43,165 bases of DNA from Flavobacteriales bacterium (GTDB lineage: Bacteria > Bacteroidota > Bacteroidia > Flavobacteriales > CAJXXR01), in assembly GCA_025210805.1 (NCBI GenBank), contig JAOAQX010000025.1:1-43165 (forward strand). Direction: 5' to 3'. This document shows, piece by piece, positions 1-43,165 of this stretch. Position 1 is the stretch's first letter, and each line of letters begins with the position of its first letter. The notes beneath the pieces were generated by a model. The model was given only the letters and a program-made list of their open reading frames with translations. It was not told the origin of the DNA and ran no database searches. The position numbers were made by a program, and so were the translations under genes.

Positions 1-593
1 GTGAACTCAAAAACTTGGTATCCTCCAAATGGGACACTATCTCCGTCAAGTAGTACATCAGGAGTGTCACAAATCAAATATTGACCATCAATTCCTGTGG
101 CAAAAATCGTTACGTCAAAAAAGTCTAGAGCGACATCAAAACAATGACGGTAAGAAGTGTCAGAGGTGTATGTACCGTTTTGTTTTGCAACGGAATCAAT
201 CATCATGGCAAAACTAAACTTTGTTGGGATTCCAATAGTTAATTTCCTGTCAATTGCTATCCAAATTCCCCCTGTACTTAATGTGCTAATCCATGTAGTT
301 GGATATCTATTAGAGCCTTCCATACCTAAAGCCCCGCTTCCAGAGTATGGTGTTATCCACCCATTGGAGTCTCCATAATTGTTACAGTTTCCATATCGAA
401 CAAGTCCCGTGTGATTAAAAACCCAATCTATACTATCTAAACTCCAAGAAGGAGGAGGATTATTGCAGTCTTGAAAAAAATAATCTTCTAGATTTGGATT
501 TAACATGTAATTTGTGTCATATTGAGCCTTCAGATTAAAAGAGATGAGAAGACTTACAGACCAAATAATAAAATGGAGTTTTGATGATGTCAT
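1..593 (-). CDS. Secreted protein, N-terminal part (runs off window)
   Basis: Reading minus from the ATG at 593-591, the frame stays open to base 1, giving about 197 residues without a stop, so the gene continues outside the window. Residues 1-24 form a signal peptide (hydrophobic IIWSVSLLISF, then NLKAQ), so the product is exported. The mature start contains NYMLNPNLEDYF followed by a Cys- and Trp-rich, Gly/Asn-rich stretch with YSGSGALGMEG. This layout resembles the jelly-roll-like N-terminal domains of large Bacteroidetes surface proteins that begin with an NP-F/L-E motif and often end in an OmpA or sorting domain; that likeness is recalled from the family, not computed. The C-terminus, which would decide the class, is missing. 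It is transcribed away from the IS remnant at 679. Function unknown. Confidence 0.75.
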   Translation of the reverse strand, partial: MTSSKLHFIIWSVSLLISFNLKAQYDTNYMLNPNLEDYFFQDCNNPPPSWSLDSIDWVFNHTGLVRYGNCNNYGDSNGWITPYSGSGALGMEGSNRYPTTWISTLSTGGIWIAIDRKLTIGIPTKFSFAMMIDSVAKQNGTYTSDTSYRHCFDVALDFFDVTIFATGIDGQYLICDTPDVLLDGDSVPFGGYQVFEF

Positions 594-678
594 AAGATTA
601 TTATTAACCCGCTGTGTATTTAGATAAAAGTTACGTATGTAATTGAAAGTGAATTATAATTAAAAGATAGCGTTCGAT

Positions 679-1008
679 ATGAACAACTTTAAAGCAAATT
701 ACGATAAAATACTTGAAGTATTACGTGAAATAGATAAAATCGAAAGTTATATTGATCAGATTTACAAGCCAAAACTGAGTGATAAAGAACTTAAGTCTTT
801 AATTTGACTTATAAATATTTAGGTATTGTGTGTCACTATTTCATTAGATATCAGAAGAATTATTAAGCAAAATTCATTTCAGGAATCTATCCGATTAAAA
901 TTAGCCAAGAGATTTACAGGACATGAAGATTGTTTCATTGTAGATAGCATGCCGTTAGAAGTGTGTACACTCTCACGATCTTCATGTAGTACAATTTGTA
1001 GAGATAAT
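679..1008 (+). pseudogene. Decayed IS982-family transposase, N-terminal part
   Basis: A first frame (679-807) encodes 42 residues starting MNNFKANYDKILEVL and containing YIDQIYKPKLSDKEL, matching the start of IS982-type transposases as I know them. It stops early. A second frame, open from about 826, resumes with SIRLKLAKRF, then DCFIVDSMPLEVC and LSRSSCSTIC, the part of these transposases that precedes and includes the first catalytic Asp. The segment between is shortened and frame-shifted, and everything after about residue 130 of the normal ~300 is absent. No terminal inverted repeats of the element were recognised. It is therefore a dead remnant. The alternative, two unrelated short genes, is unlikely because the motifs come in the right order. 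Confidence 0.75.
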
Positions 1009-1052
1009 TAGAATGAATCCTTTGCTACCGTCAGTAATAAAACCCTGTAAAT

Positions 1053-1260
1053 CGCTGCTGCCAATTTTTAATTGGTAGTCAGTTTGAATGTCAAAATAGC
1101 GAAAAAGTCATTAGGAAAATTCCCTAGCAATAGTGAAAGCAACTAGAAGTCATTATATATTAAATAACTTTTCGATAATTCATGTAAATTTGGTTTGATT
1201 ATCAATGTGTACACACTTCGACCTGAGTATCGTGAAATTAAAAATTGGCGACAGCGAGGT
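1053..1260 (+). repeat. Interspersed repeat copy A (inverted ends, no terminator hairpin)
   Basis: The left end (1053-1070) reads CGCTGCTGCCAATTTTTA. The right end (1241-1260) is nearly its reverse complement (AAAATTGGCGACAGCGAGGT), so the element has imperfect terminal inverted repeats. A small palindrome CCAATT-TTT-AATTGG lies at 1061-1075. The right arm (about 1188-1260) matches the right arms of copies at 1782 and 10313, but the centre differs and lacks the terminator hairpin those copies carry. Its right end lies 40 bp before the gene that starts at 1301. Confidence 0.65.
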
Positions 1261-1300
1261 AAGGCGAGAGAAGTTAATAACCTTGAGAAAATTGATAAGT

Positions 1301-1768
1301 ATGAAAACAAACTACATATTAATATTTGGACTATTATTTGGTATTTTTTGTTATTTCTCACTTGTACAATTTTACACTAATCGCAATCATTCTTATTTTG
1401 GAGGTGTTAAATTTGGAAGTGCTAAAGCTGAGGTTGATAAGAAAATAGGTTATTTATTCGATGAGAAAAAAAACTGTTATTTAATTTCTTTTGATGGTGT
1501 AGATATTGAAACAAGGCTTGTTTTCTCTTATGATCAAAAATTGGAAGGTATGATTCTAAAAACGGATTCAGTTATTTTAGTTGATAGACTGCAGTCAAAA
1601 ATACATTTTGATAGAAAGAAAGTTGCAATTCATAATATTCAACCCAAATTTCAAATATTGTACAATCAGAAACATGATTACAATGCCATTTGCATTTATA
1701 CCGATAAACTTAAGTATTCTAAATATCTTAAGAGACTTCTTGATATTGAAGAATTTACAGATAGATAA
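1301..1768 (+). CDS. Hypothetical membrane-anchored protein
   Basis: The reading frame is open from 1205, but the first 32 codons lie in and just after the right arm of repeat copy A. The ATG at 1301 gives a natural start: MKTNYILIFGLLFGIF, one N-terminal membrane helix (residues 4-25) or uncleaved signal. The remaining ~130 residues (155 in total) are a soluble, mixed-charge domain without Cys, containing the stretch FGSAKAEVDKKIGYLFDE. No family recognised. It is monocistronic, and downstream at 1860-1900 there is a terminator hairpin supplied by repeat copy B. It may be acquired with the surrounding accessory DNA. Confidence 0.6.
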   Translation: MKTNYILIFGLLFGIFCYFSLVQFYTNRNHSYFGGVKFGSAKAEVDKKIGYLFDEKKNCYLISFDGVDIETRLVFSYDQKLEGMILKTDSVILVDRLQSKIHFDRKKVAIHNIQPKFQILYNQKHDYNAICIYTDKLKYSKYLKRLLDIEEFTDR

Positions 1769-1781
1769 CATACAAAGTTAA

Positions 1782-1990
1782 TCCCAAGCTCCCACAACGA
1801 AAACACTCAGCCTTGCCACTGCCAATCTTTAATTGGTAGCCAGTATGTAAGAAGAGACAACAAAACACTCAATAAAAACTCATTGAGTGTTTTGTTTTTC
1901 TTGTAAAATAGGTTAATTTGGTTTGATTATCTGTTTGTCATACACCTTGTCTAGTGTATCGGGTGATTTAAAAATTTTGAGATACGAGGA
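1782..1990 (+). repeat. Interspersed repeat copy B
   Basis: It has the same architecture as copy D at 10313. The left block (about 1784-1841) contains CTCAGCCTTGCCACTGCC and the CCAAT-AATTGG palindrome. A long terminator-like hairpin follows, then a right arm (about 1895-1990) sharing TTTTTCTTGTAAAATAGGTT with copy D. The right terminus is degraded (AAAATTTTGAGATACGAGG rather than AAATTGGCGGTAGCGGG). It fills the gap between convergent genes ending at 1768 (plus) and 2005 (minus). Confidence 0.75.
1860..1900 (+). terminator. Intrinsic terminator inside repeat B
   Basis: A perfect 14-bp stem (1860-1873 with 1882-1895: ACAAAACACTCAAT / ATTGAGTGTTTTGT) with an 8-nt loop runs into a T-rich tract. 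It would end transcription of the plus-strand gene at 1301-1768 and could also act on the convergent gene ending at 2005. Confidence 0.75.
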
Positions 1991-2004
1991 TAAATAATCT
2001 AGGG

Positions 2005-3492
2005 TTATTTTTTACCAAACCAATCACTAAAGGATGTCTTATAACCTATTTGAAATTGAGTAAAAGAGGCTTCTCCTTCATTGAAGTTCTTGAACCATAC
2101 GAATCGCACGTATAACTTTTCATTGGTATTTGGACGTTTGTAATAGGCTTCAAATTGTGGTATAAGATATGCACGAAGATTCGTGTTTTCAATCTCAATG
2201 TCTTTTAATTTAGATAACTCACTTGGTTCTGAAAGACTTTGAAACCAAAGATTGGTACCTAAATCTACTCCTATATGATCTTTGTATATCGGGATTTTAT
2301 ACATTAAATCAAGACCAAATGTAAGTATGTCCACAGTGTATTTCTCTTCCTTATATAAAATATCTGAAAATCCATACTTCCCTATTAAAGATAATTCAAG
2401 AGACTGACTATAGTAATAACTTGTCAGAATATTCAGTTTTAAACCTAAGTCCATTCTTGAAATCAAATTTAAATTAGACCGATCAATGCTTATGCTTTTA
2501 TCTCCTTTTTCATTTGTTTCTATTATAGTTGAATCAATAAGCAGTGTTTGATTCTCATTCTCAAACTTAGAGAATCTTAAAGAAGGTTCTAGATAATGTA
2601 GCCAAATAAGTCTTGAATTTCTCATTGGGACGGTATTAGAGAAGAAATTAAATTTTATTTCTGATTGTATTAGACCTTTTGGTTGGTGTTCTCTTAAGGA
2701 TATAGGTTCAGTATAGATTCTAACGTTCAGTAAGGAATTTAGGCTAGTACCAAATGCAACGGGTTTGACCATTGTATCTTTATCTAATCTCACAATTCCG
2801 TTATTAGGCACGGTATGAACGCCTAATGTTTTTGTATATTTTAGACAATCATTTAGGGATATATAAGGAGCAATAGAATCTGTATCAGATGTTTTGGTTT
2901 CGAATAATCTATCATTTAAATGTCTTCGGTATTCTATAATTGAGATGGGCATTTGACTTCTAAATTCTTTATTATTCTCTGTGAGAATGGTTAGGTTGAA
3001 AGCCATTCCATTCTTAATTTCAAACTCTATACTTTTAATTTTTATTTTGGTTTGAGTTTTTTTGAACCTTCTACATACAGTAAACTGGTCATATTTTAGA
3101 GAGTTATACCATTTCTTAAATCGTAATTTTTTAATATGATCACAAGATTTATCAAGCATTTCATTACAGTTTGAATCGTAGTAATCAAATTCGTATAAAT
3201 AGACAGAATCATTCAATGAGAACTTACCAACTTGCTCATGTATAATAGTATCTTTCGAAGCTATTTGACGGAGTGAATTGTTGATTTTTTCAAGCTCTGT
3301 TTTTATCTTATTTACAGTTTCTTGAAGTTTTGCAGTGTCGATAGGTGAGTTGTCTATTTGTTCTTGGGATTCTTTATAGGAATCCGATGAACTCTTAGCG
3401 TCAGGTGTTTTTGTTGTTGATATTTCTCCACCTAGTGCAAAAGCTAAGTTTGAAATCAATAAAAAGAGTGCTAATAATTTAAAAAAATTCAT
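2005..3492 (-). CDS. Probable outer-membrane beta-barrel protein with coiled coil
   Basis: 495 residues. Residues 1-20 are a signal peptide (FKLLALFLLISNLAFAL). Residues 30-50 are Ser/Lys-rich and residues about 53-80 (KLQETVNKIKTELEKINNS) are a predicted coiled coil. The middle contains three Cys around residues 108-140 (SNC, KSC, TVC). From about residue 270 to the end the sequence alternates polar and aromatic/hydrophobic residues, with short turns and final strands FTQFQIGYKTSF, as in outer-membrane barrels. The chain ends DWFGKK rather than with a terminal aromatic, so barrel status is inferred. It is transcribed alone, toward repeat B, and has no visible tie to the two-component system upstream. 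No named family recognised. Confidence 0.65.
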   Translation of the reverse strand: MNFFKLLALFLLISNLAFALGGEISTTKTPDAKSSSDSYKESQEQIDNSPIDTAKLQETVNKIKTELEKINNSLRQIASKDTIIHEQVGKFSLNDSVYLYEFDYYDSNCNEMLDKSCDHIKKLRFKKWYNSLKYDQFTVCRRFKKTQTKIKIKSIEFEIKNGMAFNLTILTENNKEFRSQMPISIIEYRRHLNDRLFETKTSDTDSIAPYISLNDCLKYTKTLGVHTVPNNGIVRLDKDTMVKPVAFGTSLNSLLNVRIYTEPISLREHQPKGLIQSEIKFNFFSNTVPMRNSRLIWLHYLEPSLRFSKFENENQTLLIDSTIIETNEKGDKSISIDRSNLNLISRMDLGLKLNILTSYYYSQSLELSLIGKYGFSDILYKEEKYTVDILTFGLDLMYKIPIYKDHIGVDLGTNLWFQSLSEPSELSKLKDIEIENTNLRAYLIPQFEAYYKRPNTNEKLYVRFVWFKNFNEGEASFTQFQIGYKTSFSDWFGKK

Positions 3493-3691
3493 AATATTTT
3501 TGTTAATGTTCGGTATAAATATAGTATTAAAAAATAACTAATAACTTGTTTTTGTGACTTTTGTATTTATTTTCGTTAGTGAATTAATATTTATAGATGA
3601 GATATAACGGTTTGTTAACTATAATAAAACTTTTTTATAAAGAAAAGGATTTTAACACAATTCTTTATGATTTTGAAGATGCTGTTCAAAA

Positions 3692-3753
3692 CTTCCCAAG
3701 CTCCCACCAACGAAAACACTCAGCCTTGCCACTGCCAATTTTTAATTGGTAGT
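3692..3753 (+). repeat. Interspersed repeat copy C, left half only
   Basis: The stretch 3692-3753 matches the left blocks of copies B and D (CTCCCACCAACGAAAACACT, then CCTTGCCACTGCCAATTTTT and AATTGGTAG). The terminator hairpin and right arm are missing; the sequence runs straight into the 3' end of the sensor kinase at 3800. Nothing else was identified in 3493-3691, which is the AT-rich leader of the gene ending at 3492. Confidence 0.7.
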
Positions 3754-3799
3754 CCAAGTATTCCATTTATTTATGGTTCAGTTTTATGAATTTTTACGT

Positions 3800-5923
3800 T
3801 TAAGCCAAAGGTATTTCTATACGAATAAAAATTCCCTTTTCGACTTTTGGAAACTTGATACTACCTTTCATTATTTCCACTCGGTTGTAAATATTGAACA
3901 ATCCGTTTTTCTTATCATCTTCATGAAACCCAATTCCGTTATCCTTATACTCGATTGTAATTAAATCATCTGTTGCAATAATGTTAAAAATGGTCTGATC
4001 CGCTTTTGAGTGCTTCAGATTATTTGATAATAATTCTTGCACAATTCTTACAATATGAATTTTTGATTTTTTATCTAATTTTATTTCTTCAGGAGAAATT
4101 TTATAAGTCAAACCTTGAACTTCAAAAGTGGTTAGAATATCTTCTAAATCATCGGTGAGATTTCCATATTTTTCAGGCTTATAGTCTAAGTCATGAGAGA
4201 GTTTTGCGACATATCTACTTGTAAGCAACACCTTTTTTCCTAACTGAGGATTATGTTTTTCAATATCAAAAGCTAATCCCAATAATTTTCCCGCTACCTG
4301 GTCATGAAGTTCGAGTCCGATTTCTTTTTGTATAATTTCTGTTTGGTGAATTTGATCTTCTTTGATTCTTATTTTTTTTCTTTGAAATAATAAAATACCA
4401 GCAGTAAAAAATAAAAGCAACAAAAGAATGGCAGAGAATAGTATTATTTTTTGCTCATCTTGAAGTGCGTTTAATTCCAACTTTTGGTTTTGATGTTGGT
4501 TTTGAAGTTTTAAAATTTGATTTTCTTTTTGATAAACCTCGACTTCAGCAAATGCTTGGTTCAGACTATTTGAATGATAGGCTGAGTCTCTTTTGTTTTT
4601 TAAATCATAAAGGGAGGATTGATAATAAAAAGCAACTTTGTAATTATTCTTCTTTTCATAATATTCAGACAAGGCTTGGAAGTAATCTAATTTTCTTAAA
4701 GGGGCTAGATTATTAACATCCTTCATGTTCTTATCTAGCCATTTGAATTGTTCTTCTACGTTCTTCCAGTCATTTTTTGATAGGTATAATCTAAATAGTG
4801 CTATATTCACTTGTTCCAAATTTTTTTGAGAAGCTATTTTATCAAAAACTATTTGAGCCTCTTTGAAATCTTTAAGTGACAGATCAAACTGTTTATTTTT
4901 AAGGTATAGAAAACCTCTATTTAGCTTCAATCTTGCGATTCTGCTTTTATCACTTTTATTCTCCTCACTCAATGAAAATGCGATATCTGCCATTTGATAC
5001 GCCAGACTATCCATACCTAATTCATTATAGGATAAGAGTAGTAAGGAATAAAGCAAAATAGGATCATTCGGATTGTGTTCTAGACTTCTTTTAGCATATT
5101 CAATTGCTTTATAAAAATTATTTTTCTTTGCATAAAGAGAACCTATATTACCGTACAATCTACTAATTGATTTTTGCCCTGCTGAATTCTCACTTAGAAA
5201 CAAACCCTCTTTATAGTAATGAATTGCAGAGTCAAGCTGACCAATCAATTCATAAGCTAAGCCCAAATTATTAAGTGAATTTAAATAAGAATCTATTTTA
5301 ACAACATCCTTTGCTATATAATAACGTTTTCTAAAATTATAAATTCGTTTAAAATAGGGAATTGCTTTTTTAAACTGCCCAGAGTTAGCAAATAGTACAG
5401 CAATATCGGTTAGAGTAGCAATTTTTAAACTTTGATGCTTGGTATTATTAGAATCCAACAAATCACATAAACCTTCTAATAAAGGAATTGAATCTATACG
5501 CTCTTTTAGTGTTTTATTCGGCATTGTGATAATTGAGGTCCGCGCTAAGACTTCATGATATATTGGTTCAAAATTGTTGTTTTTAGCGTATTCAATACTA
5601 TAATTATACAAACTATCTGCGGCAGAGTATTTAGCAAAGTCCCTGAACAAACTCGCCTTTCCTTGAGCTAAAGTAATGTGAAACTTAGTAGCTGAGTCTA
5701 TAGAATTCAAAAGATGCTGAGCCCTATCAAAAAAATATAGTGCACTATCTCCATTTGAGTAATAGTACTCTACACCAAGGTTGTAGGTATGCTTAGCCCT
5801 ATCGTAGTCATTGGTTGCTTGAGATATCTGGTTTCGTATATTAGTCTTTATACTATCCAAAGAATTTTTTCCTGTTACGAAAAAAGTAACTAAGAAGGCG
5901 ATGTGAAAAAATATAATTCTCAT
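3800..5923 (-). CDS. TPR-containing sensor histidine kinase (HisKA_3 type)
   Basis: 707 residues. The N-terminus is a signal/anchor (residues 1-18), placing residues ~20-490 outside the cytoplasm. That part is a chain of TPR-like helical repeats, for example NNLGLAYELIGQLDSAIHYY near 218-237 and GNIGSLYAKKNNFYKAIEYA near 258-277. A coiled coil (about 462-490) leads into one strong membrane helix (493-513). The cytoplasmic part has the dimerisation/phosphoacceptor motif GLELHDQVAGKLLG with His540, an N-box ELLSNNLKHS (630-639) and an ATP-lid motif DNGIGF (661-666). The E-x-H-D form is that of kinases paired with NarL-type regulators, and such a regulator lies directly upstream (5994-6662). TPR sensor kinases of this build are common in Bacteroidetes; the ligand is unknown. 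ATG at 5923 chosen for the signal sequence. Confidence 0.92.
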   Translation of the reverse strand: MRIIFFHIAFLVTFFVTGKNSLDSIKTNIRNQISQATNDYDRAKHTYNLGVEYYYSNGDSALYFFDRAQHLLNSIDSATKFHITLAQGKASLFRDFAKYSAADSLYNYSIEYAKNNNFEPIYHEVLARTSIITMPNKTLKERIDSIPLLEGLCDLLDSNNTKHQSLKIATLTDIAVLFANSGQFKKAIPYFKRIYNFRKRYYIAKDVVKIDSYLNSLNNLGLAYELIGQLDSAIHYYKEGLFLSENSAGQKSISRLYGNIGSLYAKKNNFYKAIEYAKRSLEHNPNDPILLYSLLLLSYNELGMDSLAYQMADIAFSLSEENKSDKSRIARLKLNRGFLYLKNKQFDLSLKDFKEAQIVFDKIASQKNLEQVNIALFRLYLSKNDWKNVEEQFKWLDKNMKDVNNLAPLRKLDYFQALSEYYEKKNNYKVAFYYQSSLYDLKNKRDSAYHSNSLNQAFAEVEVYQKENQILKLQNQHQNQKLELNALQDEQKIILFSAILLLLLFFTAGILLFQRKKIRIKEDQIHQTEIIQKEIGLELHDQVAGKLLGLAFDIEKHNPQLGKKVLLTSRYVAKLSHDLDYKPEKYGNLTDDLEDILTTFEVQGLTYKISPEEIKLDKKSKIHIVRIVQELLSNNLKHSKADQTIFNIIATDDLITIEYKDNGIGFHEDDKKNGLFNIYNRVEIMKGSIKFPKVEKGIFIRIEIPLA

Positions 5924-5952
5924 AATTGTTATTTATTGAGAGGCAATGTAGT

Positions 5953-5982
5953 CAATAAAAATCTATTATTAGATTTTTATTG
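5953..5982 (-). promoter_or_regulatory. AT-rich hairpin between regulator and kinase genes
   Basis: A perfect 12-bp inverted repeat (CAATAAAAATCT / AGATTTTTATTG) with a 6-nt loop lies in the 70-bp gap between the regulator stop and the kinase start, both on minus. No T-run follows it, so it is a weak terminator at best. A processing or attenuation site that lowers kinase relative to regulator expression is possible but inferred. Confidence 0.45.
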
Positions 5983-5993
5983 CTACTGATAAG

Positions 5994-6662
5994 TTATAGA
6001 TTGATATTTTTTGCGAAATAAAAAAGTTCTTGTCTATTATTCAACTTTAATTTTTTTCGGATATTTCTTATATGGGTATTTATAGTATCTATGCTAATAG
6101 ACATTTTATCCGCAAGAATAACTGTGTCCAAGGATTCTAAGCCACTCATTATATCTAATAATTGAATCTCTCTAGAGGATAATAAATCTAACAGAACAAT
6201 AGAGTTTCCAAACTGAGAGTCAACTTCTGATAAACTAATATCGTTCAAGAACCTAAAAAAATCTTTCTTCTCAATATTCTTTTTAAGTACAGTTTCTAAA
6301 GCTTCGCTAAATTCATCAATTCCTACACTCTTTGGTAAATACAAATCAAAACCAGACTTGATGCATTTTTTAATAATATTTTTGCCTATAAAAGAAGAAT
6401 AGGCTATCACTTTACAATTGGGATGGATTTTTTTTATCTTTGTTGCTAAATCAAAACCCATATGGTCAATAAATTCACCTTGAGATAATTGTAAATCACA
6501 AATTACTAAATCAAAATTGACTTGGTGCAATTTGGAAATCATCGACCTTTTACATTTTGCTGCAAAATAATTAAAGCTCTCCTCCAAAGCTGATTTTAAT
6601 CTGTATTCAACACCAATACGGATATCTTCGTGATCATCCACGACAAGAATATTAAGCATCAT
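5994..6662 (-). CDS. Response regulator, NarL/LuxR type
   Basis: 222 residues in two domains. The receiver domain (about 3-128) has the acidic pair Asp9-Asp10 (VVDDHED), phosphoacceptor Asp56 (DLVICDLQ), Ser89/90 at the Thr/Ser switch position and Lys111 (LPKSVG). A LuxR-type helix-turn-helix follows at 161-216 (LSSREIQLLDIMSGL, then IDTINTHIRNIRKKL). It should be phosphorylated by the kinase at 3800-5923 and bind DNA. The gene starts 140 bp from the divergently transcribed CsgG-like operon, so that shared intergenic region is the obvious target; this is inference from position. The start MMLNILVVDD is standard; either Met could be used. Confidence 0.93.
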   Translation of the reverse strand: MMLNILVVDDHEDIRIGVEYRLKSALEESFNYFAAKCKRSMISKLHQVNFDLVICDLQLSQGEFIDHMGFDLATKIKKIHPNCKVIAYSSFIGKNIIKKCIKSGFDLYLPKSVGIDEFSEALETVLKKNIEKKDFFRFLNDISLSEVDSQFGNSIVLLDLLSSREIQLLDIMSGLESLDTVILADKMSISIDTINTHIRNIRKKLKLNNRQELFYFAKNINL

Positions 6663-6720
6663 CTAATTCTTTACTCACTCCCCACTATTAATAACTATAT
6701 GAAACAATAGTACTAAAATA

Positions 6721-6755
6721 TTTGTCAAATACCACAAAATGTTAGAATACATTTT
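6721..6755 (+). promoter_or_regulatory. Possible promoter of the CsgG-like operon
   Basis: TTTG at 6721-6724 and TACATTTT at 6748-6755 resemble the Bacteroidetes -33 (TTTG) and -7 (TAnnTTTG) boxes, separated by 23 nt; the -7 box has one mismatch. It lies in the divergent gap between the regulator and the operon. Confidence 0.3.
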
Positions 6756-6801
6756 TTCGGTTTCTTGCATTTTTGTAAACAAAACAAAACAATTATCAAA
6801 A

Positions 6802-7683
6802 ATGAAAAAAATTCTATTAGTATTAGGTGTCATATTGATTAGTCTTTCCTCAGATGCACAGACAGTCAAAAAGAAAATTGGAATAATTTCTTTCAAGTAC
6901 GTTAACGCAGCAGTAAATGTAAAAGATGTTTCAGCGATTCGTGAAAAAGTAACTAATTCATTCGTTAAAACCAAGAGATTTGATGTTCTAGACTTGACCA
7001 CAATGGATAATGTTGAGCAAGAAAAGATTAGGCAAATGGGCGCTGGTATCGACTTGAAAACTAAGGCAGATAAATCCAATAATAAGCTCATGGGAGCAAA
7101 TTATATTATTATGGGAAAGATAGTTTCTGCTGAAGCTACCAAAATGAGTTCGAAAGACTCAAAGGGTAATGAAAAAATTACTTATAAAGCCAAGTTAGCT
7201 GTTAGTTTAAAAGCGATAGATGTCGCAACAGGTAAGATTATCGCTTCAGAAACATTAGCGCCAAAAGCAGGCTCTGGTCTTTTAGGTGCAATCGGATTTG
7301 GACACGGAACAGAAAGAGAAGCAATAAAGAAAGCTATTGATGACATCGAGTCTGAAATAGACAAGTTTGTAACGAAGTATTTCCCAGCTGAATTTGAAAT
7401 TGCCGAAATTATTGAGAGCAAACGTGGAAAAGCGAGAGCCATATTAATCGTTGGGGGTAGTGAATTTGGATTGCAAAAAGGAGATAAACTATATGTTTAT
7501 GAATTAGTACAAACTCAAATAAGAGGGAAAAAACTTACAAGAAAAAAGAAGATATCGGAAGTAAAAATATCTAGTGTTGAAGATGAGAACTTCTCAAATT
7601 GTAAGGTTACCAAAGGTGGTGATGCTCTTCTCACTAAATTTGAAAAAGGGGCAAAACTGTTAGCCATTACTAATACCAAATGA
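6802..7683 (+). CDS. CsgG-like exported protein, first gene of operon
   Basis: 293 residues from the ATG at 6802, chosen because it starts a clean signal peptide (KKILLVLGVILISLSSDAQ); the open frame begins 63 bp earlier. The mature protein opens IGIISFKY, then AIREKVTNSF and FDVLDLTTMDNV, LMGANYIIMGKIVSAE and a basic/acidic strand region KLAVSLKAIDVATGKI. This is the order seen in CsgG/HfaB-family proteins, which form outer-membrane secretion channels for curli in proteobacteria. Unlike classical CsgG there is no lipobox Cys after the signal. The last ~80 residues (from FEIAEIIESKRGKA) look like an added small beta domain. It overlaps the next gene by 4 bp. Channel function is inferred from family. 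Confidence 0.75.
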   Translation: MKKILLVLGVILISLSSDAQTVKKKIGIISFKYVNAAVNVKDVSAIREKVTNSFVKTKRFDVLDLTTMDNVEQEKIRQMGAGIDLKTKADKSNNKLMGANYIIMGKIVSAEATKMSSKDSKGNEKITYKAKLAVSLKAIDVATGKIIASETLAPKAGSGLLGAIGFGHGTEREAIKKAIDDIESEIDKFVTKYFPAEFEIAEIIESKRGKARAILIVGGSEFGLQKGDKLYVYELVQTQIRGKKLTRKKKISEVKISSVEDENFSNCKVTKGGDALLTKFEKGAKLLAITNTK

Positions 7684-8159
7684 TGAAGCAATTCATTCTC
7701 ATTATATGTGTTTTTTGTTTTGGAGTGCTGTCATCTTGCACTCCAAAACTTACAACTCAACCTACATACACAGCACAAGTAAATTTAGTTTCCGAGTCTG
7801 GAAATATAATAAAGCTAAAAAGTAAAGTATCGGGAAAAGAAAAAAAAACATTGGAGAAACAAGCCATAAACAATATTCTCAATACTCTTATTTTTCAAGG
7901 CTTTGCGAATGCTGAAAGTTACTATTTGCGAAATCCCTTGATACATAACGAACAATTGTCTAGAGAAAAGAATCATTCTTACTGGAAAATTTTCTTCGAT
8001 CAAAACAGGTACAAACAACATGTTACTAGTCAAACGTATACTTATCTTGGAAAGATAAAAGGAATTCATTCAGGAGAAGTTTTTATGACAATAAACCTTA
8101 AATCCCTCAAAAAGAATCTAAGGCAAAATGGGATTATTAAATCATTAGGATACCGATGA
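7680..8159 (+). CDS. Small lipoprotein, second gene of CsgG-like operon
   Basis: 159 residues. It has a type II signal peptide with lipobox LSSC (Cys20), so it is lipid-anchored. The body contains KKTLEKQAINNILNTLIFQG, a PLI/HNEQL stretch and a Tyr/Trp/Phe-rich region (SYWKIFFDQNRY), then TYTYLGKIKGIHSGEVFMTI near the end. The layout recalls small Bacteroidetes lipoproteins found beside CsgG-like genes, but I cannot name a family. Its start overlaps the stop of the upstream gene (ATGATG at 7680) and its end overlaps the next start by 4 bp, so translation is coupled. A role as a partner or pilotin of the CsgG-like protein is inference. Confidence 0.75.
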   Translation: MMKQFILIICVFCFGVLSSCTPKLTTQPTYTAQVNLVSESGNIIKLKSKVSGKEKKTLEKQAINNILNTLIFQGFANAESYYLRNPLIHNEQLSREKNHSYWKIFFDQNRYKQHVTSQTYTYLGKIKGIHSGEVFMTINLKSLKKNLRQNGIIKSLGYR

Positions 8160-9112
8160 AACAATACAAGCTAAAGCTCACCATAATATTAACTCTTATT
8201 TATCTGATAGGATTTGCTCAGTCTCAAGGGGAAATCAATAAACCTAAATTCCTCATTATGCCAGGGGGAAGTGGAAAGAATTTATTGGAAGAAATGAAAA
8301 AGCCTATTAATAAAATCTTATACTCTACTCTCTCAGAATTTTTCATTAGCAACTATCAAATAACACCTGAAAGTTATGCAACCAACACTCAAGAATTCAA
8401 TAAAAACAATCTTACCAGATCCACTGACGATGTTCTTAATATAGAATACACGGATAGAAATAATAATTTGAGTGAATTAATTCTCAATAATTCTCGAGCG
8501 GATTTTTATATTAAGTACGAAGTAATGGAGATTAGAAGCTCTAATCGGATAAAAGTTCATTTATCACTTACTGGAATATCAATAAGAGGTAGAAGTGAAA
8601 TAGCTTCAGTTTCTACAAGCGAATATGATGCTGCAGAACAGTTTTATTCACCAGGAATTGAGATTAGTCTAGCTAAATATCAATTAGAAGAACTAATTGA
8701 AAAAAACGATCGGTCATTTGTAGAGCAACTATTTCATTATTTTGACACAGAGCAGAAAGAAGGAACTCCAATACCTGTTAGTGTACATTTTACCAAAGAT
8801 GCGGAATATAATGGATATTCAACTGTAGATGATGAAGGAAATACAATTACTGATATTTTGGATGAATTCTTCGAGGTAGTTGCCAAAAAAGGAATTTATT
8901 CAGATCCTTCCACTTCTTCAAGAGCAATTCTTTTTAGCAATGTAAATCTTCCCCTCCGTAAACCAAATGGAATGCCTTTTAAGAGAAGTAGAGATTTTAT
9001 TAGACCACTTAGAAAGATGCTAAACAAAAAACTGAAATGCGGAGGTTGTGTCACCGTCAAAACAGAAAACAATTCTCAAATTGGAATTATAATCAGCAAA
9101 TCGAAAAATTAG
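8156..9112 (+). CDS. Exported protein, third gene of CsgG-like operon (DUF6175-like?)
   Basis: 318 residues with an N-terminal signal peptide (LKLTIILTLIYLIGFAQS). The mature part begins KPKFLIMPGGSGKN, a P-x-hydrophobic strand typical of proteins that partner CsgG-type genes, then SRADFYIKYEVMEI, a charged helical stretch and a C-terminal half with PIPVSVHF and EFFEVVAKKGIYSDP. A CGGC motif sits near residue 296. From memory it resembles the DUF6175 group of Bacteroidetes envelope proteins; this needs a profile search. It overlaps the lipoprotein gene by 4 bp and the following gene begins 1 bp after its stop, so all belong to one transcript. Confidence 0.7.
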   Translation: MKQYKLKLTIILTLIYLIGFAQSQGEINKPKFLIMPGGSGKNLLEEMKKPINKILYSTLSEFFISNYQITPESYATNTQEFNKNNLTRSTDDVLNIEYTDRNNNLSELILNNSRADFYIKYEVMEIRSSNRIKVHLSLTGISIRGRSEIASVSTSEYDAAEQFYSPGIEISLAKYQLEELIEKNDRSFVEQLFHYFDTEQKEGTPIPVSVHFTKDAEYNGYSTVDDEGNTITDILDEFFEVVAKKGIYSDPSTSSRAILFSNVNLPLRKPNGMPFKRSRDFIRPLRKMLNKKLKCGGCVTVKTENNSQIGIIISKSKN

Positions 9113-9113
9113 T

Positions 9114-10214
9114 ATGAAAACTATTCTTGCTTATCTATTATTAATTTTTTTCGTTTCAGAGATTTCCGTAGCACAGCAATCTTTTCATGTATATATTGAG
9201 GAGGGAGAAACGAAAATTGATGAAACCTCCAAAATGAAACTTAAAGGAAAAATTCAAAATTATTTTTTTAATAACGGGATTCTTACTTCGGGTACTGAAA
9301 ATATGTTTATCGCGTACTGCAATCTAGAGGTATATGATGAAAAAAATGTTGACATTGGATTAGAAACTATCAATATGTTTGAAGGAATGGTTCAATTAAC
9401 ATTAACCAATATCAAGGACCAAATAATATTTGGAAGTAAATCATTTAATTTCAAGCACACAAGCAGTTCTAGAAAAAGAAGTATTTCGCAAGGAATAAAC
9501 AGCCTAAAATTGGATCGTGAGGACGAGGGATTTTTAGACATGGTTCTTTCAAATATTCACACTTACTACAATAAAAACTGCGACAATATTATTGATCAAG
9601 CTTTTACGCATAAAAATGTTCGAGAATATGAAAAAGCTCTATCTATAGCAAAGTCTATCCCATTTGAATCGAATTGCTCTTATCAACGTAATGTATTAAT
9701 AGAAGAGATTGAAAGAGAGTATAGATTAAGTTGTAACGATAAGTATGATTTTGCACAATCCTTATTCTATCAGAAAAAGTACTTTCCTGCACTCAGCGTT
9801 TTATCAACAATAAACAATCGTACAGCCTGTACGTATAAAAAGAATGTCTTGAGGGACCAAATACACAGAAAAATAGAAAGTGAAGATCTTAAAAAATGGA
9901 ATCTAAAGGTCTTACAGATTTTGGAAAAGTCATACCTAAAGAAATTAGAATTAAAATACTCTAAAGAAGTAGCTTTAGCTAAACTTGAAAACAATAAAAG
10001 AGCAATGGACCTAGAATTTAAAGCATATTTGATTGATTCCTATATTGATTTAGAAGAAAACAAAAAAGAAATGTTGAGAGATGAGTACAACTACATTTTA
10101 TCCTCTCAAAAAATAGATGCGATGAAATCGATTTTAATGGAAAAGAACAAAAAAGTGAGTCATCAATTTCACGTTACAAAAAACTATCATGTATTTAAAA
10201 CCGTTCAATTTTAA
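9114..10214 (+). CDS. Exported TPR-like protein with coiled-coil tail, fourth gene of operon
   Basis: 366 residues. It has a signal peptide (ILAYLLLIFFVSEISVAQQ). Residues ~20-150 form a mixed domain that includes FNNGILTSGTENMF. Two related ~40-residue helical units follow, one around KALSIAKSIPFESNCSYQRN and one around ALSVLSTINNRTACTYKKN; each holds one Cys-(S/T)-Tyr and ends in a charged helix, as in degenerate TPRs. From about residue 255 the sequence is Lys/Glu-rich and probably coiled coil (KKLELKYSKEVALAKLEN). No catalytic motif seen. It is the last gene of the operon; a hairpin (10292-10312) and repeat D with its terminator follow. A periplasmic adaptor role is plausible but not shown. 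Confidence 0.7.
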   Translation: MKTILAYLLLIFFVSEISVAQQSFHVYIEEGETKIDETSKMKLKGKIQNYFFNNGILTSGTENMFIAYCNLEVYDEKNVDIGLETINMFEGMVQLTLTNIKDQIIFGSKSFNFKHTSSSRKRSISQGINSLKLDREDEGFLDMVLSNIHTYYNKNCDNIIDQAFTHKNVREYEKALSIAKSIPFESNCSYQRNVLIEEIEREYRLSCNDKYDFAQSLFYQKKYFPALSVLSTINNRTACTYKKNVLRDQIHRKIESEDLKKWNLKVLQILEKSYLKKLELKYSKEVALAKLENNKRAMDLEFKAYLIDSYIDLEENKKEMLRDEYNYILSSQKIDAMKSILMEKNKKVSHQFHVTKNYHVFKTVQF

Positions 10215-10291
10215 AATGTGATAAATCGAGTACCTCATAAAATGTGTAAGTTATCAAAGTAAGAGTGGAACATGTTTAACTCTGGCTTTTG

Positions 10292-10312
10292 GTTTGCCCA
10301 GCATGGGTAAAC
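10292..10312 (+). other. Small hairpin after the CsgG-like operon
   Basis: GTTTGCCCA (10292-10300) pairs with TGGGTAAAC (10304-10312) apart from one G-T wobble, leaving a 3-nt loop. It lies directly before repeat copy D. There is no T-run, so it is not a terminator by itself; it may be the outer edge of the repeat. Confidence 0.45.
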
Positions 10313-10524
10313 TCCCAACTCCCTCCCACCAACGAAAGCACTCAGCCTTGCCACTGCCAATTTTTAATTGGTAGCCATATTGAGAATAAAAAACCACAAA
10401 ACACTCAATGATAGGTCATTGAGTGTTTTGTTTTTCTTGTAAAATAGGTTGATTTGGCTTGGTTATCCGTGTGTCCACACCTTGTCCCGAGCAGCGGGAA
10501 ATTAGAAATTGGCGGTAGCGGGGG
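10313..10524 (+). repeat. Interspersed repeat copy D (most complete)
   Basis: The left block contains CTCCCACCAACGAAAGCACT, CCTTGCCACTGCC and the CCAATT-TTT-AATTGG palindrome (10357-10371). A terminator hairpin follows (10396-10431), then the right arm with GTAAAATAGGTTGATTTGG, and the end AAATTGGCGGTAGCGGGG (10506-10523). That end is an imperfect reverse complement of the left CCTTGCCACTGCCAATTT. It ends within 2 bp of the stop codon of the PIN-domain gene. It accounts for the whole gap 10215-10525 apart from the hairpin and ~75 unremarkable bases at 10215-10291. Confidence 0.8.
10396..10436. terminator. Bidirectional intrinsic terminator inside repeat D
   Basis: A perfect 15-bp stem (10396-10410 with 10417-10431, ACAAAACACTCAATG / CATTGAGTGTTTTGT) with a 6-nt loop. 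T-rich on plus (TTTTGTTTTTC) and on minus (after GTGGTTTTTTATTC), so it can end both the CsgG-like operon and the convergent PIN gene. Confidence 0.8.
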
Positions 10525-10525
10525 G

Positions 10526-12568
10526 TTATTCTAATTCTTTTAGTTCATCTGGTATTTTTAATTCAGATTTATAGCTTTTTATATTTCCGTAGTTCCAATA
10601 TTTATCTTTAATCAAATAAAGGACAATTGCCATAAATGCAAATGATAAAATTGATAATAAATTACCAATAATAAAGTCAGATTGCCAACTTTCAAATCTC
10701 AAAATTGCATTATCTATATTCCAGTCAGACATATAAAGGAGGTATGTTCCAATACCAATAAAGATAGCCAAACTAATAAAAAATAAAAACCAACTCTTAT
10801 TTCTCCATTTGCTAACTTGTTCTTTTATCCAAGCTTCTCTTTTGATTCGTCTTATTTCATTTTTCTCTTTTATTAAGTCACTTTTTAATTGTTTAGTTTC
10901 TATTTTTTTTTGATTAATAATTACATCAATGTCTTTGCTTTTCTCGTCATATTCTTTTTTGCTTTTTTCAAGACTATCAGTTTTAATGGATAAATTATTG
11001 AATATCTTTTCTAAATTTTTTATTCTAGTATCCTCAATCTCTTTTTGTTTTTTAGCTTCATCTTCTAATCGTTTAATGAACTCTTCTTTATTCTGTTCAG
11101 CCAGTAAATTTAGAGACTCAATGTCTTTAAGCTGTTTATTAGTTATTCGTGTTGCTACTCGAACAATATCTTCATCACTTATTTTCTCTTCAGCATATTT
11201 GTGAATATTATCATCTAATTCCCTTAGTATTTTTGCTTTAGGAAGGTTTTGGCTAAGTGTAAGAGCAATTGTAGAAGTCAATCCAATTTCAGCTAAATCT
11301 TCTCCATTTATTGAATTAGTTATCTGTGGATTACTAAGCCAGAGAATGTTTAACAAATCATCTGCTTTAATCGTTTCTGGCTGAAATCTTTCTCTTAAAT
11401 GATAGTTGTCACCATGAATAGTTGCAGTATTATTTACAAACCAAGCTTTTACTTTATCAAAGTCACGAATACGCTTGTTTTTTCTTTCTTTTCTTACATA
11501 TAGAACAGCCATTGCATCGTGTAAAGCAGCTATTTTCGTTGACCTGTAGTTAAGTAATTTTTTATAATCATCAGTAAATTTAGCTTCGTTCTTAAGTTTA
11601 TCAGTATATGGGATTGTTAAAACCCCAAATTCTTTTAATGAGTCTTCAATATTATCAGCTATTCTTTCGAGATCAGTTTTAGACAAATTCCTTCTTTCAC
11701 AAGCGTTGTAAACATCTTCTGTATTTACTTTTTTTTGAAGAAAAGATTTGTCAAAAAATTCTGCCTTTTTTTCAAGTAAATTAGTTGTTTCATTTATAGT
11801 ATCTATAAGTACGTTTACTTTATATCCTTGTTGTTTTGCTATTTTTAATAAAGTTCGACAAGTATGTGTTGATTCAGGTGTGTTTAAGTCAAGTAAGCCT
11901 ACAATAAAATTCGTATCTAACAAAAGTTTTACTTCGCTTTTAGTCTTATCGGGTGTATATTCGATATAACCTGAAATAATTGAACCTAAATAAATGTTTT
12001 TAATTTTTTCATATACTTGAGGAATACGCTTAAAAAACTCAATAAACTGAGCTTCTGCATTATAATCTTCTCCATTGTGATATTGATTATGAGAAATGTA
12101 TTTAGAAAGATTGAATTTGTTTTTTTCTATGAATTTAAAAATGGATTCACTATTCTTAATATCGAGTTCAGATGTTTTACAAAAATCTTCAAACAGGTTT
12201 TCTAGTTCTTCAATATCTCTTTCTTGTTCTTCTAAAATTATATCAAATTCGTCGAAAGTATATTCATTTATGCTGAAAGATAAATCTTTATGTAATACAA
12301 ATCTTGTTACTTCATCATCGTTAACTTCTAAGCAAATTGCATTTAAAATTTTCTTTAGAGCTGGGACAGGGAAATCTAGTCCGTATAATTCGTCTGCAAT
12401 TGTTTTTATTTCAAGGATGCTTTCTCCTTTATGTATTCCTTTTGAATTCATATAAGACAATGCTCTTTTTACTAATGGTATAAATATATCAATTGGACCT
12501 TTGGCTAGAGTTCCTGTATTTCTAATATGTGCTAAAAGACTATATGTAGTTGCTCTTTCTTTATTCAT
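10526..12568 (-). CDS. PIN-domain protein with coiled coil and two C-terminal membrane helices
   Basis: 680 residues. Residues 1-200 are a helical N-terminal domain (starting NKERATTYSLLAHIRNTGT). A PIN-like nuclease core spans about 213-390: LLLDTNFIVGLLD with Asp218 and Asn220, INETTN with Glu260, ALHDAMAVLYV with Asp351 and KAWFVNNTATI. The last carries Asn where many PIN domains have a fourth acid, so the metal site is probably complete but slightly variant. Residues ~490-580 are a long coiled coil, and two membrane helices follow (593-613 and 632-653) with a short cytoplasmic tail. PIN domains are metal-dependent RNases in toxins and RNA processing. No antitoxin lies beside it. A membrane-tethered RNase, perhaps in stress or phage response, is inference. 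Confidence 0.8.
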   Translation of the reverse strand: MNKERATTYSLLAHIRNTGTLAKGPIDIFIPLVKRALSYMNSKGIHKGESILEIKTIADELYGLDFPVPALKKILNAICLEVNDDEVTRFVLHKDLSFSINEYTFDEFDIILEEQERDIEELENLFEDFCKTSELDIKNSESIFKFIEKNKFNLSKYISHNQYHNGEDYNAEAQFIEFFKRIPQVYEKIKNIYLGSIISGYIEYTPDKTKSEVKLLLDTNFIVGLLDLNTPESTHTCRTLLKIAKQQGYKVNVLIDTINETTNLLEKKAEFFDKSFLQKKVNTEDVYNACERRNLSKTDLERIADNIEDSLKEFGVLTIPYTDKLKNEAKFTDDYKKLLNYRSTKIAALHDAMAVLYVRKERKNKRIRDFDKVKAWFVNNTATIHGDNYHLRERFQPETIKADDLLNILWLSNPQITNSINGEDLAEIGLTSTIALTLSQNLPKAKILRELDDNIHKYAEEKISDEDIVRVATRITNKQLKDIESLNLLAEQNKEEFIKRLEDEAKKQKEIEDTRIKNLEKIFNNLSIKTDSLEKSKKEYDEKSKDIDVIINQKKIETKQLKSDLIKEKNEIRRIKREAWIKEQVSKWRNKSWFLFFISLAIFIGIGTYLLYMSDWNIDNAILRFESWQSDFIIGNLLSILSFAFMAIVLYLIKDKYWNYGNIKSYKSELKIPDELKELE

Positions 12569-12877
12569 TAATTTCTATTTGATTTCTGGTTTTGCCTTGT
12601 AGTCAACAACCACATAAACACACCCTCACATAACAAAGGCGCATTCATAAGTCATTATACGTTTATACTTCCTTCATCATAATCAAAAACACAAAAAGCC
12701 CAGAAAATACAAGTTTTGTAGGTGAATTTAGCAGTCTATTTATATTTTTGAATATCATAAGGCTAAGGTACAAAAAAACAAGGTTATGAATAAGAAATAA
12801 ACAAATAATTACACGTATAATACTCGACAATTGCCTTTAGTTTTTGTTGGATTTTTGATTCCCTGTACCATATTATT
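12569..12877. other. Intergenic stretch with no confident feature
   Basis: This is the upstream region of the PIN gene. A minus-strand frame from a TTG at 12830 to 12663 would give about 55 mostly hydrophobic residues (containing an ATG at 12758), but there is no supporting motif. TATTTTTG at 12743-12750 fits TAnnTTTG on plus and could serve the RNA candidate at 12878; no partner -33 box is evident. Confidence 0.3.
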
Positions 12878-13060
12878 AGCCCCGATAGAGGCGGTATCCT
12901 TTTGTTTTTTCCTTAGGAAAAACAAAAGATTATTCCATTGAAATAAAAATTTTTGACAGGAATAATGCCGATACATTGTGAAAACTCACTTATGAATGAA
13001 GTGAAGTAAGTGCGTATTGAACAAGTAATCGGTATTTAGCCGAAAGCGGGTTTCCGCTCC
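12878..13060 (+). ncRNA. Structured RNA candidate, enlarged Flavo-1-like
   Basis: It begins AGCCCCGATAGAGGCGGTATCC, the conserved opening I associate with the flavobacterial Flavo-1 RNA motif, and closes with GAAAGCGGGTTTCCGCTCC. In between are nested pairings: a long hairpin 12899-12912 with 12916-12928 (CTTTTG... / ...CAAAAG), ATTATTCC 12929-12936 with GGAATAAT 12959-12966, GCCGAT 12967-12972 with ATCGGT 13028-13033 enclosing CACTTA 12987-12992 with TAAGTG 13007-13012, and AGCGG 13045-13049 with CCGCT 13054-13058. The region between the first hairpin and the 3' block is about 110 nt longer than I recall for the motif. A terminator follows at 13077. Family assignment is from memory. Confidence 0.55.
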
Positions 13061-13076
13061 AAAAAAAAGAAAACAA

Positions 13077-13111
13077 AAAAACCAGAACTATAAAGTATAG
13101 CTCTGGTTTTT
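13077..13111 (-). terminator. Terminator between the RNA candidate and sucB
   Basis: A 16-bp stem with one mismatch (13077-13092 with 13096-13111, core CCAGA / TCTGG) and a 3-nt loop. The long A-run on its left side gives a U-tract for the minus-strand sucAB transcript; the T5 on its right would also serve the plus-strand RNA. Confidence 0.75.
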
Positions 13112-13136
13112 GGTATGATGATAAAATGGGTATTGG

Positions 13137-14345
13137 TTAGAGTCCCAAATTAGCTTTTAGGTTTTCTTCTCCACCTAGGAGGATTTCTACTGGGTTTTCT
13201 AGGGCTTCTTTTACTGCTACTAGGAAACCTACAGATTCTTTTCCGTCTATGATTCTGTGATCGTAGCTAAGGGCTACATACATGATAGGGCGGATAACAA
13301 TTTCTCCGTTTTGTACCACTGGGCGTTCTACGATATTGTGCATCCCTAAGATGGCAGATTGTGGTGGATTGATGATCGGTGTAGATAGCATAGATCCGAA
13401 TACTCCACCGTTTGTGATGGTGAAAGTTCCTCCGGTCATATCGCTAAGCTCTATTTTTCCGTCACGGGCTTTTATTGCCAATCTTTTTACTTCAGATTCT
13501 ACTCCGGCAAAGTCCAGTTCTTCGGCATTTCTGATTACGGGAACCATCAATCCTTTTGGTGAACTTACGGCGATAGAGATATCACAGAACTCGAAACTTA
13601 CCATTTCTTTTCCGTCTATCATAGAGTTTACGGCTGGGTACATTTCCAATGCGCGTGTTACGGCTTTGGTGAAGAATGACATAAATCCTAGACCTACTCC
13701 GTGCTTGGTTTTGAATTCTTCTTTATATACCTTTCTTAGGTCCATGATGGGTTTCATGTCCACTTCGTTGAAAGTAGTAAGCATGGCTGTTTCCGATTTT
13801 ACGGCTACCAATCTCTCGGCTACTTTTCTTCTTAGTGAAGACATTTTTTTGCGTTTCTGACCTCTGTTTCCTGGTCCGTCTCCCATGGCTACTTTTGCAT
13901 CTTCTACGTCGGCTTTGGTGATTCTTCCGTCTTTTCCTGTTCCGATGATGTCATTGGCGTTGAGGTTTTTCTCTGCCATGAGTTTTTTGGCTGCAGGGGA
14001 AGGGGTTCCTGTGGCGTAGTTTTGCTTTTGGGCTAGGGGTTCTGGGTTCGGTTTTGCAGTAGTATCTTCTTTTTTATCTTCTTTAGGTGCTGAAGGAGCT
14101 TCTCCAGCGGCACTTGTATCTATGGTACAAATAACAGATCCTACGGCTACTTCTTCTCCGTCTTCGGCAAGGATTTTTATTTTTCCTGCTTCTTCGGCAT
14201 TTACGGTCAGGGTAGCTTTATCCGAATCAATTTCGCATAATTCTTGGTCTTTTTCAACCACATCGCCATCTGACACAAGCCAGTTTGCGATTTCTACTTC
14301 GGTGATGGATTCACCTGGACTTGGTACATTTATTTCTACGATCAT
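13137..14345 (-). CDS. sucB: 2-oxoglutarate dehydrogenase E2 (dihydrolipoyl succinyltransferase)
   Basis: 402 residues, normal length. The lipoyl domain (1-76) carries Lys43 in EIDSDKAT. An Ala/Pro/Lys linker follows, then the peripheral subunit-binding domain (about 113-149, [13 protein letters not shown] to GRITKADVE). The acyltransferase domain (about 165-402) ends in the catalytic motif [11 protein letters not shown] with His363 and Asp367. It transfers the succinyl group from lipoamide to CoA in the cytoplasmic TCA-cycle complex. It lies 24 bp behind sucA on the same strand, so E1 and E2 are co-transcribed; the E3 gene (lpd) is not in the window. The succinyl (not acetyl) assignment rests on pairing with sucA. 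Confidence 0.97.
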
Positions 14346-14369
14346 AGCTCTCGTAATTTATGGCTTTTG

Positions 14370-17090
14370 TTAAAATCTTGTTTTAAAATCAAATACATTG
14401 TCAATTATTTCTTCTTGACGTCTCTTGGCTCTTTTGCTAGATCCACTAGCTGGGGTAGCACTTGAGCTTCTGGCAATCACTTCGAATGGGAAATGACGTA
14501 GATGTCTCAATATATGCGTCCAAGCTCCCATGTTTTCAGGTTCTTCTTGAGCCCAAATTAGGGTGTTGGCTTTGCTGTATCTGGTAATTATTTTGTTAAT
14601 GGCTCGAATAGGCAATGGATAAAGTTGTTCTAGCCTAATCAATGCCACGTCTTCTCTTCCGAGTTCTACTTTTTTGGCAAGCAATTCATAATAGATTTTT
14701 CCACTACAGAAAACCACTTTGTTTACCTGTGATGGGTGTACTTGATTGTCGTCAATGATTTCGTGGAATTTTCCTGTAGAAAGGTCTTCCAATGTTGAAA
14801 TACACTGTGGATGTCTCAATAAACTCTTCGGAGTGAATACAATCAATGGTTTTCTGAACCTACGGTACTGCTGGCGTCTCAATAGGTGAAACATTTGTGC
14901 AGGTGTGGTAGGATTGGCAACTTGCATATTGAGCTGGGCACAAAGCTGGAGATATCTTTCCATTCTTGCTGATGAGTGCTCGGCTCCTTGACCTTCATAT
15001 CCGTGAGGAAGAAGCATTACAAGTCCGTTTTGTATTTTCCATTTATCTTCTGCGGCAGAAAGATATTGGTCAATAAGGATTTGTGCTCCGTTTGAGAAAT
15101 CTCCAAACTGGGCTTCCCAAATAGTGAGGGTATGCGGACGTGCCATTGCGTATCCGTATTCAAAACCGAGTACTCCGTATTCGCTCAATAGTGAGTTGTG
15201 AATACATACTTGTGAGTTGTTTTGAAGCTTTTCTAGGATGCGTACACGTCTTTCTGAGTTTTCTGTTCTCAATACGGCATGACGGTGAGAAAAAGTTCCT
15301 CTTTCTACGTCTTGTCCTGTGAGTCTTACAGATTCTCCTTCGTGTAGCAAAGTTCCATAGGCAAGAAGTTCTGCCATTCCCCAATCCAGTTTGTTGGTCT
15401 CTTCCACCATTTTTTGGCGGTCTCCCATAAGCCTTACGGCTTTTTTGTACACATTGGCGTCTTCTGGAAGGGTATATATTTTTTGGGCAACTTCTTTAAG
15501 CGTTTCTAGTGCTATACCTGTTTTTGGAGATTCGTGGAAGTCTGAGAATTTTCCTCTTCTCATTTCTTTCCATTCTTCTTCCAAAAATGGTGTGATATCT
15601 TGTGTTTCGGCAGATTTTGCTTCGTCTAGGTCTTGGCTAAGGAGTGTTTTAAACTCTTTTTCCATTTCCTTTACGATTTGTTTTTCTACCACACCTTGTC
15701 CCATGAGTTTTTCGTTATATATTTCTCTTGGGTTCGGGTGTTTTGAGATCAGTTTATAAAGATTTGGTTGCGTAAATCTCGGTTCGTCTCCTTCGTTGTG
15801 ACCGTATTTTCGGTAGCACAATAGATCGATAAACACATCTTTATTAAATTTCTGACGATATTCAATGGCTATTTCCATTGCATGAACCACGGCTTCTACG
15901 TCGTCTCCATTGATATGGAAAACAGGACACATGGTTGTTTTGGCAATATCAGTACAGTAAATGCTTGATCGGGCATCGAGGTAGTTGGTGGTAAACCCTA
16001 TTTGGTTATTGATTACTAAATGAAGAGTTCCTCCAACGTGATAAGGTTCTAGCTGAGCCATTTGTACCACTTCATAAACAATCCCTTGTCCTGCAATGGC
16101 TGCATCTCCATGAATAAGGATCGGCATAACGGCATTGGCATCTTTTCCGTACTCGTGGTCTATTTTTGCTTTGGCAATTCCTCCTACTACAGCGTCCACT
16201 GTTTCTAGGTGAGAAGGGTTTGGGCAGAGGCTCATTTTTACTTCTTTCCCTCTGTCTGTTGCCATTTCTCGTGTGTATCCGAGGTGATATTTTACATCTC
16301 CGTCAAATTCTTCATCGATATATCCTTTTCCTTCAAATTCTTTAAAGACATCTGAATAGGATTTTCTAAAGATATTAGCCAAGACATTTAACCTTCCACG
16401 GTGAGCCATTCCGAAAACAAATTCTTTGATTCCAAAATCGGCACCGTGTTCTACGGCAGCATCAATGGCAGGTATGGCGGTTTCTCCACCTTCTAGCGAA
16501 AAACGTTTTTGACCTACATATTTGGTATGCAAAAAACTTTCAAAAGCTACGGCTTCATTCAGTTTTTTAAGCATATGTTTTTTTTGCTCGGGGGCAAAAA
16601 TGGTTTTATTGTCATTTTGGTGAATACGGTTCTTAATCCATTGCACTTCTTCTACATTGTGGATGTGCATGAACTCTATCCCGATATGACTACAATACAC
16701 TTCTTCTAGGTGTATGATAATCTCTCTCAGGCTAGCTGATCCGATTCCTATTTCAGATCCTGCTTGAAATTCTTGATCCAAATCTTCGGCACTCAGTCCA
16801 AAGTTTTGAATATCCAAACTAGGGGAATAGGCTCTTCTTTGTCTTACGGGGTTTGTTTCGGTAAAGAGGTGTCCTCTTTCTCGGTAACCGTTGATAAGAT
16901 TGATTACCTTAAATTCCTTATGAAATCCTTCTGGAATTTCATCTCCAGAATAGCTTTCGTGGGCAAAATGATACCCTTGGAAGAAGGACCGCCATGTAGG
17001 CATAACAGAGTCTGGGTCTTCCAGATACTGTTGATAGATGTCTTCAACAAAGGCTCCGTGAATACTTCCTAAAAAGGAAAACTTGTCCAT
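14370..17090 (-). CDS. sucA: 2-oxoglutarate dehydrogenase E1
   Basis: 906 residues, slightly shorter than the ~930 of E. coli. The N-terminus (SFLGSIHGAFVEDIYQQYLE) is the E1o segment that binds the E2 core. The thiamine diphosphate region is recognisable (HINGDDVEAVVHAMEIA and CYRKYGHNEGDEPRFTQP), as are INNQIGFTT upstream and the C-terminal transketolase-like part (AQFGDFSNGAQILIDQY, then LRRQQYRRFRKPLIVFTPKS). It decarboxylates 2-oxoglutarate and passes the succinyl group to the E2 lipoyl arm. First gene of the sucAB operon; a candidate -7 box lies about 90 bp upstream. The start at 17090 is supported by the conserved N-terminal segment. Confidence 0.97.
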   Translation of the reverse strand: MDKFSFLGSIHGAFVEDIYQQYLEDPDSVMPTWRSFFQGYHFAHESYSGDEIPEGFHKEFKVINLINGYRERGHLFTETNPVRQRRAYSPSLDIQNFGLSAEDLDQEFQAGSEIGIGSASLREIIIHLEEVYCSHIGIEFMHIHNVEEVQWIKNRIHQNDNKTIFAPEQKKHMLKKLNEAVAFESFLHTKYVGQKRFSLEGGETAIPAIDAAVEHGADFGIKEFVFGMAHRGRLNVLANIFRKSYSDVFKEFEGKGYIDEEFDGDVKYHLGYTREMATDRGKEVKMSLCPNPSHLETVDAVVGGIAKAKIDHEYGKDANAVMPILIHGDAAIAGQGIVYEVVQMAQLEPYHVGGTLHLVINNQIGFTTNYLDARSSIYCTDIAKTTMCPVFHINGDDVEAVVHAMEIAIEYRQKFNKDVFIDLLCYRKYGHNEGDEPRFTQPNLYKLISKHPNPREIYNEKLMGQGVVEKQIVKEMEKEFKTLLSQDLDEAKSAETQDITPFLEEEWKEMRRGKFSDFHESPKTGIALETLKEVAQKIYTLPEDANVYKKAVRLMGDRQKMVEETNKLDWGMAELLAYGTLLHEGESVRLTGQDVERGTFSHRHAVLRTENSERRVRILEKLQNNSQVCIHNSLLSEYGVLGFEYGYAMARPHTLTIWEAQFGDFSNGAQILIDQYLSAAEDKWKIQNGLVMLLPHGYEGQGAEHSSARMERYLQLCAQLNMQVANPTTPAQMFHLLRRQQYRRFRKPLIVFTPKSLLRHPQCISTLEDLSTGKFHEIIDDNQVHPSQVNKVVFCSGKIYYELLAKKVELGREDVALIRLEQLYPLPIRAINKIITRYSKANTLIWAQEEPENMGAWTHILRHLRHFPFEVIARSSSATPASGSSKRAKRRQEEIIDNVFDFKTRF

Positions 17091-17177
17091 CTATTGAGTT
17101 TTTTATATAAAAAAATAACGCGTTAGTTCTGATTTTATCAATTTTCACTTTCTTGTGAGTAAAAGTTTGATAAAAAG

Positions 17178-17185
17178 CAAATATA
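17178..17185 (-). promoter_or_regulatory. Candidate -7 box of the sucAB promoter
   Basis: On minus this reads TATATTTG, a perfect TAnnTTTG. It would place the transcript start about 80 bp before the sucA ATG. No TTTG/TTG was found at the expected -33 distance, so support is partial. Confidence 0.4.
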
Positions 17186-17302
17186 ATCGAAATCAGTGAA
17201 TAGCTTATATAGGCTTGGCTAATTATTTGTTTTTGGAGGTTTAGATAACAATTTTGTCAGTTTGATTCTCATATTTTGTTCTGATACAGTTTTATCTATA
17301 TA

Positions 17303-17880
17303 TGTCAGTTCGAGTGAATTCTTTGGAGAGTAACGAAAGAAAATTTTTATCAAGAAGCCATTGCATTCCATCAAAATTTACTCAAATTGACAAAACATAC
17401 AATTTTTATCTTTGTCAGTTCAAGTAGTTTATTTGGAAAGAAGTGGAAAAGAATTTGTATTGAGAAGTCATTGCATTCCATCAAAAACAACTTCCCGATG
17501 GGTCGTGACAGAGTTCATCCCGATTATTAACCAGGACTGAATTGACAGGATTTTATCGAGTATGTCAGTTCGAGTGATTTCTTGGAGAGTAACGGAAAAG
17601 AAATTGTATCGAGAAGTCATTGCATTCCATCAAAAACAACTTCCCGGTGGGTCGTGACAGAGTTCATCCCGATTATTAACCAGAACTGAATTGACAGGAT
17701 TTTATCGAGTATGTCAGTTCGAGTGATTTCTTTGGAGAGTAACGGAAAAGAAATTGTATCGAGAAGCCATTGCATTCCATCAAAATTCACTCAAATTGAC
17801 AAAACATACAATTTTTATCTTTGTCAGTTCAAGTAGTTTATTTGGAAAGTAGCGGAAAAGAATTTGTATTGAGAAGTCAA
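17303..17880 (+). repeat. Five direct ~75-bp repeats with a-b-b-a spacers
   Basis: Units begin with TGTCAGTT at 17303, 17413, 17563, 17712 and 17822; the first four continue to GCATTCCATCAAAA and the fifth is shortened. Unit types differ: 1, 3 and 4 have CGAGTGA, 2 and 5 have CAAGTAG. Spacer a (after units 1 and 4, ~36 bp, CTCAAATTGACAAAACATAC) and spacer b (after units 2 and 3, ~75 bp, containing GGGTCGTGACAGAGTTCATC) give start spacings of 110, 150, 149 and 110. Similar TGTCAGTTCGAGTGA sequences are, to my knowledge, scattered in flavobacterial genomes. Within the gene-free stretch 17091-17980 nothing else was recognised apart from the sucA leader. Confidence 0.85.
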
Positions 17881-17980
17881 AGTAATTCTTTTGTTATTTG
17901 TCGAAAAATAATTAATTTGGAGTAGATGCCACTCGATGCTTGTCTTAAGATTTGACGACAGCAGGTTTTATAAAATTTAA

Positions 17981-18514
17981 ATGACAATGAAAAACAAAAC
18001 GCTATTTTTAGCATCAAAAGAGTTAGAGGATTATTTATACAAATTCTCTAAGGTCTTAACTTTTAAAGAAAAAGTATCGTTACTTCATGTATATGAAGAT
18101 TTATTAATTAGATCTGCTTTAGATAATAAAAATGCTATGTTTGAATTAGGTCAATTTTATGAAAATGATGCCTACTTAACCCCAAACCCTTTTGCCAATG
18201 CCTCTAAATGTCTTTATTGGTATTCTAAAGCCACAAATTTTAATCACCCTGAAGCTTGTAACATGTTGGCGACAATTTATGAATCAGGTATTTGTTGTAA
18301 AAGAAGCTTAAGGAAAGCATTATACCTTTATGAAAAAGGAAGTAAATTAGGATATGATATTTCAAAGGAGAATTTACATATTCTAATAAAAGAAATTAAT
18401 GATAAAAACCACAAGTATTTTAATTTTTTTAAACAAGAATTGAATGAAATATCTAATGAAGAAAAAGCTAAAATTGAGAAGAAAATCAAGAAATTAATTG
18501 ATTCAAAAATATAG
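17981..18514 (+). CDS. Sel1-repeat protein
   Basis: 177 residues, no signal peptide, so probably cytoplasmic. Residues ~52-90 (AMFELGQFYENDA to CLYWYSKATNFNHP) and ~91-128 (ACNMLATIYESGI to ALYLYEKGSKLGY) are two Sel1-like (TPR-related) helical repeats, normally used for protein-protein contacts. The C-terminus (about 145-177) is a Lys/Glu-rich helix. Two near starts exist, ATG at 17981 and at 17987. No operon partner: it lies between the repeat array and a dead glycosyltransferase gene on the other strand. Partner unknown. Confidence 0.7.
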   Translation: MTMKNKTLFLASKELEDYLYKFSKVLTFKEKVSLLHVYEDLLIRSALDNKNAMFELGQFYENDAYLTPNPFANASKCLYWYSKATNFNHPEACNMLATIYESGICCKRSLRKALYLYEKGSKLGYDISKENLHILIKEINDKNHKYFNFFKQELNEISNEEKAKIEKKIKKLIDSKI

Positions 18515-18568
18515 TAAAATGGAATCTCGCTACTGACAAAAAAGACTACCAAATTGTACTGATTTTAT

Positions 18569-19011
18569 TCAAAAAACCTTACGTTGATAAATCCTTATAA
18601 ATGATTCACAATATTTGTTCATAGAAAATTCACTTTTATTTTCAAATGCACTTTTGCTTAACGCAAAATATCTTTCATCACTCATTTTTGAAATATCGAT
18701 TATTGCATCTTTAAAGTCTTTATCATTCCTGCATAGATATCCATTCTCAAGGTGTTTCACAAACTTATTATTTTCTCCTATATCACTGGCAACTGTAGGG
18801 ACGCCAACAGATAGATATTGTTTTATTTTCAAATCTTCTCAGTTTATATATATATGTAAAATGTTATACAGAGGCGATGAGCTTGCCTTGTATTAAGTTT
18901 TTTTTTAGGGAGAACTTTCGCTAAAATAAGAATTTTGAAATTTATATTCTTTTCTAAAATAAAAATGTTTCCTTTTTGAGGATCAATTATACTTTCAATG
19001 AATTTATGATT
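18569..19011 (-). pseudogene. Broken glycosyltransferase (GT4-like) gene
   Basis: The 3' portion (18832-18569) encodes LKIKQYLSVGVPTVASDIGE and later HLENGYLCRNDKDF, the C-terminal sugar-nucleotide-binding signature and following region of GT4-type glycosyltransferases. Just upstream the frame is closed by TGA (before EDLKIKQ) and by a TAA. In another minus frame, 19011 down to about 18849 is open and reads HKFIESIIDPQKGNIFILEK and NINFKILILAKVLP, plausible as the preceding domain. So the gene has at least one frameshift plus nonsense codons and has lost its N-terminal half. The C-terminal motif is clear; the upstream segment is inference. It no longer makes an active enzyme. Confidence 0.65.
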
Positions 19012-19173
19012 TCAAGTGTTTATTTTTGTGGTGTTTAAGTTTTTTATAATTAGAGGGTACGGCTAAAAACACCCATTTTTTTTATTAAGCTTATAATTTT
19101 TTTTACCAAAAAAGATAAAGAATCGTAAGGAACATTCAAATCATTAGACAAAAAAACAACCAAAATAAAAAAG

Positions 19174-20211
19174 ATGATGAAGAAAATGTTATCCCTTGCC
19201 CTTTTACTTACTGCAAGTAGTTTATATGCACAAATAGAAGTACCACAAGTTCAAAAATCACTTTATACTCCACTAGAAGCTACTTGGTGTGGATACTGTG
19301 GTAAGAATGGAATCCCTACTACAGCGGCTATCTATCAGGAGGTAAAAGTAAAAGCCATTTTTATGGATCTACAACCTTCTTCTACGAGTGCATTATATGC
19401 ATCAAAAGCAAAAGCGATTAGTAACCAGATTAATCCAACAGGATATCCATCTGTAGCAATTAATGCGAAACTAAAAGGTGTTTTACACCCAGGAATAAAA
19501 AATCAGTTGGTGGCAGAGATAAACGCTAATTATAGTGCGAATTCTGCTGAGGTAAATGCTGGTTTTCAATGGTACAGAACAGAAGATAGTTTGATAGTTT
19601 ATACAAATACAAAATATTTTCAAGCACAAAACGGAGATTTTTACACAGGGGTTTATTTAACCCAAGATAGTATTTGGGAATACCAAGCAAACTATGATGC
19701 CAATATTCCAAACGGAAATATTTACCACAATCATATTTTAAGAGAGGTGCTTTCAAAGAGTTCTTTTGGAATTCCATCAGGAACAGGAGCGATTGCTTCG
19801 GGAACAGAACATATTCAAAGGCATGCAATTAAATGGAAAAGTACTTGGAAAGAAGAACATATTCATTTGAATACAGTGGTTTGGAAAAAGGAAAATAATA
19901 AATATGTTTTTCAAAATGCCAATAATATTGGGGAAAAGGTAAAAGCACCCGAATTGAGTGTTGAATCTAACGACGGTGTGTTTTTAGAGATATATCCAAA
20001 TCCTGTAAATTCCACGTTGTTTTTTCCAAAAGACCAAGAAAATACCCGTTTGACAATTCTTCAAAGTGATGGTAAGCTAGTAAAACAATTCGAAATTGGA
20101 AATCAAAACGGATTTCAGATAGACGTTTCGGAACTTGCCCAAGGATTATACTTTATTCAAGGAACAGATGAGAACGGTAGAAAAATACAAGCACGCTTTG
20201 TGAAAGAATAG
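19174..20211 (+). CDS. Omp28-like thioredoxin-fold exported protein with T9SS sorting domain
   Basis: 345 residues. A signal peptide (1-19, LSLALLLTASSLYA) is followed by a thioredoxin-like part with the redox-type motif ATWCGYCGKNG (Cys39, Cys42), and later NPTGYPSVAINAK with the cis-Pro-like position. This matches Bacteroidetes Omp28-related proteins. Residues ~272-345 form a type A T9SS C-terminal domain (YPNPVNSTLFF, then SELAQGLYFIQG and KIQARFVKE), so it should cross the outer membrane through the type IX system and be released or attached to the surface. Monocistronic, with a terminator at 20244. The start could be the second Met (19177). Confidence 0.9.
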   Translation: MMKKMLSLALLLTASSLYAQIEVPQVQKSLYTPLEATWCGYCGKNGIPTTAAIYQEVKVKAIFMDLQPSSTSALYASKAKAISNQINPTGYPSVAINAKLKGVLHPGIKNQLVAEINANYSANSAEVNAGFQWYRTEDSLIVYTNTKYFQAQNGDFYTGVYLTQDSIWEYQANYDANIPNGNIYHNHILREVLSKSSFGIPSGTGAIASGTEHIQRHAIKWKSTWKEEHIHLNTVVWKKENNKYVFQNANNIGEKVKAPELSVESNDGVFLEIYPNPVNSTLFFPKDQENTRLTILQSDGKLVKQFEIGNQNGFQIDVSELAQGLYFIQGTDENGRKIQARFVKE

Positions 20212-20243
20212 TTTTTTATTGTGATTAGTAAAATAACTTTATT

Positions 20244-20277
20244 AAACGACGGAATTGAAAAATTTCGTCGTTTTTTT
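20244..20277 (+). terminator. Terminator of the Omp28-like gene
   Basis: AAACGACGGAATT (20244-20256) pairs with AATTTCGTCGTTT (20261-20273) with one wobble pair, a 4-nt loop and a run of seven T. The following 190 bases to 20466 hold nothing recognisable. Confidence 0.8.
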
Positions 20278-20466
20278 GTGATTTGATAGAAGAATTAGGA
20301 TGATGTGTTTTTTCCAAATTGTATTATTTATGATATTGATTTACAGTGTGAATAGTGTTGTGCTTATGGGTTTAGTAATTACTTAAAGTGCAATCGCTTT
20401 CTTAAATGATTTATCGTAAGGAATTCTTTTCTTTTGGATTTCTCAAGGTAAAGGCTGTGTTTCGCA

Positions 20467-21156
20467 TTATTTTCTACTCAAATAAGTATGCCAATTGGGA
20501 ACGAATTCACGCTTTGATATTTGTAGTTCTAATGCTTGATAGAGTGCTCCAATAAAAGATAAAGTTTCATCAAATTTTATTTCTTTCTTACTACGTATGA
20601 TTTGTATTCGACTTTTTGTTCTCAGCATAGAATATTTATCAATTATGCAAATTGCAAGTACTCCTTTGTTATCATTCAGCCATTCCTCTAGTGTTTCTTC
20701 TTTGATATTACAATCAAAAGCGATTACTAACCCGTGAATAGAGATTTTTTCATCTGGATTGGATGCTCCATATTTAGCAAGTTTTAATTGGTACATTCCT
20801 TTTATTTGCTCTTCAATTTGCTCTAAATCTAACGTTGATAACGTTGATTTAACTTCAGCAAACATTAGAACAGATTCAACAGGAATAATTGAGTTTCTTC
20901 CTCCAAAGTTTATTTTAGGCAAATAGCTTTCATCAGTTAAAATTAAATCAAGTTGTCTTGAAATATTACCTGTTGCATCACAAATAACTCCTGTATTTAA
21001 TGAGATTCTTTTTGGGAGTAAATCCTTGAGGAAATTAACTATAAAACTTTCTCGTAATTCTCCAACCGTCGGCGGATGTTTTATTTTTGAGATCGATTCA
21101 CTTTGGGCTAATAGCTGAATTATTCTGGATTGTATTACTCTTTTAATTGGATTCAT
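20467..21156 (-). CDS. DUF6602-like protein, PD-(D/E)XK nuclease candidate
   Basis: 229 residues, no signal. The N-terminal helix leads to the conserved-looking VGELRESFIVNFLKDLLP (Arg35, Glu36), NTGVICDATGNISRQLDLIL (Asp70) and VESVLMFAEVKSTLS (Glu94, Glu101, Lys103). Asp70 plus Glu101-x-Lys103 in a strand is the PD-(D/E)XK nuclease arrangement, and the whole order matches the DUF6602 group as I recall it. Such proteins occur alone or in defence islands; here no methylase or helicase lies nearby. It is 55 bp behind the flavoprotein gene on the same strand. Nuclease activity is inferred from the motif only. Confidence 0.7.
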   Translation of the reverse strand: MNPIKRVIQSRIIQLLAQSESISKIKHPPTVGELRESFIVNFLKDLLPKRISLNTGVICDATGNISRQLDLILTDESYLPKINFGGRNSIIPVESVLMFAEVKSTLSTLDLEQIEEQIKGMYQLKLAKYGASNPDEKISIHGLVIAFDCNIKEETLEEWLNDNKGVLAICIIDKYSMLRTKSRIQIIRSKKEIKFDETLSFIGALYQALELQISKREFVPNWHTYLSRK

Positions 21157-21211
21157 TGTGTTATTTTTGAAGCGAAATACCTCAAAGATAGGAAATTTAA
21201 GTAATATTCAT

Positions 21212-22423
21212 TCACCCCAATTTCCCAGCGACAAAGCCCGTGGTCCAGGCTGCTTGAAAATTATAGCCACCCGTAATTCCATCGACATCCAAAACTTCTC
21301 CTGCAAAATAGATATTGCTATTATTTTTACTCTCTAAAGTTTTGGGTTTAATGTTTTTGAGAGAAACGCCCCCTGCGGTAACGAATTCTTCCTTAAAAGT
21401 TGTTTTTCCAGATACTTGATACCCATCGTTGGTAAGAATTTCTGTTAGTTTATTAATGCTTTTACTACCCAATTCTTTCCAAGCTCTTTCGGGAGATATT
21501 TCAGCTCTTTTTAATAAAAAAGTCCATAAACGACTAGAAAGCGGAAAGCTCTTTTGATTATCAATTTTTTTATTGGGATGCTGTTGCTGAGTGTAATATA
21601 GTTGTTGTTTTACAAGTTCAAAATCGGGTATATTTACCCAGTTGATCCTCGTAGTAAACTGATATTCCTTGTCCGCCAATTCTCTGGCAGCATAAGCAGA
21701 TAGTTTTAAAATGGCAGGACCACTCATTCCCCAATGCGTGATAAGTAAAGGACCATCGCCAAGCCATTTTCCTCCCTCAACTTTCGTTAGGGCGTTTTCC
21801 ACCACGATTCCCATCAGTTCTTTGATGGATTCATTGGGCATATTAAATGTAAACAAGGAAGGACGTGGTAATTCTATCTTTTCCCCAAGGTTTTTGATCC
21901 ATTCATAGTTTCTTGCTTTCGGAAAACCACCCGTTGCAATAATAATATGGCTAAATTTTTCCTGATGATTCTTATTGATACAAAAAGAATCGTCTTCATT
22001 TCTATCAATGGAATCTACCCCAGTTTTAGTTCTTATTTGAATCTCATTGATTCTTGTCTCTTCCAGAAAACAATCAATTATCGTTTGAGAATCTTGAGAT
22101 GCAGGAAAAACACATTGATCCTCTTGCAAAACCAGTTTCACGCCACGCTCTTCAAACCAATCCCAGGTATCGCCCGTAGAAAATTGATAGAAAAGATTTC
22201 TCAATAAACGACTTCCTCTTGGGTAAGCCTTGATAAGTTCTGGAATATCTCTACAGCCATTAGTAACATTGCATCTTCCTCCTCCAGATACTTTTACTTT
22301 TGAAAGTAAACGAGCAGTTTTTTCAAAAATGACTACCTCAGCATTCGGATGATGTTTTTTAACGGAAAAAGAAGCGAAAAACCCTGCAGCTCCTCCACCT
22401 ATTATGGCTATTTTTTTTTGCAT
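21212..22423 (-). CDS. BaiN/YhiN-family FAD-dependent oxidoreductase
   Basis: 403 residues, the usual family length. The FAD-binding Rossmann motif is at the N-terminus (IIGGGAAGFFAS), followed by the family signature VSGGGRCNVTN, then IIATGGFPKARN, THWGMSGPAILKLS, and the C-terminal FAD motif AGEVLDVDGITGGYNFQAAWTTG. This is the HI0933-like group of flavoproteins (BaiN, YhiN), cytoplasmic and of largely unknown substrate; one member acts on bile acids, which should not be assumed here. Transcribed away from the arsC-hemA operon. Confidence 0.92.
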   Translation of the reverse strand: MQKKIAIIGGGAAGFFASFSVKKHHPNAEVVIFEKTARLLSKVKVSGGGRCNVTNGCRDIPELIKAYPRGSRLLRNLFYQFSTGDTWDWFEERGVKLVLQEDQCVFPASQDSQTIIDCFLEETRINEIQIRTKTGVDSIDRNEDDSFCINKNHQEKFSHIIIATGGFPKARNYEWIKNLGEKIELPRPSLFTFNMPNESIKELMGIVVENALTKVEGGKWLGDGPLLITHWGMSGPAILKLSAYAARELADKEYQFTTRINWVNIPDFELVKQQLYYTQQQHPNKKIDNQKSFPLSSRLWTFLLKRAEISPERAWKELGSKSINKLTEILTNDGYQVSGKTTFKEEFVTAGGVSLKNIKPKTLESKNNSNIYFAGEVLDVDGITGGYNFQAAWTTGFVAGKLG

Positions 22424-22525
22424 AATGCAAAAGTACGGAAGAAAGTGAGGTAATTATGAAAATAGAAAATGAAATTATCTTTTTTCCTTTGATATATATC
22501 AGCAAAAAAATTAAATACATTATCG

Positions 22526-22533
22526 TAAATTTG
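22526..22533 (+). promoter_or_regulatory. Candidate -7 box of the arsC-hemACDE operon
   Basis: TAAATTTG is a perfect TAnnTTTG, 29 bp before the first ATG. A TTTG occurs at 22488-22491 but is 34 nt away, too far for the usual -33 spacing, so only the -7 element is supported. Confidence 0.45.
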
Positions 22534-22562
22534 CAGAACCAAAAGAACAACCGATTACAAAG

Positions 22563-22901
22563 ATGAAAATTTATCATAACCCCAGATGTTCTAAGAGCAG
22601 AAATACTTTGGCAATTTTGGAAGAAAAAGGTGCTGATTTTTCTGTTGTAAAATATCTTGATACTCCACCGAGCAAAAAAGAAATAGAAGATATTCTTAAA
22701 AAACTAGGAATCCCTGCCAAGGATTTGGTAAGGAAAACAGAAGATATTTTCAAGAAAGAACTCAAAGGAAAAGAATTTTCAGTAGAAGAATGGATCGATT
22801 GGATGGTGAAAAATCCTAAGCTGATTGAACGCCCAATTGTGGTTTCTGGAAATAAAGCCGTTATTGGTCGTCCTCCAGAAAATGTTTTAGAAATCCTTTA
22901 A
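22563..22901 (+). CDS. arsC: ArsC-family glutaredoxin-like protein
   Basis: 112 residues, normal for the family. The N-terminus has the active-site motif KIYHNPRCSKSRNTL with single Cys9, then KYLDTPPSKKEIEDIL, LVRKTEDIFKKEL and the C-terminal IERPIVVSGNKAVIGRPPE with the conserved RPI and GRP arginines. Family members are glutaredoxin-coupled arsenate reductases (ArsC) or relatives of unknown substrate (YffB/Spx-like). No ars transporter or regulator lies nearby; instead it heads the heme genes (19 bp before hemA), so arsenate reduction should not be taken for granted. Confidence 0.85.
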   Translation: MKIYHNPRCSKSRNTLAILEEKGADFSVVKYLDTPPSKKEIEDILKKLGIPAKDLVRKTEDIFKKELKGKEFSVEEWIDWMVKNPKLIERPIVVSGNKAVIGRPPENVLEIL

Positions 22902-22920
22902 TTTTACCCAAACAACACCT

Positions 22921-24183
22921 ATGTTGGATCAAGAAGAGAATACCCGATTCATTAGTTTGGGAATTAGCCATTGGAAATCTCCATTAAAAATTAGAGAGAA
23001 GTTTTCTTTTAGCTCCGAACGTTTGGATTGGATGCATAAAGAAGCAAAAGCGCAAGGCGTTTCCTCTTTTTTTGTTATTGACACCTGTAATAGAACACAA
23101 GTTTTTGCTCGTTTTCATGATATAGAATTTCTGAAAGAAATTTTTATAAAGGGAACAGAAACTTGCCCTACTTTGTTTAATCATTATGGTTTTGTTCACG
23201 AAGGAAAAAGAGCGGTAGATCATCTTTTTGCTTTGTGTATGGGCTTAGATTCTATGATTCTAGGAGATTTGCAAATCATCAATCAAGTAAAAACGGGTAT
23301 TAAGTATTCTACGGCATATCAGTTAGTAGATAATGTGACACATCGTTTGATGCAATATGTTTTGCAATGTTATAAATCAGTAAGTACAGATACCGATATT
23401 AGCAATGGTCCAGCCTCTATTGCACACGCAGCGGTTTTGTATATCAAACAAAGATTCAACAATCTCGAGGATAAAAAAATACTCCTTTATGGATTAGGAG
23501 AAATGGGAGACACAGCCGTAAAAAACCTCATTGAAAATTATCGAGTAGGAGAGGTTACTTTAATGAATAGAACCTTCGAAAAGGCTGAGAAATTGGCTAA
23601 AGAACTCAACGTTTTGGCTTGTCCTGTAGAATGCTTGAAAGAAAAACTTCAAAGTTCTGATATTATCATTGTAGCTACAGGTGCGGATACTTATACCGTG
23701 AAAGAATCACACTTTGATGAGGTAGATACACACCAAAGAGTGATATTGGATTTGGCAGTTCCTAGAAATGTGGATATTGCTCTAGAAAATCACCCAACAG
23801 TAGATTTGGTAGAAATGGACGAACTTCAGAAAATTCAAGATCAGACTTTGGATTTAAGAAGAAAAAATATTCCAAAAGTAAAAACCATTATCAATCTTCA
23901 TGAAATGGAATTTTATGATTGGATGAAAATGCGTGAGATTTTTCCATTGATTGGAAATTTCAGAAAAAAGATGGAGAATCTGCGAACCAGTGAATTGGAA
24001 AAGCAAAAATTTAAATTCACAGAAAATGAACTTGAAAAAGCCGATGTTTTTTCAAAATTTGTGATGAACAAAGTAATGAACCAAACCATTGAATATATCA
24101 AAAACAGATATCGAAAAAATGACGATATCATAGAGATTGTCAATGAGATGTTTCAATTAAAAGATCCCAATAAAATTCAATAA
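22921..24183 (+). CDS. hemA: Glutamyl-tRNA reductase
   Basis: 420 residues. The catalytic Cys56 lies in VIDTCNRTQVFARF. ALCMGLDSMILGDLQIINQV matches the family block with Asp in place of the usual Glu in G-E-x-Q-I. The NADPH-binding fold has LLYGLGEMGDTAVKNL, then IVATGADTYTV and VILDLAVPRNVD. A C-terminal helical dimerisation domain ends the chain. It reduces glutamyl-tRNA to glutamate-1-semialdehyde, the first committed step of tetrapyrrole synthesis in the C5 pathway. It lies 1 bp before hemC; hemB and hemL are not in the window. Confidence 0.96.
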   Translation: MLDQEENTRFISLGISHWKSPLKIREKFSFSSERLDWMHKEAKAQGVSSFFVIDTCNRTQVFARFHDIEFLKEIFIKGTETCPTLFNHYGFVHEGKRAVDHLFALCMGLDSMILGDLQIINQVKTGIKYSTAYQLVDNVTHRLMQYVLQCYKSVSTDTDISNGPASIAHAAVLYIKQRFNNLEDKKILLYGLGEMGDTAVKNLIENYRVGEVTLMNRTFEKAEKLAKELNVLACPVECLKEKLQSSDIIIVATGADTYTVKESHFDEVDTHQRVILDLAVPRNVDIALENHPTVDLVEMDELQKIQDQTLDLRRKNIPKVKTIINLHEMEFYDWMKMREIFPLIGNFRKKMENLRTSELEKQKFKFTENELEKADVFSKFVMNKVMNQTIEYIKNRYRKNDDIIEIVNEMFQLKDPNKIQ

Positions 24184-24184
24184 A

Positions 24185-25099
24185 ATGACTTGGAAACTAG
24201 GAACTAGAAAAAGTAAATTGGCATTATGGCAAAGTGAATTGGTGAAAAGTCAATTAGCAGAATTGGGGCAAGAATGTGAATTAGTAGAAATATTATCTGA
24301 AGGCGATAAAGTATTAGATACCCCGCTTCCGCTAATGGGAGGGAAAGGTGTTTTTACCAAAGCATTGGATGATGCTTTGCTCTCTGGAGCAATCGATTTT
24401 GCGGTTCATTCTCTAAAAGATGTGCCTACTCGTTTACCCGAAGGAATCCAAATGGCAGCCATACTCAAAAGAGCCAGTTGGGAAGATGTTTTGGTGGTAA
24501 GAAAAGATTTAAAATTCATGGAAGAAGATCGAGAAATGGTCATAGCAACCAGTTCTCTTAGAAGACAAACCCAATGGAAAAGTCGTTATCCAAATACCAA
24601 AGTAGTCGATATCCGAGGGAATGTCCAAACAAGAATTGCAAAGCTAAGAGCCAGTAATTGGGATGGAGCTATTTTTGCCGCTGCTGGGCTAGAACGTATG
24701 GATTTAGACCATGAAATAGCAATGAGATTAGACTGGATGCTTCCTGCACCAGGACAAGGAGCTATTGCCATAGTTTGCAGAGAAAATGATACCGAAATTC
24801 TATCTAAACTCCAAAAATTACATCACCCAGAAACCGCCAATAATGTACTGTCTGAAAGACAATATCTTCATGTACTCAACGGTGGGTGTTCTGCCCCAAT
24901 AGGAGCAAGAGCACGAGTGGAGAATGGAAAAACAATCCTTTCTACAGTGTTGATTGATGTGGAAACAGGAAAGGAAATTCGTCATGAAATTGAAGCTGAT
25001 TTCTCGCCAAACGAATTGCATTTAGGAAAAGAAGCCGCCAGTTTATCTCTCAAAGAAGGCGCACAAGCCATTATTGATAAACTTACTTCAAAACGCTAA
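24185..25099 (+). CDS. hemC: Hydroxymethylbilane synthase (porphobilinogen deaminase)
   Basis: 304 residues. Recognised by LGTRKSKLALWQSE, VHSLKDVPT with catalytic Asp79, IATSSLRRQTQ, VVDIRGNVQTRIAKL, and Cys235 in HVLNGGCSAPIGA, which carries the dipyrromethane cofactor. It joins four porphobilinogen molecules to hydroxymethylbilane. It starts 1 bp after the hemA stop and its stop is 6 bp before the hemD start, so hemA-hemC-hemD-hemE are one unit. Confidence 0.97.
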   Translation: MTWKLGTRKSKLALWQSELVKSQLAELGQECELVEILSEGDKVLDTPLPLMGGKGVFTKALDDALLSGAIDFAVHSLKDVPTRLPEGIQMAAILKRASWEDVLVVRKDLKFMEEDREMVIATSSLRRQTQWKSRYPNTKVVDIRGNVQTRIAKLRASNWDGAIFAAAGLERMDLDHEIAMRLDWMLPAPGQGAIAIVCRENDTEILSKLQKLHHPETANNVLSERQYLHVLNGGCSAPIGARARVENGKTILSTVLIDVETGKEIRHEIEADFSPNELHLGKEAASLSLKEGAQAIIDKLTSKR

Positions 25100-25105
25100 C
25101 AGTTT

Positions 25106-25765
25106 TTGAGAGCATTGTTCACATATTGCTTAGATCAAAATTTGATAACGGATATCAATTTATCAATTGATTCTCATGATTTTATCAAAATAATTTTTGA
25201 GAATGTTCAAAATTTAAGGATTCAATCCTTTGAAAATGTAGTTATTACCAGTGTTCAGGCTGCCAGTTGGTTAATGAGGTCTAATATTGAAATTCAAGGA
25301 ATGATTTTTACCAATTCTGAAAAGTCTCAAAGATTACTAGCAGAAAAGTTTAGGGATATTGTTTTGTCAAAATCAGTTTATGCAGACGATTTGGCGGCGG
25401 AAATTTTAAAATACCCTGTTCAAGAAGTGATTCATCTAACGGGAAATCTTGGACTTAGGAATATGGAAAAATCCTTGGAAAAAAGTCCTGTTGTTTACCA
25501 TCGCAAAGAGGTGTATTTTACAGAATTAAACCCGAAAAAATTCCCCTATAATTTTGATTATATTCTAGTAGCAAGTCCCAGCCAAGTAAAAAGTTTTTTT
25601 GAATTGAATGAGGATACGCCTTCTAGCCAGTATATTTGCATCGGAAAAACCACAAAGGAAGCACTTTTGCGTTTTTCGATTCCAGACTCAAGAGTAATTT
25701 TGAGTCCAAAACCTACCAAACAAGCGATGCTTGATTGTTTAAAAGAAAGAACAAAGAAAATATGA
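25106..25765 (+). CDS. hemD: Uroporphyrinogen-III synthase, TTG start
   Basis: 219 residues. Sequence conservation is low, as usual for HemD, but the fold-level blocks are there: VVITSVQAASWLMRS in the first lobe, LSKSVYADDLAAEIL, IHLTGNLGLRNMEKSL, VYFTELNPKKFPYNFDYILVASPSQVKSFF, and SSQYICIGKTTKEAL near the end. It cyclises hydroxymethylbilane to uroporphyrinogen III. An in-frame TAA (25097-25099, the hemC stop) closes the frame upstream and the first ATG would remove about a third of the protein, so TTG at 25106 is the start. Its stop overlaps the hemE ATG. Position between hemC and hemE makes the assignment firm. Confidence 0.88.
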   Translation: MRALFTYCLDQNLITDINLSIDSHDFIKIIFENVQNLRIQSFENVVITSVQAASWLMRSNIEIQGMIFTNSEKSQRLLAEKFRDIVLSKSVYADDLAAEILKYPVQEVIHLTGNLGLRNMEKSLEKSPVVYHRKEVYFTELNPKKFPYNFDYILVASPSQVKSFFELNEDTPSSQYICIGKTTKEALLRFSIPDSRVILSPKPTKQAMLDCLKERTKKI

Positions 25766-26793
25766 ATTTTCCCCCTTTAAAAAACGACCTTTTTTTAAGA
25801 GCATTAAAAGGTGAAGAAGTAGAAAGAGCTCCCGTGTGGATGATGCGTCAAGCAGGTAGGTTTTTACCTGATTATCGTGTTTTAAGAGAGAAATATACCT
25901 TTTTTGAGCGTTGTAAAACACCTGAGTTGGTTTCAGAAATAACCACCATGCCTATTTGGCAAGTGGGAACCGATGCAGCCATTTTATTTTCGGATATTTT
26001 GGTGGTACCAGAAGCTTTAGGTTTGGAAGTTCAAATGATTCCAGGCCAAGGACCTTTTCTACCCAAAACAATCAATTCACTAGAAGATGCCGAAGCACTA
26101 GTTATCCCAGATGTTCATGAAGCATTAGGTTATGTAATGGACGGAATCAAGCAAACAAGAATGGATCTCAAAGGAGAGGTTCCTTTGATTGGTTTTGCAG
26201 GAGCACCTTTTACCATTCTTTGTTATATGGTACAAGGAAAGGGTTCCAAAGATTTTTCTCAGGCTAAGTCTTTTTGCTTTAACAATCCTGAAGCAGCTCA
26301 TGTATTATTACAAAAAATAACAGAGACAACCATTGCTTATATGGAAGCTCAAGTAGAAGCAGGAGCTCAAGCTTTCCAACTTTTTGATTCTTGGGCAGGA
26401 CTTTTGAGCAAAGATGCTTTTATGGAATTTGCCTACCCATACATCAAACAGATTATGGCAAAATGCACCGTTCCGAATATTATTTTTGCCAAAGGAGCGT
26501 GGTATGCACTTAAAGAAATGGCTGAACTCAATGTAAATGGAGTAGGAATCGATTGGGCATGTTCACCAGCTTACGCAAGAGAGCAAGTAGGAGATAAAAT
26601 CACGCTTCAAGGAAATTTTGATCCTTCTATGCTTCATGCACCAATCCCTACGATTGAAAAAGAAACGAAGAAAATGCTTAAAGCCTTTGGAAAACAGAAT
26701 TATATTGTAAATCTTGGGCATGGGATTTTACCTACTGTACCCGTAGAAAATGCCAAAGCATTTATCAACACAATTAAGACTTTTGAGTATTAG
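25762..26793 (+). CDS. hemE: Uroporphyrinogen decarboxylase
   Basis: 343 residues from the ATG at 25762, which overlaps the hemD stop (ATGA); a longer frame from 25735 exists but would overlap hemD by 31 bp. Family signatures are intact: PVWMMRQAGRFLPDYR near the N-terminus, GTDAAILFSDILV, IGFAGAPFTILCYM, FDSWAG and LGHGILPTVPVENAKAF at the C-terminus. It converts uroporphyrinogen III to coproporphyrinogen III in the cytoplasm. Last gene of the operon, followed by a strong terminator at 26822. Confidence 0.97.
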   Translation: MNFPPLKNDLFLRALKGEEVERAPVWMMRQAGRFLPDYRVLREKYTFFERCKTPELVSEITTMPIWQVGTDAAILFSDILVVPEALGLEVQMIPGQGPFLPKTINSLEDAEALVIPDVHEALGYVMDGIKQTRMDLKGEVPLIGFAGAPFTILCYMVQGKGSKDFSQAKSFCFNNPEAAHVLLQKITETTIAYMEAQVEAGAQAFQLFDSWAGLLSKDAFMEFAYPYIKQIMAKCTVPNIIFAKGAWYALKEMAELNVNGVGIDWACSPAYAREQVGDKITLQGNFDPSMLHAPIPTIEKETKKMLKAFGKQNYIVNLGHGILPTVPVENAKAFINTIKTFEY

Positions 26794-26821
26794 TATTCAA
26801 ATAATTCTATTGTAAAAAAAG

Positions 26822-26851
26822 AGCATTTCAATTAGTTGAAATGCTTTTTTT
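26822..26851 (+). terminator. Terminator of the hem operon
   Basis: A perfect 10-bp stem AGCATTTCAA / TTGAAATGCT with loop TTAG, ending in seven T. The A-run on its left could also serve the minus-strand galE transcript. Confidence 0.88.
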
Positions 26852-26874
26852 ATTAGCTATTTGTTGGACAGTTG

Positions 26875-27043
26875 TTAACGAGTAAATTTGTAAAAGAAAT
26901 GTTTTAAAGTGTACTGTGGTTCATAATCGAGCAATTTCTTCTGTCTTATCGCTACATCCACTATCTCATACCCAAATATCATGAGAAGTTTTTCAAATCT
27001 TTTTAATATTGTGGATGAGAATTTATGCTAAAATTTTTGTCAT
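26875..27043 (-). pseudogene. Short remnant or small gene behind galE
   Basis: Minus strand, 20 bp after the galE stop: ATG at 27043 starts MTKILA then a stop. Shifting frame, an open stretch runs from about 27025 to the TAA at 26875, including FEKLLMIFGYEIVDV and YEPQYTLKHFFYKFTR. If only the internal ATG (26982) is used, the product is 35 residues. The GYEI...Y-x-L pattern recalls the N-terminal segments of some FkbM-type methyltransferases of surface-glycan clusters, with the catalytic domain lost. Both the frameshift and the relationship are inference; the reading frame simply looks more protein-like than chance. Confidence 0.35.
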
Positions 27044-27063
27044 AGTGGTAAAGAATATTCTGA

Positions 27064-28071
27064 TTATAAATTCTTTTGCCAATTCCAAGCATCTTTAACG
27101 GCTGTTTCGATACTTTTTTTAGCTTTCCATCCTAAAACATTATTAGCAATGCTGGTGTCTGCCCAAATTTTTTCGATATCACCAGTTCTTCTTGGTGCAA
27201 TTTTATAAGAGAGTTTTTGTTGAGATACTTTTTCAAATAATTCAACCATTTCTAAAACAGAGTTTCCGTTTCCTGTACCGATATTAAAAAAGTCTATAGA
27301 AGTTTCAGGATGTTCTTCCATATATTCTAAAGCTCTTATATGTGCATCCGCAAGATCTAAAACATGAATAAAATCTCTAATGCAAGTTCCATCTGGAGTA
27401 TTATAATCATTACCAAAAATGGAAAGTTCTTTTCGGATACCCGCACCTGTTTGTGTGATATAAGGAAGTAAGTTATTAGGAATTCCTTTTGGCAATTCTC
27501 CAATCAAACCACTTGGATGAGCTCCAATAGGATTAAAATACCTTAAAGCGATACTTTGAAATTTTTTATTTTTAGCTTCCGATAGGAGTAATTCTTCTCC
27601 CACTTGTTTGGTGTATCCATAAGGAGACTCGGCATGTTGTATAGGACTTTTTTCTGTTACTGGAAGTATATTAGGTTGACCATAGACTGTACAACTTGAT
27701 GAAAATACAAGTTTTCCACAGTTCATTTTTCCTAAATTGAGAATCAGTTGACTAAGGCTTCCGATATTATTTTGATAGTATTGTGCAGGCTTTTCCACAG
27801 ATTCTCCCACGGCCTTATAAGCCGCAAAGTGAATAACTCCATCAATACTTCCAAAGTTATCAACAACCTGTTGATAACTTTTTTGTTGCGTACAATCTAA
27901 CTGTAAAAAAGGAATATCACTTCCACATATTTTATTAATCCTATCTAGGATAAAAGGCTCAGAATTGCTCAAATTATCCATAATTATTGGTGAATATCCA
28001 GATTCAAATAATCTTACAACGGTGTGAGAGCCAATATAACCAGCACCCCCAGTTACTAATATTTTTTTCAT
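27064..28071 (-). CDS. galE: UDP-glucose 4-epimerase
   Basis: 335 residues, standard length. It is an extended SDR: NAD-binding ILVTGGAGYIGSHT at the N-terminus, DGVIHFAAYKAVGESV, LVFSSSCTVYG with the catalytic Ser/Thr region, YGYTKQVGEELL with the Tyr-x-x-x-Lys pair, RYFNPIGAHPSG and GTCIRDFIHVLDLADAH. It interconverts UDP-glucose and UDP-galactose for cell-surface sugars. Single gene, divergent from ssb. Confidence 0.95.
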   Translation of the reverse strand: MKKILVTGGAGYIGSHTVVRLFESGYSPIIMDNLSNSEPFILDRINKICGSDIPFLQLDCTQQKSYQQVVDNFGSIDGVIHFAAYKAVGESVEKPAQYYQNNIGSLSQLILNLGKMNCGKLVFSSSCTVYGQPNILPVTEKSPIQHAESPYGYTKQVGEELLLSEAKNKKFQSIALRYFNPIGAHPSGLIGELPKGIPNNLLPYITQTGAGIRKELSIFGNDYNTPDGTCIRDFIHVLDLADAHIRALEYMEEHPETSIDFFNIGTGNGNSVLEMVELFEKVSQQKLSYKIAPRRTGDIEKIWADTSIANNVLGWKAKKSIETAVKDAWNWQKNL

Positions 28072-28168
28072 GTTTCAAATTTAAAATAAATTGTCAAGTA
28101 TGGACAGATTTCTTGAAAATTGAAGGAATAAAAAACAAACCAAAATTCTGTTGTTATTACCTATATCC

Positions 28169-28197
28169 TTTGTTCTTATATATTTATGTTAAATTTG
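28169..28197 (+). promoter_or_regulatory. Promoter of ssb-gldE-gldD
   Basis: TTTG at 28169-28172 and TAAATTTG at 28190-28197 are perfect Bacteroidetes -33 and -7 boxes, 17 nt apart, with the ssb ATG 36 bp downstream. This is the best promoter match in the window. Confidence 0.65.
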
Positions 28198-28233
28198 ATT
28201 TAATCAGAATATAAATTTAAAAAAATAACTGTT

Positions 28234-28632
28234 ATGGCAAATTCGGTAAATAAAGTAATATTAATTGGAAGAGTAGGGAGAGACCCAGAAATTAAAACAC
28301 TTGAAAATGGTGTGAAATTAGGTCGTTTTTCTTTAGCTACTACAGAGATTTACAAAAACAAAGACGGATCAAAAAGCGAACACACAGAGTGGCACCAGAT
28401 TATTGTTTGGCGTGGAATGGCAAATTTGGCAGATTTAATTGTAGAAAAAGGAGCACTTTTTTATGTTGAAGGGAGAATTCGGTCTCGCTCTTGGGAAGAT
28501 CCTACAACAAATGATAAGAAATATTCTTTTGAAATTGTCGCAGATGAATTACATTTGTTAAGTCGAAGTCAAAAGGCACTTGAAAATGATAACAGTACAC
28601 AGTACAAAGAATCTGACGAGTCGCCTTTATAG
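28234..28632 (+). CDS. ssb: Single-stranded DNA-binding protein
   Basis: 132 residues. The OB-fold (about 1-110) is clear: VNKVILIGRVGRDPEIKTLE, GRFSLATTEIY, EHTEWHQIIVWRGMANLADL, KGALFYVEGRIRSRSW. A short acidic tail follows, ending SDESPL. Bacterial SSB tails normally end in a Pro-Phe used to recruit repair proteins; here the last residue is Leu. It coats single-stranded DNA in replication and repair. It begins the run with gldE (19 bp gap) and gldD, an order I know from other flavobacteria. Confidence 0.95.
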   Translation: MANSVNKVILIGRVGRDPEIKTLENGVKLGRFSLATTEIYKNKDGSKSEHTEWHQIIVWRGMANLADLIVEKGALFYVEGRIRSRSWEDPTTNDKKYSFEIVADELHLLSRSQKALENDNSTQYKESDESPL

Positions 28633-28651
28633 TTGAACGAAAACTTAATTT

Positions 28652-29971
28652 GTGGAGCCAGAACCCCCAGCCTTATTAAATGAAATAATTATTCAATCTC
28701 TCTTCAATCCTTTTGATTGGAGTTGGGTGTATATGGGAATACTAATCGTTTTTTTACTCCTTTGTTCTGCTCTTATTTCAGGTTCTGAAGTTGCTTTTTT
28801 CTCTTTGAAAAAAGATGACGAAGTTCTTGAGGATAATGATATCTTAAAATCACTTATTCATCACCCAGAGCAGCTACTTGCTACAATCCTTATTGTTAAC
28901 AATATTGTAAATATAGCAATTGTTATTATCACAGAGGTTTTCTTGAGTAATCTAATCAATTTTCAATACTTTGATCAAGAACACCAAACAGTTGTAGAGT
29001 TTTTGATTAAAGTGGCTGTTGCCACTTCATTTTTATTGCTATTTGGAGAAGTATTACCCAAAGTTTATGCAAATAAACAACCTCAGAAATTTGCCAATAT
29101 GATGACCAAACCGATGTTTTTCTTAAACAAAAGATTGGCACCCATTAGTAAATTAATGTCCAAGGCAACATCAGTAATTGAAGAAAAAAATAACAAATTA
29201 TCTATTTCCGTTAGTGATCTTTCTCAGGCATTGGAAATAACTCAAGAGCAAGGAGAATCACAAAATGAACAAATGATATTGCAAGGAATTGCAAAGTTTG
29301 GAAATACAGATTCTAAGCAAATAATGACCCCAAGAACTCAGGTATTTGCTGTAGATATTCTCACACCATTTGACGAACTTTTGGAGCATATTCTTCAAAG
29401 TGGCTATTCAAGAATTCCCGTATATCAAGAGAAAAAAGATAAGGTAAAAGGAATTATTTATATCAAAGACTTATTGCCGTATTTGCGATATGAGTCAAAT
29501 TTTAGATGGCAAGTACATCTTAGAGAAGCATTTTTTATTACCGAGAATATCAAATTGGATGATTTACTAAGAGAGTTCCAGAAGAGGCGAACGCATATTG
29601 CTGTTGTATCAGATGAGTATGGAGGAATGCACGGAATCGTTACTATGGAAGATATCCTAGAGGAAATTGTAGGTGATATTCGAGATGAAATGGATGATGA
29701 TCGTTTGGAATATCAAAAGATAGATGAAAAGAATTTTATTTTCGAAGGGCAAATTTTTCTAAAGGACTTTTATCGAGCTGTTGATCATGTGAACGAAGAC
29801 GCTTTTGAAGAAAATAAAGGGGATTCAGAAACTCTGGCTGGTTTTGTTTTAGAACAATGTGGTAAATTGCCACAGAAGGACGAAATGATCCATTTTCAAG
29901 ACTATTCTTTCACCATTGTAGCAATAGATGAAAGAAGGATACTCAAACTAAAATTTACACTCAATGATTAA
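28652..29971 (+). CDS. gldE: Gliding-motility protein GldE (CNNM/CorC-type), GTG start
   Basis: 439 residues. It starts at GTG 28652, giving (M)EPEPPALLNE; the in-frame TGA at 28634 excludes a longer form, and an E/D-P-E-P opening is typical of GldE. A DUF21/CNNM membrane domain (about 25-190) has ILIVFLLLCSALISGSEVAF, ILIVNNIVNIAIVIIT and FLLLFGEVLPKVYA. Then come a CBS pair (about 207-335, MTPRTQVFAVDI and TMEDILEEIVGDIRDE) and a CorC/HlyC C-terminal domain. Inner membrane. GldE works with GldD in gliding and T9SS function in Flavobacterium; the CBS and CNNM parts suggest nucleotide or ion sensing. It overlaps gldD by 8 bp. Confidence 0.93.
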   Translation: MEPEPPALLNEIIIQSLFNPFDWSWVYMGILIVFLLLCSALISGSEVAFFSLKKDDEVLEDNDILKSLIHHPEQLLATILIVNNIVNIAIVIITEVFLSNLINFQYFDQEHQTVVEFLIKVAVATSFLLLFGEVLPKVYANKQPQKFANMMTKPMFFLNKRLAPISKLMSKATSVIEEKNNKLSISVSDLSQALEITQEQGESQNEQMILQGIAKFGNTDSKQIMTPRTQVFAVDILTPFDELLEHILQSGYSRIPVYQEKKDKVKGIIYIKDLLPYLRYESNFRWQVHLREAFFITENIKLDDLLREFQKRRTHIAVVSDEYGGMHGIVTMEDILEEIVGDIRDEMDDDRLEYQKIDEKNFIFEGQIFLKDFYRAVDHVNEDAFEENKGDSETLAGFVLEQCGKLPQKDEMIHFQDYSFTIVAIDERRILKLKFTLND

Positions 29972-30533
29972 AAGACTGCTTGCATTTTTTTTTATGACAA
30001 TCGTGATGGTTTCATGTTCAGAAGATTTTCAACCAAAGCCAAAAGGATATTTTAGGATTGAACCTCTCAAGAAAAATGAAAGAAAATTTGATGTTCCACC
30101 TTTGCCATTAACTTTTAGTTTTCCAGATTATTTTAAAATAAAATGGAAAGATGTCAATCAGTTTAACTTAACAAGTCCATATTATAGTACAACAATTCAT
30201 TGTACCTATATGCCTGTTCAAAAAGGAAATTTTGAAGAAAATCTTACAGAATCTATCAAACTAACTTTAGGACATATTAAACGTGCCGCAGGAATGGATG
30301 AAAAAATCATAGAAGATTTTGAAAAGAAAAAATACGGAATACGTTATAAAATCCTTGGAGAAGTTGCTTCGCCGATTCAATTTGTTGTGACCGATAGTTT
30401 TAATCATATTTTTAGGGCATCATTGTATTATGATTTAACTCCAAATGTGGATTCATTAAGGCCTATCTATAATGAAGTGGAGAAAGATGTTGAACAGATT
30501 TTATCTACCTTAGAATGGAGAGATCCGTCTTAA
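29964..30533 (+). CDS. gldD: Gliding-motility lipoprotein GldD
   Basis: 189 residues. It is a lipoprotein signal with a lipobox at MVSC (Cys18). The mature part opens QPKPKGYFRIEPLKKNE, then LPLTFSFPDYFKIKW and SPYYSTTIHCTYMPV, which I recognise as GldD. It is needed for gliding and is thought to support the type IX secretion machine; the precise role is open. It overlaps gldE by 8 bp upstream and the next gene by 19 bp downstream, so all are co-translated. Confidence 0.92.
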   Translation: MIKRLLAFFFMTIVMVSCSEDFQPKPKGYFRIEPLKKNERKFDVPPLPLTFSFPDYFKIKWKDVNQFNLTSPYYSTTIHCTYMPVQKGNFEENLTESIKLTLGHIKRAAGMDEKIIEDFEKKKYGIRYKILGEVASPIQFVVTDSFNHIFRASLYYDLTPNVDSLRPIYNEVEKDVEQILSTLEWRDPS

Positions 30534-30934
30534 ATAAACCCTTACCAGAGCATCTTGTATTATATGATGGAAACTGTGGTTTATGTGATCGATCCATCCA
30601 AAAAATCATCCTTGCCGACCAAAAAAAGATATTTTTTTTCGCCAGTTTACAATCTCCCTTAGGGAAAAGTCTCGTAGAACAATTGCATTTGGGACAAATA
30701 GATAGTGTAGTATATGTTTCTTTTGGGCAAAAAGCATGGGTGAAGTCTGAAGCATTTTTTAAAATCATCAAAAAATTGCCGAAATATAAATGGCTAAATA
30801 TTTTCACTTTTATTCCTAAGAAATGGGCGAATTTTCTTTATGATTATATTGCCAAAAACAGAATTAAATGGTTTGGTAATAGTGAACAATGTCTTTGGAA
30901 AACACCCGAAATTTCTAAACGTTTTTTAGATTAA
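30515..30934 (+). CDS. DUF393 (DCC-family) thiol-disulfide protein
   Basis: 139 residues. The family signature LVLYDGNCGLCDRSIQ lies at the N-terminus with Cys21 and Cys24 in a CxxC, followed by FFASLQSPLGKSL, SVVYVSFGQKAWVKSEAF and a C-terminal region with FLYDYIAKNR and WFGNSEQCLW. It has a thioredoxin-like fold and a likely redox role, substrate unknown. Overlaps gldD by 19 bp and its end overlaps the convergent YkgJ-type gene by 4 bp. Confidence 0.9.
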   Translation: MERSVLNKPLPEHLVLYDGNCGLCDRSIQKIILADQKKIFFFASLQSPLGKSLVEQLHLGQIDSVVYVSFGQKAWVKSEAFFKIIKKLPKYKWLNIFTFIPKKWANFLYDYIAKNRIKWFGNSEQCLWKTPEISKRFLD

Positions 30935-31413
30935 ATTTTCCCCTTCAACCTTTCAGTAATCTCTAACACGGCAGGGCAAACCAAAGTGTTTTGCATAGTG
31001 AGCGGTAATATCTGATTCATTTTTCTCTGATTGGTATGCGGATATTCTCTGCAAGCATCAGGGCGTATATCATAAATGAAACAAGTATTATCGTCATTCA
31101 AAAAAGTGCAAGGACTTTGCTGAAGAACATAATCATAATCTTCATCAATTTTTAGATATTGCGCAATAAAATCCTTTGGTTTCTGATTAAAATCTTTAGC
31201 AATCCTTTTAATATCTCTTTCTTTAAAAATTGGACTGGTTGTTTTACAGCAATTTGCACAATCTAAACAGTCTGTTTTTTTGAAAACCTCTTCGTGAGTT
31301 TCTTGAAAAATATGATCTAAGTTTTTGATTTTCTTATTTTTAAGTTTTTTAAAAAACTTCTCGTTTTCCTTTTTTCTTTCTATCGACTCTTTGCGAAATT
31401 CCTCTATGTTCAT
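30931..31413 (-). CDS. YkgJ-type cysteine-cluster protein
   Basis: 160 residues from the ATG at 31413 (MNIEEFRKES); a longer frame reaches 31458 but adds a weak hydrophobic stretch. After a charged helical start, the Cys-rich core has DCLDCANCCKTTSPIF, then SPCTFLNDDNTCFIYD and RPDACREYP. This is the zinc/iron-sulfur chelating family CxxCxxCC(x)nCxx...C (YkgJ), of unknown activity. Convergent with the DUF393 gene and divergent (66 bp) from the BatA-like gene. Confidence 0.88.
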   Translation of the reverse strand: MNIEEFRKESIERKKENEKFFKKLKNKKIKNLDHIFQETHEEVFKKTDCLDCANCCKTTSPIFKERDIKRIAKDFNQKPKDFIAQYLKIDEDYDYVLQQSPCTFLNDDNTCFIYDIRPDACREYPHTNQRKMNQILPLTMQNTLVCPAVLEITERLKGKI

Positions 31414-31479
31414 AATATTTTCTTCAATCCTTTGCAAAAGTATCAATATATCAATCAAAAAAGCTAATTTTGATTTTTG

Positions 31480-33480
31480 ATGTCATTCTTAAACCCTGTC
31501 ATACTATTTTTTTTATTCACCATTCTTTTGGTGATTCTTATACATATCCTAAATCTTAAGCGATATAAAAAACACTATTTCTCAAATTTTAAATTACTTG
31601 AAGAGCTCACGAAAGAGCAAAATAGAAAAGTAAAATATAAGAATCTGTTCTTGATTTTACTAAGAAGTATGATTGTTTCGGCACTTGTTCTGGCATTTGC
31701 GCAGTTTTTTGTAGGGAACAAGAATCAAAAAAAAGCAAATAGCCTAGCCATTTTTATAGACAATTCTATGTCTAATACTCGAAAATTGGGAACTCCAACA
31801 ATTCTAGATTTATCAAAGAAATACGCTACAGAGCTTATTGAGAGTAGTCAGGCTAATCAGTTCTTAGTTCTTACAAATGATTTTTTTCGAGGTAAACATT
31901 TGAAAAAAATTGGTAGAAAAGAAGCTTTGGAAAAAATCTCCAATATTCAACCAAGTCATTTTAGGCAAAATATCGATTTTATTTATGAGCAAGTTTCCCA
32001 AAATGTAGCGGAAGAAACCGAAACGTATTTTTTAGGAGATTTTCAAGAAAACCAATATAAGAATCTTCATAAGATTCAAAGAAATGATAGTAATCAGGTT
32101 TATTTAATCCCTTTTTCTACAGAACAAACAGGAAATATTTCTATTGAAAAAGTAGCCTTAAAAAATCCCATTTTAATTTCGGGTGAACCCATAGAACTTG
32201 TCGTTACTTTAAAAAACCATTCGGCAGAGGCTCAGTCTAAGTTAAAACTAAAGGTATTATCTCATAAAAAACAATTGGCGATTGCTCAAACTGATTTAAT
32301 GGGCGCTTCAGAACAAGACGTTCTTGTCAAATTTAGTTTACCCAATAGACATGATGGGAAATTAGAAATAAAAATTCAAGATCCTTTTTATACTTCAGAC
32401 AATCAATTTTTCTTAACAATCCCTATAAACAATAAGCCTAAGGTTGTATTGATTTCTAATGAAGATATTAGCTTTCTTACCAAATTATTCCAAAAGGCAA
32501 ATTATGAGGTAATTGTTCAAAAACCTAAAAACCTAAACTTAGCAGCACTTGAGCAGGTAGATTTATGGGTTTTAAACAAATTAGGTTCAGCTCATACCGC
32601 TATTCTCCAAAAGGCAAAAAAACAACTGGAATCAGGTGCTAATGTTTGGTTTATCCCAAGTGATTCAAGAGAGCAATCAAATGATGTGTTGAGGTTAATG
32701 GGAAGCGATTTTCGTTTAAAACAACAGGATGAAAATCCAATGAAAATTACCCAAGTGGTAACAAATAACCCTCTATTTAAAGGGGTTTTTAATGAAAGTA
32801 ATATCGATATTTCAGCAGGAAGCCTTCAGTCAGAAAAACATTGGGAGTTAAGTGAAACCTTTGAAAGTAAAGAACTTTTACAATTAGCAAACGGACAAGC
32901 ATTTCTCTCTTATCAAAATACTAAAAAGGGACTTTTATTTCTTCAGAGTTCATCATTTGAGCATACAAATTTTGAAAAACATACTTTATTTGTTCCTATT
33001 TCTTTGAATATGGGATTGATAAAAGCAAATCCTACTGCAAGTCACTTGGTAATAGGGAAAAGTGACAGGATTGAACTCCATGAAGAAGAAAAAGAAGAAA
33101 CACTTAGAATACTTTATCGAGGCAATAAAATGAGTCCTAAATTAATGAAAATCCAAGGGAAACAGATTGTTGTTCTTTCGGATCTATTTAATAAACAGGG
33201 GTTTGTAGATATCCTTAGGGGAGAAGAAATCGTTCAGTCTATTGGGCTTAATAATGATAATCAAGAAAGTGAAATGTCTTTTTTGAGTGTTAATAAATTA
33301 GCAGAAATTACTGAAAGTAGCCATTGGATTCATTTATTGGACAACCATTCTGAGCAATGGAATGCCTTTTTAAATAATCATAAAAAGAACCAAAGCAGTT
33401 CCTATTTTTTCTTGATGTTAGCTTTGGTGTTTTATGTGATAGAAATGATTTATCTAGCTTTTCAAAATAAAAGAAAATGA
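31480..33480 (+). CDS. BatA-like membrane protein with VWA-like domain
   Basis: 666 residues from the ATG at 31480. The BatA N-terminal domain is clear: FLNPVILFFLFTILLVILIH (helix 1), the basic loop KRYKKHYFSNFKLLEEL and helix 2 (LFLILLRSMIVSALVLAF). A VWA-like part begins SLAIFIDNSMSNTRK with a D-x-S-x-S metal motif. A long periplasmic region follows, and a final helix (FFLMLALVFYVIEMIYLAF) just before the end. Bat proteins are envelope-stress and aerotolerance factors in Bacteroidetes, usually linked to MoxR and DUF58 proteins. Here DUF58 is two genes downstream. It overlaps the next gene by 4 bp. Confidence 0.85.
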   Translation: MSFLNPVILFFLFTILLVILIHILNLKRYKKHYFSNFKLLEELTKEQNRKVKYKNLFLILLRSMIVSALVLAFAQFFVGNKNQKKANSLAIFIDNSMSNTRKLGTPTILDLSKKYATELIESSQANQFLVLTNDFFRGKHLKKIGRKEALEKISNIQPSHFRQNIDFIYEQVSQNVAEETETYFLGDFQENQYKNLHKIQRNDSNQVYLIPFSTEQTGNISIEKVALKNPILISGEPIELVVTLKNHSAEAQSKLKLKVLSHKKQLAIAQTDLMGASEQDVLVKFSLPNRHDGKLEIKIQDPFYTSDNQFFLTIPINNKPKVVLISNEDISFLTKLFQKANYEVIVQKPKNLNLAALEQVDLWVLNKLGSAHTAILQKAKKQLESGANVWFIPSDSREQSNDVLRLMGSDFRLKQQDENPMKITQVVTNNPLFKGVFNESNIDISAGSLQSEKHWELSETFESKELLQLANGQAFLSYQNTKKGLLFLQSSSFEHTNFEKHTLFVPISLNMGLIKANPTASHLVIGKSDRIELHEEEKEETLRILYRGNKMSPKLMKIQGKQIVVLSDLFNKQGFVDILRGEEIVQSIGLNNDNQESEMSFLSVNKLAEITESSHWIHLLDNHSEQWNAFLNNHKKNQSSSYFFLMLALVFYVIEMIYLAFQNKRK

Positions 33481-34742
33481 GAATATTATTTAAACAAGTA
33501 ACCCTTGTGGATAGGGAAAGTACCTATAACAATCAAACGATAGATTTGTTAATAGATAAAGGTGAGATTGTTCTTATTTCGAAAAACATCAATGAAGCTG
33601 CCGATAGAATTATTGATATTCCGAATTTGCACATCACTAACGGAATGCTTGATCTTGTTGGAAGTATTCCAGACCCAGGGGAGGAGTTTAAAGAAAATTA
33701 CCAGACAGGAATCGAGGCAGCCTCACATGGTGGATATACACATATTGCCATTTTGCCTCATAAAAATGCACCTGCTGATTCTAAGGAACGAATTAATTTC
33801 ATTAAGAATCAGGCAAATGATGCCGCAACGAAGATTTTACCGATTGGGGCTTTGACAACTGGTTTAAAGGGCGAGAATATGGCGGAGCTCTATGATATGC
33901 AGCAGAATGGAGCATCGGCATTTGCACAAGATAGAAAATTTTTGAGCAAAGGAAATGTGATGAAAACAGCTCTTGAATATGCTAAGATATTTGATGGGCA
34001 AATAATAAGCTTTCCACATGATACCACACTTGATGAAGGAGCTGAGATTAATGAAAGTGAAGTTTCAGTGTTTATGGGAATGAAAGGTTCTCCAAATATA
34101 TCAGAAGTCATTGGAGTAGAGCGTGAGCTTAATCTCGTGAAATATACCGAGGGTAAAATTCATTTAGCCTGTCTTACCACTGCCGAAGCTTGTGAAATAT
34201 TGAAAAATCACAAGAAAGAAAAGCGTAGGGTAAGTGCTTCTGTTGCTATTCAAAACTTAGCTTTTCATGACGAAAACCTTAAAGAATTTGATGTAAACCT
34301 AAAAGTTCAACCGCCAATTAGAGCGAGAAAAGATCAAGAAAAATTAATAGATTCTGTTGTTGATGGAACTATTGATTGCATCGTTTCAAATCACCATCCA
34401 CAAGATCAAGATGCAAAATATAATGAATTTAAACTTGCAGAATTTGGTGCTTTGTCATATCAAAATACCGTTGCTCAGGCTTACGAAATATTGAAAAATA
34501 AGTTGACTTTGGAGGACTTTGTTGCTATTTTTAATAAAAATTCCTATCATGTTTTGAGACAAAAAACTACAGTAATAGAGGAAGGGCAAAAGGCAAATTT
34601 AACGTTCTTTACACTGGATAATGACACAGTTTTTGATGAAAAACAAATTGTATCATTATCAAAAAATTCACCTTATATAGGAAAAAAGTTCCGATGGAAA
34701 AATCATGGGATTTATAATGATGGAATCCTAAAAATGATATGA
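33477..34742 (+). CDS. Dihydroorotase-like protein lacking metal ligands
   Basis: 421 residues, amidohydrolase (PyrC/AllB-like) fold. The usual PGFIDxHxH strand is replaced by ITNGMLDLVGSIPDPGEEFKE (both His gone). EAASHGGYTHIAILPHKNAP follows the family plan, but the TDHAPH motif reads CIVSNHHPQDQD. The Lys that is carboxylated in active enzymes is not evident. Catalysis is therefore unlikely; a structural partner of aspartate transcarbamoylase or a repurposed protein is more likely. Bacteroidetes PyrC homologues often lack the HxH, which I know as a family tendency. Coupled to the BatA-like and DUF58 genes by ATGA overlaps. Confidence 0.85.
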   Translation: MRILFKQVTLVDRESTYNNQTIDLLIDKGEIVLISKNINEAADRIIDIPNLHITNGMLDLVGSIPDPGEEFKENYQTGIEAASHGGYTHIAILPHKNAPADSKERINFIKNQANDAATKILPIGALTTGLKGENMAELYDMQQNGASAFAQDRKFLSKGNVMKTALEYAKIFDGQIISFPHDTTLDEGAEINESEVSVFMGMKGSPNISEVIGVERELNLVKYTEGKIHLACLTTAEACEILKNHKKEKRRVSASVAIQNLAFHDENLKEFDVNLKVQPPIRARKDQEKLIDSVVDGTIDCIVSNHHPQDQDAKYNEFKLAEFGALSYQNTVAQAYEILKNKLTLEDFVAIFNKNSYHVLRQKTTVIEEGQKANLTFFTLDNDTVFDEKQIVSLSKNSPYIGKKFRWKNHGIYNDGILKMI

Positions 34743-35662
34743 AATTTCTAAACTCCAAATATCTTCATGAATTAGGAAGTATCGATTTTATTGCTCAACA
34801 ACTTGTGGAAGGCTTCATGAGTGGTCGTCATAAGAGTCCTTATCATGGTTTTTCTGTAGAATTTGCAGAGCATCGCCTGTATAACCCTGGCGACTCCATG
34901 AAACATGTGGATTGGAAACTTTATGGTAAAACAGACAAACTTTATCTCAAAAAATACGAGGCAGAAACGAATCTAAAATGTAAAATTATTTTAGATACCT
35001 CCAGTTCCATGTTTTACCCTATAAAAAAGGTGTGGTCTCTTCAAGAACCCAATAAATATCTTTATTCTATTTACGCCATAGCATCATTAATAGAATTAAT
35101 GAAAAGGCAGCGGGATGCATTTGGAGTGAGTCTTTTGGGAGAAGAAATAGAGCTCAACACTCCCTCAAAAAACTTGGAAAGTCATCAATACTTTTTATAT
35201 GAACAATTAGAAAAAAATATCCTTGCCTTTGGGATAGAGGAGAAAAAGAATACCCATTTTTCTAGTCTTTTACAAAAAGTGATTCAGCAACAAGGCAGAC
35301 GATCGGTTATATTTATTTTTTCAGATTTGATGTTTGACACTTCTGAAGAATTTGAGGCTTTTTTTACGGGTCTAGAATTTGCAAAATTCCAAGGGCATGA
35401 AGTTACAGTTTTTCATACGCTAGATTATAAGGAAGAAGTGGATTTTAATTTAGATGCCGAGCAAATGGAAGTTTTTGCTTTAGAAAGTAATCAGAAAATT
35501 AAACTAGATTTAGCCGATATCCAAAATAAATATCAAAAGAAAATGCAAGCTCATTTAAGAGAAATCAAAGGGAAGATCCAAGATCAAGGAGTGAACTATT
35601 TCCCAGTAGACATCAACAATCAAATAGATGATGTTTTGATGGCTTATTTGATGCAGAGGTAG
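34739..35662 (+). CDS. DUF58 protein (VWA-like), partner of MoxR/Bat systems
   Basis: 307 residues, cytoplasmic. The family block EHRLYNPGDSMKHVDWKLYGKTDKLYLKKYE is recognisable (only part quoted in order: YNPGDSMKHVDWKLYGK), followed by a MIDAS-type motif IILDTSSSMFYP. RRSVIFIFSDLMFD supplies the second VWA acidic motif. DUF58 proteins work with MoxR ATPases and Bat membrane proteins; no MoxR gene is present here, so one may lie elsewhere. It starts 4 bp before the stop of the dihydroorotase-like gene and ends the operon, facing the deacetylase gene. Confidence 0.88.
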   Translation: MKFLNSKYLHELGSIDFIAQQLVEGFMSGRHKSPYHGFSVEFAEHRLYNPGDSMKHVDWKLYGKTDKLYLKKYEAETNLKCKIILDTSSSMFYPIKKVWSLQEPNKYLYSIYAIASLIELMKRQRDAFGVSLLGEEIELNTPSKNLESHQYFLYEQLEKNILAFGIEEKKNTHFSSLLQKVIQQQGRRSVIFIFSDLMFDTSEEFEAFFTGLEFAKFQGHEVTVFHTLDYKEEVDFNLDAEQMEVFALESNQKIKLDLADIQNKYQKKMQAHLREIKGKIQDQGVNYFPVDINNQIDDVLMAYLMQR

Positions 35663-35671
35663 GTTTTACTT

Positions 35672-36646
35672 TTAAAATGTGATAATTCGATTTTTCCTTA
35701 TTTCGCCTAGTTGTTCTATCGAAAATTTTTCATGGAGCATCACTCTAGGTAAAACATGGGTGAAGTTCTTGTGTTCTGGATAAATTTCACCTTTTCGAGT
35801 ACTTACTGATGTCTTGAAGTCAAAATTTTTAATCCATTCAAAATCTCTTTTTTTTGCTTCATTATCAGACCCAAAAGGAAAAGCAAAGTGAGCGGTATTT
35901 ACACCGGTTTCTTTTGAGAATAGTTGATTACAAGTTTCTATTTCTTTTGTGAAATTTTCTTGATTCAGTAAAGCCATATTTGGATGGGAGTCCGTGTGAT
36001 TTTCTATTTGCACTAAAGGATCATTTACTAATACTCTTATTTGATCCCATGTCATTCCTAATTCTTTAGGATAAGATTCCCAATCAATATTTTGATTTTT
36101 AAAATAAGTAAGAATCTCTTCTTGAGAAAGGGATAATAAATACGTCCTTATCTTCATAAAATTAGCTTCTTTTTCAAGTGTACTTCTATTAGAAACTAAT
36201 TCATTATTTATGTTCACCTTTTCCTCTTTTAGTAGATACTCTTCTAAAGCATACCACCACATCTTAATATTTCTTTCAGGCATTCCTGTATTTAAGTAAA
36301 TCGTGAAAGGAATTTGGTGTTTTTTGAGAATAGGATACGCTACTTCAAAATTATCTTTGTAACCATCATCAAAGGTTATTACAAAAGTACTTTTTTGTAA
36401 AGTATTTGAAACGAGTTGATGATGAAGTTCATTCAATGAAATAAACTGGATTCCTTTTTTCTTAGCTTCAAGAATAAAATTTTCTAAGAACTCTGGACTT
36501 ACTTTTAAATTCTCGTTGGGGAAAAGTCGTTTATGATCTATTGGCGACACTCTATGAAGCATAAAAATAACAGAATGCCCTCTAAAGTATTTTTTTATAA
36601 AGGGCATTTTTTTTGAAAGTTGGATAATCTGTTTTTTAAGAGACAT
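35672..36646 (-). CDS. Polysaccharide deacetylase (NodB-type)
   Basis: 324 residues. NodB motif 1 is VITFDDGYKDNF (Asp93, Asp94) and motif 2 is IENHTDSHPNMALL with His217 and His221, which bind the metal. FAFPFGSDNEAK matches the later motif, and LPRVMLHEKF the end. A 62-residue insertion lies between motifs 1 and 2. It removes N-acetyl or similar groups from a surface polysaccharide. No signal peptide is seen, so it may act in the cytoplasm or on a precursor. Overlaps the upstream methyltransferase by 11 bp in a four-gene minus operon. Confidence 0.9.
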   Translation of the reverse strand: MSLKKQIIQLSKKMPFIKKYFRGHSVIFMLHRVSPIDHKRLFPNENLKVSPEFLENFILEAKKKGIQFISLNELHHQLVSNTLQKSTFVITFDDGYKDNFEVAYPILKKHQIPFTIYLNTGMPERNIKMWWYALEEYLLKEEKVNINNELVSNRSTLEKEANFMKIRTYLLSLSQEEILTYFKNQNIDWESYPKELGMTWDQIRVLVNDPLVQIENHTDSHPNMALLNQENFTKEIETCNQLFSKETGVNTAHFAFPFGSDNEAKKRDFEWIKNFDFKTSVSTRKGEIYPEHKNFTHVLPRVMLHEKFSIEQLGEIRKNRIITF

Positions 36647-37325
36647 TTTTCGTCGCTTTTATTCCTATGGTTACTTGATAATTAGGGTCTTTGTAGAATA
36701 ATTCTTCGTTGGTAAGTTCTTCGGCAGTAATTCCATGTAGAATAGAAGTTGCCGCCAATACATTTCCATAAATTTCGATTTCTACATTTCCTTTACCAAA
36801 TACTCTTTCAAAGGCATTTTTAATCGATAAATCGGTAAATCTCCAATAATCTCCCCATCGATCCATGTCGTATCTGCTGATTTGACAAAGTCCTGCAACA
36901 GTGGTAAGCATCACTCCATTATCTTTCAATAAATGATAACCACCTTCGATACCTTTTTCAAAATCTTCGATAAAATTTAAAGTTTGCGTACAAATAAAGC
37001 AATCTACACGATTGTTTGGTAGAGTTTCTGATTTAGTCAAATCTCCAACAATTGTGGCGTTTGGATTTTTATCATCGTAATGCAAAATTTCAGAAGAGGT
37101 TACTTGACTTCCGTATTTCAATGAGTAAGTGGACTCAGATATTTCTAACACAGAGCCTAAAATATGCTTATGTTGTTTTTCTAAAAAATACTCAATAAAT
37201 GCTCGATCGATAGGCGTGCCTCGATCAAAGCCAAATTGATTTGAAATAGGATCTTTACTTCTTAAATGATACCATTTTTGACTCGTGAATTTTCTTTTTA
37301 AACCTTTAAGAATAGATTTTATCAT
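36636..37325 (-). CDS. Class I SAM-dependent methyltransferase
   Basis: 229 residues. A loop typical of methyltransferases links LGSVLEISESTYSL with YGSQVTSSEIL, then DLTKSETLPNNRVDCFICTQTLNFIEDFEKGIEGGYHLLKDNGVMLTTVAGLCQIS, of which the NRVDCFICTQTLNFIED motif is the diagnostic middle. In glycan clusters such proteins (Methyltransf_11-like) modify sugars. The opening Arg/Lys-rich segment and RGTPIDRAFIEYFL are typical of this subgroup. It is 10 bp after the FkbM gene and overlaps the deacetylase gene. Substrate unknown. Confidence 0.8.
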   Translation of the reverse strand: MIKSILKGLKRKFTSQKWYHLRSKDPISNQFGFDRGTPIDRAFIEYFLEKQHKHILGSVLEISESTYSLKYGSQVTSSEILHYDDKNPNATIVGDLTKSETLPNNRVDCFICTQTLNFIEDFEKGIEGGYHLLKDNGVMLTTVAGLCQISRYDMDRWGDYWRFTDLSIKNAFERVFGKGNVEIEIYGNVLAATSILHGITAEELTNEELFYKDPNYQVTIGIKATKNVS

Positions 37326-37335
37326 AATACGTAAT

Positions 37336-38145
37336 TTATGATTTATACATGAAAATATTCAACTGATTATCCATGGCTTGTTCTTCCTTTTTAGAAAATG
37401 GTCTTTTCTTAGAATAAATACTTTGAATATGATATCTAAAGCTATTTCTTTGAGCAATTTCCAAAATTTGGGCAAGCTGTTGATTGTCATTATGGAATGA
37501 GTGAAACTCTAGAAAAATGTTTTGAATTCTATGAAGATTTTTCTCTAGATGTGGGAAAACCGTATTTTCGGCACCTTCTATATCCATTTTAAAGAAGTCG
37601 ATATGATTATATTGTTCAAGATAATCATTGATATCAATGGCTTCCACTTCCATAAAATTCTCTTGGTTATTTTGATTGACCAAGGATCCTGAATCAGCTC
37701 CTTCTGCGGCGAATTTAAGTGTTTCACTTTTTATCCAGACGGCTTTTTTATTGAGTTCTACATTTTGAAATTTATTTCGCTCTATATTGTCTTTTAAAAA
37801 ATCAAAAACTTTTTCATCTGGTTCAAATGCTATAATTTTAGCATTAGGATATATCGTCTTTATATAAGATGAAACTGTCCCTACATTTGCTCCACAATCA
37901 AATACGATTGGGTTAGGGTTTTTGGTGTCAAATTCCATGATATTTTGAAAAAAGACTTCATGATATTGCCATAAAAAAGATTTAATATCTGGAACGACAA
38001 AATTGAGTCCATTGAATTTGACATTTTTGGTTTTATACCTTTTTTCAGGATTATTTGATAAGGCCATAAGAATGAACCTTCGATAGTTCTTATCGAGAAA
38101 AAAGTACCCTATATTTTTAAAAAACTCTGTTAATACTAGTTTCAT
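37336..38145 (-). CDS. FkbM-family methyltransferase
   Basis: 269 residues. The SAM motif is clear (PIVFDCGANVGTVSSYIKTIYP), followed by IIAFEPDEKVFDFLKDNI and FFKMDIEGAENTVFPHL, the FkbM signature with D-I-E-G. Adjacent to the other methyltransferase and a YfhO-type membrane protein; such clusters modify capsule, LPS or glycoprotein sugars. It overlaps the upstream YfhO-like gene by 4 bp. Confidence 0.88.
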   Translation of the reverse strand: MKLVLTEFFKNIGYFFLDKNYRRFILMALSNNPEKRYKTKNVKFNGLNFVVPDIKSFLWQYHEVFFQNIMEFDTKNPNPIVFDCGANVGTVSSYIKTIYPNAKIIAFEPDEKVFDFLKDNIERNKFQNVELNKKAVWIKSETLKFAAEGADSGSLVNQNNQENFMEVEAIDINDYLEQYNHIDFFKMDIEGAENTVFPHLEKNLHRIQNIFLEFHSFHNDNQQLAQILEIAQRNSFRYHIQSIYSKKRPFSKKEEQAMDNQLNIFMYKS

Positions 38146-40793
38146 CCTTTTCTTTTATAATTTAAATATAAAGCACCAATTGTCATTAAGAATACTAATA
38201 ATGATAAAATCCCCCCAATCATAGAGCGATTATTCACCATTCGAAACTCTATTTTATGTTTACCTGCTGGAATTTCTAAAGCTCTAAGGATGTAATTGGC
38301 TCTTAGTATTGAGACTTCTTCGCCGTCTATGAATGCGGTCCAACCTTCTGGGTAATATATTTCAGAAAATACGGCTATTCCAGTTGTAGGATTGTTCGAT
38401 TCGTAAGTGAGTACGTCAGGTTTATAAGATACTAGCTTAACTGATCCGTTTGCAGAACTGGTTTTATTTTGTAGTTTTTTGAGTTCATCTTGGTGAAGAA
38501 TAACCGTATTTTTAGGGTCAATATTAGCAATTTCTGCATGTTCTTCATTTGCTGATGAAACTTCTTTTATTTGATTTACAAACCACGCATTTCCATAAGT
38601 TTGATCATTTACAGCAAAGAGTTTTCCTTGGTATAAATAATACTTGTTGTTGAGCATATTTAAAACCTTAGTTTTTCCAAAATCTCTACTGTTAAGGTGG
38701 GCTAGTTCTTTACTGATATATCCATCAATAATATCTTGATATCTTCTCAGTTTTGCAGGGCTATAGCCTCCTGTAGATTTATGAAAATAACTGGCTCTAG
38801 AGCTATTAAAAGGATTGTCTAGATCCATTACTCGGTAGTTTGTTTCGAAATTAAGTGTTTGAAATTCGATATTTTCTTTATCAAATTTGCTCATTCTTTT
38901 TCCGTTTTCTTTTTTCCATTCTGCAGTTCTCTTTGCAATTTCTTGTTGAATTGAGGGTTTTTGTCTCATTTCATTTTGAAGAATTGCATAATCCCCTTGA
39001 GTGGCATATTGTTTATTGGCATGCTTTTTTTGTTTTTGCCAATAGGTATATTTTCCTTTAGATTTTTCATTATTCAAAAAATGTTGATCTTCTTGCCAAA
39101 CATCTGCTAAGGTAAGAATCACAAGTAGTGGAAAAGCAAATTTTGCGGGAATTGTTTTCTTAATAAATAGGAGAACGATTATAAAAGCAGGAACGATATA
39201 CATTAATCTACTCAGGGTAGAATCCCAAAACATCCCTTCTCTAATACTTATGGTCGCTTCATAGAGTGTGTTTGCTCCATTTGGATTGCTTTTTTCTAGC
39301 TGATCAATTGCTAAAAGTTCGGCTTGATTTAAGAAATCAAAAAAGACACTTGGAACAAGACCTATAAGTAAAATGGCTCCAATAACAGATCCACCAGTAA
39401 TTGTTATTTTTTTGAGATTTTCTTCTGCCCAAGTTTTGTTGGTAATTTCTCTCAAAAACAAAATTGCCATAATAGGAAATGTAAAATTGGCAATTACCAG
39501 CATAGAAGATACGGTTCTAAACTTAGCATAAAGTGGGACATAGTCAATAAATAAATTGGTCAACCACATAGATCCAATATCTCCGCCTAGGTTTTTCCCC
39601 CAGCTAAGCATTATTGTAAGAATTGTAGCTCCCAAAAGCGACCATTTAAGCCAATTATTCACAAGAATTAAATACAATAGTGCAAAGAAAACAATAATAG
39701 CTCCAATATAATTAGGTCCTACTGTTCCTGGTTGATCTCCCCAGTATCCTCCAAAAGTTCTTCCTCTATTTTTTTGATATTCTTGATAAGCTAATTGTTG
39801 AATTTGTCTGTTTTCCTTTCCTAAAGTCTCAAAATATTCAGTAGTTAAATGATTGGCTCCTTTTGAGTTTGGAACAAAAAGATTATAAGTTTCTCCTATT
39901 CCATAAGACCAATGAGTAATATAATCTCTTTTTAGACCTTTACTCATATTCATTTTGTCGTATTCACTAAGGGTAGCTTCATCTGGCTTTGCTTCCGATT
40001 CTAGTACTGGCGCCCCTCTCATAGAGTGTTTACTGTATTTATAGGTTTCAAAATTATTTGAAAAATTAGCAACTCCGGCCAATATAACAGCTACAACTAT
40101 AAATGCCATGCGTTTTGCGAATTGTCCTATTTCTTTGCTCTTATAATACCTAATAAATTCAAAAAGAATCATAAATGCCAAAACAAAACCAAGGTAGTAT
40201 GTCATCTGGATATGGTATACCATAATTTCCATTGCCATAAAAAAGGTAAAAACAACAAAACCAAGCCAACGTTTTTCCCATTTAGATCTCAAAAGCATGA
40301 TTAAACCTGCTAAAACTCCTGGAAATAAAGAGATAGCCATCATCTTTGTCATGTGACCTACTTGAATAATAATGATATTATAACTCACAAAAGCATATGC
40401 TAAAGCTCCCAAAATGGCAATCCAAAAATTAGTTTTTAAAACTCTTGCAAGAAGGTAAAAACTCATGGTAGAATAAATTACCGCTACCACGGGGTAACCA
40501 AACAAGCCAGAGAAGAATACATGTAGCTCATAAAAAGGATTAAAATTTGGATAATAGATGATATAGGTAGGCATTCCTCCAAACATAGAATTTGTCCAGG
40601 CAGATTTAGATCCAAACCAAGAATGATAAGTCATGGCCTCGTTTGCCATACCATTAAAACCTTGCATATCATGAAGCTTTAAAGAAAGCCCTTCCAAAAC
40701 AGGAGAAAAATAGGCGAGTGCTACCAATAAAAAAATACCAAAAGCTGCAAAATGCTCCCAGTTAGACTTAAAAAAATGCTTGATTTTTTCCAT
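38142..40793 (-). CDS. YfhO-family polytopic membrane protein
   Basis: 883 residues from the ATG at 40793 (MEKIKHFFKS); an earlier in-frame start at 40814 is possible. Roughly a dozen membrane helices fall in residues 15-560, beginning AAFGIFLLVALAYFSPVL, with a DMQGFNGMANEAMTY loop and YNIIIIQVGHMTKMMAISLFPG. A large exported C-terminal domain follows, closing VFSEIYYPEGWTAFIDGEEV and a last helix near the end. YfhO proteins are GT-C-like and are implicated in glycosylating teichoic or lipid-linked sugars in Firmicutes; the Bacteroidetes homologues are uncharacterised. First gene of the minus glycan operon. Confidence 0.88.
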   Translation of the reverse strand: MEKIKHFFKSNWEHFAAFGIFLLVALAYFSPVLEGLSLKLHDMQGFNGMANEAMTYHSWFGSKSAWTNSMFGGMPTYIIYYPNFNPFYELHVFFSGLFGYPVVAVIYSTMSFYLLARVLKTNFWIAILGALAYAFVSYNIIIIQVGHMTKMMAISLFPGVLAGLIMLLRSKWEKRWLGFVVFTFFMAMEIMVYHIQMTYYLGFVLAFMILFEFIRYYKSKEIGQFAKRMAFIVVAVILAGVANFSNNFETYKYSKHSMRGAPVLESEAKPDEATLSEYDKMNMSKGLKRDYITHWSYGIGETYNLFVPNSKGANHLTTEYFETLGKENRQIQQLAYQEYQKNRGRTFGGYWGDQPGTVGPNYIGAIIVFFALLYLILVNNWLKWSLLGATILTIMLSWGKNLGGDIGSMWLTNLFIDYVPLYAKFRTVSSMLVIANFTFPIMAILFLREITNKTWAEENLKKITITGGSVIGAILLIGLVPSVFFDFLNQAELLAIDQLEKSNPNGANTLYEATISIREGMFWDSTLSRLMYIVPAFIIVLLFIKKTIPAKFAFPLLVILTLADVWQEDQHFLNNEKSKGKYTYWQKQKKHANKQYATQGDYAILQNEMRQKPSIQQEIAKRTAEWKKENGKRMSKFDKENIEFQTLNFETNYRVMDLDNPFNSSRASYFHKSTGGYSPAKLRRYQDIIDGYISKELAHLNSRDFGKTKVLNMLNNKYYLYQGKLFAVNDQTYGNAWFVNQIKEVSSANEEHAEIANIDPKNTVILHQDELKKLQNKTSSANGSVKLVSYKPDVLTYESNNPTTGIAVFSEIYYPEGWTAFIDGEEVSILRANYILRALEIPAGKHKIEFRMVNNRSMIGGILSLLVFLMTIGALYLNYKRKG

Positions 40794-40915
40794 TATATCT
40801 ACTTTTAAAGGCACTAAGATAATCCATATTGTGCAATTCTGAAGAAAAAAAGTTTAGATAAAAATATCCACTTTTAAAAAGCCATTAATTTTATACTTCC
40901 ATAGAAATTTTGCCA

Positions 40916-40923
40916 TATCTTTG
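40916..40923 (+). promoter_or_regulatory. Possible -7 box just before the prenyl synthase
   Basis: TATCTTTG is a perfect TAnnTTTG on plus, only 8 bp before the ATG at 40932 and 14 bp before a second ATG at 40938. If real, the transcript would be almost leaderless. No good -33 box was seen. Confidence 0.25.
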
Positions 40924-40931
40924 AACACCTT

Positions 40932-41909
40932 ATGGGAATGGTAAATAAAATAAAAGATCCAATAAAGGAGGAGATGAAAATCTTTGAAGAAAAATTCAAA
41001 GATTCCATAGCTACCTCTGTGCCACTTCTGGATAAAATCACTCATTACATTGTAAAAAGAAAGGGAAAACAAATGCGACCGATGTTTGTTTTTCTTGTTG
41101 CCAAAACCTTCGGGGAGATTAATGAAAGTAGTTACCGAGCGGCTTCTTTAGTAGAGTTGCTTCATACAGCAACTTTAGTTCATGACGATGTGGTAGATGA
41201 CGCCAATCTTCGGAGAGGTTTTTTTTCTATAAATGCTTTGTGGAAAAATAAAATTGCCGTTTTGGTGGGAGATTATTTGCTTTCAAAACTGTTGGTTTTA
41301 GCCGTGAAAAATCAGGAATTCAAATTGCTTGAAATTACCGCAACTGCTGTAGAAGAAATGAGTGAAGGAGAACTGCTCCAAATAGAAAAGGCTCGAAAAT
41401 TAGACATTGTGGAAAGTGTCTATTTTGATATTATCAGAAAAAAAACTGCAACTCTTATAGGGACTTGTTGTTCTACTGGTTTAGCATCAGTTTCTAAGGA
41501 TGAAAGTCTCATTGAAAAAGCTTATACTTTTGGTGAAAAAATAGGCTTAGCCTTTCAGATAAAAGATGACTTATTCGATTATCAACAATCCAGTTCATTG
41601 ATAGGGAAACCTGTAGGGATAGATATCAAAGAACAAAAAATGACTCTTCCCCTCATTTATACCCTTCAAAAATGTTCTGAAAAAGATAAAAAGTTCATCA
41701 TCAGGACGGTGAAAAGACATAATACAAACTCAAAAAGAGTCCAGCAAGTGATTAAAATGGTTAAGGAGCATGGAGGATTAGATTATGCTAAAGAAAAAAT
41801 GAATACCATTTTTCAGGAGGCTCTTGAAATACTTGAAACTTTTCCAGATAATGCCTCAAAAGAGTCTTTAAGACTGCTTGTTGAGTATGTAATAAAAAGG
41901 AAAAAATAA
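40932..41909 (+). CDS. Polyprenyl diphosphate synthase, long-chain type
   Basis: 325 residues. The first Asp-rich motif is HDDVVDDANLRRG (DDxxD at 85-89), the second is KDDLFDY (212-216), and KRKGKQMRPMF supplies the basic substrate-binding motif. The two residues four and five positions before the first motif are Thr81 and Ala80, small side chains that favour a long product. It makes octaprenyl-like chains for menaquinone side chains, the usual quinone in this group; this is inference. The start could also be ATG 40938. Single gene. Confidence 0.9.
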   Translation: MGMVNKIKDPIKEEMKIFEEKFKDSIATSVPLLDKITHYIVKRKGKQMRPMFVFLVAKTFGEINESSYRAASLVELLHTATLVHDDVVDDANLRRGFFSINALWKNKIAVLVGDYLLSKLLVLAVKNQEFKLLEITATAVEEMSEGELLQIEKARKLDIVESVYFDIIRKKTATLIGTCCSTGLASVSKDESLIEKAYTFGEKIGLAFQIKDDLFDYQQSSSLIGKPVGIDIKEQKMTLPLIYTLQKCSEKDKKFIIRTVKRHNTNSKRVQQVIKMVKEHGGLDYAKEKMNTIFQEALEILETFPDNASKESLRLLVEYVIKRKK

Positions 41910-41927
41910 AACTTAAAAAATAGACTT

Positions 41928-41996
41928 TTATTTCTTTTCTTGAATTTTTTTGATTTCTCTCTGGGTCTATTCTGTTAGTAATAGTCTATCATAACT
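41928..41996 (-). pseudogene. Degenerate tail of a second Rpn-family gene
   Basis: On minus this encodes REIKKIQEKK then TAA, preceded by an in-frame TAG. The intact gene at 42616 ends NEIKKILEKQ, and about 60 bases align closely between the two (shared GAATTTTTTTGATTTC and TGTTAG on plus). It looks like a leftover 3' end of another copy. The remaining gap around it (41910-42037) contains nothing else. Confidence 0.45.
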
Positions 41997-42037
41997 TTTT
42001 TGAAAGAGGTTTAATCAAAGAAAAGTTTTAGTAAACG

Positions 42038-42592
42038 CTAGATTTTAATCCCCATTTTTAGGATACTACCAGAATTGATATTTCCATCATAAAATGGTTG
42101 AGTGAATAATTTAAAACCAATAATATATTTCTCTTTGATGGTATAAGAATTTTCTATAATAATATTAAAACCCAATATGGTTTTATTAATAAGTTTAGGA
42201 TGTTGTCCTTGTACAATTCCATTTTGTAGTTTAAGAGCTCCATAAGTGTTATAAGAGATATCCATCAAAGAGCATCCGCCACCAAATCTAAAGTTATATT
42301 TGTTATTATTTTTAAACGGAGAGAAAAATGCATTCAGATTCCCTTGAAGAAAAGAAGCTGTCACTACAGAGTGATGACCATTTCTTTTGGCAATATTGAT
42401 TCCTATTGAACTAGAAAAATATTGATTGATCTTATAATTTACTTCATTTTCAAATAAAATGGTAGAAATATCTCCAGATCCCAAGAATGACATTCCTGCT
42501 CCAAATTGGTAATCTAGTTGAGATTTTTTTTCTTGAGCTACTGCTTCTAGGCTAAGTAACATAATAACTATTATTAATATGTTCTTTTTCAT
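42038..42592 (-). CDS. Small outer-membrane-like beta-barrel protein
   Basis: 184 residues with a signal peptide (NILIIVIMLLSLEAVAQ). The mature part alternates polar and hydrophobic residues in short strands (YQFGAGMSFLG, YFSSSIGINIAKRN, YNFRFGGGCSLMDIS), with ENSYTIKEKYIIGFKLFTQPF and ending SILKMGIKI. This fits a porin-family-like small barrel in the outer membrane. No named family. It is 24 bp downstream of the Rpn gene on the same strand, which is probably coincidence rather than function. Confidence 0.65.
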   Translation of the reverse strand: MKKNILIIVIMLLSLEAVAQEKKSQLDYQFGAGMSFLGSGDISTILFENEVNYKINQYFSSSIGINIAKRNGHHSVVTASFLQGNLNAFFSPFKNNNKYNFRFGGGCSLMDISYNTYGALKLQNGIVQGQHPKLINKTILGFNIIIENSYTIKEKYIIGFKLFTQPFYDGNINSGSILKMGIKI

Positions 42593-42615
42593 TGACTAAT
42601 ACAGGTTAGTTATTT

Positions 42616-43165
42616 TTATTGCTTTTCTAGAATTTTTTTGATTTCATTTTTGGTCAAGCCTGTTAGTTTTTGAATGATGGCTAAATCAAGACCCAATTTA
42701 ATAGAGTTTAAAACAATATCAATGTTTTTTTGTTCTATTCCCTGTTCTATTCCTTGTTCAATTCCTTGTTCAAAACTATAATCCAAGGAGTTTTGGATAT
42801 CTCGATAGTATTTCAAACTTCCTTCGTAGTTTTCGTATTCGTCACGGGTCATTTTTGCTACTTCGGCGGCTTCAAAAAGTTTTTCGAAGATGGTTTCTCT
42901 TAGAGCATCAGGTACTCTATCAAGTTTATGGAGGTTTTTTATCACATAAAGCCATTTATCAAATCTGGTTTCTAGTTCGTCAACAGACTTGTTAAAATTG
43001 GGCATTTCGAGGTAAATAAAAGTGAGCTTATCATAGAATACTTTGTGGGTGTCAATATCCACCAACTGCACTTCGTGGAGGTATTTTTCTTTTTCCTCCT
43101 CGGTGTCGCCATCATTGTCAAATACAAAATCGAGAATCCCGATAGTGTAAACAGATTTTAGTTCA
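42616..43165 (-). CDS. Rpn-family PD-(D/E)XK nuclease/transposase-like protein, N-terminus off window
   Basis: The frame is open to the window edge, so the protein starts upstream; 182 residues are visible. They open VYTIGILDFVFDN, then HEVQLVDIDTHKVFYDKLTFIYLEMPNFNKS, DKWLYVIKNL and AAEVAKMTRDEYENYEGSLKYYRD, all characteristic of the Rpn/PDDEXK_2 family (several such motifs are quoted in pieces). The catalytic PD-(D/E)XK core would lie in the missing part. EQGIEQGIEQGIEQ near the end comes from 12-bp tandem repeats (42731-42771). These proteins are recombination-promoting nucleases, often in many copies per genome. The C-terminus LTGLTKNEIKKILEKQ is a typical ending. Confidence 0.88.
   Translation of the reverse strand, partial: ELKSVYTIGILDFVFDNDGDTEEEKEKYLHEVQLVDIDTHKVFYDKLTFIYLEMPNFNKSVDELETRFDKWLYVIKNLHKLDRVPDALRETIFEKLFEAAEVAKMTRDEYENYEGSLKYYRDIQNSLDYSFEQGIEQGIEQGIEQKNIDIVLNSIKLGLDLAIIQKLTGLTKNEIKKILEKQ
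42731..42771 (-). repeat. 12-bp tandem repeat inside the Rpn gene
   Basis: About 3.5 units of a 12-bp unit (TGTTCTATTCCC and variants) start at 42731, 42743, 42755 and 42767 and encode the repeated Glu-Gln-Gly-Ile. Unit number can change by slippage without shifting the frame. Confidence 0.85.

Follow-up and report, generated by a model that had tools for sequence, protein, structure and literature searches.

A CsgG-like gene at the head of a tight cluster of exported proteins raises the question of whether this locus encodes a curli-type exporter or another kind of cell-envelope assembly. As read from the open reading frames, four co-directional genes, here termed P1 to P4, fill positions 6802–10214 on the plus strand of the window (the whole stretch of 43,165 nucleotides analysed). 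P1 (6802–7683) encodes an exported, apparently non-lipidated protein with a predicted CsgG/LpoB-fold domain (residues ~21–195) followed by a FlgT_C-like beta domain (~195–293). P2 (7680–8159) is a small lipoprotein with the lipobox LSSC and Cys20; alignments and Pfam place it in no known family. P3 (8156–9112) is an exported DUF6175 protein, and P4 (9114–10214) is an exported protein with an N-terminal domain common to LPP20-type proteins and a C-terminal TPR-like region. The P1/P2 and P2/P3 junctions are 4-bp ATGA overlaps and P3 and P4 are spaced by 1 bp; in this packing, as in coordinates and strands, the locus is as the original prediction described it.

The operon is conserved far beyond this genome. 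We gathered 71 loci by DUF6175 similarity only, 61 of which had sufficient context for gene-content counts. P1 was present in 60 of these, P2 in 57 and P4 in all 61, and the complete set in the order P1-P2-P3-P4 was found in 57 of the 61, from Flavobacterium to Bacteroides and Prevotella. Median intergenic gaps within P1–P4 across the relatives' loci are 5, 11 and 7 bp. With the gene order the same in 57 of 61 loci that were retrieved independently, the arrangement is beyond chance: P1–P4 are a real operon and one conserved envelope module, as the original prediction had proposed. Far from never co-occurring, the homologues travel together in the gene neighbourhoods. The same association appears when the search starts from P1: among 396 genomes of the order, P1-family matches better than 1e-60 were found in eight, each adjoining a DUF6175 gene. 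A first scan of genome contigs with the window P1 as query had found nothing. In loci L018–L023, from a distant Bacteroidota lineage, P2 and P3 (DUF6175) are fused into a single protein, which is followed by a protein combining LPP20 with the N-terminal domain of P4 (hhalign 98%, 99% and 97%, the last for the P4 N-terminal domain against the C-terminus of the LPP20 protein). DUF6175 is not mentioned in the literature searched.

A fifth exported gene, P0, lies upstream of P1 in 43 of the 61 loci, with a median spacing of 3 bp. By eye, its product is a helical, exported protein of ~196 residues. P0 is not in the window, and a search of this genome, run without a positive control, did not find it. 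Taken together, positions 6802–10214 are best explained as a divergent version of an operon for the Bacteroidota cell envelope, (P0)-P1-P2-P3-P4, which is conserved but uncharacterised.

P1 is the sole CsgG-family match in the whole genome. It scores 36.1 bits against Pfam CsgG (cut-off 20.8, E 5e-9) and 22.6 bits against Pfam LpoB (cut-off 22.3, E 1e-4); among 50 relatives, CsgG and LpoB are each matched in 49, FlgT_C in seven and FlgT_M in four. The structure models of P1 and P3 are middling (pLDDT 76 and 78, built from 10 and 16 sequences, respectively). Within that quality, Pfam, Foldseek and VIA all point to a CsgG-fold domain in the P1 monomer, so this part of the original prediction, for which structure prediction of the 6802 product had been proposed, stands. 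The idea of a CsgG-type exporter is not supported: FlgT is the better full-length match, and the parts that make a channel are absent. Curli CsgG is a lipoprotein nonamer forming a 36-strand barrel with a Tyr/Asn/Phe constriction (PMC7304575). By eye, the P1 signal ends in SSDAQ without a cysteine and has no lipobox, and no lipidation signal is evident, by eye or motif, in 67 P1 relatives. The constriction-loop motif F.D.TG.[YF] is absent from P1 and from all 67 relatives. Hairpin lengths were counted from anchors, because mafft, in a joint alignment, put the C-terminal region of P1 in the wrong place relative to CsgG. Hairpin 1 of P1 has 39 residues versus 44 in true CsgG, and hairpin 2 has 27 versus 41; the family medians are 36 and 18. 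A genome-wide search for CsgE found nothing above cut-off, the best match being a fragment with three stops.

On the lipobox, the constriction motif, the hairpin lengths and the failure to find CsgE, the curli-type pore was set aside. That P1 is nevertheless a true CsgG-type pore, exporting some substrate across the outer membrane with P2–P4 as accessories, would fit the Pfam scores of P1 and its relatives, the presence of CsgG among the top structural matches and a first hairpin just five residues under that of true CsgG. The case against it is not uniform, because the hairpins of a minority of relatives match those of CsgG in length. With lipobox, motif and median hairpin lengths all weighing the other way, we regard such a pore as very unlikely, and the export interpretation of the operon as weak. 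Since P1 is without the channel-making parts, a curli-type exporter is a less likely reading of the set than an uncharacterised assembly lying under the outer membrane.

The closest full-length structural match of P1 is FlgT, a component of the Vibrio flagellar H-ring (PDB 3w1e, 8z5n). Foldseek ranks FlgT best, at 1.9e-15 and 1.3e-14 over both domains, versus 5.7e-8 for CsgG; at the sequence level, FlgT and CsgG are equal. The CsgG-like middle domain of FlgT and the beta domain at its C-terminus have counterparts in P1 that follow each other in this order but are placed differently (VIA Z 12, rmsd ~10 Å). The N-terminal domain of FlgT is absent from P1, whose CsgG-like domain starts directly after the signal peptide; the alignment begins at FlgT residue 92 at the earliest. 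The partners differ as well, FlgO and FlgP for FlgT and P2–P4 for P1. No Flg_bb_rod match above cut-off was found in this genome, whereas flagellated control genomes were positive. P2 has no Pfam match as a family. We rejected it as an LPP20/FlgP homologue: Pfam LPP20 is absent from all 13 P2 members tested, and hhalign against the LPP20 domains of L018–L023 gives ~1%. The flagellar parallel is thus incomplete.

P3 matches DUF6175 (PF19672) with 76.9 bits against a cut-off of 23. Its N-terminal domain (residues 27–200) is predicted to adopt the CsgG/GNA1162/PelC fold, with Foldseek values of 1.5e-4 for GNA1162, 3.2e-4 for FlgT and 5.1e-4 for CsgG and VIA Z of 8–10; hhalign between the N-terminal domains of P1 and P3 gives 64–86%. 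The GNA1162 match recalls the triad of lipoprotein genes found in Neisseria and elsewhere, CsgG/DUF4810/GNA1162 (DUF799), in which two CsgG-fold proteins are likewise combined with a small lipoprotein. P2 and P3 differ from the triad in having no Pfam match to DUF4810 or DUF799, and the operon has a TPR-like gene as its fourth member and, in many cases, P0 as well. Searched by itself, P4 falls into no family, and a TPR model is matched in nine of 15 relatives. The alignment shows four conserved cysteines (156, 188, 207 and 239) in its C-terminal region, and its N-terminal domain is perhaps distantly related to CsgG-fold/TolB-N-type domains. Against PDB sequences, the profiles of P2, P3 and P4 gave chance-level matches only.

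The first domain of P1 alone has its highest VIA Z with rings of PelC, from the Pel exopolysaccharide exporter (12.7, rmsd 2.5 over 123 residues), tied with several others. PelC is a lipoprotein that works with the PelB channel; P1 lacks the lipobox and carries an additional C-terminal domain. The PelC match and the close spacing of P0 to P1 are what one would expect if P1–P4 formed a PelC-like periplasmic ring that hands P0 to the surface via a channel encoded elsewhere. We think this improbable, as P1–P4 are kept here where P0 was not found and no channel gene is linked to the operon. The extra beta domain of P1 matches MreC (VIA Z 9.2, rmsd 2.5 over 70 residues), which, together with the Pfam LpoB matches in 49 of 50 relatives, could place P1 as an activator resembling LpoB, which activates PBP1B, and acting from the outer-membrane side in an operon that regulates peptidoglycan synthesis. 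The window P1 barely exceeds the LpoB cut-off, however, and scores 16.4 bits against the equivalog TIGR02722, far under its cut-off of 110.55. LpoB is a lipoprotein and P1 is not; P1 also has the extra C-terminal domain, and cell-wall families are absent from the 25 families shown for upstream neighbours. A role of this kind is unlikely.

From the conserved gene order and the predicted folds we infer that CsgG-fold subunits resembling FlgT and PelC build a periplasmic assembly associated with the outer membrane, and give this reading an even chance. P1–P4 would come together in a complex, and perhaps a ring, on the inward side of the outer membrane, with P2, which is a lipoprotein in this lineage, as its anchor. 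The oligomeric body would consist of P3 and of P1, FlgT-like in joining a CsgG-fold to a FlgT_C-like domain, and P4 may serve as a disulfide-stabilised, TPR-like docking arm. The role of such a complex would be that of a scaffold or adaptor, comparable to FlgT within the flagellar H-ring or to PelC at the exporter it serves in the outer membrane, with no membrane-spanning curli-type pore. A CsgG-type fold is no proof of a ring, because TolB and LptE, which are not ring subunits, also have it.

By alignment, which we used since the lipobox regular expression is unreliable for P2, many relatives of this protein in Bacteroides and Prevotella lack lipidation. This and the ~10 Å rmsd between P1 and FlgT weigh against the assembly.

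The operon here, without P0, diverges from a two-component system that may control it. A NarL-type response regulator (5994–6662, minus strand; Response_reg and GerE HTH by Pfam, receiver Asp56 and Lys111) is followed, 70 bp past its stop, by a sensor histidine kinase (3800–5923, minus strand) with an exported TPR domain, one transmembrane segment (~493–513), a HisKA_3-like H-box at His540 (by eye) and a Pfam HATPase_c domain. Open reading frames and Pfam thus confirm the divergent pair of the original prediction, separated from P1 by 139 bp (6663–6801). By eye, this region holds a putative Bacteroidota-type promoter, TTTG (6721–6724) and TACATTTT (6748–6755) spaced by 23 bp, and no convincing palindromic regulator site. 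The original prediction had also made the kinase the sensor of the module. An early signal of 4/11 disappeared in the larger set, where a histidine-kinase family is found in the upstream neighbour of one of 53 relatives, equal to the background rate; the two-component system is not conserved with the module, and the link of kinase to operon is local.

Within this lineage, the pair could still sense the envelope and control this operon specifically, a matter of regulation that is compatible with the periplasmic assembly. The shared divergent region would suit this, as would the TPR-type sensors beside only a few divergent copies that lack P0: L017 and L076 have theirs in divergent orientation (TPR-LuxR in L076), and L077 has a co-directional one. 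With the window excluded, such adjacency occurs in three of 10 loci (P 3e-4 for one flank), a subset chosen post hoc; pooled, it is four of 70 (P 0.02). The sensors are of different types, and the kinase is at background among upstream neighbours. We hold dedicated control to be plausible, at somewhat below an even chance.

For this family, a 'CsgG family' annotation should not be taken as curli secretion. The gene order is kept across many Bacteroidota families, both gut and environmental, and the bacteria concerned matter in both settings. More speculatively, and with our judgement leaning against it, several different CsgG/TolB-N-fold proteins may co-assemble into a FlgT-like ring without flagella, a widespread and undescribed Bacteroidota machine in which P0, where present, would be an exported client or surface component. 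If the operon does build a periplasmic ring or scaffold, the CsgG/FlgT fold would be used for envelope structure outside curli and flagella.

Re-reading of the sequence bears out the four open reading frames, the strands and the packing described in the original prediction. P1 (6802–7683), P2 (7680–8159), P3 (8156–9112, the DUF6175 protein) and P4 (9114–10214) lie on the plus strand; the P1/P2 and P2/P3 overlaps are both ATGA, and the P3–P4 gap is 1 bp. Signal peptides, lipobox and promoter were judged by eye: all four proteins (4/4) start with a signal peptide, and P2 carries the lipobox LSSC. Divergent from the operon, on the minus strand, are a NarL-type regulator (5994–6662), spaced 139 bp from P1, and a TPR histidine kinase (3800–5923). 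The host genome, of which the window is one 43-kb contig, is a 3.1-Mb Bacteroidota genome. Downstream of the kinase, a 495-aa exported protein (2005–3492, minus strand) has no family assigned. A 680-aa protein (10526–12568, minus strand), convergent with the operon, has C-terminal membrane segments and a stretch, LLLDTNFIVGLLDLN, that is PIN-like by eye; a Pfam search of it gave no family above its cut-off.

The four genes co-occur among their homologues. The cleanest test used 71 loci picked by DUF6175 similarity alone, 61 with enough flanking sequence, and profiles of P1, P2 and P4 made from other loci. All four genes are present in 57 of the 61, separated in the median by 5, 11 and 7 bp, in loci spanning Flavobacterium, Epilithonimonas, Sphingobacterium, Cyclobacterium, Bacteroides, Barnesiella and Prevotella. 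The operon is more than chance. Searches found DUF6175 (PF19672) in 11 among 247 genomes of the phylum and 16 among 396 of the order; carriers of the operon within the order include Flavobacterium, Epilithonimonas and Kaistella. P2-P3-P4 order is kept in all carrier neighborhoods except the fusion loci discussed below, L079 (a contig end) and L080. P1 is directly upstream in about half; elsewhere an unrelated protein (~400 aa in most), often with a second P2 copy, takes its place. At L014, L068–L071 and L075 this substitute is ~400–440 aa, often beside two tandem P2 copies, and several have a ‘YRRSSL’-like motif. P1-family matches better than 1e-60 occur in 8 of the 396 order genomes and DUF6175 adjoins in 8/8, but the profile was made from these same loci and the informative part is that there are no strong matches elsewhere. 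P1 is duplicated within or beside some operons (L016:3659–7837; L073:5453–6415 and 7123–7953; L078:6917–7783 and 10233–11060), and at L016 three upstream ORFs match its profile. A fifth exported gene, P0 (~196 aa), precedes P1 in 43 of the 61 loci at a median gap of 3 bp (L114:413–1003, L072:6307–6885 and 40-odd others) and has no convincing Pfam family. It is not in any of the six frames of the window, nor was it found in the genome by a search without a positive control.

P1 was originally predicted to be CsgG-like, and its predicted fold agrees. Pfam assigns CsgG at 36.1 bits (cut-off 20.8), with LpoB marginal; among 50 relatives, CsgG is matched in 49, LpoB in 49, FlgT_C in 7 and FlgT_M in 4. 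In an AlphaFold model built from ten sequences (pLDDT 76), a beta domain comes after the CsgG-fold domain. Foldseek places FlgT top over both domains (1.9e-15, 1.3e-14) and CsgG next (5.7e-8 over ~200 columns); in sequence the two are tied. VIA gives Z 12 against FlgT, though the differing placement of the domains raises the rmsd to ~10 Å; for domain 1 against PelC it gives Z 12.7. In the form of a curli-type pore, the export reading is unlikely. Curli CsgG is a lipoprotein whose nonamer forms a 36-strand barrel constricted by Tyr/Asn/Phe (PMC7304575), whereas P1 has no lipobox Cys. The F.D.TG.[YF] loop of true Bacteroidota CsgG occurs in 0 of 67 P1 relatives, and CsgE was not found in a genome search. 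In P1 the barrel-hairpin stretches measure 39 and 27 residues; five relatives have 31–36 and 20–30, and the medians over 76 sequences, a few of them long outliers, are 36 and 18. Four true CsgG proteins have 44 and 41. These features, the hairpins by a comparison of length, indicate that P1 is probably not a curli-type pore.

In the P3 model (pLDDT 78), the N-terminal domain (residues 27–200) has the same broad fold as that of P1. Structure search matches it to GNA1162 (1.5e-4), FlgT (3.2e-4) and CsgG (5.1e-4); VIA gives Z 8–10 against HpaA, CsgG, PelC and LptE, a modest margin over the Z 7–8 that some unrelated models reach. Profile similarity of 64–86% supports a true relationship between the two N-terminal domains. 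In another Bacteroidota lineage (L018–L023), P2 and DUF6175 form a single protein, followed by one that has an LPP20 domain at its N-terminus and, at its C-terminus, a domain matching the P4 N-terminal domain. Profile-profile comparison gives 98% for P2 against the fusion N-terminus, 99% for the P3 N-terminal domain against the fusion C-part and 97% for the P4 N-terminal domain against the LPP20 protein’s C-terminus. Pairs with no expected relation mostly fall below 9%; the one at 14–25% is the C-terminal part of P3 against the fusion C-part, which contains it. The fusion is good evidence that P2 and P3 are functionally linked, and they probably work together. The P4 N-terminal domain, at 31–34% against that of P1 directly and 66–71% through its LPP20-protein counterpart, is a weaker CsgG-fold candidate than that of P3. 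In 9 of 15 relatives the C-terminal part of P4 matches a TPR model; in this region Cys156, Cys188 and Cys207 are invariant in the alignment and Cys239 nearly so, suggesting periplasmic disulfides.

The kinase combines an exported TPR domain with a single TM segment, a HisKA_3-like H-box (His540) and HATPase_c, and the regulator has Asp56 and Lys111. TPR-type sensors adjoin the operon in three other divergent or P0-less loci and differ in type: a kinase with a NarL-type regulator (L017), TPR-LuxR (L076), and a HisKA_2 kinase with a LytTR regulator (L077). Against a background of ~1.4% of genes, adjacency in these early loci appeared significant. In the larger set, at least 1 of 53 upstream neighbors has a histidine-kinase family (25 of 80 families listed), which is the chance expectation, and a separate search by regulator and kinase profiles gave no match directly upstream; pooled adjacency is 4/70 (P 0.02). 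Association with the TPR kinase, the originally proposed sensor, is not a conserved property of the operon; control by this pair is possible as a feature local to this lineage.

In the open-access literature, which leaves out most subscription journals, no paper mentioning DUF6175 was found. The closest working parallel lies in the Vibrio H-ring, whose proximal, medial and distal parts are built by FlgT, FlgO and FlgP (PMC7693769). Unlike that setting, no flagellar rod family was found in the genome, and P2 is no LPP20/FlgP relative by these tests. What is observed is the conserved operon and the P2–P3 fusion; the models, which rest on shallow alignments, predict CsgG/TolB-N-type domains in P1 and P3. 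An assembly in the periplasm, located at the outer membrane, would account for P1–P4; this explanation has roughly even odds of being correct. The CsgG-fold subunits P1 and P3 would oligomerize, P2 would be the anchor where lipidated (many Bacteroides and Prevotella relatives lack lipidation), and P4 would dock partners.
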